From Sporomusa sphaeroides DSM 2875 (lineage in GTDB: Bacteria; Bacillota; Negativicutes; Sporomusales; Sporomusaceae): a stretch of DNA of 64,000 nt. The stretch spans positions 1,846,524 through 1,910,523 of the forward strand of contig NZ_CP146991.1 of the NCBI RefSeq assembly GCF_001941975.2, given 5' to 3'. Positions 1 through 64,000 of the stretch are shown here, piece after piece. A program made the position numbers and the translations under genes. The notes beneath the pieces were generated by a model. That model was not told where the DNA came from. It saw only the letters and a list, made by a program, of their open reading frames with translations, and made no database searches. Within the stretch, counting starts at the first letter, position 1, and each line of letters starts with the position of its first letter.

Positions 1-535
1 AGACAGTCTTGTCAAGCAGGCCATTGACACCTATGGTAAAATTGATATTCTGGTAAACAATGCCGGTATCACCCGGGATTCACTGTTAATGCGCATGAAG
101 GATGAGGATTGGGATGCTGTAATGAATACCAATCTTAAAGGAATATTCTATTGCACTAAGGCAGTAACAAAGAGTATGATGAAACAAAGAAGCGGTAAGA
201 TCATCAACATGACTTCGGTTGTGGGTCTTATGGGCAATGCCGGACAGGCTAACTATGCTGCGGCCAAAGCCGGTGTTATCGGATTTACTAAATCAATGGC
301 AAAAGAGTTGGCATCACGGGGCATTACCGTCAATGCTATTGCACCAGGCTTTATTGCTACCGACATGACACATGGTTTGTCAGAACAGGTTAAAGTCGAT
401 TTGGAGGCGAAAATTCCTCTGAGCCGTTTGGGTGAAGCCGAAGATGTGGCCGCTGCCGTAGTATTTTTAGCAAGCCAGTCGGCAAATTATATTACCGGAC
501 AGACTTTAAATGTTGACGGTGGTATGGTAATGTAA
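1..535 (+). CDS. fabG: 3-oxoacyl-ACP reductase FabG, 3' part
   Basis: Reduces 3-oxoacyl-ACP to 3-hydroxyacyl-ACP with NADPH in type II fatty acid synthesis. The gene runs in from the left edge, with its frame starting at base 2. The visible part is the C-terminal two thirds of a classical short-chain dehydrogenase: the NNAG motif, the catalytic Ser of the MTSVVG segment, the YAAAK segment carrying Tyr and Lys, and the family ending NVDGGMVM. The Rossmann glycine motif lies outside the window. The acpP ribosome binding site follows 20 nt after the stop, so the two are probably co-transcribed. FabG rather than another SDR is supported by the acpP-fabF neighbourhood and the conserved C terminus. 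Confidence 0.95.
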
Positions 536-573
536 TATATGTTAAAATTCCTTGGAAGGAGGTGAATACCATT

Positions 574-810
574 ATGACAACTTTTGACAAGGTTAAAGAA
601 ATTGTTGTGGAACAGCTCGGTGTTGATGAAGCTGATGTAGCAATCAATTCTACTTTCATTGACGATCTTGGCGCTGATTCACTGGATATTGTTGAACTGA
701 TTATGGCCTTTGAAGAGGAATTCAGCATTGAAATTCCCGACGAAATCGCTGAAAAAATTAAAACAGTAAAAGACGCTGTGGAGTACATAGACAAGGAAAA
801 GCAAGCGTAA
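574..810 (+). CDS. acpP: Acyl carrier protein
   Basis: Small acidic carrier (78 residues) that holds the growing acyl chain on a 4'-phosphopantetheine arm. The attachment site GADSLD is present, with the modified serine at residue 36. A GTG at 562 is in frame, but the AGGAGG at 557-562 overlaps it and sits 11 nt before the ATG at 574, so 574 is the start. It lies between fabG and a FabK-like gene. A hairpin at 862-899 follows and may reduce read-through. Confidence 0.97.
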
Positions 811-861
811 TTCAAATGTTTTTTTGGCGTCGTAATTGGTGTCATTACCTTATTCAAACGG

Positions 862-899
862 AGAAAGTCCCGTGGAAACTTTTTCGCGGGACTTTCTTA
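862..899 (+). terminator. Hairpin after acpP, weak terminator or attenuator
   Basis: A 10-bp stem (GAAAGTCCCG at 863-872 with CGGGACTTTC at 887-896) encloses a 14-nt loop. Only a short T-containing tail follows (CTTAA), so termination is probably partial. It sits between acpP and the next gene of the same orientation. Confidence 0.55.
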
Positions 900-954
900 A
901 AGGTAATGTGTTAGGTAGCTTATGGTATGGTTTATTGATTGGAGGAGTTGTTAC

Positions 955-1902
955 TTGAAACTTCCGGAGCTTAAAATTGGCCAACATGTTGCTAAGATCC
1001 CAATTATCCAAGGGGGCATGGCGATAAGACTGTCAACTGCCCGTTTGGCGGCAGCAGTGGCTGAAGCTGGCGGCATCGGACTTATCGCAGCATCAGGTAT
1101 GGCTTTTGATGAGTTGCGCCATGAAATCAGACTGGCGCGCAGCTTGACCAAAGGGATAATTGGTATAAACATCATGGTAGCGGCAAGAGAATTTGCTCGC
1201 TATGTTGATACTGCCATTGATGAAGGGATTGATTTGGTAGTAGCAGGAGCTGGATTCTCGCGTGACGTATTCCCAATGGGGAAAAAGTCGGGTACTCCAA
1301 TCGTGCCAATTGTATCATCAGTTAAGGCCGCCAAAATTTCAGAAAAGCTGGGCGCTGCCGCTATTATTGTTGAAGGCAAAGAAGCAGGTGGTCACCTGGG
1401 GACTGATGAATCTTTGAGTGTACTTCTGCCTGATATCAAAAAATCCGTAGCTATTCCCGTTATCGGCGCCGGCGGCATCATTTCCGGTCGGGATATTGCT
1501 GAAGTAATGAAGCTTGGTGCTGATGGCGTACAAATGGGAACCAGGTTTGCCGCCAGTGTGGAGTCTAACGCCGCTCCGGCTTTAAAAGAATTTTACTTAA
1601 AGGCTAAACCTGAAGACGTAGTATTGATTAAAAGCCCGGTGGGGTTGCCGGGACGTGCTATCAAAAACCCTTTTGCTAAGAAAATCCTTGAATGTACCGT
1701 CGATGGTCCGGATAAATGTGTGGCATGTCTAAAACATTGCGAAAAGAATTTTTGTATAATTAGTGCACTGATTCGTGCTCAACAGGGAGATGTTGACACC
1801 GGACTGGTATTTACCGGCGAGTATATTCATAAAATAGATGAAATATTACCTGTTAAAGAAATATTTACACGGCTTCTTAGGGAAGTTGAAGAAATAAATT
1901 AG
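955..1902 (+). CDS. FabK-like enoyl-ACP reductase / nitronate monooxygenase family flavoprotein
   Basis: FMN-dependent TIM-barrel protein of 315 residues in the 2-nitropropane dioxygenase/FabK family. Family signatures are [11 protein letters not shown] near the N terminus, the [10 protein letters not shown] segment, and [20 protein letters not shown] followed by GTRF (FMN phosphate binding). Its place between acpP and fabF suggests enoyl-ACP reduction, the last step of chain elongation, in the manner of FabK. The start is TTG 955, preceded by GGAGGAG at 941-947; an in-frame ATG at 922 has no ribosome binding site. Unusually, the C-terminal part holds a cysteine cluster ([13 protein letters not shown], about residues 259-271) not found in classical FabK, so a nitronate monooxygenase-like or Fe-S/zinc-containing variant remains possible. 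Confidence 0.75.
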
Positions 1903-1915
1903 TGGGGTGACCTTC

Positions 1916-3157
1916 TTGAAAAAACGAGTTGTAATTACAGGAATGGGCGCGATTACGCCTATTGGTATTGGAACAGACGCTTTTTGGCAGGCTTTGCTTG
2001 CTGGCAAATCAGGAATTGACCGTATTACCCGATTTGATGCCAGCGAATATTCTACCCAAATTGCCGGTGAAGTAAAAGATTTTGACCCGGTAAAGTATAT
2101 TGACAAAAAAGAAGCCAAGCGTATGGACAGATGTACTCAATTTGCTGTCGCTGCGGCTAAGATGGCGTTTGAAGATGCGGGAATCAATCTTGAACAAGAA
2201 GACCGCAGCCGTATGGGAACTTTAATCGGCAGTGGTATTGGCGGTATGGATACGCTGCATGACCAGTACAAAACATTATTTGAAAAGGGGCCGGGCCGGA
2301 TTAGCCCGTTCTTTGTACCGATGATGATTGCTAATATGCCGGCAGGTCAAACTTCTATTACTCTTGGCCTTGAAGGACCTTGCAGCTGCGTAGTTACTGC
2401 TTGTGCAACAGGCACTAACGCTATCGGCGATGCTTTTAAAATTATTCAACGCGGTGATGCTGATGTTATGGTTGCCGGTGGTACCGAAGCAGCTGTATCG
2501 CCTGCGGCAGTTGGCGGCTTTTGTGCCATGAAGGCCATGTCTACCCGCAATGACGAACCGCAAAAAGCTTCCCGTCCGTTTGATAAAGACCGTGATGGTT
2601 TTGTCTTGGGCGAAGGCGCAGGCATAGTAGTCATGGAAACTCTCGAGCATGCACTGGCACGCGGCGCCAAAATTTATGCGGAAATTATCGGCTACGGTTC
2701 TAATGCCGACGCCTATCATATTACCGCTCCCGCCCCTGAAGGTGCTCAAGCCGCTAAATGCATGGCTATGGCGCTCAAAGATGGCGGAATTGAGCCTAAA
2801 GAAGTAGATTACATCAATGCTCATGGTACTTCCACACCGCTCAATGACAAAAATGAAACACTTGCGATAAAGTCATTGTTTGGTGAACATGCTAAAAACC
2901 TCAAGGTTAGCTCAACTAAGTCCATGACTGGGCACCTGTTAGGCGCAGCCGGTGGTATTGAGACAATTGCTTGCGTGCTTGCCGTTGCTAACAGTATCGT
3001 CCCGCCGACCATCAATATAGAAAACCAGGACCCTGAGCTGGATCTGGATTATGTAGCAAATAAACCACGGGAACAAGTTGTAAATGTGGCACTTTCGAAC
3101 TCTTTTGGTTTCGGTGGTCACAACGCAACCATCCTGGTAAAAAAATATCAGGCGTAA
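1916..3157 (+). CDS. fabF: 3-oxoacyl-ACP synthase II (FabF)
   Basis: Condenses malonyl-ACP with acyl-ACP to lengthen the fatty acid chain. The protein is 413 residues, the usual FabF length. The catalytic triad falls at Cys163 (TACATG), His303 ([11 protein letters not shown]) and His340 ([11 protein letters not shown]), the same numbering as E. coli FabF. The start chosen is TTG 1916, five bases after GGGGTGA at 1904-1910; an in-frame GTG at 1907 overlaps that site. The upstream gene stops at 1902, so translation is closely linked. Confidence 0.96.
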
Positions 3158-3186
3158 CCTATTTTTTTATGAAAGAAGTTAAAGGG

Positions 3187-3903
3187 ATGCTAGATGATAC
3201 CCGCATGCAAGCGTTAACTGAGTTGTGCCGGTCCTTAGGAGTTGTGTTCGGCGATTATAAACTGCTGCATCAGGCTCTTATCCATACGTCATATGCCAAT
3301 GAAACTAAAGGCACCAGTATTAGGCATAATGAGCGTTTGGAATTCTTAGGCGATGCGGTTTTGGACCTGATCATTAGCTCATATTTGTTTAGTCAGTGCC
3401 CACAATTGCCTGAAGGCGAACTTACCAAAGCCAGGGCTCAGGTGGTTTGCGAACAAACGCTGGCTAAAAGAGCATTGGAACTCAAAATTGGTGAATATCT
3501 CCTCTTAGGTAAAGGGGAAGCACTGTCTGGCGGACGGGAACGGATATCCATTCTCGCAGATGCCTTTGAAGCCATTATTGGTGCTGTTTATCTTGATGCA
3601 GGCTTCAAGAGCGCAGCCCGCTATGTGTTAAATCAGCTTAAATCTGAATTGAAGCTGGTTGAACGTGGTGACTATTTAAAAGATTATAAGACTTGGCTGC
3701 AGGAAATTGTGCAAAAAAATAATGATAGCAAAATTGCCTATGAAGTTATTAACGAACGCGGGCCTGATCATGATAAATCTTTTGAAGTGGCTGTTTTTGT
3801 GAATACTGAACGTATGGGTTCAGGCTGGGGCAAAAGTAAAAAAGAAGCTGAACAACAGGCTGCCAAACAGGCGCTGCTAAAGCTTGGCACAATAACTCAA
3901 TAA
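3187..3903 (+). CDS. rnc: Ribonuclease III
   Basis: Double-strand-specific endoribonuclease that processes rRNA precursors and structured mRNAs. With the chosen start it has 238 residues. The signature NERLEFLGDAVLDL carries catalytic Glu52 and Asp56, and ILADAFEAIIGA carries Asp125 and Glu128. A double-stranded RNA-binding domain follows and ends in WGKSKKEAEQQAAKQAL. An ATG at 3169 is in frame but has only a T-rich run upstream; the ATG at 3187 is preceded by GAAAGAAG at 3171-3178 and is preferred. The fab-rnc order is common in Firmicutes. Confidence 0.95.
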   Translation: MLDDTRMQALTELCRSLGVVFGDYKLLHQALIHTSYANETKGTSIRHNERLEFLGDAVLDLIISSYLFSQCPQLPEGELTKARAQVVCEQTLAKRALELKIGEYLLLGKGEALSGGRERISILADAFEAIIGAVYLDAGFKSAARYVLNQLKSELKLVERGDYLKDYKTWLQEIVQKNNDSKIAYEVINERGPDHDKSFEVAVFVNTERMGSGWGKSKKEAEQQAAKQALLKLGTITQ

Positions 3904-3915
3904 TATGTGAAACCA

Positions 3916-3940
3916 GGGCGGCCATTTTGGTCGTCCTTTC
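3916..3940 (+). terminator. Short hairpin with T tail after rnc
   Basis: GGGCGGCCA (3916-3924) pairs with TGGTCGTCC (3928-3936), including G-T pairs, around a TTT loop and is followed by TTTC. It probably acts as a weak terminator or stability hairpin between rnc and the radical SAM gene. Confidence 0.45.
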
Positions 3941-3962
3941 TGTATAGGAGTATTGTAGTATT

Positions 3963-5009
3963 ATGAAGCATTATATTATCCCGGTATTTATCCCCCATTT
4001 GGGTTGTTTGCATGAATGCATTTTCTGTAATCAGAGAAAAATAACCGGCCTATTGACACCAGTTACTGCCAGGCAGGTAGCGGCTGTTATTCAGGAGCGG
4101 CTGGCTGACATTAATCAAGCTCGCCGGATAGAAGTAGCCTTCTACGGCGGCAGTTTTACCGCTTTGCCGCAGGCTATGCAAAATGAATTGCTGGCTCCGG
4201 CCAGTCAGGCTTTATATAATGGTCAAATTCATGCTATTCGTCTTTCTACCAGACCTGACTGTATAACCGGCAGTACGCTTGCCAATCTTCGCAGTCACGG
4301 GGTGAGTATTGTTGAACTTGGTGTTCAGTCTTTTGACGATGCTGTACTTTTTAATGCGGCGCGCGGGCATAGCAGTCAAATTGTAGCTGAAGCTGTGAAT
4401 TTGCTGAAAGCTGCCGGTATTAGCTGTGGCTTGCAATTGATGCCCGGTTTACCTGGTGAGGATTGGATGAGCTTAATTACTACCGTACGTCAGACCGTCA
4501 CTTTATGTCCGGATTTTGTCCGCATTTACCCGGCTATCGTTATTGCCGGAACAAGGCTGGCAGAATTATATCAGCAGGGTGTCTACCAGCCGTTGTCATT
4601 ACCGCAGGCAGTAGCCCGCTGCGCTTATATGAAACTCGTTTTTGAACGCCAGGGTATTGAGGTTATTCGAACAGGCCTCCAAGCCAGTGAGGAACTGGAC
4701 AAGAATGTACTTGCCGGGCCGTATCATCCGGCTTTTGGCGAACTGGTGGATTCACATATTTTTTACTTAATGCTGACCCGGTTTATTGAACAAAATTTCT
4801 TCGATACTGAAACCGGTTTTACGATTGTTCACCACCCTAAAGACACCTCTAAAGTACGGGGACAACATAATAACAATCTCAGTCGCCTGCGACTGCAATA
4901 CAACTTATCGGCGATAACACTATGTGCTGATTCGACAGTCATTCCTGGCTCGCTCCTGCTCAGACATAAGGGCCTTTCCTTTCTTTTGAGCAAAAAAGCA
5001 AAAATATGA
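3963..5009 (+). CDS. Elp3-like radical SAM protein
   Basis: A 348-residue radical SAM enzyme. Cys15, Cys19 and Cys22 (GCLHECIFC) form the CX3CX2C cluster that binds [4Fe-4S] and SAM. Further radical SAM elements are AFYGGSFTAL, LSTRPDCI and VELGVQSFDD. The sequence resembles the radical SAM part of Elp3, which acts on tRNA wobble uridine, but there is no acetyltransferase domain. Stand-alone relatives often sit between rnc and smc in Firmicutes. The true substrate is unknown; a role in RNA modification is inference from similarity. Confidence 0.8.
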   Translation: MKHYIIPVFIPHLGCLHECIFCNQRKITGLLTPVTARQVAAVIQERLADINQARRIEVAFYGGSFTALPQAMQNELLAPASQALYNGQIHAIRLSTRPDCITGSTLANLRSHGVSIVELGVQSFDDAVLFNAARGHSSQIVAEAVNLLKAAGISCGLQLMPGLPGEDWMSLITTVRQTVTLCPDFVRIYPAIVIAGTRLAELYQQGVYQPLSLPQAVARCAYMKLVFERQGIEVIRTGLQASEELDKNVLAGPYHPAFGELVDSHIFYLMLTRFIEQNFFDTETGFTIVHHPKDTSKVRGQHNNNLSRLRLQYNLSAITLCADSTVIPGSLLLRHKGLSFLLSKKAKI

Positions 5010-5037
5010 TAAAATGAAATTTAAAAATCATGTAAAA

Positions 5038-5066
5038 GAAGGAATTTTTAGGAAATAGGAAGAATA
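5038..5066 (+). promoter_or_regulatory. Candidate sigma-H promoter of spoVS
   Basis: GAAGGAATT at 5038-5046 matches the sigma-H -35 pattern RnAGGAwWW. After 12 nt, GAAGAAT at 5059-5065 matches the -10 pattern RnnGAAT. Transcription would start about 40 nt before the spoVS start codon. spoVS is sigma-H dependent in Bacillus subtilis, which supports the reading. Confidence 0.6.
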
Positions 5067-5109
5067 CCTTTATGTATAGGCCCTGAATTCAAAGGAGGAG
5101 AGCGAAAAA

Positions 5110-5370
5110 ATGGAAGTGCTGAAAGTATCTGCACAATCAAATCCCAAATCCGTAGCAGGCGCTCTGGCCGCAGTTTTGCGGGAAAAAGGTACCGCAGAAG
5201 TGCAGGCAGTAGGTGCAGGGGCGGTTAATCAGGCTATCAAGGCTATTGCGATTTCACGTGGTTTCGTCGCTCCCAATGGCATTGATTTGATTACCATACC
5301 AGCTTTTGCGGAAATTTCTATTGACGGGGAAGAACGTACCGCCATTAGATTTATCGTTGAGCCTCGTTAA
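5110..5370 (+). CDS. spoVS: Stage V sporulation protein S
   Basis: Small (86-residue) Alba-like protein required in B. subtilis for normal sporulation progress. The whole length is typical of the family: it opens MEVLKVSAQSNPKSVAGAL, has the GAGAVNQAIKAIAISRGF segment in the middle, and ends in RFIVEPR. A strong site, AAAGGAGGAG, precedes the ATG. The gene has its own candidate sigma-H promoter and its own terminator, so it is probably monocistronic. It is the clearest hint in the window that the organism sporulates, although SpoVS homologues also occur in some non-sporeformers. Confidence 0.95.
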   Translation: MEVLKVSAQSNPKSVAGALAAVLREKGTAEVQAVGAGAVNQAIKAIAISRGFVAPNGIDLITIPAFAEISIDGEERTAIRFIVEPR

Positions 5371-5390
5371 TGAGATTCGGCTTGCTGTGA

Positions 5391-5424
5391 AAAAGTCTGC
5401 CAGCACCTGCTGCAGGCTTTTTTA
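5391..5424 (+). terminator. Terminator of spoVS
   Basis: AAGTCTGC (5393-5400) pairs with GCAGGCTT (5412-5419), with one T-G pair, around an 11-nt loop. A T run (5418-5423) follows. This is a standard intrinsic terminator layout. Confidence 0.75.
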
Positions 5425-5581
5425 TATATCTAAAATTTGTAAGTTTTGCGCGCCAATGCAAAGCCCGCACGGAACGCTGCGACGTCGGCGTTCAACTTCC
5501 GCTTATGCATAACGGCCGTTTTGTGCCTCAGGAATGTTCCGGGAATCCGCTGGCTAAGTTATGGTCTTATGTTCTCTGCTC

Positions 5582-5610
5582 TTGTGTTACTGTACCTGGC
5601 ATGGTAAAAT
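5582..5610 (+). promoter_or_regulatory. Possible sigma-A promoter of smc
   Basis: TTGTGT at 5582-5587 and TAAAAT at 5605-5610 are separated by 17 nt, 33 nt before the smc start. The -35 is weak. The rest of the 5425-5643 gap shows no gene. Confidence 0.4.
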
Positions 5611-5643
5611 TTTGAGTGACTTTAAATATAAAGGGTGATTAGT

Positions 5644-8600
5644 ATGCTGCTCCGCCGACTTGAGGCATATGGGTTTAAATCGTTTGCCGAAAAAACCGAA
5701 CTGGAGTTTGGACAAGGAATAACAGCCATTGTTGGCCCCAACGGCAGCGGCAAAAGCAATATTTCTGATGCCATTCGTTGGGCGCTTGGTGAACAGAGCC
5801 TGCGCACCTTGCGTGGTGCCAAGATGGAGGATGTCATCTTTGCCGGCAGTGTCAACCGCAGACCTTTGGGAGTAGCAGAAGTTTCTCTCGTATTTGATAA
5901 CAGTGATGGGCAGCTGGCATTGGATTTTAGTGAAGTTACCATCACCCGCCGCGTATTTCGTTCAGGGGACAGTGAATATTACATCAATAAAACACCCTGC
6001 CGATTAAAAGATATTCATGAAATGCTGGCAGATACAGGACTGGGCCGTGATTCGATGACAGTAATCGGGCAGAACAAAGTTGATGAGATATTAAGCAGCA
6101 AACCTGAAGAACGCCGGCTTTTGTTTGAAGAAGCCGCCGGTATCATCAAGTATAAACAGCGTAAACGGGATGCCTTGCGTAAGCTGGACGACACAGAACA
6201 AAATCTGACCCGGGTTCGGGATATTACCGCAGAGCTTGAAAGTCAGTTGGAACCGCTCAAAGAAAGCGCTGACAGGACTAGCCAGTTTAATTTGTTAAAC
6301 ACGGAATTGACAGCCTGTCAGGCAACTTTGCTGCTGGAACGGTTGACAAAAGCGGAAAAGCTGGTAGAGAGCGCCAAGCTGGAACAGGCTAATGTAACAG
6401 ACCGGAGTATTGCAGCCAGTGCCCGGTTAACTACAGCCGACAATGAAAAAGATGCGCTAACGCTAACGCTTGCTCAAACAGAGGAAGCGATTACTTGTGC
6501 TGAAAAGAATATTCAAGAAGTGGCCCAGGAAATAGAGCGCACAGATAGCCGCACAGGAGTACTGACTGAGCGAATTGAACAAGGTCAAAAGGCGCAGGCG
6601 CGTTTTGACGATGAGCTTGCCCGCTTAACTGCTGAAAAGCAAGCGGCAGAAGTAAAACTTAATGAGCTATACGGTGAGCTGGAAGCTAAACAAGGACAAA
6701 TTGTCACTGCTAATGCCATGTTAGCGGAGAAAAGCAGGCACAGCGAGTGCCTGGCTGCCAGCATCAGACAGCTTGAGCAGCAAATTGAGACAGGTAAAGA
6801 GCAAACCTTTGAACATTTGCAGCTGTTGGTAAATGAACGTAACGCCCTGCGCATGCTTGAGCGTGACTTGGCGGCGTTAACCGCACAACAGATGAATTTT
6901 GCTAAAGAACATGAGAACTATTTGAACCGGCAGCAGGAGATCAGCGCTAAAGATCAGCAGCTTAAGGCCGAGACTCAAGCGCTTGCTGACCGGCGAAAGG
7001 ATTTCGAACAGCAGATTAGCCTTGTGCAGCAGAACAAGGCTAAATTGGAATATGAATATAAGAATATCTTAGAAACAGAACAGCAGCTTGCCGGTAAGGT
7101 AAATGAAACCTCATCCCGCCTTAGTGTTTTGACAAGCATGCAGCAGGAATTAGAAGGATTTGGCAGGGCGATAAAAGGTATATTGAAACACCAGAGTTCC
7201 TGGCGTCAAGGGATTTGTGGCGCAGTAGCCCAGCTTTTGACAGTGCCGGATACCTATGTCAATGCCATTGAGGTGGCACTTGGCGGTGCTCAACAGCATC
7301 TTGTTACCGATACCGATCAAACCGCTAAGCAAGCTATTAATTTCTTGAAAACACAAAAATTAGGACGGGCTACTTTTTTACCGTTAAACACAATTAAAAT
7401 AAGTAAACCAAGAGAAGCCGAAATACTGGCCGCCAATCAGCCGGGCGCATTAGGGTTTGCCGCAGATGTTGTCGGGGTTAGCGAGCGGTATCGCTCAGTA
7501 GTAAACTATTTACTGGGCCGGGTTATTATTGCCAAAACCATTGATCATGCACTGACAATTGCGCGCAATTGTGGATTTTCCGTAAAAATTGTTACCCTTG
7601 ACGGTGAACTTATTAATCCCGGCGGATCATTGACCGGCGGCAGCATGGGGCGTAAAGAAGCCAGTTTTATTGCCAGGAATAATGAAATTGACACACTTAA
7701 ACAAGCATTGACAGCCCTGAAAGAGCAACGGGAAATTTTAGAACAGGAAAAAGCGGCTATTGCCAACGCTATAACCGGGGCTAACGCGCAGCTGGCCGGT
7801 TATGATAACAATGTAAAAGAAATAGAGCTTCGTCAAGCCGAATTGGCAATTCATTTAGCTGCAGTCAGGACCGAGGACGAACAGTGCGAGCTGGCGCTTA
7901 GAACGATAACTGCCGAAGCAGCGGATGGTCAGCGCGAAATAGTTGTTTGTCAACAAAAGCTCGAGCAAAGTAAAACCAGCATTGCTTCTTTGGAAACACG
8001 GGAAATCGGTTATAAATCACAAGTGGAAAACTGGCAGGGTGAACTTAAAATCAAAAAAGCTGAGCAGCAGGCTATTGGCGATGAGTTGACCGATGCTAAA
8101 ATTAAACTCAGCGCCATTACCCAAGCGGTAACCACAGCCCGCGCAGGTTGCGAGCAGGCTGCGCAGCTGCAAGCATCGCTGGCTGCGCAGCTTGTCCGTA
8201 TCCATACCGAGAAGCAGCAGCTACAGTCGGAGAATGGACAAGCTCAGGACGAACTCGTCTCACTCTCGGCAAGCAAGGAAGGGCTGTTACGCGATAAATG
8301 TCAGCTGGTTGAAACACGTCAGGCACTTTATGCCGACAAGCTGGAAAAACTGGCAGGCATAGGCCGGCTGGACAAAGAGATCAAAGATTTACGCCGGCAG
8401 AGTGCTGACCTGCAAAACAAACTGCACGAGATGGAATTACTTGTCACTAAATATACATATGAAGCAGCTAACTGCCACGAACAGCTTACCGGACAGCTTG
8501 CCCTCACAATCGAGGAGGCACGTGCGCTAAAAAGGTCTGACAGTATTGAACAGCTGTTACAGACAATAGCTTCCCTTGAACAGCAGATAGCAGCACTTGG

Positions 8601-9201
8601 ACCGGTTAATCCGGCAGCTATTGAAGAATATAACCGTGTCCGGGAGCGATATGCCTTTTTGCAGGGGCAAGTTACTGACTTATCACAGGCTAAGGAGTAT
8701 TTGACATCAGTAATTAAAGATATTGATATTACTATGTCACGTCAATTTAATACCGCCTTTAAAGCCATAAATCAATACTTTGGCGATGTATTCAACCGTT
8801 TGTTTGGTGGTGGACGTGCGGAGCTTGTGCTGATTGAGCCGGGCAATATTCTGGAAACAGGCATAGATATTATTGTACAGCCTCCGGGAAAGAAACTGCA
8901 AAATCTAGCCCTGTTGTCAGGCGGTGAACGGGCACTTACCGTAATTGCATTGTTATTTGCTATCCTGACATATCGTCCGGCACCTTTCTGTGTGGTTGAC
9001 GAAATTGATGCTGCCCTGGATGAAGCCAACGTACAGCGGTTTAGCGAATTTTTACGTGATTATGCACAAAACACGCAATTTATTATTGTTACCCACCGCA
9101 AAGGAACTATGGAAGCCGCCGGTGTATTGCATGGCGTGACAATGGAAGAATCGGGAATATCCAGGCTGGTTTCGGTAAAGTTTATGGACAAAGCCGGATA
9201 A
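5644..9201 (+). CDS. smc: Chromosome segregation protein SMC
   Basis: Structural maintenance of chromosomes ATPase (1185 residues) that compacts and segregates the chromosome with ScpA and ScpB. The Walker A motif GPNGSGKSN is at about residues 31-39. Two long coiled coils flank a central hinge (region of VALGGAQQ to PGGSLTGGS). The C-terminal head carries the signature LLSGGERAL and Walker B CVVDEIDAALDE. The start is ATG 5644, after AAGGGTGA; an in-frame GTG at 5635 lies inside that site. smc-ftsY is the common Firmicutes order. Confidence 0.97.
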   Translation: MLLRRLEAYGFKSFAEKTELEFGQGITAIVGPNGSGKSNISDAIRWALGEQSLRTLRGAKMEDVIFAGSVNRRPLGVAEVSLVFDNSDGQLALDFSEVTITRRVFRSGDSEYYINKTPCRLKDIHEMLADTGLGRDSMTVIGQNKVDEILSSKPEERRLLFEEAAGIIKYKQRKRDALRKLDDTEQNLTRVRDITAELESQLEPLKESADRTSQFNLLNTELTACQATLLLERLTKAEKLVESAKLEQANVTDRSIAASARLTTADNEKDALTLTLAQTEEAITCAEKNIQEVAQEIERTDSRTGVLTERIEQGQKAQARFDDELARLTAEKQAAEVKLNELYGELEAKQGQIVTANAMLAEKSRHSECLAASIRQLEQQIETGKEQTFEHLQLLVNERNALRMLERDLAALTAQQMNFAKEHENYLNRQQEISAKDQQLKAETQALADRRKDFEQQISLVQQNKAKLEYEYKNILETEQQLAGKVNETSSRLSVLTSMQQELEGFGRAIKGILKHQSSWRQGICGAVAQLLTVPDTYVNAIEVALGGAQQHLVTDTDQTAKQAINFLKTQKLGRATFLPLNTIKISKPREAEILAANQPGALGFAADVVGVSERYRSVVNYLLGRVIIAKTIDHALTIARNCGFSVKIVTLDGELINPGGSLTGGSMGRKEASFIARNNEIDTLKQALTALKEQREILEQEKAAIANAITGANAQLAGYDNNVKEIELRQAELAIHLAAVRTEDEQCELALRTITAEAADGQREIVVCQQKLEQSKTSIASLETREIGYKSQVENWQGELKIKKAEQQAIGDELTDAKIKLSAITQAVTTARAGCEQAAQLQASLAAQLVRIHTEKQQLQSENGQAQDELVSLSASKEGLLRDKCQLVETRQALYADKLEKLAGIGRLDKEIKDLRRQSADLQNKLHEMELLVTKYTYEAANCHEQLTGQLALTIEEARALKRSDSIEQLLQTIASLEQQIAALGPVNPAAIEEYNRVRERYAFLQGQVTDLSQAKEYLTSVIKDIDITMSRQFNTAFKAINQYFGDVFNRLFGGGRAELVLIEPGNILETGIDIIVQPPGKKLQNLALLSGGERALTVIALLFAILTYRPAPFCVVDEIDAALDEANVQRFSEFLRDYAQNTQFIIVTHRKGTMEAAGVLHGVTMEESGISRLVSVKFMDKAG

Positions 9202-9227
9202 CAATATCTAATTTGGGGGAATTCACA

Positions 9228-10142
9228 ATGGGATTTTTTGATAAATTAAAAGCAGGTCTGGAGAAAACCAGGAAAAGCTTTACGGAAAAAATCGAGCAGC
9301 TGGTTATTGGTTATGCCACAATTGATGACGAATTTCTTGATGATCTGGAAGCCGTATTATTGTCGGCAGATGTTGGTGTAGCAACCACCAGCAAATTAAT
9401 GGCTGAAATTCGTAAAGGCATTAAAGACAAGCTAATCAATTCTCCTGATGATCTAAAACCATTCTTACAGGAAAAAATCAGTGCTATGCTGGTAGGTCAG
9501 TCCCCGGCAGAAGCTGCCCATAACCCGCCTACCGTTATACTGGTTGTTGGCGTAAATGGAGTTGGTAAAACAACGACAATTGGTAAATTAGCCAGCTATT
9601 ATTGTGAAAACGGCAAGAAAGTGCTGTTGGCTGCCGGCGATACCTTTCGCGCCGCTGCCATTGATCAGATAGAAATCTGGGGGCAGCGGACCGGTACCGA
9701 AGTTATTAAACATGCGGAGGGCTCTGACCCGGCGGCAGTGGCTTTTGATGCCGTACAGGCTGCCAAAGCCCGGAAAGCCGATATGGTTATCATTGATACG
9801 GCCGGCCGTTTGCATACCAAATCGAACTTAATGGAAGAACTGAAAAAAATTAACCGGGTAATTGCCAAAGAAATAGCAGATGCACCGCACGAAACCTTAT
9901 TGGTGCTTGATGCCACTACCGGACAGAATGCTATTAATCAAGCTAAACTATTCGGTGATGCGGTCAAGCTTTCAGGAGTGGTATTAACCAAACTGGACGG
10001 TACAGCCAAGGGCGGAGTGGTAATCGCTATTAATAATGAACTTGATCTGCCTGTGAAATGGGTAGGGGTAGGCGAAGGGGTTAACGACCTCCGGCCTTTC
10101 GTTGCTGCTGATTTTGCCGCCGCTTTATTTGCTGACAAGTAA
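9228..10142 (+). CDS. ftsY: Signal recognition particle receptor FtsY
   Basis: SRP receptor GTPase (304 residues) that docks the Ffh-ribosome complex at the membrane. It has an N domain followed by a G domain with GVNGVGKTTTIGKL (G1), DTAGRLHTK (G3) and TKLDGTAKGG (G4). It lacks a long acidic A domain, as in many Firmicutes. The start is ATG 9228, with GGGGGA at 9215-9220; a TTG at 9213 overlaps the site and is rejected. It lies 26 nt after smc and is probably co-transcribed with it. Confidence 0.96.
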   Translation: MGFFDKLKAGLEKTRKSFTEKIEQLVIGYATIDDEFLDDLEAVLLSADVGVATTSKLMAEIRKGIKDKLINSPDDLKPFLQEKISAMLVGQSPAEAAHNPPTVILVVGVNGVGKTTTIGKLASYYCENGKKVLLAAGDTFRAAAIDQIEIWGQRTGTEVIKHAEGSDPAAVAFDAVQAAKARKADMVIIDTAGRLHTKSNLMEELKKINRVIAKEIADAPHETLLVLDATTGQNAINQAKLFGDAVKLSGVVLTKLDGTAKGGVVIAINNELDLPVKWVGVGEGVNDLRPFVAADFAAALFADK

Positions 10143-10148
10143 TTTTAC

Positions 10149-10177
10149 TTGACATGCTTTGTGTTTTTGTATATAAT
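10149..10177 (+). promoter_or_regulatory. Sigma-A promoter of ylxM-ffh
   Basis: TTGACA at 10149-10154 and TATAAT at 10172-10177 are both perfect consensus hexamers with the ideal 17-nt spacer. It directs the ylxM-ffh transcript, and possibly the ribosomal genes beyond. Confidence 0.85.
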
Positions 10178-10215
10178 CTGTGGTGTAAAGTAATTTCCCT
10201 TGTCATGATAGGCAG

Positions 10216-10593
10216 GTGAGCGTTATAGACCACATGTTAAATAAAGTGCTGAGAGTAGGTCAATTGTATGATTTCTATAATGCGCTCCTGACCGAAAAAC
10301 AGCGTGACTGTCTTAATATGCACTATCTGCAGGATCTGTCACTGGCTGAAATTGCCGAACAATTTGGTGTGTCACGCCAAGCGGTGCATGACATTTTACG
10401 CCGGGCTGAACAGACACTGGAAGAATATGAAACTAAATTAGGACTGGCTGCCCGTTATCATGAAGAACGTACGCTGCTTGCTGAAGTTGTCAGTAATTTG
10501 GAGCAGCTGCCGCATCATGTGCGGCAGTTACCTGAGTTGCGCTGCGCCTTGACTAAATTAAGTGTATTGTTAGAAGACACCCGGGAGGTGTAA
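10216..10593 (+). CDS. ylxM: YlxM-family DNA-binding protein, SRP operon
   Basis: Sigma-70 region 4-like helix-turn-helix protein (125 residues) found next to ffh in most Firmicutes. In streptococci YlxM stimulates SRP/FtsY GTPase activity. The typical segment LTEKQRDCLNMHYLQDLSLA is followed by the helix-turn-helix EQFGVSRQAVHDIL and the RAEQTLEEYE helix. The start is uncertain: GTG 10216 has a poor ribosome binding site, and ATG 10234 lies 14 nt beyond AGGCAGG. The gene ends 5 nt before ffh, so the two are translationally linked. Confidence 0.9.
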   Translation: MSVIDHMLNKVLRVGQLYDFYNALLTEKQRDCLNMHYLQDLSLAEIAEQFGVSRQAVHDILRRAEQTLEEYETKLGLAARYHEERTLLAEVVSNLEQLPHHVRQLPELRCALTKLSVLLEDTREV

Positions 10594-10598
10594 CATAA

Positions 10599-11939
10599 AT
10601 GGTTTTTGAAAGTTTGGCCGATAAGCTCCAGCAAACATTTAAAAAGTTGCGTGGCAGGGGCAAACTCTCGGAAAGTGATGTTGCTGATGCTCTTAAAGAG
10701 GTGCGGATGGCCCTCTTGGAAGCTGATGTCAATTTTAAAGTAGTAAAAGACCTGATTGCCAAAATCAAAGAACGGGCCATAGGCCAGGAAGTATTGGAAA
10801 GCCTGACGCCTGCCCAGCATGTTATAAAGATTGTAAATGAAGAACTTACCAACCTGATGGGCGGTACCCAGAGCCGCATTGCCATTGCGTCCCGTCCCCC
10901 GACAGTTATTATGCTGGTGGGCTTGCAGGGCGCAGGTAAGACGACCACAGCCGGTAAACTGGCACATCTGCTCAAACGTCAGGGCAAGCGGCCGCTGATG
11001 GTGGCTGCCGATATTTATCGCCCGGCTGCGATCAAGCAGTTGGAGGTACTGGGGCAGCAGCTGGAGATTCCGGTATTCACCATGGGGCAGGAAAACCCGG
11101 TCAATATTGCTAAAAAAGCCGTGGATCAAGCCTTGATGATGGCCCGCGACATTGTGATTATTGATACCGCCGGTCGTTTGCACATTAATGAAGAGCTTAT
11201 GAATGAACTTAAATCTATTAAGCAAACGGTCAAGCCTCATGAAATCTTACTGGTCGTTGATGCGATGACCGGACAAGATGCCGTTAATGTGGCCGAGTCC
11301 TTTAATAATGACCTTGGCATTGACGGCATTATCCTGACAAAACTTGATGGCGATGCCCGCGGCGGGGCTGCTCTCTCCATCAAGGCAGTTACCGGCCAGC
11401 CAATAAAATTTGCCGGCATGGGTGAAAAACTGGATGCTCTGGAACCGTTTCATCCTGACCGGATGGCCTCGCGTATTCTGGGAATGGGCGATGTACTTAG
11501 CCTCATTGAAAAGGCTGAATCAACGCTTAATCTGGAAAAAGCTCAGGAAATGCAGAAAAAACTTCGCAAAGAAGAGTTTACGCTGGATGATTTCCTCGAA
11601 CAGATTGAACAAGTGCGCAAACTGGGACCGCTTGATCAAATTCTCGGCATGATCCCCGGTATGGGTAAGCTTAAACAGCTGCAAGGCATGGATATTGACG
11701 ATAAAGAAGTCAAACATATTATTGCTATTATCCGGTCGATGACCGCCAAAGAACGGCGTGACCCGTCGATACTCAACGGCAGCCGCCGCAAGCGGATTGC
11801 TCTTGGCAGCGGTACACGGGTACAAGATGTTAATCGACTGCTAAAACAATTTGGTGAAGCCAAAAAGATGATGAAACGTATTCAGGAAATGCAAAAGAGT
11901 GGCAAGAAACCAAACTTTAAGCTTCCCTTTATGAATTAA
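10599..11939 (+). CDS. ffh: Signal recognition particle protein Ffh
   Basis: SRP54 GTPase (446 residues) that binds signal peptides and SRP RNA and delivers ribosomes to FtsY. The NG domain shows GLQGAGKTTTAGKLA (G1), DTAGRLHIN (G3) and TKLDGDARGG (G4). The methionine-rich M domain follows, with MIPGMGKLKQLQGM and a C-terminal RNA-binding region rich in Met, Lys and Arg. GGGAGGTG lies a few bases before the ATG. No SRP RNA gene is seen nearby. Confidence 0.97.
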   Translation: MVFESLADKLQQTFKKLRGRGKLSESDVADALKEVRMALLEADVNFKVVKDLIAKIKERAIGQEVLESLTPAQHVIKIVNEELTNLMGGTQSRIAIASRPPTVIMLVGLQGAGKTTTAGKLAHLLKRQGKRPLMVAADIYRPAAIKQLEVLGQQLEIPVFTMGQENPVNIAKKAVDQALMMARDIVIIDTAGRLHINEELMNELKSIKQTVKPHEILLVVDAMTGQDAVNVAESFNNDLGIDGIILTKLDGDARGGAALSIKAVTGQPIKFAGMGEKLDALEPFHPDRMASRILGMGDVLSLIEKAESTLNLEKAQEMQKKLRKEEFTLDDFLEQIEQVRKLGPLDQILGMIPGMGKLKQLQGMDIDDKEVKHIIAIIRSMTAKERRDPSILNGSRRKRIALGSGTRVQDVNRLLKQFGEAKKMMKRIQEMQKSGKKPNFKLPFMN

Positions 11940-11987
11940 TCATCTGAAGATACATTTTGGGATACTCTAAAAAGGAGGTGACTTATT

Positions 11988-12260
11988 ATGGCAGTTAAAA
12001 TTCGCTTAAAGCGTATGGGCGCAAAAAAACGTCCTTTCTACCGTGTAGTAGTAGCTGATTCCCGTTCGCCACGGGATGGCCGCTTTATTGAAAACCTGGG
12101 TCATTATGATTCCACTACTGAACCGGCAGTTATCAAGATTGACGAAGAAAAAGCCATCGCATGGCTGCAAAAAGGCGCTCAACCTACCGATACTGTTAAA
12201 AACCTGCTCAGCAAAACCGGCATCCTGAAAAAATGGGATGAAGTAAAGCGTTCTAAGTAA
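11988..12260 (+). CDS. rpsP: Ribosomal protein bS16
   Basis: Small-subunit protein (90 residues) needed for 30S assembly. The family opening [19 protein letters not shown] is followed by [16 protein letters not shown] very strong site, AAAAAGGAGGTGA, precedes the ATG, as expected for a highly expressed gene. It begins the conserved run rpsP-khpA-ylqD-rimM-trmD. Confidence 0.98.
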
Positions 12261-12287
12261 AGTGTAGAAACGAGGCGTGATAACTGC

Positions 12288-12515
12288 ATGAAAGAATTAG
12301 TCGAAGTTATCGCCAAAGCGTTAGTGAAAAACCCGGAGCACGTCAATGTTAACGAAACAACCGATAATTTGGGTACAGTCTATGAACTGCATGTGGCCCC
12401 GGAAGACATGGGGAAAATCATTGGCAAGCAAGGACGTATTGCCAAAGCTATCCGCACTGTGGTTAAAGCTGCCGCCACCCGGGAAAACAAACGAGTAATG
12501 GTGGAAATAATATAA
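12288..12515 (+). CDS. khpA: KH-domain RNA-binding protein KhpA
   Basis: Single KH-domain protein (75 residues; YlqC in B. subtilis). The GKIIGKQGR segment contains the GXXG loop that grips single-stranded RNA. In other Firmicutes KhpA pairs with KhpB (Jag/EloR) and affects cell elongation and sRNA binding. It lies directly after rpsP, the standard position. Confidence 0.94.
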   Translation: MKELVEVIAKALVKNPEHVNVNETTDNLGTVYELHVAPEDMGKIIGKQGRIAKAIRTVVKAAATRENKRVMVEII

Positions 12516-12552
12516 TTAAAACTGTTAAGCTGAAACCAAAGGGGTGGAATTA

Positions 12553-12969
12553 ATGGCCAACGTCGAGAACTTGACAATTAAGTGCCCGGTAACCGTTAAA
12601 GCCAAAGTAACAGAAGATCTTAAAGCGCACTTGGCGGCTGAAATTCAGGAAGCTATCAGAAAAGCCGATTTAGAACTCCAGCAAATCGAATTTCATGCTA
12701 AACGCATGATGACCGAGCAAGCCAAGCAAGATGCCCAGGGGCTGGTAGGTTTGCGTCAGCAAATTGATGCCGAGCGGCAAAAACGGCTTGATTTTAAAAA
12801 TCATATGCTGGAAAAGCTAAAGGAAACAGCACAACTGGAAATCGGTGCGGAAGTCGTTCAGGGTACTATGGATAGAGTCGTTACAGTAAGTATTGGTGAT
12901 GACCTCCACAAACTGATGGCAACGGAAATTTTGCTGGAAGATGGCAAAATTATTGCCTTCCGCAACTAA
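12553..12969 (+). CDS. ylqD: YlqD-family protein
   Basis: A 138-residue protein of unknown function that sits between khpA and rimM in many Firmicutes, as here. It has a short N-terminal strand segment, then a long, charged, probably coiled-coil helix (about residues 20-90) and a small C-terminal domain ending LLEDGKIIAFRN. ATG 12553 is chosen because AAAGGGGTGG lies just upstream; an in-frame GTG at 12544 is inside that site. The assignment rests on position and overall resemblance. Confidence 0.8.
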   Translation: MANVENLTIKCPVTVKAKVTEDLKAHLAAEIQEAIRKADLELQQIEFHAKRMMTEQAKQDAQGLVGLRQQIDAERQKRLDFKNHMLEKLKETAQLEIGAEVVQGTMDRVVTVSIGDDLHKLMATEILLEDGKIIAFRN

Positions 12970-12970
12970 T

Positions 12971-13474
12971 ATGTCTGGACCCGATCTGATTACTATCGGT
13001 AAAATTGTTGCCCCGCACGGTGTGCGGGGTGACGTTCGTATATTGCCGCTAACTGATTTTCCTGACCGATTCCATGATCTTACAACCGTATTTGTCGATG
13101 ATGTTGGCCAGCTGAAGCTGGAGTCAGCCAGGCAGCATAAAAAGATGATCCTGCTCAAATTTTCCGGATTTGATTCTATGAATGACAGTGAACGCCTGCG
13201 TGGCAAACTAATTAAAATCAGCCGGCAGGATGCAGTCAAACTGCCGGAAGGACAATATTATATTTTTGATATAATCGGCCTTACTGTCGTTACCGAAGAC
13301 GGTGAACAGCTTGGTAGTATAACCGATGTCCTGCAGCCGGGGAGTAACGATGTGTATGTTGTAAAACAGCAAAACAACAAAGAACTGCTGCTCCCGGCCA
13401 TTAAAGAAGTTGTTAAAAAAATTGACCTTGCCGGAAAACAGATGGTAGTCAAACTTCAGGAAGAAATGGACTAA
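12971..13474 (+). CDS. rimM: Ribosome maturation factor RimM
   Basis: 16S rRNA maturation factor (167 residues) that binds uS19 in the 30S head. The N-terminal RimM domain begins [18 protein letters not shown] and the PRC-barrel part follows with [11 protein letters not shown] and NDVYVV. The ATG at 12971 lies one base after the ylqD stop, so translational coupling probably replaces a strong ribosome binding site. An ATG at 12941 inside ylqD is in frame but would add a non-family leader. Confidence 0.93.
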
Positions 13475-13484
13475 CAGAGGTTTT

Positions 13485-14231
13485 ATGCGTATTGATATTA
13501 TTTCGTTATTTCCCGATATGTTTGCCGGTCCACTAGGGCACAGCATCCTCAAACGGGCACAGGATAGCGGACATATCGCTGTTCATGTAACCAATCCCCG
13601 AGATTTTACTTATGATAAGCATCATATTGCCGACGACTATCCTTTTGGCGGTGGTTCGGGTATGGTTATGAAACCGGAACCGATATTCCGGGCAGTGGAA
13701 AACGTAGTATGTACAGCTAAGCTTACGCGCCGGCGGATTGTGCTGATGTGTCCGGGCGGACAAGTTTTTGATCAGGCTAAAGCCAGGGAACTGGCCGGCT
13801 ATGAGCAGTTAATCCTTGTCTGTGGCCACTATGAAGGTATTGATGACCGGATACGCCAGTATGTGGTTGACGAGGCTGTTTCCATCGGTGATTATGTGCT
13901 GACAGGCGGGGAATTGCCTGCGATGGTCATTACCGATGCGGTTGCGCGGATGCTTCCAGGGGTACTTGGCGCCGATGATGGCGCGCAGCAGGATTCCTTT
14001 TATAACGGTCTGCTCGAATATCCGCAATATACGCGCCCGCGTCAGTTCAATGGCTGGGAAGTGCCGGAGGTGCTGCTCTCAGGCGATCATGCTAAAATTG
14101 AAAGATGGCGGCGGAAAGAGTCGCTGCGGACAACGCTTTTGCGCCGGCCGGATTTGCTGGCCGGGATGGAGCTAAGTCCTCTTGACCATAAGCTGTTGGA
14201 AGAAATAAAGACTGAGCAGGCTGGAGGCTGA
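13485..14231 (+). CDS. trmD: tRNA (guanine-N1)-methyltransferase TrmD
   Basis: SPOUT-fold enzyme (248 residues) that methylates G37 of tRNAs next to the anticodon, preventing frameshifts. The trefoil-knot SAM site is visible as [13 protein letters not shown] and [14 protein letters not shown]. The N-terminal start [13 protein letters not shown] is typical. It lies 10 nt after rimM and 2 nt before the next SPOUT gene. Confidence 0.96.
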
Positions 14232-14233
14232 TT

Positions 14234-14806
14234 ATGGCATTGCCTGTATATATTGGCTTGGTGCATCATCCTATTTACAATAAAAATAATGAGATAGTAA
14301 CCACCGCCATTACGAATTTTGATATCCATGATATTGCCCGTACCTCCAGGACGTATGATTTGATCAAGTATTTTATCATTCATCCTCATGACAGCCAGAA
14401 AGCTTTGGCCGAAGAAATTATCGGCTACTGGCAGGAGGGCTACGGCGGGCAGTATAATCCTGACCGCAAAGAGGCCTTAAGCATCGTGGAAGTTATTCCT
14501 GATATTGCGGCAGCTGTCGAGTATGTTGCGGACAGGGAAGGTGTACGCCCTATGATTGTTACCACCGACGCCCGTAAGTATGAAAATACAGTCTCCTATA
14601 GGAGACTGCGGCAGGAGATAGCAGCCGGCAGACCCTGCCTGCTGCTGTTTGGAACAGGTTGGGGTATGGAGAATTCAGTAATGAAGCAGTTTGATTATAT
14701 ATTAGAACCGATTTACGGACCGGGAACCTATAACCATCTGCCTGTGCGTGCGGCAGTTGCCATTATCCTTGACCGGTTGCTGGGCGAATCTTGGTGGGCT
14801 GAGTGA
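14234..14806 (+). CDS. TrmD-like SPOUT RNA methyltransferase
   Basis: A 190-residue protein resembling the family of SAM-dependent RNA methyltransferases that sit beside trmD in Clostridia, Negativicutes and Thermotoga. Knot-like features are MIVTTDARKY and LLLFGTGWGM in the C-terminal half, followed by NHLPVRAAVAIILDRL. The target RNA is unknown. It is probably translated together with trmD, only 2 nt upstream. Confidence 0.8.
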   Translation: MALPVYIGLVHHPIYNKNNEIVTTAITNFDIHDIARTSRTYDLIKYFIIHPHDSQKALAEEIIGYWQEGYGGQYNPDRKEALSIVEVIPDIAAAVEYVADREGVRPMIVTTDARKYENTVSYRRLRQEIAAGRPCLLLFGTGWGMENSVMKQFDYILEPIYGPGTYNHLPVRAAVAIILDRLLGESWWAE

Positions 14807-14810
14807 ACTT

Positions 14811-14905
14811 GTCCAGCTAAAGCTGGACATCGGAGATTCAGATGGGGATTCTACCCCCGCCTGAATCTAGAAAGAGTAACTCCACTTTATAAAAGGTGGA
14901 GTACT
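14811..14905 (+). other. Three consecutive hairpins before the rplS promoter
   Basis: Hairpin 1: GTCCAGCT/AGCTGGAC at 14811-14828. Hairpin 2: AGATTCAG (14834-14841) with CTGAATCT (14861-14868), with a GGGG/CCCC inner stem. Hairpin 3: ACTCCAC (14879-14885) with GTGGAGT (14896-14902). None has a clear T run, so none is a classical terminator. Hairpin 2 shares its layout with one at 63588-63615. Confidence 0.6.
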
Positions 14906-14939
14906 GTGATACATTATCCAAACTTTTGCAATCGGTTAG

Positions 14940-14968
14940 TTGAGTTGCCGGATAATATGTGTTATAAT
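14940..14968 (+). promoter_or_regulatory. Sigma-A promoter of rplS
   Basis: TTGAGT at 14940-14945 and a perfect TATAAT at 14963-14968 are separated by 17 nt. Transcription would start near 14975 and include the structured leader before rplS. Confidence 0.75.
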
Positions 14969-14974
14969 ACATTT

Positions 14975-15020
14975 TGTGTAATACGGACGGTCCTCTGCGC
15001 ACTGGTATGAACGTCTGATA
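14975..15020 (+). promoter_or_regulatory. Probable L19 leader (ribosomal protein autoregulatory element)
   Basis: The short leader between the rplS promoter and its ribosome binding site folds with CGGACG (14984-14989) pairing with CGTCTG (15012-15017) around a conserved-looking loop. Position, size and shape agree with the L19 leader RNA described upstream of rplS in Firmicutes, thought to bind excess L19. I match it by position and fold only, not by a covariance model. Confidence 0.55.
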
Positions 15021-15035
15021 TAAGGAGGAAATAAA

Positions 15036-15377
15036 ATGAATATTATTCAGATTTTAGAACAAGAACAATTGCGGCAAGACATCCCGTCTTTCAAGGCAGG
15101 CGACACTGTGCGTGTACACGTAAAAGTTGTCGAGGGCAGCCGTGAACGTATTCAGGTTTTCGAAGGTGTAGTAATCAACCGCCAAGGGGGCGGTGTGCGG
15201 GAAACTTTTACTGTAAGACGCATATCTTATAATGTAGGTGTAGAGCGTACTTTCCCGGTACATTCTCCGCGTATTGAAAAAATCGAAGTAATGCGCCGCG
15301 GTATTGTCCGCAGAGCCAAGCTTTACTATCTGCGCAACCTTACTGGTAAGGCCGCCCGTATTAGAGAAAAACGCTAA
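15036..15377 (+). CDS. rplS: Ribosomal protein bL19
   Basis: Large-subunit protein (113 residues) at the 30S-50S interface. Typical segments are [39 protein letters not shown] and the basic tail [24 protein letters not shown] precedes the ATG. It has its own promoter and leader upstream and a terminator downstream. Confidence 0.98.
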
Positions 15378-15392
15378 ATCGACAGGTACTCA

Positions 15393-15414
15393 GGGACTGA
15401 TTTCAGTCCCTTTT
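15393..15414 (+). terminator. Terminator of rplS
   Basis: GGGACTGA (15393-15400) pairs with TCAGTCCC (15403-15410), closing on a tight loop, and is followed by TTTT. Intrinsic terminator. Confidence 0.8.
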
Positions 15415-15467
15415 CTTCATATCACCCCTGAATGTAAGGTATCCCCTATTGCGGAAGGAGTAAGACT

Positions 15468-15995
15468 GTGAGTACTACCAATCTGGGTGAAGAAATAAAA
15501 GACTGGGTTATATCGATTCTGATAGCTATCGTTTTGGCTTTTTTTATCCGGTATTTTATTGTTGAATTATACATGGTCGAGGGACCGTCTATGCGGCCCA
15601 CGCTGGTTAATGGCGAACGACTGGTTGTTAATAAATTTATTTATCGGTTTAAGGCACCCGAACGGGGCGAAATATTAGTTTTTCGTTATCCCCGTGATCC
15701 GAGCCGCGACTTTATTAAGCGGGTAATCGGCGTGGCAGGGGATACTGTTGAAATTAAAGACAGCAGGGTTCTCCTTAATGGACAACTATTAAACGAGCCA
15801 TATATATTAGAGCGTACCCGGGGGTCGTATCCGGCAGTTACCGTGCCGGAAGGGCACATTTATGTAATGGGCGATAATCGCAACAATTCCGAAGACAGCC
15901 GCTTTAAAGACGTTGGTTTTGTGCCGTTAGAGCTTATCAAAGGCAAAGCCATTACTGTTTTTTGGCCGCTTGATCACATAAAAACCTTGCCCTAG
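15468..15995 (+). CDS. lepB: Type I signal peptidase
   Basis: Membrane-anchored serine protease (175 residues) that removes signal peptides outside the membrane. One N-terminal transmembrane helix (about residues 13-30) is followed by the catalytic Ser41 in EGPSMRPTL and the general base Lys84 in RDFIKRVIG. The family box YVMGDNRNNSEDSR is also present. The start is GTG 15468 after GGAAGGAG. rplS-lepB-rbgA is a conserved Firmicutes order. Confidence 0.96.
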   Translation: MSTTNLGEEIKDWVISILIAIVLAFFIRYFIVELYMVEGPSMRPTLVNGERLVVNKFIYRFKAPERGEILVFRYPRDPSRDFIKRVIGVAGDTVEIKDSRVLLNGQLLNEPYILERTRGSYPAVTVPEGHIYVMGDNRNNSEDSRFKDVGFVPLELIKGKAITVFWPLDHIKTLP

Positions 15996-16078
15996 TATCT
16001 TGTAAGCTCTAAAACGGTAGAATAATGGTGAGGCTATTTTAATATCATTTATGTTTCTTAGGTGAGGAGTGTGATGTA

Positions 16079-16930
16079 ATGCACATTCATTGGTTTCCCG
16101 GCCATATGGCCAAAGCCCAGCGGATGATTACCAAACAACTCAGTCTTATTGATGTTGTGATCGAACTGCTGGATGCGCGTATTCCCATAAGCAGTGCTAA
16201 TCCCATGATTGCCGAAATTGCTGGCGACAAACCCAGGGTAGTGGCGCTTAATAAGGCCGACTTGGCCGAAACGGCGCAAACAATACTCTGGATTAATCAT
16301 TTCCGCAGTCAGGGCTTAACAACCGTAAGTATCGATGCCGCCAGCGGCAAGGGTATGAAAGAACTGGTCAACAAAGTAGAGCAGGAGGCTAGCGAAAAAA
16401 TTGCTAAGCTGACTGCTAAAGGGATAAAAGGTCGGCCGGTAAGAGCCATGATTCTCGGTATCCCCAATGTTGGCAAATCCTCGCTCATCAACAGACTGTT
16501 AGGTACGGCAACGGCCAAAACCGGCGACAGGCCTGGTGTAACACGGGGGCAGCAGTGGCTAAAAGTTGGCAAAAACCTCGAATTGTTAGACACTCCCGGC
16601 GTATTATGGCCGAAGATGGATGACCAGGAAGTAGCTTTTAAACTGGCTGCTACCGGTGCGATTAAAGATGACATATATGATATGGAAAAAGTCATCCTCC
16701 GGCTTCTGGAAATATTGCGGGATAACTATAGCAGCCGCTTATGCGAGCGGTATAAATTAACGCAGGAACTGCTGCCCGAAGATGCCGCTGAGCTGTTAGC
16801 ACTCATCGGAGCCAAGCGGGGCTGCTTACGCAGCGGCGGTGTGGTAGATGAAGAAAAAGCCAGAAGAATTATTCTGACCGATTTCCGTTCCGGCAAGCTG
16901 GGGCAGTTTACCCTTGACAGTCCCAAATGA
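16079..16930 (+). CDS. rbgA: Ribosome biogenesis GTPase RbgA (YlqF)
   Basis: Circularly permuted GTPase (283 residues) needed for late 50S assembly. The motif order shows the permutation: NKAD (G4) at about residue 58, then GIPNVGKSSLINRL (G1) at about 126, and DTPG (G3) later. The N-terminal HWFPGHMAKA is diagnostic of the YlqF/MTG1 group. The usual next gene, rnhB, is displaced here by a map gene. Confidence 0.96.
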   Translation: MHIHWFPGHMAKAQRMITKQLSLIDVVIELLDARIPISSANPMIAEIAGDKPRVVALNKADLAETAQTILWINHFRSQGLTTVSIDAASGKGMKELVNKVEQEASEKIAKLTAKGIKGRPVRAMILGIPNVGKSSLINRLLGTATAKTGDRPGVTRGQQWLKVGKNLELLDTPGVLWPKMDDQEVAFKLAATGAIKDDIYDMEKVILRLLEILRDNYSSRLCERYKLTQELLPEDAAELLALIGAKRGCLRSGGVVDEEKARRIILTDFRSGKLGQFTLDSPK

Positions 16931-17234
16931 CCAACACAAAGAAAATATACCTTTTACGGTGAGCAGGAACGGCTAAACAATATGTTGGCCGTTCTATTAT
17001 TTCAATATCCCTGATCATTTTCCTGTTGACGGCAAGCATAAGCAGCAAAAAGGAACTGCTTGTTCTCAAGTAAAGTGGAGCGCCATTCCGTTATATTAGC
17101 AGGGTTTGGCGGGAGCAGGTGGAATAGCAATTAAATAATAAGACAACAGGGAAATCTATAAAAGTCCACATAGCGAAAACATGCTTTAATATCGGCAGTT
17201 TGCTTTAGGCATGCTGTGCGAAAGGAGAATCTAA
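16931..17234 (+). other. Intergenic region before map
   Basis: About 300 bases with no credible gene. The left part holds the rbgA terminator (16967-17003). The rest is AT-rich with no recognisable promoter, RNA or repeat, apart from the map ribosome binding site GAAAGGAG at the right end. Confidence 0.7.
16967..17003 (+). terminator. Terminator after rbgA
   Basis: GAACGGC (16967-16973) pairs with GCCGTTC (16988-16994), followed by TATTATTTC. The inner AACA/TGTT bases extend the stem. It closely resembles the terminator at 18067-18103 on the other side of map. Confidence 0.7.
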
Positions 17235-17981
17235 ATGATTATATTCAAATCAGACAGAGAGATTCAAATTATGAGAGAGGCCGGTAGGATTGTGGCTCAG
17301 TGTCATGCTGCTTTAAAAGAACATATTCAACCGGGAATTACTACTAAGGAATTGGACCGAATTGCTGAAACTTTTATTCAACAAACGGGAGCAACCCCTA
17401 GCTTCAAAGGGCATCATGGATTTCCGGCGTGTATTTGTACATCAATCAATGATATTATTTGTCATGGAATACCGGATCAGACGGAGTTAAAAGCCGGTGA
17501 TGTCATTACAATTGATATCGGCGTTAAGTTAAATGGATATCATGGCGATTCAGGCTGGTCTTATGCTGTTGGGCAGGTAAGGCCGGAAATAGAGCAATTG
17601 ATGAAGATCACAAAAGAATGCCTGGATTTGGGCATTCAACAGGCCAGGCCAGGGAAGCGGATCGGCGATATTGGCGCTGCTATTCAAACTTATGCCGAAG
17701 GGTATCAATATGGCGTTGTTCGTGAATTTTGTGGTCACGGCATCGGACGGGATTTGTGGGAAGAACCGGAGATTCCTCATTATGGACGGGCTGGCAGAGG
17801 TCCGTTAATTAAGCCGGGAATGGTAATTGCCATTGAACCGATGATTACAAATGGCGGATGGCAGGCGCAAATTGATAAAGATGGATGGACGGCGCGGACT
17901 GTTGACCATTCTATTTGCATTCAATATGAACACACTATTGCCGTATTGGAGGATGAGACTATTATTTTAACGCAGCTGTAA
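17235..17981 (+). CDS. map: Methionine aminopeptidase, type I
   Basis: Removes the initiator methionine from nascent proteins (248 residues). All five metal ligands are present: Asp94 (TIDIG), Asp105 (GDSGW), His168 (GHGIGRDLWEEP), Glu201 (AIEPMI) and Glu232 (YEHTIAV), with the substrate-binding His77. It lacks an N-terminal zinc extension. The ribosomal protein operon of Firmicutes normally carries a map gene, so this may be a second copy. It separates rbgA from rnhB and is bracketed by near-identical terminators, which suggests insertion as a unit. Confidence 0.95.
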   Translation: MIIFKSDREIQIMREAGRIVAQCHAALKEHIQPGITTKELDRIAETFIQQTGATPSFKGHHGFPACICTSINDIICHGIPDQTELKAGDVITIDIGVKLNGYHGDSGWSYAVGQVRPEIEQLMKITKECLDLGIQQARPGKRIGDIGAAIQTYAEGYQYGVVREFCGHGIGRDLWEEPEIPHYGRAGRGPLIKPGMVIAIEPMITNGGWQAQIDKDGWTARTVDHSICIQYEHTIAVLEDETIILTQL

Positions 17982-18066
17982 AATACCTATATTCCAAGTT
18001 GTTAGTGGTAATAATGCTCTTGATTACTAAACCTCTGTTGAGCCACCCCTGGCGGCAGGAGATGCA

Positions 18067-18103
18067 AGAACGGCCGAACAATTTTGGCCGTTCTATTATT
18101 CTT
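18067..18103 (+). terminator. Terminator after map
   Basis: AGAACGGCC (18067-18075) pairs perfectly with GGCCGTTCT (18086-18094) and is followed by ATTATTCTT. It is a near-copy of the terminator at 16967-17003. Confidence 0.8.
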
Positions 18104-18128
18104 GCCTTAAACAGGCAGGATTTGTAAG

Positions 18129-18158
18129 TTGAATCAAGAATATGTAAAAATATATAAT
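18129..18158 (+). promoter_or_regulatory. Sigma-A promoter of rnhB
   Basis: TTGAAT at 18129-18134 and TATAAT at 18153-18158 are separated by 18 nt, just after the map terminator and 20 nt before the rnhB start. Confidence 0.6.
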
Positions 18159-18177
18159 AAGTTTTGGGGGACTGGTT

Positions 18178-18969
18178 TTGGATACAGCACAGATGACGGT
18201 GGCACAAATAACTTCATTATTAGCAAAAGAAGATATTTCCCTACATATAATAGATGCATTAAAACAGGATGCCCGGGTATCGGTGCAGCGGCTTGCAGAT
18301 AAATGGGAATCCCGGCGGCAAAGGGAACTGCAGGAAAAAGCGCGCATTAGCGCATTATACAAACATGAACGGCAGTTGCAAAGTGCGGGCTATAGTTTAG
18401 TTGCCGGTATTGACGAAGCCGGCAGGGGGCCTTTAGCAGGGCCGGTAGTCATTGCCGGTGTGATTTTACCACCTGATTGTTATCTGCCAGGGTTAAATGA
18501 TTCGAAAAAACTTTCAGCCGCGCAGCGGGAAAAACTATATGAGGATATTAACCGGGTTGCCAGCGCGGTGAACCGCTGTATCATTAGTGTGGAAACAATT
18601 GATGAGCTTAATATCTATCAAGCTACCGTGAGCGGCATGTACCAAGTCATTGAAAACATGTTGCCATCACCGCAGGCAGTATTGATAGATGCGGTACCGT
18701 TATCACTTACGATGCTCTCACGGTCAATTATTGGCGGAGATCAGGTCAGTGCTTCCATTGCGGCGGCTTCCATCATTGCTAAAGTAGAGCGGGATCACAT
18801 CATGAACCAGCTTGATAGCCAATACCCCATGTATGGGTTTAGTCGCAATAAAGGCTATGGTACGCAAGAACATATGGATGCGCTGGAAAAATACGGGCCA
18901 TGCAGGCATCATCGCCAAAGCTTTGCACCGGTTAGGGCTGTTGGACTACCGGCTAATCGCGTAGGGTAA
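18178..18969 (+). CDS. rnhB: Ribonuclease HII
   Basis: Cuts RNA in RNA-DNA hybrids, including single ribonucleotides in DNA (263 residues). The catalytic core begins with GIDEAGRGPLAGPV at about residue 78. It continues with the segment around AVLIDAVPL, which carries a catalytic Asp, and ASIIAKVERD. About 75 residues of helical, charged N-terminal extension precede the core, as in Firmicutes RnhB. The start is TTG 18178 with GGGGGA at 18166-18171. It leads the group rnhB, flhB-like gene, yraN. Confidence 0.95.
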   Translation: MDTAQMTVAQITSLLAKEDISLHIIDALKQDARVSVQRLADKWESRRQRELQEKARISALYKHERQLQSAGYSLVAGIDEAGRGPLAGPVVIAGVILPPDCYLPGLNDSKKLSAAQREKLYEDINRVASAVNRCIISVETIDELNIYQATVSGMYQVIENMLPSPQAVLIDAVPLSLTMLSRSIIGGDQVSASIAAASIIAKVERDHIMNQLDSQYPMYGFSRNKGYGTQEHMDALEKYGPCRHHRQSFAPVRAVGLPANRVG

Positions 18970-18997
18970 TTATATTTGCCGCGGAGGAGATACTACT

Positions 18998-19288
18998 TTG
19001 CCAGAGCAAGAGCGTGACAAAATAACCCAGGCAGTTGCACTGCAATATGATGAACTGGAAAATAAAGCACCGCGGGTAATCGCAAAAGGTGCAGGCTTTG
19101 TTGCCGGCAAGATTTTAAGCTCGGCCCAAGAACATGGAATTCCGGTATATCAGAACAAAACACTTACAGGCATGCTTATGGCTGTTGAACTGGACAGGGA
19201 AATACCGCCTGAGCTGTATCAGGCTGTTGCTGAAGTTTTGGCATATATTTACCGTTTGGACCAGCAAATAGGCAAGCAGCGTAAGTGA
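18998..19288 (+). CDS. FlhB C-terminal homologue (YlqH/FlhX type)
   Basis: A 96-residue soluble protein matching only the C-terminal export-switch domain of FlhB. The PPELYQAVAEVLAYIYRL segment is almost identical to the FlhB encoded at 56527-57672. The membrane part is absent, and the FlhB autocleavage site NPTH is replaced by KITQ, so it corresponds to the post-cleavage fragment. In Bacillus the equivalent (YlqH) lies in the same rnhB-yraN position and can partly replace the FlhB tail. The start is TTG 18998 after GGAGGAG. A role in substrate switching of the flagellar exporter is inference. Confidence 0.85.
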   Translation: MPEQERDKITQAVALQYDELENKAPRVIAKGAGFVAGKILSSAQEHGIPVYQNKTLTGMLMAVELDREIPPELYQAVAEVLAYIYRLDQQIGKQRK

Positions 19289-19307
19289 CAGGCCGGCGGA
19301 GGATGTT

Positions 19308-19664
19308 ATGAACCATATTGACGTTGGCAACAAAGGTGAACAGTCTGCTGCAAGCTATCTGGGCAGGCTTGGGTATAAAATTATTGCTACCAAATACCGG
19401 GCAAAAACCGGTGAAATCGATATTATTGCCAAAGATAAAGAGTGCCTGGTTTTTGTCGAGGTCAAGACCAGACGCTCAGTTGCTTATGGGTTTCCGGCTG
19501 AGGCCGTCAATGTGAGGAAACAGCAAAAAATAATAAATACGGCACTGTGTTTTCTCAACCAGCGCGGGCTTTCTGATGCCGCTTGCCGTTTCGATATTCT
19601 GGAAGTGTATTTATCTCAGGATTCTATTCGCTGCAATCACATAATAAATGCTTTTGGCAGTTAA
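19308..19664 (+). CDS. yraN: YraN family protein (UPF0102)
   Basis: Predicted endonuclease-like protein (118 residues) with the family motifs NKGEQSAASYL, KTGEIDIIAKD and LVFVEVKTRR. The acidic and lysine residues of EIDII and EVK match a PD-(D/E)XK-type active site. The biological role is not established. It is followed by a palindromic element and comM, a common partner. Confidence 0.9.
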   Translation: MNHIDVGNKGEQSAASYLGRLGYKIIATKYRAKTGEIDIIAKDKECLVFVEVKTRRSVAYGFPAEAVNVRKQQKIINTALCFLNQRGLSDAACRFDILEVYLSQDSIRCNHIINAFGS

Positions 19665-19679
19665 TTTACTGTGGGGGTA

Positions 19680-19847
19680 ACTAGTACCTCATCTTTCTTA
19701 AAACCGATGGAATAGGTTGCGCAGATTTTTTCGCAATGCAAGGCGGAGGAGCCGCGCATATCGGGAATATGTAAGGCGACGACAACGAAGCAGTGCGGGA
19801 AAAGATGCGCAAAATATCCTTGGTTTTGAGGGAGATGAGGTACTAGT
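19680..19847. repeat. 168-bp near-palindromic element (MITE-like) upstream of comM
   Basis: The ends are perfect 15-bp inverted repeats, ACTAGTACCTCATCT at 19680-19694 and AGATGAGGTACTAGT at 19833-19847. The symmetry continues inwards, with mismatches and a small indel, for about 60 nt per arm (for example TTGCGCA near 19717 against TGCGCAA near 19806). A short central hairpin, CATAT/ATATG, lies near 19757-19772. No target duplication is obvious. The right end contains the likely ribosome binding site of comM and the first two bases of its GTG start. Confidence 0.8.
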
Positions 19848-21375
19848 GTTTGCACAAACTTTCGGCTCTACGACCTTAGGCTTACATGGGGTGCTGATAA
19901 CTGTTGAAGTGGATATTGCCAATGGCATTCCCGGTCTTGATATTGTAGGTTTGCCTGATACGGCTGTACGTGAATCCCGTGAACGGGTACGGGCAGCCAT
20001 CAAGAATAGCGGCTTTGAGTTTCCGTCCCGCCGTATTACTGTTAATTTGGCACCTGCCGATATCAAGAAGGACAGCTCAGGACTGGACTTACCCATTGCG
20101 GTAGGCATATTGGCGGCAAGTGGCCAGATTAACCCTGCCAATTGCCGGAATCAGGTATTTGCGGCAGAGCTGTCTTTAGACGGAAGGCTGCGGGCTATAT
20201 CCGGGATATTATCGATGGCGGCTAACTGCCGGAGTAATACTATCGAGGAAATGATTGTCGCGCCGGAAAACGCTCAGGAAGCATTGCTTGCCGGAGATTT
20301 AACCGTATATGCCCCGGAAACGCTGGACGGGGTTGTTAAACATCTTGCTGGTGAGACAGTACTGTTCCCGGCAATTTCCCGGCTGCCGGCAAGCCAGGCT
20401 GTTGATTCGGCACTTGATTTTGCTGATGTACAAGGCCAGGTTGTTGCCAAGCGGGCCCTTGAAATTGCCGCTGCCGGCTTTCATAATGTTATAATGTCGG
20501 GGCCGCCGGGTTCGGGCAAAACCATGCTGGCCAGACGGCTTCCTTCAATACTGCCTGCCATGACCCCCCAGGAAGCGCTTGAAGTTACCAAAATTTACAG
20601 TGTGGCCGGAATGCTGAAAAACAATATGGGGCTGGTTACTGAGCGCCCTTTCCGCAGTCCGCATCATACTGTTTCCACCGCCGGTATGATTGGCGGCGGC
20701 AGTATACCGAGGCCGGGTGAAGTCACCCTGAGCCATAATGGCGTCCTATTCCTGGATGAATTGCCTGAGTTTCCGCGGACGGTGCTTGAAGTCCTGCGTC
20801 AACCGCTTGAAGATGGGGAAGTTACCATTTCGCGGGTTAATGCTACATTATCCTATCCGGCAAAAATAATGCTTATTGCCGCACTCAATCCCTGTCCCTG
20901 CGGCTTTAGCTCGGATCCGGTTCAGGAATGTTCGTGTACACCGGCCGATATTCGCCGTTATCAGAAGAGAATCTCAGGGCCGCTGCTTGATCGGCTGGAC
21001 ATAATAATCCATGTGCCGCGTCTGGAATATAACGATCTGGTCAAAGATAGTCCGCAGGAGTCATCGGTTACTATCCGGCAGCGGGTAGAAGCCGCCAGAT
21101 GGATTCAAGAGGAACGTCTCAAAAGTATCGGACTTTATGCAAATGCTCAAATGCAGCACAAGCATATTAAAACCTTATGTCAGCTTATGCCTGATGCGAG
21201 AAACCTGCTAAAGCAGGCTTTTGCCAGAATGAATCTCAGTGCTCGCGGCTATGACCGGATCATAAAAGTAGCTCAGACCATTGCCGATTTACAGCAGTCA
21301 GCCCGGATTTCGGCAGAGCATATTGCGGAAGCCATTCAATTTCGCAGTGACTTTCAATTTATTTCCAGGAAATAA
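19846..21375 (+). CDS. comM: ComM/YifB family Mg-chelatase-like AAA+ ATPase
   Basis: AAA+ protein (509 residues) of the ComM family. In naturally competent bacteria ComM is a hexameric helicase that promotes branch migration during transformation. The N-terminal Lon-like domain (ITVEVDIANGIPGLDIVGLP) is followed by the ATPase with Walker A GPPGSGKTML and Walker B VLFLDELPEF, and a C-terminal Mg-chelatase-type region. The start is taken as GTG 19846, eight bases after AGATGAGG, because family proteins begin near this point. The frame is open up to a TTG at 19717, but that stretch is the palindromic element. dprA, another transformation gene, is at 28403. Confidence 0.9.
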   Translation: MFAQTFGSTTLGLHGVLITVEVDIANGIPGLDIVGLPDTAVRESRERVRAAIKNSGFEFPSRRITVNLAPADIKKDSSGLDLPIAVGILAASGQINPANCRNQVFAAELSLDGRLRAISGILSMAANCRSNTIEEMIVAPENAQEALLAGDLTVYAPETLDGVVKHLAGETVLFPAISRLPASQAVDSALDFADVQGQVVAKRALEIAAAGFHNVIMSGPPGSGKTMLARRLPSILPAMTPQEALEVTKIYSVAGMLKNNMGLVTERPFRSPHHTVSTAGMIGGGSIPRPGEVTLSHNGVLFLDELPEFPRTVLEVLRQPLEDGEVTISRVNATLSYPAKIMLIAALNPCPCGFSSDPVQECSCTPADIRRYQKRISGPLLDRLDIIIHVPRLEYNDLVKDSPQESSVTIRQRVEAARWIQEERLKSIGLYANAQMQHKHIKTLCQLMPDARNLLKQAFARMNLSARGYDRIIKVAQTIADLQQSARISAEHIAEAIQFRSDFQFISRK

Positions 21376-21497
21376 ATTGAATTAAACAAAATATCTCGCA
21401 GTCCGCTTTTGTCAACACACCATCTGCCTGCAAGAAATTTAACGCGTTGTATATAGATATAATAAACAGGAGACTGTAAAGCTAAAAGGAGGTTTTT

Positions 21498-22052
21498 ATG
21501 AATAAGTCGGTATGGATTATTATCGCCATTGTCGGAGCGCTCCTGGTCAGCGCCATGTTTAGTTACAATACCCTGGTTGGCATGAATGAAAATGTTACCG
21601 GCAAGTGGAGTCAGATTGAGAACCAGCTGCAACGCCGGGGCGACTTGATTCCTAACCTGGTTAATACGGTAAAAGGTTACGCCGCGCATGAACAACAAGC
21701 CATTCAGTCTGTTGCCGATGCGCGTGCCAAGTTGGCCGGCGCCCAAGGGCCGGCGGGCAAAGCGGCAGCCGATGGTGAACTTAGTTCTGCTCTCAGCAGA
21801 CTCCTGATGGTGGCGGAAAATTACCCCAACCTTAAGGCTGATGCTAATTTCCGGGCGCTGATGGATGAACTTAGCGGAACAGAAAATCGCATTGCCGTAG
21901 CGCGTAAAGACTATAATGACGCGGTGCAAGTCTATAATGTAAAAATACGTTCACTGCCGACAAGCTTATTTGCCGGGATGATGGGCTTTGGGCCTAAAGA
22001 ATACTTTACAGCAGAAGAAAGTGCTAAACAAGTTCCCCAGGTTAACTTTTAA
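21498..22052 (+). CDS. lemA: LemA family protein
   Basis: A 184-residue protein with one N-terminal transmembrane helix (about residues 5-23) and the LemA helical bundle. Diagnostic segments are YNTLVGMNENVTGKWSQIEN, QRRGDLIPNLVNTVKGYAAHE and FGPKEYFTAEE near the end. The function is unclear. LemA genes often stand next to TPM-domain genes, as here. AAAAGGAGG precedes the ATG. Confidence 0.93.
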   Translation: MNKSVWIIIAIVGALLVSAMFSYNTLVGMNENVTGKWSQIENQLQRRGDLIPNLVNTVKGYAAHEQQAIQSVADARAKLAGAQGPAGKAAADGELSSALSRLLMVAENYPNLKADANFRALMDELSGTENRIAVARKDYNDAVQVYNVKIRSLPTSLFAGMMGFGPKEYFTAEESAKQVPQVNF

Positions 22053-22075
22053 ATTGCCAGGCGGGGGGATGGCTT

Positions 22076-22834
22076 ATGAATAAAAGGCTGGCTTGGCTGA
22101 CGTTAATCGCATGCTTATCCTTATTGATGATATCTGCTGTTTGGGCTCAGCCAAAAATTCCACCAACACCAACGCAGAGCATATATGTTCAAGACCACGC
22201 CGGCGTACTGGATGCGGCAACAAAGAGTAAAATTAACAGCTTGGGCACTAAGCTGGCAGCTAAGACCAAAGCGCAAATTGTAGTATTGACGGTAAAATCA
22301 CTGGAAGGGGCATCCTTGGAAGAATATGCCTTAGCTGTACTTAGGCACTGGGGGATCGGGGATAAAGCGCTAAACAACGGTGTCCTGATGCTGGTGGCTG
22401 TAAATGACCGGCAGTCGCGGATTGAGGTAGGCTATGGACTGGAAGGGGCACTCAATGACGCTAAAACCGGTATGATACAAGATAGTTACATGATACCTTA
22501 TTTTAGTACCGGTGATTATAATCAGGGAATTTGGAACGGTTATCAGGCCTTGGTAAGTATTACCGCCGCCGAGTATAAGACAGACATCAGTACCGATGCA
22601 AAAGCCGTAAAAACACAGTCTGTGCAAGAGCAATCCTGGTGGGATACTTTGCCTTGGTGGGCTCAACTGGCAATTGCCGCCGGAATGCTAGGCCTATTTA
22701 TTATTGACTGGGTATTTTTTGGGGGCAGCATTACCTACCTTATTCTCTCCCTGCTGCGATCCCGTGGCGGCGGTGGCGGTGGCGGCTATGGCGGGGGTTC
22801 GGGCGGCGGCGGCGGGTCAAGCCGCAGATGGTAA
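22076..22834 (+). CDS. TPM-domain (YgcG-like) membrane protein
   Basis: A 252-residue protein. It has an N-terminal signal peptide (hydrophobic residues 5-24, ending VWAQP), a TPM domain (VQDHAGVLDAATKSKINSL to about residue 165), one transmembrane segment (about 200-225), and a tail of glycine and serine repeats ending SSRRW. Related TPM proteins have been linked to photosystem repair in plants, but the bacterial role is unknown. It lies 23 nt after lemA, its usual partner. Confidence 0.88.
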   Translation: MNKRLAWLTLIACLSLLMISAVWAQPKIPPTPTQSIYVQDHAGVLDAATKSKINSLGTKLAAKTKAQIVVLTVKSLEGASLEEYALAVLRHWGIGDKALNNGVLMLVAVNDRQSRIEVGYGLEGALNDAKTGMIQDSYMIPYFSTGDYNQGIWNGYQALVSITAAEYKTDISTDAKAVKTQSVQEQSWWDTLPWWAQLAIAAGMLGLFIIDWVFFGGSITYLILSLLRSRGGGGGGGYGGGSGGGGGSSRRW

Positions 22835-22878
22835 GGAATATAATATTCCACAGCATTCAGTGAGAAAAGGAAGGGGTT

Positions 22879-23718
22879 ATGATGGCAGAAGTTTCACTGT
22901 TGGAGTGCTTTACCCGGGTGGCAAAATACATTCCTCAGCTAGTCAATGGTAAAGTCGGCATGGTGGTGAGTGACCGGAACAAATGGCTGGTATCTTATTC
23001 GATTCCTGAGCTGGAAGGGCAAGTGGTTGTCGGAGAACCGCTCAAGCCAGGCTCTGCTGCTCATCAAGCCATACAGCGGCGGCAGCGGGTCGTTACGGCA
23101 GTTGGCAGTGAAGTCTATGGTATTCCCTATGTTGCCGTCAGTCTGCCGGTTATGAATGAGCAGGGAGAAGTCATTGGCGCTGTAGCTATCCATGAATCAC
23201 TGGAGCGTCAAACCATGCTGGAAACTGCCGCAAAGCAACTTTCTGATTCTGCGGTTGAGATGTCTTCAGCCATTCAAGCCGTTTTGGCTCAGGCAGAAGA
23301 ACTGGCTGCTAGCAGCCGGTTTCTCAAAGACCTTTCAGTTGCCGCCAACAAACAGGTAACCGATACTGATGCAGTTGTCGGGTTTATTAAAAACGTAGCC
23401 AGTCAGACTAATCTTCTGGGACTCAATGCTGCTATTGAAGCTGCCAGAGTTGGCGAAATGGGAAAAGGTTTTGGCGTGGTAGCGGAAGAAGTGCGCAAAC
23501 TGGCTGCCAATAGTGCCGGTTCAGCCACGCAAATTACCAGTATTCTGGATAATATCAAACAGTCTATTGAAAAAATCACCGGCGAGATTGAGCAGGTTGA
23601 TTCTGTTACCGAACATCAGGCAAAAACCATCCAGAATCTGACAGCCCACAGCCAAATGCTGATGGCAATGTCGGAACAGCTTGCCGGGCTGGCTTCCACT
23701 GTAAATCATAAAAAATAA
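22879..23718 (+). CDS. Soluble methyl-accepting chemotaxis-type protein
   Basis: A 279-residue signalling protein with no transmembrane segment. The N-terminal 110 residues look like a small sensory domain ([21 protein letters not shown]). The C-terminal part is a receptor signalling helix with the conserved hairpin tip [18 protein letters not shown] and [10 protein letters not shown]. The short signalling domain lacks the full set of heptads of typical receptors. It may respond to an internal signal and couple to CheA. Two adjacent ATGs (22879, 22882) are possible starts. Confidence 0.85.
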
Positions 23719-23734
23719 ATATGCCTGAAAAGCC

Positions 23735-23782
23735 GACTACCTCCGTAAATACTCCCCTATGCGGCAAACGGAGGGGTAGTGC
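23735..23782 (+). other. Imperfect hairpin after the chemoreceptor gene
   Basis: ACTACCTCCGT at 23737-23747 can pair with ACGGAGGGGTAGT at about 23768-23780, with a two-base bulge. No T run follows. It precedes the strong bidirectional terminator at 23798-23848. Confidence 0.45.
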
Positions 23783-23797
23783 GGTTAAGTGGCGGAC

Positions 23798-23848
23798 AAA
23801 AAAAGGGGTTGTGGCAACTTGATTTCAAGTTATCCACAACCCTTTTTT
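23798..23848. terminator. Bidirectional terminator between convergent genes
   Basis: A run of seven A is followed by GGGGTTGTGGCAACTTG, then ATTT, then CAAGTT AT CCACAACCC and six T. The structure is symmetric and serves both the chemoreceptor gene (plus) and the nicotinate phosphoribosyltransferase gene (minus). Confidence 0.9.
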
Positions 23849-23849
23849 A

Positions 23850-24902
23850 CTATTCCACCAATGTCAGTCGAGGGTTTGGCCGGTAGCTGCGGCCCACTTT
23901 GGAACAAGGCTTGTCATCGACCATAACAATATCGGCGGTAAAGTTGATATTGTCATTAAACAAACTGCTGCCTACCGCATAAATGTCTACAGGTACGCCG
24001 GCGGTTTCAAACTGGCGGATGCGTTCAGCATTGAAGCCGCCGGAAACCATGATTTTTACATGGTTAAAGCCTTCTGCATCCAATGCCTGGCGGACATTCA
24101 GCACCAATTGCGCGCAGACACCGGTAGGTTTAAAAGTACTCATCTGGGGGATGACAGATACGTCGACAAGATTATCGGCAGTATCGAGGCGGACTGCCCA
24201 TAACGCATCGCCTAATTCTCTGGCCACTGCCAGGGATGTAGCAACACAGTCGTTAGAAAAATCAACAAGGGCCACCCGGTTTATCCGTTGATCAACATAC
24301 CGGTCAAAGGCTTTGGTGGCTTTGACGGTATCGCCACCATATGTGGCGATGAGGGCATGGGGAATGGTGCCCAGTGCTTCGGCGCCCCAAAGAGCACCAT
24401 TGGCCGGAGTGGATACTCCGTGAACGCCGCCAATATGGGCCGCATAACCATCAGAGGTCTGCACTGCATAATGATCAAAGCGTGACGGGAAAAACAACAC
24501 CGGCTTGCCATTGACGGCTGCAACTACTTTGCGTACATTGGTCGCAATTTTAGTTTGACGGGATAGTGCACCTAAATAAACGGTTTCCAAATGAGAAAAG
24601 TCAGCTAAGTCTCCTTCAATTGTCATAACGGTTTCCCATGGTTCAACCGAATCCCCGTCATGCAGGGCATGAATTGTCAGACTTTCAGGATTATGTGCGC
24701 ACTTTTTAATTATAGCAATGGCTTCATCTACACCGCACACAACAGCATGCTGACGTTGAAAAACCTGCATGACTACTTTGGGCCGGTGATTGTCTTTGAT
24801 GAGGATTTCCTGGGTACGCACGAAATAATTGTCACTAAAAAAACCGCTTTTTATTTGCTCAACAGGAAGATTGAAAAGATCAGGCGATAAGCGTTGTTTC
24901 AT
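23850..24902 (-). CDS. Nicotinate phosphoribosyltransferase, short form
   Basis: Makes nicotinate mononucleotide from nicotinate and PRPP in NAD salvage (350 residues). Typical segments are SGFFSDNYFVRTQEIL near the start, ETVYLGALSRQTKIATN, FPSRFDHYAVQTSDGYAA, VDFSNDCVATSL, WAVRLDTADN and KIMVSGGFNAERI. It is about 100 residues shorter than enteric PncB and resembles the compact form found in archaea and many Firmicutes. It is the only plus-strand interruption besides the IS: it reads on the minus strand from its own AGGAGG site, divergent from folP. Confidence 0.88.
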   Translation of the reverse strand: MKQRLSPDLFNLPVEQIKSGFFSDNYFVRTQEILIKDNHRPKVVMQVFQRQHAVVCGVDEAIAIIKKCAHNPESLTIHALHDGDSVEPWETVMTIEGDLADFSHLETVYLGALSRQTKIATNVRKVVAAVNGKPVLFFPSRFDHYAVQTSDGYAAHIGGVHGVSTPANGALWGAEALGTIPHALIATYGGDTVKATKAFDRYVDQRINRVALVDFSNDCVATSLAVARELGDALWAVRLDTADNLVDVSVIPQMSTFKPTGVCAQLVLNVRQALDAEGFNHVKIMVSGGFNAERIRQFETAGVPVDIYAVGSSLFNDNINFTADIVMVDDKPCSKVGRSYRPNPRLTLVE

Positions 24903-25025
24903 TAAAGGCCTCCTAGATATTGCAAATTGAATAACAAATTTCTAAAATTTGCATAATAATATTTATTCTACATAATTTTATGATACAATAAAATTACATT
25001 TTGCCGCAATAGGGGAGGAGCGTTA

Positions 25026-26231
25026 ATGCGATACAATATGCGAATAATTGAAATAAAAAACCAGGAACAAGCCCGGAAGGAACTGGCAAAAGTCAATTGT
25101 GATCCTGGCGGTATGGCTATTATGTCCAATAAAGTTGTGCACAAGACAATAAAAGTCGAGCATGTATTAAGTAAAGCTTCGCTTATTTTAAAACAAACTT
25201 TTCTTTCTAAAGGCGGCGAGGCAGCGGTTACCAGAGGCGCAGCCGATTTTAGCGATGAGTATACAGATGTATTGTTAAGCGGCAGCTTAAAACACTTTAA
25301 GCAAGCCATTCCCCAGCTTAAGGGTCAGCCATGGGGACTGGGGCAATTAGCTAAAGAGTTAGAGGCTATCATCGCCGCCGGTGAAAATTTTCCGCATCGT
25401 GCCTATCAGCTGGGACAGCATAGCCTGGCGATTACTCCGGGGAAAACGCTGGTAATGGGGATTTTGAACTTTACGCCTGATTCATTTTCAGATGGCGGCA
25501 AGTTTAATACTCTTGACTCGGCCATGCGGCATGCCGAACAAATGCTTAAAGACGGTGCCGACATTATTGATATCGGCGCCGAGTCTACCAGGCCATACGG
25601 CTCGCAGAAGATTTCCGCCGAAGAGGAGTTAGACAGGTTAATGCCTGTGCTGGAGAAAATATTAGCCAATTTTAGTGTGCCTGTTTCTGTCGATACTTAT
25701 AAAGGCAGTGTTGCCAGGGAGGCACTTAAAGCCGGGGCACACATCATTAATGATATCTGGGGACTGCAATTTGATCCGGAAATGGCTAAAGCAGTTGCCG
25801 AATATAATGTGCCGGTGGTAGTTATGCATAACCAGGAGGGCACCTATTATGAACGGGACATTATGTCACATCTCCTGGAATTCTTGCGTAAGAGTATCGA
25901 AATTGGTATGGCAGCCGGTATTGACGCCAAGAATTTTATTATTGATCCAGGCATTGGCTTTGGCAAAGGGCTGCCGGAAAACCTGGCCGTGCTGGCACGG
26001 CTGGAAGAATTGAATTCACTGGGCTGCCCGGTATTGCTCGGCACTTCACGCAAAAAGTTTATCGGTGAAATTTTGGACGCATTGCCTGATGACCGGGTAG
26101 AGGGAACAGGGGCCAGTGTCGTATTGGGAATTATCAAGGGTGCGGCACATATTGTCCGGGTGCATGATGTAAAAGCTATAGCCCGCATGGCCCGTATGAC
26201 AGATGTAATGCTAAATGCCAAATATCAATAG
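25026..26231 (+). CDS. folP: Dihydropteroate synthase
   Basis: Joins p-aminobenzoate to dihydropterin pyrophosphate in folate synthesis (401 residues). The TIM-barrel core starts at about residue 138 with LVMGILNFTPDSFSDGG and continues with GADIIDIGAESTRP, VPVSVDTYKGSVA, FIIDPGIGFGK and LLGTSRKKFIG. About 130 extra N-terminal residues precede the core, an extension seen in Clostridia-type enzymes and of unknown role. GGGGAGGAG precedes the ATG. It leads folP-folB-folK. Confidence 0.95.
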   Translation: MRYNMRIIEIKNQEQARKELAKVNCDPGGMAIMSNKVVHKTIKVEHVLSKASLILKQTFLSKGGEAAVTRGAADFSDEYTDVLLSGSLKHFKQAIPQLKGQPWGLGQLAKELEAIIAAGENFPHRAYQLGQHSLAITPGKTLVMGILNFTPDSFSDGGKFNTLDSAMRHAEQMLKDGADIIDIGAESTRPYGSQKISAEEELDRLMPVLEKILANFSVPVSVDTYKGSVAREALKAGAHIINDIWGLQFDPEMAKAVAEYNVPVVVMHNQEGTYYERDIMSHLLEFLRKSIEIGMAAGIDAKNFIIDPGIGFGKGLPENLAVLARLEELNSLGCPVLLGTSRKKFIGEILDALPDDRVEGTGASVVLGIIKGAAHIVRVHDVKAIARMARMTDVMLNAKYQ

Positions 26232-26242
26232 GGGGAGTAGCA

Positions 26243-26611
26243 ATGAGTCATAAAATATCTTTAAAAAATATGGTATTTTACGGTTTCCACGGGGTATATG
26301 AGTTTGAGAGGGAATTGGGACAGCGTTTTTATGTAGATCTTGATATGAAAGCCGATTTAAGGCAAGCCGGCGTAAATGACAGGCTTGAAGAAACCATAGA
26401 TTATGTTTCTGTATATAACCAGACTAAAGAAATAGTGGAAAATCATCGGTTCCAATTACTGGAGGCGTTATCCTACCACATTGCCGGGGAGGTTTTGCGC
26501 TTGCATCCTCTGGTCGAGGAAGTTACCGTCAGGGTACGCAAACCATCGGTGCCCATTGCCGCTGCTCTTGATTGTGTGGAAGTGGAAGCTGTCCGGAGAC
26601 GTGGCGAATGA
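26243..26611 (+). CDS. folB: Dihydroneopterin aldolase
   Basis: Converts dihydroneopterin to hydroxymethyldihydropterin and glycolaldehyde (122 residues). Motifs are FYGFHGVYEFERELGQRFYV, ETIDYVSVYN and VRVRKPSVPI. It lies 11 nt after folP, and its stop overlaps the folK start in ATGA, so the three folate genes are translated together. Confidence 0.95.
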   Translation: MSHKISLKNMVFYGFHGVYEFERELGQRFYVDLDMKADLRQAGVNDRLEETIDYVSVYNQTKEIVENHRFQLLEALSYHIAGEVLRLHPLVEEVTVRVRKPSVPIAAALDCVEVEAVRRRGE

Positions 26612-27129
26612 TTTTTTTAGGTTTGGGCTCTAATATAAGCAACAATACTACCAGAGAAGATAATATTGCAACCGCTATCAACCTGCTGGACGAGCATGCG
26701 CGCATTACCGTGACAAAAGTATCCTCACTTTATGAGACTGAACCGGTAGGACTGAAGGAGCAGCCAAGCTTTCTGAATGCGGTAATTGCCATTGATACTG
26801 ATTTACCGCCGCTGGAATTACTTGCCGTTTGTCTTGCTGCTGAGCAAAAAATGGGAAGAGTCCGCGAGGTTCGATGGGGACCGCGTAATATTGATGTTGA
26901 TCTTTTAGCATATCATAATGTGGAAATGGCCCTTCAGGCACTTGAACTACCGCATCCCCGGATGCCTGACAGAAGGTTTGTATTGATTCCATTAGCCGAG
27001 ATTGCCGGCAATGTACCTATATTTAAGGGACAAACAGCGCAGGAATTGCTGGCTGTCAGTCCGGACGACAGTCAGGTTACCTTGTATGGCCGGCTCTCGG
27101 TGTCCAGGCAGGGGAACGGCATTGGCTGA
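26608..27129 (+). CDS. folK: HPPK, 6-hydroxymethyldihydropterin pyrophosphokinase
   Basis: Transfers pyrophosphate from ATP to hydroxymethyldihydropterin, supplying FolP (173 residues). Motifs are FLGLGSNIS, PVGLKEQPSFLNAVI, RWGPRNIDVDLLAY and LPHPRMPDRRFVLIPLAEI. The start is ATG 26608, overlapping the folB stop. An in-frame GTG at 26572 inside folB has no support. Its 3' end overlaps the start of the glycosyltransferase gene. Confidence 0.95.
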   Translation: MIFLGLGSNISNNTTREDNIATAINLLDEHARITVTKVSSLYETEPVGLKEQPSFLNAVIAIDTDLPPLELLAVCLAAEQKMGRVREVRWGPRNIDVDLLAYHNVEMALQALELPHPRMPDRRFVLIPLAEIAGNVPIFKGQTAQELLAVSPDDSQVTLYGRLSVSRQGNGIG

Positions 27130-28249
27130 CAATAAGGTTCTGTTTATGAGCGCGCCGGTCGGTGCCGGGCATATCCGGGCGGCACAAGCAGTCAGTCAGA
27201 TGCTCAAAATGACTGACACTGCCTGCCAGACTGAACTTTGCAACGTGTTTGATTTTTTTCATCCAAGTATTGGACAGGCAATACTCAAAAGCTATTTAAA
27301 AATACTGGATATATTTCCGCAGGCTTACGCCGCCATGTATAGCTGGGGTAATCAAAGCCGGTTGGCTTTGATGGGGCGGGACTTGGTCAGCCGGTTTCTT
27401 GCCAGGCGCATGGAGGAGTATATCAGAAGTTTTCAGCCATCGGTCATTGTGTGTACCCACGCTACCCCGGCGGGGCTGGTGGCCTGGTGTAAAAAGCACG
27501 GCTTGCTCACAGTTCCGGCAGTAGCCATTGTCACAGATTTTGTTACCCACCGGCTATGGGTTTATCCGGAGTTGGACCATTATTTTGTGGCCCATGCCGG
27601 CATGGTGGAGTACTTAGGTCAATACGGGGTTGCGCAGGAAGCTGTTACTGTCACCGGCATTCCGGTAAGTCTGGCGTTTAGCCAACCGGGTGACAGGAGT
27701 CAAATACTCAACAAGCTTACGCTTGCTCCGGACAGGAAAACCATCCTGATTATGGGAGGCGGGGCCGGCGTCCTGCCGATGGACAGCATTCTGGATATGT
27801 GTATGGAAATTGATAAACCGTTGCAGTTTATCGCCATTGCCGGCAATAACCGGCAATTGTATCGAAAACTTATGCGTTTTGCCACAGCAGCCAGGCATCC
27901 TGTAAGGGTTTTGGGTTATATTGACAATGTGCATGAAATTATGAGCGCTGCCGACTTATTAATCTCTAAACCCGGCGGTATGAGTGTATCTGAGGCGTTG
28001 GCTCTGGGGGTACCGCTTATTATCTACCGGCCAATACCGGGTCAGGAAGAAGCAAATACCCGCTACTTATTAGCCAGGCGGGCAGCGTTTAGGGCTGATT
28101 CGCTGCCGGAGTTAAAAACTATTTTGCTGAATTTGATGGCAGGCGAGCATGGCGAGCTTAGCCGGTTACAGCAGCGGGCTGCGGCAGTTGGCTGCCCTGA
28201 TGCGGCTAAAAATATAGTTAATTTTTTAGTTAATAAGTATTTTTATTAA
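27122..28249 (+). CDS. Glycosyltransferase, MGDG synthase / GT28-like
   Basis: A 375-residue GT-B fold protein. The N-terminal half matches the monogalactosyldiacylglycerol synthase type (LFMSAPVGAGHIRAAQAV, VCTHATPAG). The C-terminal half is a nucleotide-sugar binding domain (ILIMGGGAGVLP, SAADLLISKPGGMSVSEAL, PGQEEANTRYL). Relatives include diacylglycerol glucosyltransferase UgtP and MurG-like enzymes, so a cell-envelope lipid or glycan is the likely acceptor. The start is probably TTG 27122, five bases after GGGGA, overlapping folK by 8 nt; ATG 27149 is an alternative. The placement after folate genes has no evident functional logic. Confidence 0.8.
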   Translation: MADNKVLFMSAPVGAGHIRAAQAVSQMLKMTDTACQTELCNVFDFFHPSIGQAILKSYLKILDIFPQAYAAMYSWGNQSRLALMGRDLVSRFLARRMEEYIRSFQPSVIVCTHATPAGLVAWCKKHGLLTVPAVAIVTDFVTHRLWVYPELDHYFVAHAGMVEYLGQYGVAQEAVTVTGIPVSLAFSQPGDRSQILNKLTLAPDRKTILIMGGGAGVLPMDSILDMCMEIDKPLQFIAIAGNNRQLYRKLMRFATAARHPVRVLGYIDNVHEIMSAADLLISKPGGMSVSEALALGVPLIIYRPIPGQEEANTRYLLARRAAFRADSLPELKTILLNLMAGEHGELSRLQQRAAAVGCPDAAKNIVNFLVNKYFY

Positions 28250-28299
28250 TTAAAAGCTAAAATATTGTAAAAAAATATTTAAATTGGGACTCCTGGCTC

Positions 28300-28329
28300 T
28301 TGACCTTTGGATTTTATCCCAGTTATAAT
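28300..28329 (+). promoter_or_regulatory. Sigma-A promoter of dprA-topA-trmFO
   Basis: TTGACC at 28300-28305 and a perfect TATAAT at 28324-28329 have an 18-nt spacer, 73 nt before the dprA start. The rest of the gap 28250-28402 is AT-rich without a gene. Confidence 0.7.
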
Positions 28330-28402
28330 TGCAAGTACTATGACTTACCAGGTGCTTGCTATGTTTTGGCAGTTTAATGCCAGCTAATGTGGAGGAACTG
28401 AT

Positions 28403-29491
28403 ATGGAACAATTTTACTTGGCTGCTTTGCAAATGGTGCCAGGTATCGGCAGTTCACGCATGAAGGTCTTGATTGATTATTTTGGTAGCGCCCGGCAGAC
28501 TTGGCTAGCTGACCAGGGCGATTTATTTTTATCCAAATGTATAGATACTGCTATTTGTAATAATTTACTTAGCTGCCGGGACAAGATAGATATACATAAA
28601 CTGGCGGACACTTTATTTAAAAAAGGAATTTCTCTGTGTACGTTAACGGCAGACAATTATCCTTCGCTGTTGCAGAACAGTTTTAATCCGCCCTATGTAT
28701 TGTATTACCGGGGGACTTTACCGGCAACCGATAAGCTGATCGCCATTGTTGGCGCCCGGAAAGCTACGGCTTATGGGAAAAATGCCGCCAGCATGTTAGC
28801 GGCAGCATTAGCTGCTGCCGGAGTAGGCATTGTCAGCGGCGCCGCGCGTGGCATTGATACTGCCGCCCATCAGGGGGCGCTGGAGCAGCAAGGGTATACC
28901 ATAGCTGTACTGGGCTCCGGCGTAGATGTTGCCTATCCGCCGGAAAACAAAAATTTGCTGGCAAGCATTGCTGAAACCGGTGCGGTGGTTTCTGAATATG
29001 CACCCGGTACCATGGCCCATCCCGGTCATTTTCCGGCCCGTAACCGCATCATTAACGCCTTGGCGCGCGGGGTTATTGTCGTGGAAGCCGCTGAAAAGAG
29101 CGGAGCCTTAATAACTGCTGATTTTGCCTTAGAAGAAGGGCGGGATGTATTTGCCGTACCTGGCAGTATTTTTGCAAACACCAGTAAAGGGGCCAATAAG
29201 CTTTTGAAGCTGGGAGCAAAGCCTGTCGATTGTGCGACCGATATTCTTGAAGAATATGGTTGGGAAAATTTTTCAGTTAAGCCAACAACGCTGGCGTTGT
29301 CAGCAGAAGAACAAGCCATATATGGGTTACTTAATTATGACGAGCCCATGAGCATTGAAGAAATTGTTACAAAGTTGAAGGTATTGCCGGCAACAGCCGC
29401 ATATATATTATTGCAACTTTCATTACGGGGTTTGACGGTTGAACATAGTGCACAACGCTATACCCGTGCCGCTAGGGAGGGAATTGAGTGA
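28403..29491 (+). CDS. dprA: DNA processing protein DprA
   Basis: Loads RecA on incoming single-stranded DNA during transformation (362 residues). An N-terminal helix-hairpin-helix-like region (ALQMVPGIGSSR) is followed by the Rossmann-like core with IVGARKATAYG, GIVSGAARGIDTAAHQGAL, VLGSGVDVAYPPEN and GHFPARNRIINALARGVIVV. A small C-terminal winged helix ends the protein. The stop overlaps the GTG start of topA, a common arrangement in Firmicutes. Confidence 0.96.
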   Translation: MEQFYLAALQMVPGIGSSRMKVLIDYFGSARQTWLADQGDLFLSKCIDTAICNNLLSCRDKIDIHKLADTLFKKGISLCTLTADNYPSLLQNSFNPPYVLYYRGTLPATDKLIAIVGARKATAYGKNAASMLAAALAAAGVGIVSGAARGIDTAAHQGALEQQGYTIAVLGSGVDVAYPPENKNLLASIAETGAVVSEYAPGTMAHPGHFPARNRIINALARGVIVVEAAEKSGALITADFALEEGRDVFAVPGSIFANTSKGANKLLKLGAKPVDCATDILEEYGWENFSVKPTTLALSAEEQAIYGLLNYDEPMSIEEIVTKLKVLPATAAYILLQLSLRGLTVEHSAQRYTRAAREGIE

Positions 29492-31683
29492 GCAAAGCTC
29501 TAGTTGTAGTAGAATCCCCGGCCAAAGCCAAGACAATTGAAAAATTTCTTGGGAAAAATTACATGGTGAAAGCTTCTATGGGACATTTGCGGGATTTGCC
29601 CAAAAGTCAATTCGGGGTTGATATTGAGAACAACTTTTCACCGAAATATATTAATATCAGAGGCAAGGGCGATCTGATTAAAAGTCTAAAAGATGCAGCA
29701 AAAAATGCTGATACTGTTTATCTGGCGACAGACCCTGACCGTGAAGGGGAAGCTATTGCCTGGCATCTGGCCCATATTCTTAATCTTTCGGAGCATACTA
29801 CCTGCCGCATTGAATTTAATGAAATTACTAAGCCGGCTATTCAGCAGGCTATCAAGAAACCACGTCCCATTAATCTGCCGCGGGTATATGCTCAGCAAAC
29901 CAGACGGATACTTGACAGGATCGTAGGCTATAAACTTAGCCCGCTGCTTTGGCGCAAAGTGCGCAAAGGGTTAAGCGCCGGCCGGGTGCAATCGGTCACC
30001 GTTCGTCTCATTTGCGACCGGGAAAAAGAAATCCAGGCTTTTGTTCCGGAAGAGTATTGGACAATTACCGCAAAGTTAAAAGAAAAAAGTACAGCCAAAG
30101 CATTTGCTGCCGAATTATTTATGGTTGGCAGCGAAAAGCTGAATGTCAACAACCAATCGCAGGCAGAAACCATTGTTAGTGAGCTTACCCATGCCGAATA
30201 TGTAGTAAGCGACGTGAAAAAGCGTGAGAGAAAGAGAAATCCATATCCTCCGTTTACCACCAGCAGCCTGCAGCAGGAGGCTGCCCGCAAATTAGGCTTT
30301 ACTTCCCGCAAAACAATGATGGTTGCGCAGCAGCTGTATGAAGGCCTTGATATTGGCCGGGCCGGTCAGGTCGGTCTTATTACTTATATGCGTACCGATT
30401 CCACCCGGATAGCTGAAACTGCTCAGCAGGAAGCCAGAGCCTATATTGAAAACAAGTTTGGCGTGAGCTACCTGCCGGCTAAAGCGCCTGTCTACGCCAA
30501 TAAGAAATCCCAGGATGCTCACGAAGCGGTCAGACCTACCACTCTTGAGCTGTTGCCGGAAGCTATCGGCAAAAGTTTGACCAAAGACCAGTTAAAGCTC
30601 TACACGCTTATTTGGGAAAGGTTTATTGCCAGCCAGATGACACCGGCTGTCTACGATACCCTTACCATTGAGATTACCGCCGGAAATTACAGGCTTAAAG
30701 CCACAGGCTCACAATTAAAATTTCCCGGATTCTTAGCCGCTTTTAGTGGAGCTATCGGTAAAGGCAAGGAATTGGAACAAAACTCTGACAGTGATCTTGA
30801 TACAGAAACTACTTTGCCTGAACTAAAAACAGGGCAAGTCTTACAGCTTGCCAAACTGGAACCTAAGCAACACTTTACCGAACCTCCGCCTCGTTATACA
30901 GAAGCTTCCTTGGTTAAAGTACTGGAGGAAAAGGGCATCGGGCGTCCCAGCACCTATGCGCCGACCATTGAGACGATTGTTGTCCGGGGTTATGTAGAGC
31001 GTGTGGAGAAAAAGTTTCATCCTACCGATCTGGGGATTGTGGTGCTTGATCTCCTAAAACAATACTTCGAGAGAATCATTGATGTTGAGTTTACTGCGGG
31101 GATGGAAGACAAACTAGACGCTATCGCCGAAGGTGACGCCTCTTGGCTAGGTGTTTTGGAAGAATTCTATGATCCTTTTGCTAAAGATTTAAGTTTTGCC
31201 GAAGAAGCTATCGGGCAGGTGGAACTGCCTGTTGAAGTTTCCGACATTCCTTGTGAAAACTGTGGGAAAATGATGATTATTAAGCAAGGGCGGTATGGAA
31301 ATTTCCTGGCATGTCCGGGTTTTCCCGCCTGCCGGAATACCAAACCCATTTTGAAAGATATCGGCGTGAAATGTCCTAAATGCGGTGGTGCGGTTGTCGA
31401 GAGGAAGACTAAACGGCGCAGAATTTTTTATGGTTGTGAAAAATACCCTGAATGTGACTTTACTACCTGGGATCTGCCGTTAAACGATAACTGTCCCGTA
31501 TGCGGCACCTATATGGTTCGGCATAAATATAAAAATGGCGGCTTTGCCGCTCTTTGCAGCAACGAGTCTTGCCCGTCACGGCAAACGTCTGAGAATAAAG
31601 AAACAACGAAAAAAGCAGAAGGCAAGGCAGCAAAGCCAACTTCCAACAAGGCTTCTGCTAACCGGAGGAAAAAGAGTGGCTAA
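29488..31683 (+). CDS. topA: DNA topoisomerase I
   Basis: Type IA enzyme (731 residues) that relaxes negative supercoils. The N-terminal Toprim domain has [16 protein letters not shown] and [15 protein letters not shown] (Mg ligands). The active-site Tyr lies in [15 protein letters not shown]. The C-terminal tail has zinc-ribbon-like cysteine sets (CENCGK, CPKCGG, CPVCGTY, CSNESC) followed by a Lys-rich end. The GTG start at 29488 overlaps the dprA stop, and the 3' end overlaps trmFO by 8 nt. Confidence 0.97.
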
Positions 31684-32971
31684 AGTTACCGTATTAGGAG
31701 CCGGACTGGCTGGCAGTGAAGCTGCCTGGCAACTGGCTGAAGCAGGCATAGCTGTAGACTTGTATGAGATGCGCCCCAAAACAATGACACCGGCCCATCA
31801 GACCGGCTTGTTTGCTGAATTGGTATGCAGTAACTCGTTAAGAGCTGCTGCTATAGAAAATGCTGTCGGACTATTGAAAGAAGAAATGCGGCGACTGAAT
31901 TCTCTGGTTATGAAAGCGGCTGATGCTCATTCAGTTCCGGCAGGCGGAGCACTGGCAGTTGATAGAAACGATTTTAGCCGGTTCATTACCGAGACTCTCT
32001 GCAATCATCCGCGTATTTCTGTTATACCTGACGAAGTGACAGCAATACCGGATGACAGACCACTGGTCATTGCTACCGGGCCGCTGACGTCACCGGCTTT
32101 ATCGCAGGCCATTGCCAAGCTTACAGGTAATGATTATCTGTATTTTTATGATGCAGCTGCTCCGATTATTGCCGCCGACTCCCTTAATATGAATACTATC
32201 TACCGGGCTTCCCGCTACGGTAAGGGCGATGATGATTACCTTAACTGTCCGATGAACCAAGAACAATATGAGGTATTTTGGCACGAGCTGACCCACGCCG
32301 AAACGGCAGAACGCAAAGAGTTTGAAAACATGGTCGTTTTTGAAGGGTGCATGCCGATAGAAACTATGGCTGCCAGGGGCGTTGACACCATGCGCTTCGG
32401 GCCCTTAAAGCCGGTTGGGCTAAGACATCCGGAAACCGGAGAAATGCCTTATGCGGTTGTACAGCTTCGCCAGGATAATGTTGCCGCAACCCTTTATAAT
32501 ATTGTTGGTTTTCAGACCCACCTCAAATGGCCGGAACAACAGCGGGTTTTTAAACTCATTCCAGGCCTGGAAAACGCGGAGTTTGTCCGTTACGGAGTAA
32601 TGCACCGCAACACTTATATCAATTCCCCCAAAACACTGCTCCCGACATTGCAAATGAAGGAGCTGCCAAACATTGTATTTGCCGGACAGATTACCGGTGT
32701 TGAAGGATATGTGGAGTCGGCGGCAAGCGGTCTTATCGCAGGGATTAACGCCGGCAGGATAGCCCAGGGTCTCGCGCCGAAAGTTTTCCCGGAAGAGACG
32801 GCGCACGGCGCTCTGTGCCGTTATATCACAGAGGCCGATCCGTCTAATTTTCAGCCTATGAATATAAACTTTGGGCTTATACCCCCCTTAGGGCATAAGA
32901 TCAGAGATAAGAAACTTAAAAACAGAGCTATTGCCGATAGGGCACTGGCGGCGCTAGAAGAATTTATTTGA
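31676..32971 (+). CDS. trmFO: tRNA m5U54 methyltransferase TrmFO
   Basis: FAD- and methylenetetrahydrofolate-dependent enzyme (431 residues) that makes ribothymidine at position 54 of tRNA. The FAD-binding [17 protein letters not shown] is at the N terminus, followed by [23 protein letters not shown] and, near the end, [18 protein letters not shown]. The start is GTG 31676 after CGGAGGAAAA at the end of topA. It draws on the same folate pool made by the folP-folB-folK products, and topA-trmFO is a usual Firmicutes pair. Confidence 0.96.
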
Positions 32972-33067
32972 ATAATACGACAATAATATTGCGGAATTTT
33001 CTTAGGTGTGTTAGTATAATAGTAATTTCCGCAAAATCAGTAGCCATTAATTTTGTCGGGAAGAATG

Positions 33068-34018
33068 ATGATAATGTGTGATAACAAACAAACAAATCAA
33101 ATTGACAAATTTATAGATCAGTTTATGTTCTATTTACGAGTTGAAAAAAATTCCTCCCGCCATACGCTGCTGAATTACCAGCGCGACATTTACCAATTTG
33201 TCGAGTTTGTGTCAAATCAGGGGGGCGGTGAGAGGCCGTTTAGTTATGTTACCCCGTTGTTACTTCGCAGTTATCTAGCACATTTAAAATCGCAAGAGTA
33301 CGCTAAAGCGACCATTATGCGACGAATTGCGGCGCTTAGGTCGTTTTTCCGGTTTTTATGCCGGGAAAATATTTTAAGTGAAAATCCATGTGACGCAGTT
33401 AGAACACCAAAACTGGAAAAAAAACTACCTGTCTTTCTGGATGCTAACGAAGTTAGCGAATTAATGGCTTTGCCGGATGACAGTCCGCTTGGCTTTCGGG
33501 ATAAAGCGGTGCTGGAACTGCTTTATGCGACAGGCGTACGGGTTAATGAGCTTGCCGGAATTACTCTGCCGGATATTGATGTTGAGGGACGAACCATTAT
33601 CGTCTCCGGTAAAGGGGCGAAAGAACGAATTGTTTTGATGGGGAAGACGGCAGCCGCTTTTTTGGAAAAATACCTGCAGCGTGCACGCCCTGTATTGTGC
33701 ACTAAGACTGGCGAATATGGCCGCCAAACCAAAAAGCAGCATAGCTATCTGTTTGTCAATAACCGGGGAGGCCCGCTCACTGACCGGAGCATCCGCCGGA
33801 TTGTTGAAAAGTATGTGGAAGAAATGGCTTTGAAGAAAAATGTCAGTCCCCATACCCTGCGTCATACTTTTGCTACCCATCTGTTAGATAACGGGGCAGA
33901 CCTCAGAACCGTGCAGGAACTCTTAGGCCATGTTAATTTGTCGACAACTCAGCTTTACACCCATATAACTACCGAAAGACTCAAAGCCAATTACAAGAAA
34001 TCGCATCCACGTGCCTAA
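33068..34018 (+). CDS. xerC: Tyrosine recombinase XerC
   Basis: Site-specific recombinase that resolves chromosome dimers at dif (316 residues). The N-terminal SAM-like DNA-binding domain ([20 protein letters not shown]) is followed by the catalytic domain with Arg in [11 protein letters not shown], Lys in [31 protein letters not shown] and the nucleophile Tyr in LYTHI. Clustered Met codons (33065, 33068, 33074) leave the exact start open; 33068 or 33074 suit the GGGAAG at 33058-33063. The position before hslV-hslU-codY is the conserved one, so this is the housekeeping Xer rather than a phage integrase. Confidence 0.94.
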
Positions 34019-34038
34019 ATTCCCTTGGAGGTGATACC

Positions 34039-34569
34039 ATGTTTCACGCTACAACGATTGTTGCTGTTCGCCATCAGGGAAAGACAGCTATTGCTGGTGA
34101 CGGACAGGTTACCTTTGGTCAAAATACAGTAATGAAACACAACGCGAAAAAAGTGCGCCGCCTTTATCATGGTAAAGTTTTAGCCGGATTTGCCGGCTCG
34201 GTTGCGGATGCATTTACGTTATTCTCCAAATTTGAAAGTAAGCTGGAAGAATTTAATGGCAACATGATGAGAGCAGCTGTTGAACTGGCTAAAGAATGGC
34301 GTTTAGACAGAGTTTTACGCAGACTGGAAGCCCTGCTTATTGTTATTGATGCCGAACATCTTCTCATTATATCAGGCAATGGGGAAGTCATTGAACCGGA
34401 CGACGGTGTCACCGCGATAGGTTCAGGCGGACCCTATGCATTGGCAGCCGCCAGAGCGCTTGTGCAGCACTCTGACTTGCCGGCCGCCGGTATTGCCCGT
34501 ACGGCACTTGAAATTGCAGCCGGTATTTGTGTCTATACTAATGACCATATTACCGTAGAAGAACTATAG
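34039..34569 (+). CDS. hslV: ATP-dependent protease proteolytic subunit HslV
   Basis: Proteasome-like peptidase (176 residues; CodW in Bacillus) that works with HslU. The core [32 protein letters not shown] and [16 protein letters not shown] are typical. The N terminus reads [10 protein letters not shown], so the usual nucleophile Thr-Thr pair begins at residue 5 rather than 2. GGAGGTGATACC fixes this ATG. Removal of the first four residues, or a different nucleophile as in Bacillus CodW, would be needed for activity. Confidence 0.95.
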
Positions 34570-34587
34570 TTTTAAAGGGGGATGATT

Positions 34588-35982
34588 TTGCTGGAACTTA
34601 CACCAAAAGAAATAGTCAATGAGTTGAATAAATACATAATCGGTCAACAGCAGGCGAAAAAATCAGTTGCTGTGGCACTGCGAAACCGCTGGCGCAGCAA
34701 GAAGCTGCCGGCGGAGCTTAAAGAAGAGATTGTCCCTAAGAATATCTTAATGATTGGTCCTACAGGTGTCGGTAAAACCGAGATAGCCCGGCGCCTGGCG
34801 AAACTGGTAAATGCGCCTTTCGTCAAAGTGGAAGCCACTAAATTTACCGAAATAGGTTATGTGGGCCGCGATGTCGAGTCCATGGTCCGGGATTTGCTGG
34901 AAACCTCTATTCGCATGGTTAAACACCAAAAAATGCTTGAGGTAAATGACAAAGCCAAAGACCTCGCTAATGAGCGCATTCTTGACCACTTTGTTCCACC
35001 TCCCAAGAAGGATACTACACGAAATCCATTTGAAATGCTATTTTCCGGTAGTATGGGGACTAATCAGGAGAAGCCGCCGGAACCGGAAGAACCGCCGGTA
35101 GCCAGCGCAGGCCGCGAATGGTGGCGTAAACGCCTGCAAAGCGGCGAGCTGGAAGAGGAACTGATCGAAATTACAGTAGAAGATAGTGGTCAACCTGTCA
35201 TGGGCATGTTTGCCGGAACTGGAATCGAAGAAATGGGCATGAATATACAAGATATGCTCGGCAATATAATGCCGAAGAAACAGAAAAAGCGCAAAGTAAC
35301 CGTGGCCAATGCCCGGAAAATCTTTATTCAGGAAGAAGCGCAGAAACTGATTGATATGGATGAGGTTACCGCCAGTGCCATTGACCTGGCAGAAAACTAT
35401 GGGATTATTTTCCTTGATGAAATTGACAAAATAGCTGTCAGGGGTCAAAGTTCAGGGCCTGATGTTTCCCGGGAGGGAGTCCAGCGTGACATACTTCCCA
35501 TTGTCGAGGGATCTACCGTTGTTACCAAATATGGTCCGGTAAAAACTGATCATGTTTTATTTATTGCTGCCGGTGCCTTTCATGTTTCGAAGCCTTCTGA
35601 CCTGATACCCGAACTGCAGGGACGTTTTCCTATCCGGGTTGAACTTACCAACTTATCCAAAGAAGATTTTCAGCAAATACTTACAGAACCAGCCAATGCG
35701 CTGATAAAACAATATGTTGGTCTGCTGGAAACCGAAGGCATAGAAATTGAATTTACCGAAGATGCTATTGATGAGCTTGCCGATATTGCCTGCCGGGTGA
35801 ACCTTCAGACAGAAAACATTGGGGCGCGCCGGCTGCATACCATTTTAGAAAAACTTCTGGAAGATTTGGCGTTTGATGCGCCTGATGTTGCTGAGCGGCA
35901 GGTTATTATTAATCGCGAATATGTAAAAGCAAGACTGGACCATATTGTTATTAATCAAGATTTAAGTCATTACATTTTATAA
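34588..35982 (+). CDS. hslU: ATP-dependent protease ATPase subunit HslU
   Basis: AAA+ unfoldase (464 residues from TTG 34588; CodX/ClpY) that feeds substrates to HslV. It starts [19 protein letters not shown], then has Walker [16 protein letters not shown], an intermediate I-domain of about 150 residues rich in charge and proline ([15 protein letters not shown]), and Walker [12 protein letters not shown]. The C terminus DQDLSHYIL-like ending (NQDLSHYIL) inserts into HslV. TTG 34588 lies 6 nt after GGGGG; ATG 34582 directly abuts that run and is less likely. Confidence 0.95.
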
Positions 35983-36019
35983 ACTAATGGTTTTACATTA
36001 TGAAAGGTAGGGGAATAGT

Positions 36020-36793
36020 ATGTCTTTATTAGAACGCACTCGCGCGATTAACAAACTGCTCCAAAAATCAGAGAAAGTCGAATACAGCGAAGTTGCAGCA
36101 GTGCTTAGCAGTGTTATGGCTGCTAACATTTATATTGTCAGCAAAGACGGTGGCGTGTTAGGCTATGCCTTAATTGACGATTTTGAGTGTGAACTCATGC
36201 GGGATAAAGTGCTTAAACTGGGGCAGTTTCCGGAAAGATATGTTGAATGGCTGCGCAAGATTGATCAAACTTCACCTAACCTCCGCCTGGAAAGTGGCTT
36301 ATGTTCTTTTAGTGAAGGTACTTCCTGCTTATTCAACGATAAGTATACGACTATTGTGCCTATCCATGGCGTAGGCGAGCGAATTGGAACCCTGATTGTC
36401 GCTAAATTCAGCCTTGAGTTTGAGGATGATGATTTAATCCTGGCCGAATATGGTGCAACAGTTGTCGGCATGGAAATGCTCAGAGACCGCAGCGAGAAAA
36501 TTGAAGAAGAAGCCCGGAAAAAGGCTACAGTGCAAGTGGCGTTAGGAACTCTGTCCTATTCGGAACTTGAGGCAGTAATGCACATACTGAGCGAGCTCGA
36601 AGGAAATGAAGGCTTGCTGGTCGCCAGTAAAATTGCAGACCGTGTTGGTATTACCCGCTCAGTCATTGTTAATGCCTTACGTAAGTTTGAAAGTGCCGGC
36701 GTAATTGAATCTAAATCGCTTGGCATGAAAGGCACCTATATTAAAGTGCTTAATGAACGCTTATTGGATGAGTTGAAAAAACTCAAAAAATAA
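36020..36793 (+). CDS. codY: GTP-sensing transcriptional repressor CodY
   Basis: Global regulator (257 residues) that represses stationary-phase genes when branched-chain amino acids and GTP are plentiful. The N-terminal GAF-like domain ([13 protein letters not shown] to about residue 150) binds branched-chain amino acids. The C-terminal winged helix contains [20 protein letters not shown] followed by [11 protein letters not shown]. It is the last gene of xerC-hslV-hslU-codY and is followed by a strong terminator. In Bacillus CodY affects the adjacent flagellar operon; here an IS lies in between. Confidence 0.97.
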
Positions 36794-36820
36794 AACAGAA
36801 TTATAAAAAATCAATATTAC

Positions 36821-36857
36821 ATTCCAGCCACTGTTAAGTGGTTGGAATTTTTTTTTT
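36821..36857 (+). terminator. Terminator of codY
   Basis: ATTCCAGCCACT (36821-36832) pairs with AGTGGTTGGAAT (36837-36848), one G-T pair, around GTTA. A run of about ten T follows. Strong intrinsic terminator. Confidence 0.93.
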
Positions 36858-36934
36858 AGGAAAACTTAATAATCCGCTGGAAGTTTTTTAAAGGATTTTC
36901 ATAGATTTTGTAGAAATATGGGTACCGTCAAGAT

Positions 36935-38267
36935 AGTTTCGCAAATTAGTTTGCAATCCGTATTAAGTAAAATCAGTCAGCACTAAAATCCGACTCAAGG
37001 CCGGTAGTTTCTAAGTGTTTCATATTCATATACTTTTTGCTGCCCCACTGGGTTCCGGCAACGTGACGAAGACGGGCACAAACCAACATGAGAGCCGATT
37101 GGCCATCGGGGAAGGTGCCAACTACCCGCGTCCGACGCCTAATTTCCCGATTTAGTCGTTCAATTACATTGTTGGTGCGGATCCTCGTCCAATGCTCAAA
37201 GGGAAACTCTGTATAAGAGAGGGTTTCATCAATGCTGTTTTCTATTTTAGCGGCAGCTTCCTTAAGCTTCATTTCTAGTAAAGTTTTAGCTACCTGTTTA
37301 GCCTTTTCTTGGGCGGACTGCTTACTTTCCTGAGCATGAATGGCTTTTAGCATTTTGGCGACTACTTTCACTTTGGAACGTGGAACAACGGAGAATACAT
37401 TCCGGTAAAAATGAACGGTGCAACGTTGGTATTTTGCTTCAGGGAATACTTCGTTCACAGCTTCCAACATACCAAGGCATTTGTCCCCAATAACAAGTTT
37501 AACACCATGTAAGCCACGGCCTTTCAGCCATTTGAAGAACTCTGTCCAACTCGCTTTGTCTTCTTTCATGCCTTCGGCGGCACCGATGACTTCACGATAG
37601 CCATCTTCATTGACTGCAATAGCTACAAGTATGCTTACATTCTCATATTCGCCGCCCCAATTGCGCCTCAGATAAATGCCATCTACATAAACGTAGGGAT
37701 ATTTCCCGCTTTGCAACGGGCGGCTCCGCCATTGTTCGATATGGACATACGCTTTCTTATTTAACTCACTGATGGTGGATGGGGATACTTTGGTGCCCCA
37801 TAGCGCCTCGGTAATATCCTCAACTCTACGAACAGAAACTCCGGCCAGATACATTTCAATAAGGGCTTCTTCGACAGAGCTTTCCCTACGCCGATACCGT
37901 TCAATGATAGCCGTTTCAAAAGGAATGCCTTTGAGTTTCGGGACTTTAAGGGTTACATTCCCGGAGGTGGTTGTTAGATTCCTATCGTAGTGACCTGAGC
38001 GATACCCTTGTCGTGATTCGGTTCGCTCGTATTTGGCCGCTTGGGTCAGATCTCTAGCCTCCTGATCCAAAAGATTATTTAGTGTTTCCTCCACGCTGCT
38101 GCGTACTAGTTCTTTTAATTCTCCCTTGATGATTTCCTCGTTCAACTGTATAATTTCCTTGGACATGTTTGCAGTCTCCTTTCGGTAAATGGTGTTGTGG
38201 TGACTTCATTTTACCTTTTGGACTGCAAACTTGTCCTCTTTTTTCTCTTAATTCAATTTGCGAAACT
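36935..38267 (-). mobile_element. IS256-family insertion sequence
   Basis: About 1.33 kb bounded by 13-bp perfect inverted repeats, AGTTTCGCAAATT at 36935-36947 and AATTTGCGAAACT at 38255-38267. A second subterminal motif, GTTTGCARTCC, occurs near both ends at different spacings (about 36949-36959 and, reversed, 38219-38230). It carries one full-length transposase gene on the minus strand. No perfect 8-bp target duplication is seen directly outside the repeats, so the exact ends may lie a few bases further out or the site has since rearranged. Confidence 0.85.
36973..38166 (-). CDS. IS256-family (Mutator-like) transposase
   Basis: DDE transposase of 397 residues, full length for the family. 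The first Asp lies in YVDGIYLRRNWGG, the second in LVIGDKCLGMLEAV, and the Glu in RTNNVIERLNREIRRRTRVV. The segment RCTVHFYRNV between them is characteristic. AAAGGAG precedes the ATG on the minus strand. No frameshift or stop interrupts it, so the element may be active. It points away from the flagellar operon. Confidence 0.96.
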   Translation of the reverse strand: MSKEIIQLNEEIIKGELKELVRSSVEETLNNLLDQEARDLTQAAKYERTESRQGYRSGHYDRNLTTTSGNVTLKVPKLKGIPFETAIIERYRRRESSVEEALIEMYLAGVSVRRVEDITEALWGTKVSPSTISELNKKAYVHIEQWRSRPLQSGKYPYVYVDGIYLRRNWGGEYENVSILVAIAVNEDGYREVIGAAEGMKEDKASWTEFFKWLKGRGLHGVKLVIGDKCLGMLEAVNEVFPEAKYQRCTVHFYRNVFSVVPRSKVKVVAKMLKAIHAQESKQSAQEKAKQVAKTLLEMKLKEAAAKIENSIDETLSYTEFPFEHWTRIRTNNVIERLNREIRRRTRVVGTFPDGQSALMLVCARLRHVAGTQWGSKKYMNMKHLETTGLESDFSAD

Positions 38268-38360
38268 TATTGTACATTATCGAAATATGCATAAGGTTAT
38301 AGCTAACGCGCAGCACCTGAGGCGTGGTGTGCAATCTGAACATATAGGAGGGCCAGCCAA

Positions 38361-38777
38361 GTGCTTGATTCACTTTTAAAATCAACACAGGTATCGGTAC
38401 TGGAAAAAGCGTTGGGCGCAGCCTCGCTTCGTCATAAAGTTATCAGTAATAACATTGCCAATGTTAATACACCAAAATTTAAAAAAAGTGAAGTAAGTTT
38501 TGAAGATCAGTTGGAATTAGCCATGAGTGCTGGCAAACCGGCAATTGCCAGGACACACGCCCGGCATTTGCCGATAAAATCAACAGGCATTACTAATGTT
38601 GAGCCGACTATTCACACGATTACCACTACTTCTTTCCGCAGTGACGGCAGTAATGTGGACATTGACAGCGAAATGGCCGGTTTGGCAAAAAACTCTATTT
38701 ACTATGATGCAGTTGCGCAACAAATCAACAAATATTTTGCTGGTATCAAATCAGCAATTAGTGGAGGGAGAAGCTAA
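38361..38777 (+). CDS. flgB: Flagellar basal-body rod protein FlgB
   Basis: Proximal rod protein (138 residues) and first gene of the flagellar operon. It shows the rod-family N terminus (LRHKVISNNIANVNTPKFKK) and the C-terminal helix (NSIYYDAVAQQINKYFAGI). The start is GTG 38361 with TAGGAGGG upstream. The IS right end lies only 93 nt before it, so its native promoter may have been displaced. Confidence 0.95.
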   Translation: MLDSLLKSTQVSVLEKALGAASLRHKVISNNIANVNTPKFKKSEVSFEDQLELAMSAGKPAIARTHARHLPIKSTGITNVEPTIHTITTTSFRSDGSNVDIDSEMAGLAKNSIYYDAVAQQINKYFAGIKSAISGGRS

Positions 38778-38779
38778 TT

Positions 38780-39214
38780 ATGGGATTGTTCCGGGCCATT
38801 GATTCTGCAGCTTCCGGCATGACAGCAGAGAGGCTGCGTATGGACGTTATTTCTAATAATATAGCCAATGTTAATACTACCCGCACCGCAGAAGGCGGTC
38901 CTTATCGCCGTCAAATGGTAGTATTTGAACCGCGTTCTGAACAAGCTTCCTTCGGTCAGCTGTTGTCCCGTCAGATGGAGTCAGGCGAGGGCGTTCGCGT
39001 AACAGGTATTATTAAGGATAACGCTCCCCTTAAACTTATGTACGATCCTAATCATCCTGATGCCAACCAGGATGGCTATGTGGAAATGCCTAATATTAAT
39101 ATTGTCAGTGAAATGGTTGATATGATTACTGCCACTAGAGCCTATGAGGCTAATGTAGCGGCTGTCAACGCTGCCAAAAGTATGGCCCTGAAGGCCTTAG
39201 ATATTGGAAAGTAG
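38780..39214 (+). CDS. flgC: Flagellar basal-body rod protein FlgC
   Basis: Rod protein (144 residues). The N-terminal signature SAASGMTAERLRMDVISNNI and the C-terminal NINIVSEMVDMITATRAYEA are those of the family. It starts 2 nt after the flgB stop with GGAGGGAG in the end of flgB. Confidence 0.96.
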   Translation: MGLFRAIDSAASGMTAERLRMDVISNNIANVNTTRTAEGGPYRRQMVVFEPRSEQASFGQLLSRQMESGEGVRVTGIIKDNAPLKLMYDPNHPDANQDGYVEMPNINIVSEMVDMITATRAYEANVAAVNAAKSMALKALDIGK

Positions 39215-39224
39215 GAGACAATAA

Positions 39225-39527
39225 ATGAAAATTGAAGCTTTAAAATTAATGCCTGTCAAAAATGCTTTGTCGGAAACCGCTTCGATTGCCCAAACAGAAG
39301 AATCGGAGAAAACCTTCGGCGAATTTTTACAAGATGCGCTACATAGTGTAAATAACCTGCAGAATCAATCTAAACAAGCATCTTTAAACCTGGCGGCCGG
39401 GAAGATTCAAGATATTGCCGAAGTAACCATCGCTGCTGAAAAGGCATCTGTTGCGCTGCAGCTCACCATGCAAGTCCGCAATAAAGTTGTTGAGTCCTAT
39501 CAGGAAGTTATGAGAATGCAGGTTTAA
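39225..39527 (+). CDS. fliE: Flagellar hook-basal body protein FliE
   Basis: Small export-dependent protein (100 residues) joining the MS ring to the rod. The C-terminal helices (IAEVTIAAEKASVALQLTMQ, VRNKVVESYQEVMRMQV) match the family. It lies 10 nt after flgC. Confidence 0.95.
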   Translation: MKIEALKLMPVKNALSETASIAQTEESEKTFGEFLQDALHSVNNLQNQSKQASLNLAAGKIQDIAEVTIAAEKASVALQLTMQVRNKVVESYQEVMRMQV

Positions 39528-39534
39528 TATGAAA

Positions 39535-39573
39535 ACAGCACAGATATCTGCCATTGTCGGGTATCTGTGCTGT
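39535..39573 (+). other. 12-bp stem-loop between fliE and fliF
   Basis: ACAGCACAGATA (39535-39546) pairs perfectly with TATCTGTGCTGT (39562-39573) around a 15-nt loop. No T run follows, so it is more likely an mRNA stability or processing hairpin than a terminator. Confidence 0.6.
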
Positions 39574-39629
39574 AGTCTGACTACTGTATGAGTTTGGGCA
39601 TATTTTTCCGTAACTGAAAGGGTGGAGAC

Positions 39630-41189
39630 ATGGCTGATTTGAAGGAACAGTCTCTGCGTCTTTGGCAAAACATGAATAAAAGACATAAGTATATTATTAT
39701 TGGTACAGCCGCATTTATATTTCTTTCTATTTTACTGTGGAGTTATTGGTGGGGCAGCCGCCCGGATAATGTACCTTTGTTTACTAGTCTTGAAGCTGAA
39801 GATGCAGGCAATGTTACTGCGAAACTAAAAGAGATGAAGGCTGAGTATGAAGTTCAAACAGGAAGCAAGGGCGCTGACATTTTAGTCCCTTCTAAAGATG
39901 TACATAAGCTTAGGTTGGATTTGGCCAGCCAGGGTTTGCCCAGAGGAAATAAAGGTTTTGAAATTTTTGAGCAGAGCAAATTTGGCACTACGGAATTTCA
40001 AAACAAAGTACACCTGCTGCAAGCCATTCAGGGAGAATTAACGCGAACCATTGAACAGATGGGTGAAGTGGAAAAAGCCAGAGTACATATTGTTATGTCT
40101 GAGGACAGTCTTTATAAAAAAACTGAAAAGCCGGCCACGGCATCCATTATGCTGAAACTCAAGCCGCAAGCCCAGTTAACCCAGCAGCAGGTAAAAGGGA
40201 TTGTTAATCTGGTGGCTCATAGTGTGCAGGGGCTGAAGCCGGAAAATATCACGGTTGTTGACAATCTTGCACGGGTTTTGAATGATCAGTCGGAAGAAGC
40301 TCCGCCGCTTGCCGGCACTGCTGCGCTCACCCAGTTTGAAATGACCAAAAAAGTACAGGATGATTTGCAAAAAAATGTGCAGTCACTGCTTGACCAGACA
40401 CTGGGAATAGGAAAGGCTGCGGCCAGGGTGAATGTTGAGCTTAATTTTGATCAGCGTACCTTGGACCGGCAGGTTTTTGAACCTGTTGTCGATGACAAAG
40501 GCATCATTCGCAGTTCGCACGAAATCAATGAAAGTTATCAGGGAAATTCGGCGGCTGCGCCGGGTGGCGTTCCCGGAACAACTTCTAATATCCCGGGCTA
40601 TGTTGCCGCCAATAATAACTCAGAGTCAAACTACGAGAAAAAAGAAGCTACCCGCAATTATGAAATCAATGAAACCAAGGAAAAGGTTGTAAGTACCCCT
40701 GGTTCCATCAAGCGGTTAACTGTTGCTGTTCTCGTTGATGCCTCTATTCCGCAATCGCAGCAGGACAGCCTTACTAAAACGGTGGCTTCTGCTATTGGCA
40801 TTAATCCGGTACGCGGTGATGCCATTGCGGTAGAAACCATACAGTTCAACACAGAGCTGGCAGACAAACAACGTAAAGAAGAAGAGGAAATGGCGAAAAG
40901 ACAGCAGCAGGTGTATATGCTGGCCATTGGTCTGGCTGTTCTTGCCGTTATTGCATTGCTCTACTTCTACTACAGACGCTATGCCCGCCGCCGCGAAGAG
41001 GAAGAGGCGCTTGCAGCGCTTGCGCTTGAACCGCAGCCGATAGCTGACCTGGAGGCTGAAGCAGCTAAAGAAGAATTAAACGCTCAGGAAAAAGAACGCT
41101 CTGAGCAAAGAGGTTCGATAGAGAAATTTGCCAAATCACGGCCTGAAGATGTAGCTCAGATTCTTAAGGTTTGGTTAGCGGATGAGTAA
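39630..41189 (+). CDS. fliF: Flagellar MS-ring protein FliF
   Basis: Forms the membrane ring on which the flagellum is built (519 residues). Transmembrane helices lie at about residues 21-41 and 425-450, with the ring-building domains between them (SKDVHKLRLDLASQGLPRG, EKARVHIVMSEDSLY). The charged C-terminal tail that holds FliG ends in EDVAQILKVWLADE. GGGTGGAG lies just before the ATG. Confidence 0.96.
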   Translation: MADLKEQSLRLWQNMNKRHKYIIIGTAAFIFLSILLWSYWWGSRPDNVPLFTSLEAEDAGNVTAKLKEMKAEYEVQTGSKGADILVPSKDVHKLRLDLASQGLPRGNKGFEIFEQSKFGTTEFQNKVHLLQAIQGELTRTIEQMGEVEKARVHIVMSEDSLYKKTEKPATASIMLKLKPQAQLTQQQVKGIVNLVAHSVQGLKPENITVVDNLARVLNDQSEEAPPLAGTAALTQFEMTKKVQDDLQKNVQSLLDQTLGIGKAAARVNVELNFDQRTLDRQVFEPVVDDKGIIRSSHEINESYQGNSAAAPGGVPGTTSNIPGYVAANNNSESNYEKKEATRNYEINETKEKVVSTPGSIKRLTVAVLVDASIPQSQQDSLTKTVASAIGINPVRGDAIAVETIQFNTELADKQRKEEEEMAKRQQQVYMLAIGLAVLAVIALLYFYYRRYARRREEEEALAALALEPQPIADLEAEAAKEELNAQEKERSEQRGSIEKFAKSRPEDVAQILKVWLADE

Positions 41190-41206
41190 TGAGAGGTGTT
41201 TAGGCC

Positions 41207-42217
41207 ATGTACCAGTCAAATGAAATGACAGGAAAACAAAAAGCAGCAATTTTGTTGATCGCTCTGGGGCCTGACATCTCAGCCCAGGTGTTAAAACACA
41301 TGCGTGAAGATGAAATTGAAAAATTAACGCTGGAAATTGCCAATCAGCGAAAATTGTCACAAGAACAAAAAGATAAAGTGCTTGCTGAGTTTCATCAAAT
41401 GTGTGTGGCTAAAGAATATATTTCCAACGGGGGTCTGGATTATGCCCGCGAAGTGCTGGAAAAGGCATTGGGCTCCGAAAAAGCCGTATCAATTATCAAC
41501 CGGTTAACTACCAGTCTGCAAATCCGGCCGTTTGACTTTGCCCGCAAAACCGACCCCAGTCAATTACTTAACTTTATCCAAAACGAACATCCTCAAACCA
41601 TTGCATTAATTATGGCCTATCTTCAGCCGGAGCAATCTGCCGCTATCGTTTCCGCATTGCCGCCTGAACGGCAGGTGGACGTTGCCCGCAGGATTGCAAC
41701 GATGGACCGGACTTCGCCTGATGTAATCCGTGATGTGGAAAGAATTCTTGAACGCAAATTATCATCACTGGTGACTCAAGACTTTACAGCTGCCGGTGGC
41801 GTTGATTCTGTTGTCGATATTCTTAACCGGGTTGACAGGACTACTGAACGAACCATTATTGAAAACATGGAAGTGCAAAATCCTGAGCTGGCTGAAGAAA
41901 TTAAAAAGCGGATGTTTGTTTTCGAAGATATTGTTCTTCTCGACGACAGGTCGCTTCAGCTTGTGCTTAGAGAAATTGACAACAAAGACTTGGCGTTGGC
42001 GCTTAAAGCAACCGCAAGCGAAGTATCGGAAAAAGTTTACAAAAATATTTCCAAACGGGCCGGTGAAATGCTTCGCGAAGAAATCGAGTACATGGGTCCG
42101 GTACGTATAAGAGATGTGGAAGAAGCGCAGCAGAAAATTGTTAATAATATACGTCGTCTCGAAGAATCGGGTGAAATCGTTGTTTCTCGTGGTAAAGGAG
42201 ACGAAATAATTGTCTAA
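41207..42217 (+). CDS. fliG: Flagellar motor switch protein FliG
   Basis: Rotor protein (336 residues) that converts stator force into rotation and bridges FliF and FliM. The N-terminal GKQKAAILLIALGPDISAQV, middle EHPQTIALIMAYLQPEQSA and the C-terminal torque helix with charged residues (LLDDRSLQLVLREIDNKDLA) are all present. The 3' end overlaps fliH. Confidence 0.96.
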   Translation: MYQSNEMTGKQKAAILLIALGPDISAQVLKHMREDEIEKLTLEIANQRKLSQEQKDKVLAEFHQMCVAKEYISNGGLDYAREVLEKALGSEKAVSIINRLTTSLQIRPFDFARKTDPSQLLNFIQNEHPQTIALIMAYLQPEQSAAIVSALPPERQVDVARRIATMDRTSPDVIRDVERILERKLSSLVTQDFTAAGGVDSVVDILNRVDRTTERTIIENMEVQNPELAEEIKKRMFVFEDIVLLDDRSLQLVLREIDNKDLALALKATASEVSEKVYKNISKRAGEMLREEIEYMGPVRIRDVEEAQQKIVNNIRRLEESGEIVVSRGKGDEIIV

Positions 42218-42977
42218 GATCATAAAAAGTGTGTTCTTCGAAAAAAACTGCCCGGTAATTATCAAAGCCCGTCCGATTATCGCACCCGAGCCGGTGCGTG
42301 AACAGGAGCCGGAGCCGGTTGTGCCTGCAATCGACCTGGAGGCTTTCCGGTATGAGGCTGAGACAATTATCGCCAAGGCGGAAGAAACTGCAGCCAAGTG
42401 CTTGACTGAGGCTGAAAGCAAGGCGCACGAACTGGCACAGCAGGCTTATGAAGAAGGCCACAATAAGGGCTATCAGGAAGGCCTTGAGCAAGGTCAGCAG
42501 GAAGGGCTTGAACAAGGAAACCAAACAGCACTGGCTGATATGCAGCAGACTATGCAGTTAACCCTGGAGAAGGCTCAGGGAATCGTCGGGACGGCCGAAC
42601 AAGCGGCCCGGCAGATGATTCTTGACGCCGAACGGGAGATTGTCGAAATTGCTTTTGCTGTAGCCAAAAGAGTACTGGCCCGGGAACTGGAAGAAAACCC
42701 AACTGCCATTTTGCCAATTGTGAAAGAAGCATTAAGCAAGGTTCGCGACCAGGAACAAATTACTATTCGAGTCAATCCCGAAGATTATGAAATGGTACTG
42801 ATGGCCAAACGCGATTTGCAGCTTATGGTTGGCAGGGAAAATGCGGTTAGTGTAACTGTTGATCCCATTGTTCCATTAGGAGGCTGTGTTATTGACACCT
42901 CGCTGGGTACGGTCGATGCCAGGCTGGATACCAAATTAGAATTGGTTTACAAAGCCATTCAGGAAGTGCTGCCATGA
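42210..42977 (+). CDS. fliH: Flagellar assembly protein FliH
   Basis: Regulator and stalk of the export ATPase (255 residues). A proline/glutamate-rich N terminus is followed by a long helix with glycine-containing repeats (AYEEGHNKGYQEGLEQGQ), typical of FliH, and a C-terminal V-ATPase E-like domain (VAKRVLARELEENP, RVNPEDYEMV). The start is TTG 42210, after AAAGGAG, overlapping fliG by 8 nt; the stop overlaps fliI in ATGA. Confidence 0.93.
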   Translation: MSKIIKSVFFEKNCPVIIKARPIIAPEPVREQEPEPVVPAIDLEAFRYEAETIIAKAEETAAKCLTEAESKAHELAQQAYEEGHNKGYQEGLEQGQQEGLEQGNQTALADMQQTMQLTLEKAQGIVGTAEQAARQMILDAEREIVEIAFAVAKRVLARELEENPTAILPIVKEALSKVRDQEQITIRVNPEDYEMVLMAKRDLQLMVGRENAVSVTVDPIVPLGGCVIDTSLGTVDARLDTKLELVYKAIQEVLP

Positions 42978-44290
42978 ACCCAGCATTTGATCCATCAAAA
43001 TATCTCTCCGCTATATATAGTGCCGACACCATGAAATTAAATGGTAGAATTACCCAGATAATCGGTCTGGTGATTGAATCGCAGGGACCGCATGTAAACC
43101 TCGGAGAATTGTGCTACATTTACCCGCGCAATCCGGGTGAACCGATTCCTGCCGAAGTTGTAGGCTTTAGAGAGAATCGCGTGTTGTTAATGCCTGTCGG
43201 TGAAATTCAGGGTATTGGTCCAGGCTGTGAAGTTGTATCGGCTCATCGAGTGCTTAAAGTAAATGTAGGGCGTCAACTGTTAGGCCGGATTTTGGATGGA
43301 CTTGGTAATCCGATTGATGGCAAAGGTCCACTGAACAGTAACAGTCAATACCCGCTTACTGCTGTGCCGCCGCCGCCTTTAGCCCGCCGGCGCATCTCAG
43401 AAAAACTCGGTGTCGGTGTTCGGGCCATTGACAGCTTACTGACCCTTGGCAGAGGCCAACGGGTAGGGATTATGGCTGGCAGCGGTGTGGGCAAGAGCAC
43501 CCTTTTAGGCATGATAGCCCGGAATACGGAGGCTGATATTAGTGTAATTGCTCTTATTGGTGAACGTGGCCGGGAAGTACGGGAATTCATTGAACGGGAT
43601 TTAGGCGAGGAAGGGTTAAAACGAGCGGTTGTCGTTGTTGCGACATCAGACCAGCCGGCGTTGGTCAGGCTCAAGGGAGCCATGACAGCCACCGCCATTG
43701 CTGAATATTTCCGGGATCAGGGACTGGATGTTATGCTGATGATGGATTCCGTGACCCGGTTTGCCATGGCACAGCGTGAAGTTGGCCTGACAGTAGGTGA
43801 ACCGCCGGCTACCCGGGGATATACTCCTTCCGTCTTTGCCATGCTGCCAAAATTACTCGAACGCTCAGGTACTGGCGACCGGGGATCAATAACCGGAATT
43901 TACACCGTGTTGGTTGACGGGGATGATATGAACGAGCCGATAGCCGATGCGGTTCGCAGCATTCTTGACGGACACATTGTGTTGAGCCGGAATTTGGCTG
44001 CACAAAATCACTATCCGGCCATTGATATCTTAGCCAGTGTCAGCCGGGTCATGCTGGAAATTGTTGAGACTGAACATGTGCAATGTGCGCAGCAATTGCG
44101 TGCTTTATTGGCAACCTATCGCGAAGCTGAAGATTTAATTAATATCGGGGCCTATGCTCATGGCAGCAACCCGGCTATCGACCAGGCAATTGCTGTCATT
44201 GCCGAGATTAAAAAGTTTCTCCAGCAAGGCATTAATGAAAATACCCTGCTGTCAGAAACGGTTCAGCGCTTAAAAAAACTTGTCGCTTAG
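42974..44290 (+). CDS. fliI: Flagellum-specific ATPase FliI
   Basis: ATPase of the flagellar export apparatus (438 residues), related to F1-beta. Walker A is MAGSGVGKST at about residue 170, with ALIGERGREVREFIERDLG following. Walker B is VMLMMDSVTRFAMAQREVGL, and GEPPATRGYTPSVFAMLPKL is diagnostic of FliI/SctN. It starts inside the fliH stop codon (ATGA). Confidence 0.97.
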   Translation: MNPAFDPSKYLSAIYSADTMKLNGRITQIIGLVIESQGPHVNLGELCYIYPRNPGEPIPAEVVGFRENRVLLMPVGEIQGIGPGCEVVSAHRVLKVNVGRQLLGRILDGLGNPIDGKGPLNSNSQYPLTAVPPPPLARRRISEKLGVGVRAIDSLLTLGRGQRVGIMAGSGVGKSTLLGMIARNTEADISVIALIGERGREVREFIERDLGEEGLKRAVVVVATSDQPALVRLKGAMTATAIAEYFRDQGLDVMLMMDSVTRFAMAQREVGLTVGEPPATRGYTPSVFAMLPKLLERSGTGDRGSITGIYTVLVDGDDMNEPIADAVRSILDGHIVLSRNLAAQNHYPAIDILASVSRVMLEIVETEHVQCAQQLRALLATYREAEDLINIGAYAHGSNPAIDQAIAVIAEIKKFLQQGINENTLLSETVQRLKKLVA

Positions 44291-44384
44291 AGATATATTC
44301 CCCATTAAAGAAGCTGGCAGGTGCAGACGGGTGGAATATTGCAAAAAAATAGTCGTTATATATAGCTGCTAAGGATGAAAGCTT

Positions 44385-44837
44385 ATGAAGAAGTTTCGGT
44401 TTCGCCTGGAAACGCTGCTAAAATTTCGAAAAATGCAGGAAGAACAAGCGCAGATTAAGCTAGCCGAAGCCGCGGACCGTTTGCGCAAAGCACAAGAATT
44501 GCTAAATGACTTACAAAATACACTGGCACTCAACCTTGACCGGCTTAATGACGAGCAGGCCGGACAACCGACAATTGAGAAGCTTAAGACCTTTAGTTAT
44601 TATATCGATAAAATAAAGAGCGAAATTATCGCTCAACGGGAGCAAGTTGCCAAGGCAACGGAATATCGCCAGGAATGCCTTACCTTATTGGAGGCTGCCA
44701 TTCAACAGCGAAAACTTGTTGATAACTTGCGAAAAAAACGGTTGGAACAGTATAATAACGAGCTATTGCAGGAAGAGCAAAAAATTCTTGACGAGCTTGG
44801 AACGCAAGCCTTTATGCGTGACAAGGAGAGTGGTTAA
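44385..44837 (+). CDS. fliJ: Flagellar export chaperone FliJ
   Basis: Coiled-coil protein (150 residues) that works with FliI at the export gate. It begins KKFRFRLETLLKFRKMQEEQ, typical of FliJ, and is predicted helical throughout. A 94-nt gap after fliI holds no gene. Confidence 0.9.
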   Translation: MKKFRFRLETLLKFRKMQEEQAQIKLAEAADRLRKAQELLNDLQNTLALNLDRLNDEQAGQPTIEKLKTFSYYIDKIKSEIIAQREQVAKATEYRQECLTLLEAAIQQRKLVDNLRKKRLEQYNNELLQEEQKILDELGTQAFMRDKESG

Positions 44838-44838
44838 C

Positions 44839-45372
44839 ATGATGGAGAGTATTAATCAAGTGATGCAGCGAATTGCTGCTATAGAACAGCGGTTTTCTCA
44901 TACTCAGTCCCGGCCTGCCGGTGATTTTGCCGCAACACTTGCCGCAGCGGACGCAGCGCAGCAGTCAACTGCTGCCAAACCTGCAGTCAGCGCCGGCAAG
45001 GAAGATATTGTTAAGATGATAAACCTGGCTGCCGGCAAATATGGGGTTGACCCCAAGCTGGCAATGGCGGTAGCTGAAGCCGAATCGGGCTTGTCACCTG
45101 AAGCCGTTTCGCCGGTTGGGGCTGTTGGCGTAATGCAATTGATGCCTGAAACCGCCCGCTCATTAGGGGTACGCAATAGCAAGGATCCGCGGGAGAACAT
45201 TGACGGCGGTGTTCGCTATCTGAAACAAATGCTCACTACCTTTGGAGGGGATGTCAGCAAAGCGGTAGCCGCTTATAATGCCGGCCCGCAGGCTGTGAAA
45301 AATTATAATGGTATTCCCCCTTATAGCGAAACCCGTAACTATGTAGCCAGAGTGCTATCACTGGCTAAGTAG
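44839..45372 (+). CDS. Lytic transglycosylase (SLT domain) in the flagellar operon
   Basis: A 177-residue protein with a Ser/Ala-rich N-terminal 50 residues and a soluble-lytic-transglycosylase domain. The catalytic Glu lies in VAEAESGLSPEAVSPVGAVG, followed by VMQLMPETARSLG and AAYNAGPQAVKNY. No signal peptide is seen, so if it acts on peptidoglycan it may leave through the flagellar exporter like other rod-associated lysins. The start is ATG 44839, one base after the fliJ stop, with AAGGAGAG 8 nt upstream. Confidence 0.88.
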   Translation: MMESINQVMQRIAAIEQRFSHTQSRPAGDFAATLAAADAAQQSTAAKPAVSAGKEDIVKMINLAAGKYGVDPKLAMAVAEAESGLSPEAVSPVGAVGVMQLMPETARSLGVRNSKDPRENIDGGVRYLKQMLTTFGGDVSKAVAAYNAGPQAVKNYNGIPPYSETRNYVARVLSLAK

Positions 45373-45387
45373 AGGAGTCTGTAATTA

Positions 45388-46044
45388 ATGGCTGAAAAAC
45401 CTAGAACTCCTGCTGCCAAATCCAAACAGCCGCCGCCTGCTGCACCGCCACCGGTACAGCAAGAACCGCAGTCAAGATTTGGCCTGGTATTTAAAATTTT
45501 GGTGGTAATCCTCTCCCTGTGTATTCTCACAGCTATCGGATTTGGTGCCGGAGTCTATTTTAAATTATTTGATGTAGAAAAAATCACCAGTGATATGAAT
45601 TTGTCCCAATATCCGGTGATGGAGCGTTTTTTGCCCAAAACTAATTTTGAGCCGGTAGAGTTGGAGGAAGATATGGCTGCGCCTGGGCCGGCAGCAGTGC
45701 CGCCGGTAATATCGAATCCGGCTGAGCAGCCGGCAGCACCTGTGCCAACTCCGCAAATGCCAAATCCTAATATCATTACCCCGGAGGATTTGGAAAAACA
45801 AGCCCAGCTTAGACAGCAGGAAGAAGCCAAGCGTATCTCAAAATTAGCCCGTTTGTACGGTGGAATGAAGCCCGATGCGGCGGTAACAATTATGAATGAA
45901 CTGGATGATGCTACCGTTATTGCCATTTTCGGCAAAATGGAAGAAGACCAGGTTTCTAAAATACTGGCTTTGTTTGATTCTAAACGCGCCGCCCGCATAA
46001 CCGAAGATATGCTCAAAGGCCAGCGCCAGCCGCCACGCCTGTAG
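45388..46044 (+). CDS. MotE-like / MgtE N-domain flagellar protein
   Basis: A 218-residue protein with a Pro-rich cytoplasmic N terminus, one transmembrane helix (about residues 33-56), a Pro-rich linker with Asn and Ala, a helical stretch and a C-terminal MgtE-intracellular-like domain (LARLYGGMKPDAAVTIMNEL, IFGKMEEDQVSKILALF). In proteobacteria MotE is a chaperone for MotC. In Firmicutes the equivalent (YlxF) sits between fliJ and fliK, as here. Its role is inferred from position. Confidence 0.85.
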   Translation: MAEKPRTPAAKSKQPPPAAPPPVQQEPQSRFGLVFKILVVILSLCILTAIGFGAGVYFKLFDVEKITSDMNLSQYPVMERFLPKTNFEPVELEEDMAAPGPAAVPPVISNPAEQPAAPVPTPQMPNPNIITPEDLEKQAQLRQQEEAKRISKLARLYGGMKPDAAVTIMNELDDATVIAIFGKMEEDQVSKILALFDSKRAARITEDMLKGQRQPPRL

Positions 46045-46082
46045 CATAAATAGTATGTACGCACCGAAAGGAGGTGAAAAAC

Positions 46083-47504
46083 ATGAATACAGCACTCGGT
46101 TTATTACCAGTCAACCCGCAAACGGCAGCCGCTTCCGGCAAGACGGCTAATAACAAGCCGAAAAGTCAGCAAAACAACAGTTTTAGCGACAAACTGAATA
46201 CTGCTGTTTCACAATCCGAAGCACAGCAGACAACAGATGGTAAGACAGAGAAGCTTTTACTGCCTGACCTGCCAACAAATCTGGTCATCAAGACTGCTGA
46301 GCCTGCCGACAAGCAAGTTTTACCTGAAATCCTGGACATGCTCACAGATGAATTACCTGGTCCTGATGACGGTACGATGCTTCCTACTGATCAGCTTTTA
46401 CAGACCGCTGTGAATACTGCCCTGACTGTACCGGGATTTATTCCAGTGCCAACGGCCGCCAGTGAGTCTGCCGCTCCTGAAGCGACAGTTGCTCCGGTAA
46501 CAGCTCCCAGCATCAATTTGCAACAGCAGGCAGCGGTTTCACCGGAAAGTGCGCAAATGGGAACATTGTTTGCGGAAACCGCCAATAATTCGATCAGTCA
46601 GGCGCAAATGCCTGCAGAACTTATTCCCACTGCAACCACACCGGCTAATGCCAGCCTGAGTGTGTCACAGGCACAGCAAAATCTGCCGCAATCGGCGCCA
46701 AACGCGGAAAATATCACCGATATAGCGCCTACTGTGATTGCCGGCCAAGGTCAGCTGCCTAAAGCCGAAACCGGTAGCCGCAATGAACGCCCGGTAGAAG
46801 CTGAGCAGCAGCCATCAGAGGCTGAGGTACTGCCGCTCTTGCCGACCGACCAACAGGGTAAACAGGCAAGTAAAGGGTTTAGCGGAGAAGGCCAAAAGCA
46901 TTCTTCAGCGGAAAATCCGCTCAGCCAGCCTAAGCTTGCTCAGGACCTGAGTATCAATACTGTGGAAGTAAATAAAACACACACCTTTGCCCAAGGCCTG
47001 GATACTGTTTTAACCAAAACCGGTACCACCGCCGCTGCAGAGACCAAGCAGCCAGGAGTTCCTTTTACCGATGTTCATCAAGTGGCCGATCAAATCGTAG
47101 CCCATACCAGACTTATTGCCAAGCCGCAAAACACCGAAATGATTATCAAGCTAAAACCTGAACACCTGGGAGAGCTTACCCTCAAGGTCGCTGTAGAAAA
47201 TGGTGTGGTAAACGCCAGTTTCCATTCCAATAATTCCGAAGTACGCAATATCATCGAACAATCGCTGCCACAGCTCAAGCTGGATTTGGCCAATAACGGT
47301 CTTAAGGTTGACAATGTAAGTGTTTCAGCCGGACTGGACCAGTTTTTGCCCAACCATGACCAGGACAGAAATTCGCGTCAGCAATTTATCAAGCTCGCGA
47401 ACAAAAAGGACGCTGAGGGCTTTGTTGAGGCAATTGACGGAGAAGTGGCAGAGGGAAGAATTCCCGGAACCGGCAGTCAAGCCGGTGTGGATTACCGTAT
47501 ATAA
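46083..47504 (+). CDS. fliK: Flagellar hook-length control protein FliK
   Basis: Exported molecular ruler (473 residues) that measures hook length and then switches FlhB. A long low-complexity region rich in Gln, Ala, Pro and Thr is followed by the conserved C-terminal domain with IIKLKPEHLGELTLKVAVEN and SVSAG. The start is ATG 46083, eight bases after AGGAGG; GTG 46074 overlaps the site. Confidence 0.93.
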   Translation: MNTALGLLPVNPQTAAASGKTANNKPKSQQNNSFSDKLNTAVSQSEAQQTTDGKTEKLLLPDLPTNLVIKTAEPADKQVLPEILDMLTDELPGPDDGTMLPTDQLLQTAVNTALTVPGFIPVPTAASESAAPEATVAPVTAPSINLQQQAAVSPESAQMGTLFAETANNSISQAQMPAELIPTATTPANASLSVSQAQQNLPQSAPNAENITDIAPTVIAGQGQLPKAETGSRNERPVEAEQQPSEAEVLPLLPTDQQGKQASKGFSGEGQKHSSAENPLSQPKLAQDLSINTVEVNKTHTFAQGLDTVLTKTGTTAAAETKQPGVPFTDVHQVADQIVAHTRLIAKPQNTEMIIKLKPEHLGELTLKVAVENGVVNASFHSNNSEVRNIIEQSLPQLKLDLANNGLKVDNVSVSAGLDQFLPNHDQDRNSRQQFIKLANKKDAEGFVEAIDGEVAEGRIPGTGSQAGVDYRI

Positions 47505-47519
47505 GAAAAGGAGGTTATC

Positions 47520-48131
47520 ATGGCTGGTATATATACTACTAACTCAACGCAGAGCGCAGCAAGCTCAGCTACTGACAAGACCAATAACAGGACCAATAAA
47601 ACCAATGAACTTGGCAAAGATGATTTCCTGAAGTTATTGATTACGCAGCTGAGATATCAAGATCCGATGGAGCCGATGGAAGATAAGGATTTTATTGCCC
47701 AAATGGCCCAATTTACCAGTTTGGAACAAATGAAAAACCTGAACACCTCGATGCAGATGAGTCAGGCCAGCGGTTTGATTGGAAAGGTAGTCAGCTGGGC
47801 GCAGGGTGGACAGCTTTACTATGGCATGGTCAATTCTGTGCAAATAGTCAACGGCGAAGCAAGACTGGTTCTTGACGAAAATACCACTGTGGGGCTGAGT
47901 GAAGTAATAAGCGTTACGGAAATTCCGGTTGATTACACTACCGGGCAGATGACTCAGGCCAGCACCCTGATCGGTAAAACAGTAGGCTGGATAGATAAAG
48001 ACGGGAAGGAAACCTACGGCGTGGTGAATTCTGTGCGCCTGGTGGATGGTGTGCCGAAACTGGTTATTGGCGACAGCACTATCGGGCTAAGTGAAGTAAC
48101 CAGCGTCAAGGATAGCTCCACAGGTGACTAG
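47520..48131 (+). CDS. flgD: Flagellar hook cap protein FlgD, duplicated C-terminal module
   Basis: Scaffold for hook assembly (203 residues). The N-terminal part is standard: [40 protein letters not shown]. The C-terminal half contains two copies of a module of about 52 residues. Copy 1 (residues 82-133) and copy 2 (146-196) share the pattern QASxLIGKxVxW, YGxVNSVxxVxG, GLSEVxSV. Most Firmicutes FlgD proteins have one such unit, so this looks like a tandem duplication. Confidence 0.92.
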
Positions 48132-48133
48132 CG

Positions 48134-48532
48134 ATGTCTGATAACCGTATTTACCAGTCATATCAGCCTTTGCCGCCAATAGTACCGGTATCATCGTCAC
48201 CCAAACCAGCAAGAGCAGCGGCGAATCAACCGGCTGCGGGAACCAGTTTCAATCAAATTCTGGGTCAGGAACTTGCCGGCGTTACTTTTTCCAAGCATGC
48301 GCTCCAGCGGCTTGACAGCCGGAAAATTCAGCTTGACAGCAGCCAGCTCAATCAGCTCAGTCAGGCTATTGACAAAGCGGCGCAAAAAGGTGCAAAAGAA
48401 TCACTGATCATTATGGATAATAATTTGGCGTTTGTCGTCAGTGTGAAAAACAAAACGGTAATTACTGCTGTGGACGGCGCAAGTGGCGCAGGCAACGTAT
48501 TTACCAATATTGACAGTGCGGTAATCATTTAG
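48134..48532 (+). CDS. Flagellar operon protein, TIGR02530 type
   Basis: A 132-residue protein that stands between flgD and flgE in many Firmicutes. The conserved part is VTFSKHALQRLDSRKIQL to the end (LSQAIDKAAQKGAKESLIIM, TVITAVDG). The function is unknown; a role in hook assembly is inferred from position. It starts 2 nt after flgD. Confidence 0.85.
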   Translation: MSDNRIYQSYQPLPPIVPVSSSPKPARAAANQPAAGTSFNQILGQELAGVTFSKHALQRLDSRKIQLDSSQLNQLSQAIDKAAQKGAKESLIIMDNNLAFVVSVKNKTVITAVDGASGAGNVFTNIDSAVII

Positions 48533-48622
48533 GGCTGGACCTCTTGAGGAAGCCCCACAGGCTGCTGATTGACAGATGCAGCCAATATGTTACTAAAAGA
48601 ATGTAGGAGGTCATGTTTAACT

Positions 48623-50533
48623 ATGATGCGTTCATTATTTGCCGGAGTATCCGGTCTTCGCAACCATCAGACCCGGATGGATGTCATCGGCAATAATATT
48701 GCCAATGTCAATACAGTTGGGTTTAAAGGCAGCAGAGTTAACTTTCAGGATATTTTAAGCCAAACCCTGCAGGGAGCATCCTCGCCGCAAGGCAATCGCG
48801 GCGGCACCAACCCGAAGCAGGTTGGTCTCGGGATGGCTGTGGCCAGTATTGATACTATTTTCACCGATGGCAGCTACCAGCCTACAGGCAAGCAAACAGA
48901 CCTGGCAATCACAGGTCAGGGATTCTTTATTTTAGCTGATGGCAACCAAAAGTACTATACACGTGCAGGTAATTTTGACTTTGATGTGCAGGGCAATTAT
49001 GTGGTGCCCGGAACCGGCTTAAAGGTGGCAGGCTGGATGGCCGATTCTGTTACCGGGAATATTGATTCCACCGGCGACATTACTACCATTAAAATTCCAG
49101 TTGGTGAGATGATGAAGGCGCAGCAAACCAACAAAATTACCTTTGGCAAGAACTTATCGGCCAGCGCGATCAAGACAGGCACAGCAGCCGAACGGGCGGC
49201 GGCAGACATTGCTTTGACAACGGCAAAATCGGACAAGGATGCGGCAGATCTTGCATTGAAAAATGCAAACACTGCCTTAGCGGCAGCAAATACTGCTTTA
49301 TCAACAGCACAAACTGACGAAGTGAAAGCAAAGGCGTCCCAGAATGCACTGGTGGCTGCACAAACAGCCATGGCTGCTGCACATGCTGCGGCAGTAGCTT
49401 TGCAGAATGGTACACCTGCTCCGGTACCGACAGCAGCTGATGTAGCCTTGCTTGCAAATACAGCCGCAGCTCTCGCAGCCACTGCCGCAGATAGTGCTAC
49501 TTCGGCTACGCAAACTGCTGCTAATGATCTAAAAAACGCGGCTACTAACTTAAAAACCGAGGCGGATAAATTGGCTGCTACACCTCCAACATCAACTATA
49601 GGTGCAGTAGTTGGACTTGCAGCCACTGCGGAAGGATTTGCAAATACAGCAGTTACCGCTGCAAACGGAGCATTCACTACTGCAGAAGCAGCACGACAGG
49701 CAGCAGAAGCTGACCAGCAACTTAAAAAAACTGCACAAACAGCTGCATCACAAACAGCGCTTGATGCAGCAACTGCTGTTACAAATGCATCGGAGGCAGT
49801 GAAAGCAGCCTATAACGAAACATCTAAAGTACCGATGCAGGTTACCATATATGATTCACAAGGAAATCCATACACCATAAACGCCAGCATTATCAAGACC
49901 GGAGATAATACCTGGGAGTTTACTCCTTCCGGGACTGCTGTTAACAAAGATGGTGTTACCGTCGGCACAATAACCGGGAATCCGTCGACAATAGCCTTTG
50001 ATCGTTTTGGTGTGTATGATGCGTTAAACACCATGGTAAACAGCCTGACGATTGATCCGGCAGGCGGACCCTATGCCGGTGCCGGTGCGTTCACAGTTGA
50101 TCTGGATTTTTCGGCAATTTCTCAATATGCCAGTGAGTCTACAGCTAAAGCAACCGAGCAAAATGGCTGGGCTGACGGTACTTTAGACGGTGTTACCATT
50201 GATGCTACAGGTACGATTGTGGGTAATTTTACCAATGGTATGAGTAAGAATCTGGCAAGGGTTGCGATGGCTGTATTTAATAATCCCGGCGGCCTGAATA
50301 AAGCCGGTGACAATCTGTATACTGAGACCAATAACTCCGGCATTGCGGACATCGGCACAAGCGGTACCGGCGGGCGCGGTGAATTTGCCGGCGGTACGCT
50401 GGAAATGTCCAATGTCGATTTGGCTCAGCAATTCAGTGATATGATTATTACCCAGCGCGGCTTCCAGGCCAACTCCAAAATTATTACCACAACCGACGAA
50501 ATGCTGGAATTGCTGGCTAACTTGAAGCGATAA
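48623..50533 (+). CDS. flgE: Flagellar hook protein FlgE with a large Ala/Thr-rich insertion
   Basis: Builds the flexible hook (636 residues, against about 400-450 in most relatives). Standard features are FAGVSGLRNHQTRMDVIGNN at the start, GQGFFILADG, SKVPMQVTIYDSQGNPYTI in the middle and IITQRGFQANSKIITTTDEM at the end. Residues about 187-398 are an unusual Ala/Thr/Gln/Lys-rich, probably helical stretch, at the point where the usual protein passes directly from the NLSAS region to the TIYDSQGN strand. Codon use in it shifts to GCA, ACA and CAA. The start is ATG 48623 or 48626, after AGGAGG at 48605-48610. Confidence 0.94.
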   Translation: MMRSLFAGVSGLRNHQTRMDVIGNNIANVNTVGFKGSRVNFQDILSQTLQGASSPQGNRGGTNPKQVGLGMAVASIDTIFTDGSYQPTGKQTDLAITGQGFFILADGNQKYYTRAGNFDFDVQGNYVVPGTGLKVAGWMADSVTGNIDSTGDITTIKIPVGEMMKAQQTNKITFGKNLSASAIKTGTAAERAAADIALTTAKSDKDAADLALKNANTALAAANTALSTAQTDEVKAKASQNALVAAQTAMAAAHAAAVALQNGTPAPVPTAADVALLANTAAALAATAADSATSATQTAANDLKNAATNLKTEADKLAATPPTSTIGAVVGLAATAEGFANTAVTAANGAFTTAEAARQAAEADQQLKKTAQTAASQTALDAATAVTNASEAVKAAYNETSKVPMQVTIYDSQGNPYTINASIIKTGDNTWEFTPSGTAVNKDGVTVGTITGNPSTIAFDRFGVYDALNTMVNSLTIDPAGGPYAGAGAFTVDLDFSAISQYASESTAKATEQNGWADGTLDGVTIDATGTIVGNFTNGMSKNLARVAMAVFNNPGGLNKAGDNLYTETNNSGIADIGTSGTGGRGEFAGGTLEMSNVDLAQQFSDMIITQRGFQANSKIITTTDEMLELLANLKR

Positions 50534-50543
50534 TTGCATGAAG

Positions 50544-50584
50544 GGTAGCGGAGGGAAGACCTCTCTTCCGCTACCTGCTTTTTC
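50544..50584 (+). terminator. Terminator or attenuator between flgE and flbD
   Basis: GGTAGCGG (50544-50551) pairs with CCGCTACC (50568-50575), extended inside by AAGA/TCTT. The tail TGCTTTTTCC follows. It lies inside the operon and may lower expression of genes beyond flgE rather than end the transcript. Confidence 0.7.
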
Positions 50585-50633
50585 CTAACAGAAAGGATAA
50601 TTTTCTTAAAAAAAGCAAGTGAGGAGGACTGAC

Positions 50634-50831
50634 ATGATAAAGGTTACCAAACTTAAGTCGCAAGACCGCGATTTTGTGGTGAATGCCGAACTGATTGAAA
50701 CCATTGAGGAGACACCCGATACGGTAATTACGTTAACCAGCGGCAAAAAACTGATTGTGGAAGAATCAATGGATGAAATTGTACGCATGGTTATGGATTA
50801 CCGGCGGGCATTGTTTAGAAATATGCGGTAA
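50634..50831 (+). CDS. flbD: Flagellar protein FlbD
   Basis: Small (65-residue) protein (Swrd/YlzI) found after flgE in Firmicutes. It opens MIKVTKLKSQDRDFVVNAEL and contains TVITLTSGKKLIVEESMDEI. In B. subtilis SwrD raises motor torque. The start is ATG 50634 after GGAGGAC; an ATG 15 nt earlier lacks a suitable site. motA and motB, often next, are absent. Confidence 0.9.
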   Translation: MIKVTKLKSQDRDFVVNAELIETIEETPDTVITLTSGKKLIVEESMDEIVRMVMDYRRALFRNMR

Positions 50832-50866
50832 CCTCTCCTTATATATATAACGTGCTAAATATTTTT

Positions 50867-50942
50867 GCAGGCGGGTGGTGTGTTGGCAAAAGCGTAAGCC
50901 AAACGCCAGTGGTGGAGCGTTGTCAATACACCACCCGCCTGC
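50867..50942 (+). repeat. Large GC-rich stem-loop between flbD and fliL
   Basis: GCAGGCGGGTGGTGT (50867-50881) is the exact inverted complement of ACACCACCCGCCTGC (50928-50942). Pairing continues inward for about six more positions, with G-T pairs, giving a stem near 21 bp and a loop of about 34 nt. No T run follows. It fills the 195-nt gap between flbD and fliL. Confidence 0.85.
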
Positions 50943-51026
50943 GACTGCCAGATTCTTTAACGCGGAATATATAGCTGGTAAGCTGCATGTCAATGAAACA
51001 AATATCTATGTAATGGAGGTGTGCCA

Positions 51027-51503
51027 GTGGCTGAAGAGGAAAAACCAAAAAAAATGTCAATGATGACAATTATCATTTTGATCGTTGTGGGCTTAATTTT
51101 AGCCGGTGGTATTTCGTACTTGATTGCGACAAGAGTGGTATCTGACAAAACGGTTGAGAAAAGTGCGCTGCATGAGCCGGGACATTTTATTAAGCTAGGG
51201 GATGCAAAAGACGGACTTATTCTCAATATTGGCGGAGTCAATAGCGGCCGGTACCTTAAAATCGGTTTGATTGTGGAATTGAAACCTGAGAAGAAAACAG
51301 CGCAAAAAGAAGGGAAATTGCCCTCACCTGAGGAAATAAAGATATTGGATACTGCAGTTTATGTCTTACGTTCGCAGAAAATAGAAGATTTTGACCCGGC
51401 AAAACAAGATCAGCTAAAAGAAGTATTAAAAAATGAAATTAATACAGTTCTTGGCGGCGAACGGGTTTATGACATTTATATTACCAATTTTGTTTTACAG
51501 TAG
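51027..51503 (+). CDS. fliL: Flagellar basal body-associated protein FliL
   Basis: Inner-membrane protein (158 residues) that associates with the motor and stators. It has a short charged cytoplasmic N terminus (EEEKPKKMSMM), one transmembrane helix (about residues 13-35) and a periplasmic domain with RYLKIGLIVELKPEKKTA and the ending VYDIYITNFVLQ. GTG 51027 lies 7 nt after GGAGG; GTG 51021 is too close. Confidence 0.93.
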   Translation: MAEEEKPKKMSMMTIIILIVVGLILAGGISYLIATRVVSDKTVEKSALHEPGHFIKLGDAKDGLILNIGGVNSGRYLKIGLIVELKPEKKTAQKEGKLPSPEEIKILDTAVYVLRSQKIEDFDPAKQDQLKEVLKNEINTVLGGERVYDIYITNFVLQ

Positions 51504-51585
51504 AATCATGTCGAATATTCTTGTATAATAAATTAACTGCTCGTTAAGTACATAGTTTTGTTTTTTGTGGAAAGGTGGGGGAGGA

Positions 51586-52590
51586 TTGGCAGGGCCTGAT
51601 GTTTTATCACAATCCGAAATCGATGATTTACTGTCAGCTTTGTCGACTGGTGTTGTCACTGCTGAGGAAATAAAAACTGAAGAAAAACAGCGTAAGATTA
51701 AAATCTATGACTTTAAGCGTCCGGATAAGTTTTCTAAAGACCAAATCCGTACCATCTACATGCTGCACGAAAATTTCGCGCGCATGATCAATACCTACCT
51801 TTCAGCCCATCTGCGGACACTTATTCATATTGATGTTGCTTCTGTTGACCAACTGACATATGAGGAATTTATCCGGTCAATGCCCAATCCCAGTGTTATT
51901 AGTATTTTCCAGATGCGGCCGCTAAAAGGCAACGCAATCCTGGAGATAAATCCTAACATTGTGTTAGCGATTATTGACAGATTGTTTGGCGGTCCTGGAT
52001 TGCCTCCTGCCAAAGCACGTGCCTTGACTGATATTGAGGAAGCCATTATTCGTAAGGTTATTCATAAAGCTATGGAAAGCATGCAGGAAGCTTGGAAGCA
52101 AGTTGTAAGTATCGAGCCCCGGATGGAGGCTTTAGAGACCAACCCGCAGTTTACTCAGATTGTCCCTCCCAATGACATGGTGGTACTGATTACGCTTCAG
52201 GCAAAGATTGGTCAGGCGGAAGGGCTGATGAATATCTGTATCCCCTATTTAGTGCTTGAACCAATTATGTCTAAGTTGACAACGACTTTTTGGGTGTCTT
52301 CTTCAACAGCCAAACAATCTTCGCCGGAAACCATGAATACGTTGCAGCGCAAGCTGGAGAAAACCCTTATTCCTGTTATTACAGAACTTGGACGGGCTAC
52401 TATCAGCGTTCATGAACTTTTGAATTTGGGAGTGGGGGATGTGTTGCAGCTTGACACTAAGGCTGAAAATGATTTGAGTGTCATTATTGGCAGCCGGGAA
52501 AAGTTTAAGTGTAAACCAGGTTTAGTCGGACATAAAAATGCAATACAAATTACTCAAGTAATTTCCCAAGGAGATGATAATGATGAGTGA
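51586..52590 (+). CDS. fliM: Flagellar motor switch protein FliM
   Basis: Switch protein (334 residues) that binds CheY-P. The N terminus has DVLSQSEIDDLLSALSTG (CheY binding). The middle domain follows with FKRPDKFSKDQIRTIYMLHE and NPSVISIFQMRPLKGNAI, then the SpoA domain (GVGDVLQLDTKAENDLSVII). The start is TTG 51586, seven bases after AAAGGTGG. The 3' end overlaps fliY. Confidence 0.95.
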   Translation: MAGPDVLSQSEIDDLLSALSTGVVTAEEIKTEEKQRKIKIYDFKRPDKFSKDQIRTIYMLHENFARMINTYLSAHLRTLIHIDVASVDQLTYEEFIRSMPNPSVISIFQMRPLKGNAILEINPNIVLAIIDRLFGGPGLPPAKARALTDIEEAIIRKVIHKAMESMQEAWKQVVSIEPRMEALETNPQFTQIVPPNDMVVLITLQAKIGQAEGLMNICIPYLVLEPIMSKLTTTFWVSSSTAKQSSPETMNTLQRKLEKTLIPVITELGRATISVHELLNLGVGDVLQLDTKAENDLSVIIGSREKFKCKPGLVGHKNAIQITQVISQGDDNDE

Positions 52591-53683
52591 CGGATTCCTG
52601 TCCCAGGAAGAAATAGACGCTTTATTAAGAGGCGAACCGGTAGCAGCCTCGCCATCTCCGGCTGGGCAAGAGTTGTCGGATATTGAAAAAGATGCTTTGG
52701 GTGAGATTGGCAATATCTCTATGGGGACGGCCGCTACTACGCTGTCTGTGCTTTTGGGCAGACGGGTCTCAATTACTACCCCGAAAGTCTCAATATCCAC
52801 TCTGGATGAAATAAAGCGCCAGTATCCGCTGCCATATTTGGTTATTGAAGTAGGGTATACCCAGGGATTGCTGGGAACCAATATTTTAGCTATACGCGAG
52901 CAAGATGCGTTAATTATTGCCGATCTGATGATGGGCGGTGACGGTTCCAATCCGCCGACCGAATTAAATGAATTGTACATGAGTGCTGTCAGTGAATCTA
53001 TGAACCAGATGATGGGTTCAACAGCTACATCCATATCTACCATTTTCAAGAAAAAAGTGGATATAGCGCCACCCAAGGTCAATTTGCTGGATTTTGCCAT
53101 AGATCCTGATATTACTCAGATTGTTACAGGTAGCGATCCTTTGGTACGGGTGTCTTTCCGGATGGAAGTAGAAGAGCTTATTGACAGTGAACTTATGCAG
53201 CTTATGCCGCTTAGTGTTGCCAAAGAAATGGTGGAAAATTTGATGAATGCCGTTCAGCAGCCGGCAGCAGCTCCGCCGCCGCAGCCGGCGCCGCCTAAAC
53301 CCGCAGCGCCGCCACCGCAACCGGCTCCTGCTTATGCTCAACCGACCCAGCAGCCGGTGCAAAATGTGGCAGTGCAACCTGTTCAATTTGCGCCGTTAAA
53401 ACCAGGGGGCATGCCTGGTGTTGACACCAATATTGGCCTGCTTCTAGATGTACCGTTGCAAATTACGGTTGAGTTGGGCCGCACCCGCAAACTAATCCGT
53501 GATATTCTCGAATTAGCGCCAGGTTCGGTGATCGAACTCGATAAGCTGGCCGGCGAGCCGGTAGATATTTTAGCTAATGGCAAATTGATTGCCAAAGGGG
53601 AAGTTGTAGTTATTGACGAAAACTTTGGTGTGAGAATCACCGATGTGATAAGTCCCTTGGAGCGGGTTAACAATCTCCAGTAG
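52580..53683 (+). CDS. fliY: Flagellar switch phosphatase FliY (FliN type)
   Basis: Switch component (367 residues) combining a CheC-like CheY-P phosphatase with a FliN-type SpoA domain. The order is LSQEEIDALLRGE; the first CheC motif DALGEIGNISMGTAATTLS; the second, ELYMSAVSESMNQMMGSTA; a Pro/Ala/Gln-rich linker (about residues 225-270); and the C-terminal VDTNIGLLLDVPLQITVELG domain. The start is ATG 52580, overlapping fliM. The combined FliY form is typical of Firmicutes. Confidence 0.94.
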   Translation: MMSDGFLSQEEIDALLRGEPVAASPSPAGQELSDIEKDALGEIGNISMGTAATTLSVLLGRRVSITTPKVSISTLDEIKRQYPLPYLVIEVGYTQGLLGTNILAIREQDALIIADLMMGGDGSNPPTELNELYMSAVSESMNQMMGSTATSISTIFKKKVDIAPPKVNLLDFAIDPDITQIVTGSDPLVRVSFRMEVEELIDSELMQLMPLSVAKEMVENLMNAVQQPAAAPPPQPAPPKPAAPPPQPAPAYAQPTQQPVQNVAVQPVQFAPLKPGGMPGVDTNIGLLLDVPLQITVELGRTRKLIRDILELAPGSVIELDKLAGEPVDILANGKLIAKGEVVVIDENFGVRITDVISPLERVNNLQ

Positions 53684-53723
53684 CAATTCCAAATAAATTT
53701 CGAAATAGGGAGAGATTATTTTA

Positions 53724-54086
53724 ATGGCGATTAAAGTTTTAGTCGTGGATGATGCTGCTTTTATGCGCATGATGATTAAAGATATTTTATCCAAAAACGG
53801 CTATGATGTAGTTGGCGAAGCGGAAAACGGTCTTAAGGCACTGGAAAAATATCAGGAGCTTAAGCCTGATTTGACCACAATGGATATTACTATGCCGGAA
53901 ATGGATGGAATTACTGCCGTAAAAGAAATTAAAAAAATTGATCCCAGTGCTAAAGTGATTATGTGCAGCGCAATGGGACAGCAGGCTATGGTTATTGAAG
54001 CAATTCAGTCAGGGGCCCGCGACTTTATCGTTAAGCCGTTCCAGCCTGACCGTGTGCTTGAAGCTGTCCGTAAAGCAGTTGGCTAG
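53724..54086 (+). CDS. cheY: Chemotaxis response regulator CheY
   Basis: Single receiver domain (120 residues) that carries the signal from CheA to the motor switch. The acidic pair is in VVDDAAFMRMM, phospho-accepting Asp54 in TTMDITMPEMDG, and the Lys in FIVKPFQPDRV. It lies between fliY and fliO, as in B. subtilis. Confidence 0.95.
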   Translation: MAIKVLVVDDAAFMRMMIKDILSKNGYDVVGEAENGLKALEKYQELKPDLTTMDITMPEMDGITAVKEIKKIDPSAKVIMCSAMGQQAMVIEAIQSGARDFIVKPFQPDRVLEAVRKAVG

Positions 54087-54103
54087 ATGGGAATATACTA
54101 TAC

Positions 54104-54679
54104 ATGCGCAGTAAATTTCATCTAAGCGGTAGTGTTGTACTCATTATTTTTGTTTTGTTATTTTTGACAGGCCAGGTGCTGGCAGCCGCGGAAACAGGCG
54201 AATATTTAAAATATCAAGAGCCTCAGCCGGCGGCATCCTCCTGGCTTGCTACCAGTAGTTATATTATTTCGTTGCTGTTAACTTTTTTGCTGGTTCTTGG
54301 GCTTGCCTATTTTACATCTAAATTTTTGGGGCAAAGAATGACACGGGCCGGAGGTTTTGGCGGCAAAGTGTATTCTACTTTGTCGTTGGGTCCTAATCGT
54401 GCTGTTCATGTGGTAGAGATAGCAGGCAAGTTTATGGTGCTTGGGGTGACCGAGCAGAATATTACGCTGCTCAATGAGATTACATCATCAACTGAGATTG
54501 AGCGTATTAAAGCTTTGCAGTCTACTGCTAATGCCCTGCCGCCCGAACAGTTTGGCAGCATTTTTCGCCGCCAGCTCGTCTCGCTCAAGCAGATGCCAAG
54601 AAATTTTCCCCTTGTTTTCGGTTCAGACACTCCCGAAACAGTTGATAAGGAGCCTGAAAACAATAATAGGAAGAGGTAA
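54104..54679 (+). CDS. fliO: Flagellar biosynthesis protein FliO
   Basis: Export-gate assembly factor (191 residues). A signal-like N-terminal helix (residues 10-28) and a second transmembrane helix (about 48-70, ISLLLTFLLVLGLAYFTSKF) are followed by a cytoplasmic domain with STLSLGPNRAVHVVEIAGKF. It precedes fliP by 5 nt. Confidence 0.9.
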   Translation: MRSKFHLSGSVVLIIFVLLFLTGQVLAAAETGEYLKYQEPQPAASSWLATSSYIISLLLTFLLVLGLAYFTSKFLGQRMTRAGGFGGKVYSTLSLGPNRAVHVVEIAGKFMVLGVTEQNITLLNEITSSTEIERIKALQSTANALPPEQFGSIFRRQLVSLKQMPRNFPLVFGSDTPETVDKEPENNNRKR

Positions 54680-54684
54680 ATAGA

Positions 54685-55461
54685 GTGTCACGATGGATTA
54701 CATATGCAAAAACATGGCATTACCATGTTTTTGTTTTGATCTTAATTATAGCACTGGCTTTTCCGGCAATGGCTAAAGCAGCACCATTGATTCCCAATAT
54801 TAATATTGGGGTGGAAGAAGCGAATAATCCCCAGGATGTTGCTCTGAGCCTGCAAGTTCTGTTAACATTAACGGTGCTTTCTCTGGCACCGTCTATTTTG
54901 ATTATGATGACATCCTTTACTCGCATTATTGTCGTATTATCCTTTATGCGCAGTGCATTGGCAACCCAACAAATGCCACCGAATCAGGTTTTAATCGGAC
55001 TGGCTTTGTTTTTAACCTTTTTTACGATGTCGCCTTATTTTGATCAGGTGAATAAAAATGCGCTCCAGCCCATGCTGGCCGGGACGATAAACCAGGAAAC
55101 GGCACTTACCGAAGCCATGAACCCTATGCGTGAGTTTATGTTCAAACAAACCCGTGAAAATGATCTGGCTTTATTTGTAAATATGTCGGAAATGGCGCGC
55201 CCTAATGCGCCGGAAGATGTCCCCACCTCGGTGTTGATTCCCGCTTTTATTATTAGCGAGCTGAAGACGGCTTTTCAAATTGGCTTTTTAATTTACATTC
55301 CTTTTATCGTAATTGATATGGTGGTGGCCAGCACCCTTATGGCTATGGGGATGATGATGGTGCCGCCGGTAATGATCTCGCTGCCTTTTAAACTTTTACT
55401 ATTTGTACTGGTAGATGGCTGGCATTTGGTTGTCCGTTCATTGGTCAGTAGTTTTCACTAA
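54685..55461 (+). CDS. fliP: Flagellar export protein FliP
   Basis: Core of the export channel (258 residues) with an N-terminal signal peptide ending MAKAAP and four membrane segments. Diagnostic segments are LAPSILIMMTSFTRIIVVLS, RSALATQQMPPNQVLIGLAL and GFLIYIPFIVIDMVVAS. The start is GTG 54685, right after the fliO stop region. Confidence 0.97.
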   Translation: MSRWITYAKTWHYHVFVLILIIALAFPAMAKAAPLIPNINIGVEEANNPQDVALSLQVLLTLTVLSLAPSILIMMTSFTRIIVVLSFMRSALATQQMPPNQVLIGLALFLTFFTMSPYFDQVNKNALQPMLAGTINQETALTEAMNPMREFMFKQTRENDLALFVNMSEMARPNAPEDVPTSVLIPAFIISELKTAFQIGFLIYIPFIVIDMVVASTLMAMGMMMVPPVMISLPFKLLLFVLVDGWHLVVRSLVSSFH

Positions 55462-55474
55462 GAGGAGGGCGCTT

Positions 55475-55744
55475 ATGTCGGGAGATATGGCTATCCAGTT
55501 AGGCCGGAATGCATTGGCTATGGTTATGATGGTCGCAGCTCCGATGCTTGTTCTTGGCTTGCTGGTTGGTATTATGGTGAGCATATTTCAAGCGACAACC
55601 CAAATACAGGAACAGACACTTGTGTTTATTCCCAAGATCATCGCTGTTTTTGTTGCTATACTTGTTTTTGGGCCATGGATGTTGAGTATAATGGTTGATT
55701 ATACCAGAGAGATATTTATGAATCTGCCGGCCATGGTACGCTAA
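55475..55744 (+). CDS. fliQ: Flagellar export protein FliQ
   Basis: Small export-channel subunit (89 residues) with two membrane helices (PMLVLGLLVGIMVSIFQATT and IAVFVAILVFGPWMLSIMVD). TQIQEQTLVFIPKI is typical. The start is ATG 55475 after GAGGAGGG. Confidence 0.95.
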   Translation: MSGDMAIQLGRNALAMVMMVAAPMLVLGLLVGIMVSIFQATTQIQEQTLVFIPKIIAVFVAILVFGPWMLSIMVDYTREIFMNLPAMVR

Positions 55745-55790
55745 CTGGAAGGAGCAGCGGTATTTCTACATAGATTGGTGGTAAGCAATA

Positions 55791-56579
55791 TTGGATTTGT
55801 TTACTTTACTGCAAAACCAGTTAGGCTTTTGCCTGTTGATCTTTGCGCGAATGAGCGGGATTTTTTCGACAGCCCCGATGTTTGGTGCCCGCAATGTTCC
55901 GGTAATGGTCAAAGCCGGGCTGTCGTTACTATTATCCTATATATTGTTACCGCTGTTAGCTGAACCAAATCTCATTTTGCCGGACGCCTTATTATCCTAT
56001 GTTGCTTTGATTATCGGTGAATTTTTAATCGGCCTGATCATGGGATTTGCCTGTTCGTTTATCTTTCATGGAATACAGATGACAGGGGCATTGTTAGATA
56101 CGCAAATCGGCTTTGGGATGGTGAATGTCTTTGATCCGCTAATTGGCCAGCAGGTGCCGATTATTGGCAATTTTAAATATATCTTGGCGATGCTGGTTTA
56201 TTTGGTAAGTAACAGCCATCATCTTTTTTTGTCAGCTATGTTTTACAGTTTCAAAATCATTCCGGTAACCAAGGGGTTATTTCAGCCCAATATGCTGGCT
56301 AATATTATGGTGGATATGCTTGTTGCCATTTTTATTATTGCAGTTAAGATTAGTTTGCCGATTTCGGTTGCTTTAGTGCTTACCGATGTAGCTTTAGGTA
56401 TTTTAGCCCGTACTATGCCCCAAATGAATATTTTTGTCGTTGGTGTGCCGGGCAAAATTCTTGTCGGCATTTTTGTACTATCTTTGGCTTTACCATTTTA
56501 CATTGTTTTCTTGGAGGTAGTTTTCAATGAAATTTTCCACCACATGTACCGCCTCCTGGAAAGTTTTGCGCCAGTCTAA
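55791..56579 (+). CDS. fliR: Flagellar export protein FliR
   Basis: Export-channel subunit (262 residues) with about six membrane segments. Typical features are FARMSGIFSTAPMFGARNVP, the AGLSLLLSYILLPLL helix and GALLDTQIGFGMVNVFDP. The start is TTG 55791 with a modest site (GGTGGTAAG) upstream. Its 3' end overlaps flhB by 53 nt. Confidence 0.94.
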   Translation: MDLFTLLQNQLGFCLLIFARMSGIFSTAPMFGARNVPVMVKAGLSLLLSYILLPLLAEPNLILPDALLSYVALIIGEFLIGLIMGFACSFIFHGIQMTGALLDTQIGFGMVNVFDPLIGQQVPIIGNFKYILAMLVYLVSNSHHLFLSAMFYSFKIIPVTKGLFQPNMLANIMVDMLVAIFIIAVKISLPISVALVLTDVALGILARTMPQMNIFVVGVPGKILVGIFVLSLALPFYIVFLEVVFNEIFHHMYRLLESFAPV

Positions 56580-57672
56580 AGATAACCGGTATAAGCTGAC
56601 CAGCTTTGACCTGCAGTTATTTAATGGTGAAAAGACGGAAGAGGCTACTCCGAAACGCAGGCAGGAGTCCAGAAAAAAAGGACAGGTGGCCAAAAGCAAT
56701 GAAATTAATTCGGTATTTGTTATTCTGGCTGCTTTTTGCACACTTAAGTTTTTAGGAGATCATGCCTATACTCAGCTGACAGGCTTTATGAAAACAACTT
56801 TGTCAAGTTTGGCTACACCGGACTTTACGTTTCAGTCTGTGCAATTAATATATGTTAAGGCAGTTGTAGTATTGTTAAAAACAGTTTTGCCTGTTTTGTT
56901 TGTTATCATGATCATTGCGGTAATGATCAATTTTATGCAAGTTGGGGCCATGTTTTCGACAGAGGTTATCATGCCGAAATTTAGCAAGCTGAATCCGATA
57001 TCCGGCTTTCAGCGCTTATTTTCCAAAAGATCACTTGTCGAACTGGCAAAGTCTATTTTCAAGGTATGTATTATCGGTTATTTTATTTACCGCTTTGCGG
57101 TGTTACAAACAGGAGATATTCCTAAGTTAATTAATATGGAGATTATCGATTCGGTGGCACTGGCGGCTTCGCTGGTGATTGACCTGGCTTTTCAGATTAT
57201 TGCCGTGATGATGATTCTGGCAATCTTTGATTATATCTATCAATGGTGGGAACATAACCAGAGCATAAAAATGTCCAAACAAGAAGTAAAAGAAGAGTTC
57301 AAACAAACTGAAGGCAATCCGCAAATAAAAAGTAAAATAAAAGAAAAACAGCGGGCCATCGCTATGCGGCGTATGATGCAGGAAATTCCCAAAGCCGATG
57401 TCGTAGTGACAAATCCGACCCACCTGGCCATTGCTTTAAAGTATGAAAAAAATATGTCGGCACCGGTGGTTTTGGCTAAGGGGCAGGATTTTATCGCTGA
57501 GCGTATCAAACAAGTGGCCCGGGAAAACAAGGTAGTTGTGGTAGAAAACAAACCGTTGGCGCGTGCGCTGTACCCGGTAGTGGAAATTGGGGATGTTGTA
57601 CCCCCTGAATTATATCAGGCGGTGGCGGAAGTTTTGGCTTATGTATACCGCTTAAAAAAACGCTTGTCTTAG
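56527..57672 (+). CDS. flhB: Flagellar export switch protein FlhB
   Basis: Export-gate protein (381 residues) that switches from hook to filament substrates. The N-terminal DLQLFNGEKTEEATPKRRQE is followed by four membrane segments and the cytoplasmic domain with the self-cleavage site NPTHLAIALKYE. The C terminus PPELYQAVAEVLAYVYRLKK is shared with the small homologue at 18998-19288. GGAGGTAG precedes the ATG. Confidence 0.96.
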   Translation: MKFSTTCTASWKVLRQSKDNRYKLTSFDLQLFNGEKTEEATPKRRQESRKKGQVAKSNEINSVFVILAAFCTLKFLGDHAYTQLTGFMKTTLSSLATPDFTFQSVQLIYVKAVVVLLKTVLPVLFVIMIIAVMINFMQVGAMFSTEVIMPKFSKLNPISGFQRLFSKRSLVELAKSIFKVCIIGYFIYRFAVLQTGDIPKLINMEIIDSVALAASLVIDLAFQIIAVMMILAIFDYIYQWWEHNQSIKMSKQEVKEEFKQTEGNPQIKSKIKEKQRAIAMRRMMQEIPKADVVVTNPTHLAIALKYEKNMSAPVVLAKGQDFIAERIKQVARENKVVVVENKPLARALYPVVEIGDVVPPELYQAVAEVLAYVYRLKKRLS

Positions 57673-57690
57673 TAAGGAGCGATTTGATAA

Positions 57691-59757
57691 ATGGCTGCAC
57701 ACCAGTCTGCGTTAGTTAGAGGCATAACTAAATACAGTGACATCATGATAGCTGTGGCCATCATTACTATTGTAGTTATGATGATTATCCCGCTGCCGAC
57801 AATTCTCCTTGACATGCTGCTGACGCTTAACATTACGTTGGCTATGGTTATTGTTATGGTAGCTATCTATAATATAGAACCACTGGACTTTTCTGTATTT
57901 CCCTCATTGCTGCTGGTTACTACCTTATTCCGGCTGGCTCTTAACGTATCCTCCACCCGGCTGATTTTATTAGATGGTCATGCCGGGGAAGTCATTGCCG
58001 CTTTCGGTAATTTCGTAGTAGGCGGTAATGCGGTAGTTGGCTTTATTGTCTTTGTTATCCTAATTATTATTCAGTTTATTGTAATTACCAAAGGTGCGGA
58101 ACGGGTCGCGGAAGTCGCGGCGCGCTTTACCCTGGATGCTATGCCGGGTAAGCAAATGAGCATTGATGCCGATCTGAATGCAGGACTTATTAGTGACAAG
58201 GAAGCGCGTGACCGCCGGAAAACTATTCAGCGCGAAGCTGATTTTTACGGGGCTATGGACGGTGCGAGCAAGTTTGTTAAAGGTGATGCGATTGCCGCCA
58301 TTATTATTATTGTGATTAATATTGTCGGCGGTTTTGCCATCGGGATGCTGCAGCGCGATATGGATGCTTTGCAGGCACTGCAGACCTATACCCTGCTTAC
58401 GGTGGGCGAGGGTTTGGTCAACCAAATACCGGCGCTCTTAATATCTACCGCTACCGGTATTGTTGTAACCAGGGCGGCTTCTGAAGCGAATTTGGGCTCA
58501 GACCTTACGAGTCAGATTATTAATAACCCCCGCATATTTTTCATTGCCAGCGGTGTACTGGCGCTGCTTGGGACGATTCCCGGGCTGCCGGGTATTCCGT
58601 TTTTTTCGATGAGCGCTATTACCGGCGTCATTGGCTATGCACTGATAAGGACGCAGAAATCTGAAGTGCAAATGGAAATGTCACAGCAGGAAGAAAAGGA
58701 AAAAGAAGAGGTGCGTAAGCCAGAGAATATTGTTTCATTGCTGCAGGTTGACCCGATGGAGTTGGAAATTGGCTATAGTCTTATTCCGCTTGTTGATGTC
58801 AGCCAGGGCGGCGATTTACTGGACCGTGTGGTTATGATTCGTCGTCAATGTGCATTGGAACTGGGACTTATTGTTCCGACAATCCGGATACGTGATAATA
58901 TTCAGCTTAAACCCAATGTGTATGTTATCAAACTTAAGGGCATTGAAATCGCCAGAGGCGAGTTAATGTTAGATCATTTCCTGGCCATGGATTCAGGTGC
59001 AGTTTTTGAATCAGTACCAGGTATTGAAACCGTCGAACCAGCATTTGGGCTGCCAGCCCTGTGGATTCAGGAAACATACCGGGAGCAAGCTGAACTTGCC
59101 GGTTATACTGTTGTTGATCCGGTATCTGTGCTGGCGACACATCTTACAGAAATTATTAAGACCCATGCTGCTGAAATTCTGGGACGCCAGGAAGTACAAA
59201 CCTTAATTGAATCTGTTAAACAGAACAATGCGGCAGTTGCCGATGAATTAACGCCAAACTTGTTATCACTTGGTGAAATTCAGAAAGTGTTGGGCAATTT
59301 GCTGCGTGAGAAAATCTCGATTAGAGATATGGTAACTATTTTTGAAACATTGGCTGATTATGCCACCTTGACTAAAGATACTGAAATTTTGACCGAATAT
59401 GTTCGCCATGCCCTGGCCCGCCAGATATCCCGCCAATTTGTTAACAATAATATTTTGACCTGCCTAACGGTTGACTCACAACTTGAGAATATTATTGTCA
59501 ATTCTGTGCAGCGCACCGAGCAAGGCTCCTATGTGGCCCTTGACCCTCAGAAGGTACAGGCTGTTATCACCAGCCTGACAAATGAGCTGCCGAAACTGAC
59601 TAACATGGGTTATCAACCGCTGGTACTTACAAGTCCTGGGGCCAGATTATATTTCCGCAAACTTACAGAACGAGTGGCGCCGAATTTGGCTGTGTTATCC
59701 TATGCTGAATTAGATGCTAAAATTGAAGTACAGGCGTTAGGGATGGTGAAATTGTAA
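57691..59757 (+). CDS. flhA: Flagellar export protein FlhA
   Basis: Largest export-gate subunit (688 residues). Eight predicted membrane segments fill the first 330 residues, including the conserved LLVTTLFRLALNVSSTRLIL and the FHIPEP-like loop region (GKQMSIDADLNAGLISDKEA). The cytoplasmic domain has LIPLVDVSQGGDLLDRVVMI and MDSGAVFESVPGIETVEPAF. Confidence 0.97.
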   Translation: MAAHQSALVRGITKYSDIMIAVAIITIVVMMIIPLPTILLDMLLTLNITLAMVIVMVAIYNIEPLDFSVFPSLLLVTTLFRLALNVSSTRLILLDGHAGEVIAAFGNFVVGGNAVVGFIVFVILIIIQFIVITKGAERVAEVAARFTLDAMPGKQMSIDADLNAGLISDKEARDRRKTIQREADFYGAMDGASKFVKGDAIAAIIIIVINIVGGFAIGMLQRDMDALQALQTYTLLTVGEGLVNQIPALLISTATGIVVTRAASEANLGSDLTSQIINNPRIFFIASGVLALLGTIPGLPGIPFFSMSAITGVIGYALIRTQKSEVQMEMSQQEEKEKEEVRKPENIVSLLQVDPMELEIGYSLIPLVDVSQGGDLLDRVVMIRRQCALELGLIVPTIRIRDNIQLKPNVYVIKLKGIEIARGELMLDHFLAMDSGAVFESVPGIETVEPAFGLPALWIQETYREQAELAGYTVVDPVSVLATHLTEIIKTHAAEILGRQEVQTLIESVKQNNAAVADELTPNLLSLGEIQKVLGNLLREKISIRDMVTIFETLADYATLTKDTEILTEYVRHALARQISRQFVNNNILTCLTVDSQLENIIVNSVQRTEQGSYVALDPQKVQAVITSLTNELPKLTNMGYQPLVLTSPGARLYFRKLTERVAPNLAVLSYAELDAKIEVQALGMVKL

Positions 59758-59758
59758 T

Positions 59759-60859
59759 TTGAAAGTCAAATTGTTTACAGCACATAGTATGCCGGAAGCA
59801 ATGGCGCAAGTTAAGCAGGATTTAGGACGCGATGCTGTTATTTTACATACTCGCCGTTTTAAAAAAGGTGGAATCCTGGGCTTTTTCGGCAGAGAGATGG
59901 TAGAGGTTATGGCCGCGCTGGATTCTCCTGCTGCTCCCAGTGTTGAAAAAAAACAATGGATTCCGCCTGCAGCCAATACTATTGAGGATACAAAAATAAC
60001 GGCGATGCAGCTTGAAATGTCTAATATGCGGAAAATGATGGAGCAAATGTTATGTCAATTTTCGCAAGACAGCAAGTCAACTTCGCCGCTTATGGATGTA
60101 TTGCTGAAGAATGATATTGAACCGGTGATTGCCGAGAGCCTTATTAAAGGAATACCTGATGGCAAAAACGGTGCTGCCGGTGATCCGGGGATGATTCGCA
60201 AGCTGTTGGTTGATCGCATTGTCCAGTGTTTACAAGGTATTGATGGGATTGACATATCACCATCAGGCTGCAAAACGGTAGCTTTAATTGGGCCAACCGG
60301 TGTAGGCAAGACTACAACCATTGCAAAACTGGCTGCTAATTTTGCGTTGAAAGAAGGCTATAAGGTAGCTTTGATTACCGCCGATACGTATCGTATTGCA
60401 GCCGTTGAGCAATTAAAAATTTATGGCGACATCATCGGCGTACCACTTGAAATTGTATATTCTCCTGATGAACTTAGAACTGCGCTTTATCGCCATGGAG
60501 ATAAACATTTAGTTTTAATTGACACTGCCGGCCGCAGCCCGAGCAATCGTGAGCAGCTTACTGAGCTGCAGGAACTGTTAGCGGTTGATCCTTATATTGA
60601 AACCCATCTTGTGCTGAGTACTACAACTAAGTATCGGGATGCATTTGAAATAGTAAATAAATTTTCAGTTTGCTCGCCGCACAAATTTTTGTTTACAAAA
60701 GTTGATGAAGCAAGTAATTTGGGGACAGTGCTGAATTTGCTGTACCATTTTCCCACAACCCTGTCTTATATGACCACAGGGCAAAGTGTTCCTGATGATA
60801 TTGAACTCGTTAACTCTACTAAATTAGCGAACATGATTTTGAGGGATTATCATGAGTGA
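59759..60859 (+). CDS. flhF: Flagellar biosynthesis GTPase FlhF
   Basis: SRP-type GTPase (366 residues) that sets where flagella form. An N-terminal basic domain (VKLFTAHSMPEAMAQVKQDL) precedes the NG domain with [15 protein letters not shown] (G1), DTAGRSPSN (G3) and FTKVDEASNLGTVL (G4). The start is TTG 59759, just after the flhA stop; GGATGGTGA lies upstream. It overlaps flhG by 8 nt. Confidence 0.95.
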   Translation: MKVKLFTAHSMPEAMAQVKQDLGRDAVILHTRRFKKGGILGFFGREMVEVMAALDSPAAPSVEKKQWIPPAANTIEDTKITAMQLEMSNMRKMMEQMLCQFSQDSKSTSPLMDVLLKNDIEPVIAESLIKGIPDGKNGAAGDPGMIRKLLVDRIVQCLQGIDGIDISPSGCKTVALIGPTGVGKTTTIAKLAANFALKEGYKVALITADTYRIAAVEQLKIYGDIIGVPLEIVYSPDELRTALYRHGDKHLVLIDTAGRSPSNREQLTELQELLAVDPYIETHLVLSTTTKYRDAFEIVNKFSVCSPHKFLFTKVDEASNLGTVLNLLYHFPTTLSYMTTGQSVPDDIELVNSTKLANMILRDYHE

Positions 60860-61730
60860 TCAAGCGGAAAAATTACGTCAAATGACCCTAAATTCTCCCA
60901 TTTTGAAAACTGCTATTCTCAAGCAAAAACCTAAAGGCCGCGTGCTCACAATTACCAGTGGCAAAGGCGGTGTAGGGAAAACTAATTTTACCGTAAATCT
61001 GGCACTGGCGTTAGCGGCGTTTGATCAAAAGGTATTGGTCATTGATGCCGACCTGGGGATGGCAAATGTTGAAGTTGTTTTAGGCTGCTCTGCACCTTAT
61101 AGTATTCTTAATTTATTAGAAGGCGGACTAAAAATAACCGATGTCGTCACTGAAGGACCGCGTGGGATTTTATTCATGGCCGGTGGGTCTGGTATTTATC
61201 ATTTGGCTAACCTCAGTGATGTCCATCTGCAGCATATAGTGTCTCAACTGTCTCTATTTGACAATTGGGCAGACTTTATTTTGATTGATACAGGAGCCGG
61301 CATAAGCCGCAATGTCTTGAATTTTGTGACGGCTGCCGATGAAGTTATTATTATTACGACCCCTGAGCCTACGGCTATGACAGATGCTTATGCCATGATG
61401 AAAGCGTATGCCGGGCAAAGGGGTGACGCGCTGCTTAGACTGGTAGTTAACCGTGTGGTGGACCGGGATGAAGGTCAGATGGTTGTTGAGAAGTTAATGC
61501 GAGTCTCGGAGCGGTTTCTTGATGTGTCTATTGATAACCTTGGGTATGTTTATGAAGATCGCAATCTGGTGAAAGCGGTTAAGAAACAAGTACCGCTTCT
61601 GCTATCGTTTCCTGAAGCCATATCATCCCGGTGTATTGAAGGCATTGCTAAAAAATTGCTTTATGGTGAAAATGTTGAGCCGTCTCGTGGAATAAGAGGA
61701 TTTTTCCATAAATTTTTAGAATATATGTAG
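60852..61730 (+). CDS. flhG: Flagellar number regulator FlhG (YlxH, MinD-like)
   Basis: ParA/MinD-type ATPase (292 residues) that limits flagellar number with FlhF. The deviant Walker A SGKGGVGKTNFTVNLALAL, VLVIDADLGMANVEVVLGC and FILIDTGAGIS are present. The N-terminal stretch (QAEKLRQMTLN) resembles the part that activates FlhF GTPase in B. subtilis. Confidence 0.95.
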   Translation: MSDQAEKLRQMTLNSPILKTAILKQKPKGRVLTITSGKGGVGKTNFTVNLALALAAFDQKVLVIDADLGMANVEVVLGCSAPYSILNLLEGGLKITDVVTEGPRGILFMAGGSGIYHLANLSDVHLQHIVSQLSLFDNWADFILIDTGAGISRNVLNFVTAADEVIIITTPEPTAMTDAYAMMKAYAGQRGDALLRLVVNRVVDRDEGQMVVEKLMRVSERFLDVSIDNLGYVYEDRNLVKAVKKQVPLLLSFPEAISSRCIEGIAKKLLYGENVEPSRGIRGFFHKFLEYM

Positions 61731-61756
61731 TAGTCCTCAAATGAGGAGGTATTCTT

Positions 61757-62422
61757 ATGAGTAATAAACCCGACAATGTCTTTAAAATTAATCAGCGTAT
61801 TGTAGTTATTGTGCCTGGAAAAGACGGCTTTGCTGAGCAATACCACAGCCGTATTGAAGATATTACCGCTAATAGCATGAGCATTGCTATGCCGATGAGT
61901 AAAGGATATCCGGTCATGCTGCAGCGGGGCGAGGTCTTTTTTGGGCGAACGGTAGTTAATGGGCTGGCGTTTGAGTTTACCAGTTCTTTACTTTCACGGG
62001 AACTGACCCCTTTGCCGATATGGGTTATTGCTGCACCGTATAATATTAAGAAATTTCAACAACGGGCTTTCGTACGTGTTGATGTAGCGCTGCCTGTACA
62101 GATTATGAATATGGAAGGTGACCAGGTAGTCGAGACACCTGTCATCCAGGCGATAACCAAGGATATCAGCGGCGGTGGCGCGCAGATAGCCACCAGTCAT
62201 AAATGGGCGCTTGGAACTAAATTAATGGTAACAATTGACTACCCGGAAATCGGACCGCTGACATTAAAAACTGAAGTGGTCAGGCTAGAGCAGCCTCAAC
62301 CTGACCGCACATTGTTTTGGGTGGGGATTAAGTTTCTTGAAATTACCGAAAAAGACCGCAGCAATATTATTAGATTTATCTTCAAGAAGCAATTGGAACA
62401 ACGCCGCAAAGGTTTGGAATAA
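61757..62422 (+). CDS. YcgR-like PilZ-domain protein
   Basis: Cyclic di-GMP receptor candidate (221 residues). An N-terminal YcgR-type domain (about residues 10-100) is followed by a PilZ domain with the nucleotide-binding RAFVR arginines (KFQQRAFVRVDVALP) and DISGGGAQI. In B. subtilis the homologue (DgrA/YpfA) slows motility when c-di-GMP is high. It lies between flhG and cheB. Confidence 0.92.
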   Translation: MSNKPDNVFKINQRIVVIVPGKDGFAEQYHSRIEDITANSMSIAMPMSKGYPVMLQRGEVFFGRTVVNGLAFEFTSSLLSRELTPLPIWVIAAPYNIKKFQQRAFVRVDVALPVQIMNMEGDQVVETPVIQAITKDISGGGAQIATSHKWALGTKLMVTIDYPEIGPLTLKTEVVRLEQPQPDRTLFWVGIKFLEITEKDRSNIIRFIFKKQLEQRRKGLE

Positions 62423-62446
62423 ATACAGGATATTGGTGGTGAGTTT

Positions 62447-63493
62447 ATGATAAAGGTATTGGTTGTTGATGATTCTGTATTTATGCGTAAGCTTTTAACA
62501 GATTTATTTGCGGGTGAAACTGATTTTACGGTTGTTGATACTGCCCGTAATGGCAAAGATGCCATCGATAAAGTAAAACGTTTCAAACCTGATTTAATTA
62601 CCATGGACGTTGAAATGCCGGTTATGGACGGTATTAAAGCGTTGGAACTGATCATGAAAGAAGCTCCTACACCGGTTGTCATGATCAGCAGTTTAACGCA
62701 GGCAGGTGCTGTAGCTACTTTGCGGGCACTGGAAATTGGTGCTGTCGATTTTGTTGCTAAGACTGCAGGCCCGATATCCAATATTACAGCCATTCGTACC
62801 GAAATACTTACCAAATGCCGGGCCGCAGTCAGAGCCAATGTCTTGCAGCTAGCGACAGGCAGAGCTACCGCCGGGGCTTTGCCGGCAATGCCCAAAATGC
62901 ATTCACCGCCTGGGCTGGCACTTGATGAACGCATTGTTGCCATTGGCACTTCTACCGGTGGTCCGCGAGCTTTACAGGAAATTATTACTAAAATTCCCGG
63001 TAATATACCCTGCGGTATTGTAATTGTACAGCACATGCCGCCGGGATTTACTAAATCATTGGCAGAACGGTTGGATTCATTGTCTTCTGTTACTGTAAAA
63101 GAAGCAGAGCATAATGATGTTATCCGTCCTGGATATGTGTTTATTGCGCCGGGAGATTATCATATGCTTATCGAACGCGAAGGTGGAAAAACCGTTATAA
63201 AACTCAATCAAAATCCTCCCATTGGCGGACATAGACCTGCGGTAGATCCGCTAATGGAATCGGTGGCACGTACTTATGGCAGCAAGGCAATAGGCGTTAT
63301 TTTAACCGGTATGGGGCGTGACGGTGCAAAAGGTATCGAGGCTATTAAGCGGCAGAACGGTTATACTATCGCCGAAGATCAGTCAACGGCAGTTGTGTAC
63401 GGAATGCCTAAAGCAGCTATTGAGTTGGGAGTAGTTGATAAGATAGTACCCATTACCGGTGTAACCGCTGAAATACTTAAAGTTTTATCCTGA
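62447..63493 (+). CDS. cheB: Chemoreceptor methylesterase/deamidase CheB
   Basis: Receptor glutamate methylesterase (348 residues). The receiver domain has VVDDSVFMRK and phospho-accepting Asp54 (MDVEMPVMDG). The esterase triad is Ser169 (GTSTGGPRAL), His196 (QHMPPGF) and Asp292 (GMGRDGAKGI). It is followed by a 178-nt structured gap and cheA. Confidence 0.96.
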   Translation: MIKVLVVDDSVFMRKLLTDLFAGETDFTVVDTARNGKDAIDKVKRFKPDLITMDVEMPVMDGIKALELIMKEAPTPVVMISSLTQAGAVATLRALEIGAVDFVAKTAGPISNITAIRTEILTKCRAAVRANVLQLATGRATAGALPAMPKMHSPPGLALDERIVAIGTSTGGPRALQEIITKIPGNIPCGIVIVQHMPPGFTKSLAERLDSLSSVTVKEAEHNDVIRPGYVFIAPGDYHMLIEREGGKTVIKLNQNPPIGGHRPAVDPLMESVARTYGSKAIGVILTGMGRDGAKGIEAIKRQNGYTIAEDQSTAVVYGMPKAAIELGVVDKIVPITGVTAEILKVLS

Positions 63494-63623
63494 GACTAAC
63501 CCACTCTAAGACTCCATCTTCTACAAGGGGAGTTATGCCCCTACGGGCACAGGCGAGCGGCTAAGTCTTAGGATAAGGGCGACTAACCTTCAGTTGGGGT
63601 TTAACCCCAATGAAGCTAAGTCT
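63494..63623 (+). repeat. Structured repeat region between cheB and cheA
   Basis: Two units, each starting GACTAACC (63494-63501 and 63581-63588) and ending GCTAAGTCT (63560-63568 and 63615-63623). The first contains CTAAGACT (63506-63513) pairing with AGTCTTAG (63564-63571). The second contains CTTCAGTTGGGG (63588-63599) pairing with CCCCAATGAAG (63605-63615). No protein-coding frame is evident. Confidence 0.7.
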
Positions 63624-63671
63624 ACTTTATCGAAGTAACAAGCTTGGGACGTAATATGGGGGTGTAAACGA

Positions 63672-64000
63672 ATGGATATTAATCAGTATATGGGGATGTT
63701 TTTGGAAGAATCGCGTGAGCATCTGCAGACGTTAAATAATTGCTTGCTTGATCTTGAAAACGATCCCGGCAGTCTAACTGTACTTGACGAGATATTTCGC
63801 AGTGCTCATACCATAAAAGGTATGTCCGCTACCATGGGCTTTACCACGATTGCTGAACTTACACATGAAATGGAAAATGTTCTTGACCTCTTGCGTAAAG
63901 GGACGCTGCATGCCGATGATGATATTACTGATATTTTATTTAAGTGTATTGACACCTTGGAACAGCTGGTAGAAAATGTGGCTTCAAATTCAGATGCGAC
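63672..64000 (+). CDS. cheA: Chemotaxis histidine kinase CheA, 5' part
   Basis: Start of the chemotaxis kinase, cut by the right edge after about 109 residues. The visible part is the Hpt domain: EESREHLQTLNNCLLDLEND and IFRSAHTIKGMSATMGF, with the phosphorylated His at residue 46. The CheY-binding, dimerisation, kinase and CheW-like domains lie beyond the window. ATG 63672 follows a GGGGGTG site. Position after cheB supports CheA. Confidence 0.93.
   Translation, partial: MDINQYMGMFLEESREHLQTLNNCLLDLENDPGSLTVLDEIFRSAHTIKGMSATMGFTTIAELTHEMENVLDLLRKGTLHADDDITDILFKCIDTLEQLVENVASNSDA

Follow-up and report, generated by a model that had tools for sequence, protein, structure and literature searches.

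Among described systems, RUP, the pneumococcal MITE associated with IS630-Spn1, is short and multicopy, targets TA, and has terminal inverted repeats (TIRs) like those of a resident IS630 (PMC2229807, PMC3049150). IS630-family elements insert at TA and duplicate it, IS630 itself favoring CTAG (PMC2170065; Tenzen and Ohtsubo 1991 in its references), and for the Correia/NEMIS elements of Neisseria, RNase III processing of neighboring mRNAs has been proposed (PMC2229807). Here we describe an element of Sporomusa sphaeroides DSM 2875 that is like RUP in these features, from a 64,000-nucleotide stretch of DNA (the window) whose numbering we use throughout. Its family is best read as IS630-type MITEs with an unexpected strand-specific fold, and the comM locus appears to be a clean natural example of an insertion that displaced and simultaneously replaced a ribosome-binding site.

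The element lies between yraN (UPF0102; plus strand, 19308..19664) and comM (Mg_chelatase/ChlI family, 509 aa, GTG start; plus strand, 19846..21375), both assigned by Pfam. The gap, 19680-19847, begins with ACTAGTACCTCATCT and finishes with AGATGAGGTACTAGT, and is bounded by ACTAGTACCTCATCT and its perfect reverse complement, giving perfect terminal repeats of 15 bp; across 44 copies the outer helix is 96.2% paired. Folded as RNA, the plus strand of 19680-19847 reaches -90.2 kcal/mol (z = -12.8), and none of 200 dinucleotide shuffles was as stable. An earlier note, made from the letters alone, had described an inverted repeat with perfect 15-bp ends almost filling this gap and had called for RNA structure prediction; the repeat is real by sequence and by the strong predicted hairpin. 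The arms of the architecture it described also stand, but its "short central hairpin" is instead a conserved apical core of roughly 45 nt (GGCGGAGGAGCCGCGCATATCGGGAATATGTAAGGCGACGACAAC; plus strand, 19742..19786) with tandem G-A mismatches, seen in an alignment of 106 extracted copies. We take the mobile unit most simply as the 160 bp between two TA dinucleotides (plus strand, 19684..19843), on the basis of the fold, the dispersed copies, and a vacant site in five relatives; the left TA, within CTAG (19682..19683), and the right TA (19844..19845) would be the target duplication, judging from empty sites and the variability of host-side and element-side bases. Like a MITE, the unit is short, lacks a transposase gene, and is dispersed in many copies. 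A consensus scan found no promoter within the comM element, a terminator-like match at 19674-19690 has just 6 pairs, and the element matches no Rfam covariance model, the single sub-threshold match falling outside it.

A search of the whole genome revealed 27 distinct loci and one terminal fragment; the remaining matches come from two copies, each aligned arm to arm with itself, and do not enter the count. The search for copies proposed earlier thus found the element multicopy, not single-copy, and with empty sites and IS630-like termini it bears out the suggestion of a MITE-like dispersed repeat. Copies occur in 14 of 41 genomes (S. sphaeroides and 40 relatives), with more than 20 matches in each of four (G000, G006, G009, G035). 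Related copies extend to further genera of the class: a pattern scan of GTDB genomes found them in Sporomusa, Pelosinus, Lucifera, and some Firmicutes and Peptococcaceae assemblies, and a wider sample of the phylum in 1 of 298 other genomes. Phages yielded no copies, and plasmids a single partial one (59 bp, 91.5%), on a 131-kb plasmid of Sporomusa termitida (NZ_CP036260.1:66344-66402). In 59 of 116 extracted copies the CTAG-to-CTAG length is exactly 165 bp, and the tetranucleotide itself is exact at 67 left and 58 right ends. The matches in the S. sphaeroides genome include no autonomous version sharing the core, and, apart from frames within the element itself and widespread families, no gene recurs beside copies. 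The family is absent from Rfam and from the literature searched, where no paper joined Sporomusa with "miniature inverted-repeat," and is therefore new to those sources.

Some copies have altered cores or junctions. In five copies of one subfamily in the S. sphaeroides genome (L017, L018, L020, L023, L027) an extra block of ~85 nt sits in the core between GGCGACGA and CAACGAAGC. In L089-L095, L064 (G006), and L040 (G028), several copies from two genomes, the core is broken after GGCGGAGGA by another, unlike block of ~75 nt, CGCTAACTGATTCATTAAGATC..., or by what is left of it. Three copies of G035 (L048, L122, L124) adjoin the end of another element and have one CTAG in common with it, as if inserted into that end.

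The bases at the ends point to the target. At the left end of 78 clean copies, selected partly by likeness to CTAG, the host-side base is C in 73, T in 4, and G in 1, and the element-side base is G in 77; at the right end the host-side base is G in 64, A in 11, T in 2, and C in 1, and the element-side base is C in 76. This pattern fits an element G...C lying between duplicated TA dinucleotides and preferring CTAR. Empty sites agree: eight relatives have ...CTATGTTG... where S. sphaeroides carries an element 5' of tig, relatives have GAAAAC(N)AAGATAGGATG or near it at the L016 locus, and five have GGGGGTAACCAGTGTTTGC or near it at comM. Both lines are consistent with TA insertion and duplication, although an element-borne TA would leave an identical empty site. 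At 27 of 158 element ends, an adjacent open frame of at least 50 codons continues in frame into the terminal tetranucleotide (for example at L003, L007, L014, L016, L037, and L045), often stopping at the TAG of CTAG, so that such insertions keep the end of the gene intact.

Comparison with relatives lacking the element, as the earlier note had suggested, recovered the original comM start, GGGGGT-AACCA-GTG, with the region of the native Shine-Dalgarno (SD) reading GGGGGTAACCAGTG / GGGGGTAGCCAGTG. In S. sphaeroides the native GGGGGT (plus strand, 19673..19678) is now 167 nt 5' of the start and is followed by the element, whose right end reads GATGAGGT-ACTA-GTG (19846). The sequence GTGTTTGCACAAAC is also present in element-free relatives, so GTG 19846 is host sequence, and the claim that the element provides its first bases is not supported. 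That the element provides the SD holds as far as the sequence can be read: SD-like AGATGAGG sits in its right end, and the right terminal repeat carries the putative replacement SD, GATGAGGT (plus strand, 19834..19841), 4 nt 5' of the GTG. By this reading comM has its native GTG and a new, element-derived SD at roughly the old spacing. The gene itself is undamaged by open reading frame and Pfam domain, and comM has matches in 41/41 genomes searched, with 80-85% identity to full-length copies within the genus. As noted earlier, the comM frame stays open through the element, from TTG 19717; this sole upstream in-frame start lacks a good SD, homologues start at the native site, and the N-terminal extension of ComM that had been raised is unlikely and not needed. 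The proposal that a long stem hides the ribosome-binding site fared better. The replacement SD is predicted to be fully paired in the intact hairpin, where opening the SD-start region would cost 21.8 kcal/mol versus 6.6-8.2 in relatives; predicted costs are 7.3 kcal/mol for the joined flanks without the element and 3.7-7.4 for transcripts starting within it. The full hairpin is thus predicted to bury the SD of comM. In the sister genome G006 a copy (L064) also lies inside the yraN-comM gap, but 5' of an intact native SD, apparently from a separate insertion event.

The fold is maintained while the arms diverge. The consensus fold of 44 non-redundant copies has 49 pairs, 31 of them with changes on both sides; paired cells reach 95.0% versus 78.4% in shuffles, the covariation score is 0.52 versus 0.21, and with the partner offset by a single column the two values collapse. 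All of these controls are inflated, since the alignment that yielded the structure also served to test it and its members are related. Nine subfamily consensuses with differing arms have a near-identical layout (-77.9 to -94.5 kcal/mol), and subfamilies with unrelated arms retain this one fold around a core conserved across genera. In the 106 aligned copies most core columns are more than 90% identical and one pair switches between C-G and G-C; in the 44 copies core pairs 63/107 and 66/104 are invariant.

One strand is favored. Read on the core strand, arm mismatches comprise 206 G-T versus 35 A-C and 120 G-A versus 13 C-T, in copies of common ancestry and so not as independent events; of the arm columns, 34 favor G-T and 3 favor A-C. 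Within clusters of similar copies, uncompensated outcomes are G-T in 108 cases versus A-C in 37, alongside 37 compensated double changes, and in 82 of 83 copies the core (plus) strand folds more stably than its complement (mean -80.8 versus -60.0 kcal/mol). A palindrome held only as double-stranded DNA should show equal numbers, and the G-T excess therefore suggests that one strand, whether as RNA or as single-stranded DNA, has been kept able to fold. Mutation bias between strands does not account for the excess, as changes at paired sites are near balance (128 G-T-making versus 112 A-C-making kinds) and unpaired sites lack that bias (24 versus 36). Nor does selection on host mRNAs: by a rough assignment of orientation, the ratio is the same in copies antisense (26:8) and sense (51:15) to flanking ORFs, so the constraint seemingly acts on the element and not on each host transcript.

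A candidate mover is at hand. An IS630-family element of 1219 bp in the S. sphaeroides genome comprises two frames, carries HTH_32 and DDE_3 domains (Pfam), and ends in CTAGTACTCCATC and CTAGTACTCCACC; the comM element terminus comparable to CTAGTACTCCATC is CTAGTACCTCATC. Beyond CTAGT these termini agree at 11/19 positions for the comM type, a short likeness (shuffle-based p 0.007-0.02, uncorrected), and at 12/19 for the AGTAGTCC subfamily. A 1175-bp IS630 element of a sister-species genome, with ends CTAGTGACTCGCCAAAG and CTAGTGACTTGCCAAAG, matches MITE L048 at 16/19 beyond CTAGT (shuffle p 0.0005, likewise uncorrected), the best TIR match between MITE and IS630; with the MITE subfamily of the genome in which it resides it agrees at 11-12/19. 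For the comM subfamily the likeness is weaker. Several copy-rich genomes (G035, G014, G019) have no DDE_3 transposase match, which counts against IS630 as the mover there. The core, not the termini, is the best-conserved part, an unusual pattern for a substrate of a transposase, and this also counts against an IS630-type MITE. The coding sequence of the S. sphaeroides IS630 transposase (L138:923-2076) is divided between two frames; an AAAAAAC run close to the junction could mark a programmed frameshift.

We think it likely, all told, that the element is a non-autonomous MITE, probably moved by IS630, and that it inserted at a CTAG before comM, rebuilt the SD, and closes it in a hairpin. IS630-family (Tc1/mariner-type) transposases would probably carry it into the TA of CTAG-like sites, and in an ancestral Sporomusa it would have entered the CTAG separating the native comM SD from the GTG. 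Since the right end of the element is GATGAGGTAC-TA, the SD would have been rebuilt at near-normal spacing, leaving comM with a usable start. The hairpin, of nearly 80 bp, should keep this SD closed in full-length yraN-comM mRNA, so that translation of comM would depend on transcripts that start within the element or are cut there, with RNase III as one possible nuclease. A transformation (DNA-uptake) helicase gene may in this way be under hairpin control.

A cut-and-paste MITE gives no evident reason for a one-strand fold to matter, and the strand-specific, covarying fold with IS630-like ends poses a question beyond ordinary MITE models: at which step of the element's life cycle is one folded strand read? 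We tentatively entertain that the spread of this DNA-transposon-like element depends on that fold, as RNA or single-stranded DNA, with the conserved tandem G-A core as recognition site; its arms could then be exchanged without loss of fold, length, or core throughout a bacterial class. The element is unlikely to move as single-stranded DNA in the manner of REP/RAYT or IS200/IS605, with a Y1 (HUH) transposase reading the folded plus strand and cutting CTA(G) at its foot. The strand preference and the invariant mismatched core would suit such an enzyme, and Y1 transposases are present; however, Y1 (RAYT) genes show neither adjacency nor a copy-number link (G008 and G011 have 15 and 13 Y1 matches and zero elements), the Y1 genes of S. 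sphaeroides lie more than 80 kb from every copy, no transposase recurs as a neighbor, the termini are like IS630 instead, and REPs are just 20-40 bp. Slightly less probable still is a mobile structured RNA, a SINE-like or RNA-selected repeat with the transcript as its functional or propagating form: single-stranded DNA would favor the same mismatches, the termini and the CTAG/TA target are like those of a DNA transposon, and neither an internal promoter nor an Rfam match was found, against which stand the compensatory changes, G-U pairs, and constant architecture of the nine subfamilies and a G-T excess that ignores host orientation. A local, immobile riboregulator evolved for comM, as the strong hairpin over SD and start might suggest, is highly improbable given 27 loci genome-wide, absence at comM in five relatives, and a copy ahead of the native SD in G006.

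The IS630-type MITE that we favor can be set beside the known palindromic repeats. Like RUP it should form a hairpin with paired TIRs (PMC2229807, PMC3049150); RUP is 107 bp and found in pneumococcus and close kin, whereas the Sporomusa family is 165 bp, with many unrelated arm sequences and one core conserved across genera. The Correia/NEMIS elements are likewise TA-flanked MITEs whose transcripts form stem-loops (PMC2229807), but they measure 107 or 155 bp in other hosts, and for the Sporomusa element an RNase III effect is suggested as a possibility. ERIC and YPAL/RU-2 are also intergenic palindromes, of 127 and ~168 bp, with predicted RNA folds and open frames (PMC2229807, PMC2267715); YPAL differs in lacking TA termini and making duplications of 3-26 bp, and ERIC in that structure is predicted for both strands (PMC2267715), whereas the Sporomusa family clearly prefers one. 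REP/BIME sequences with RAYT resemble it in being palindromic and in having an invariant tetranucleotide at their foot, but are 20-40 bp long and associated with a Y1 transposase, an association not found here, where the ends resemble those of an IS630-type element.
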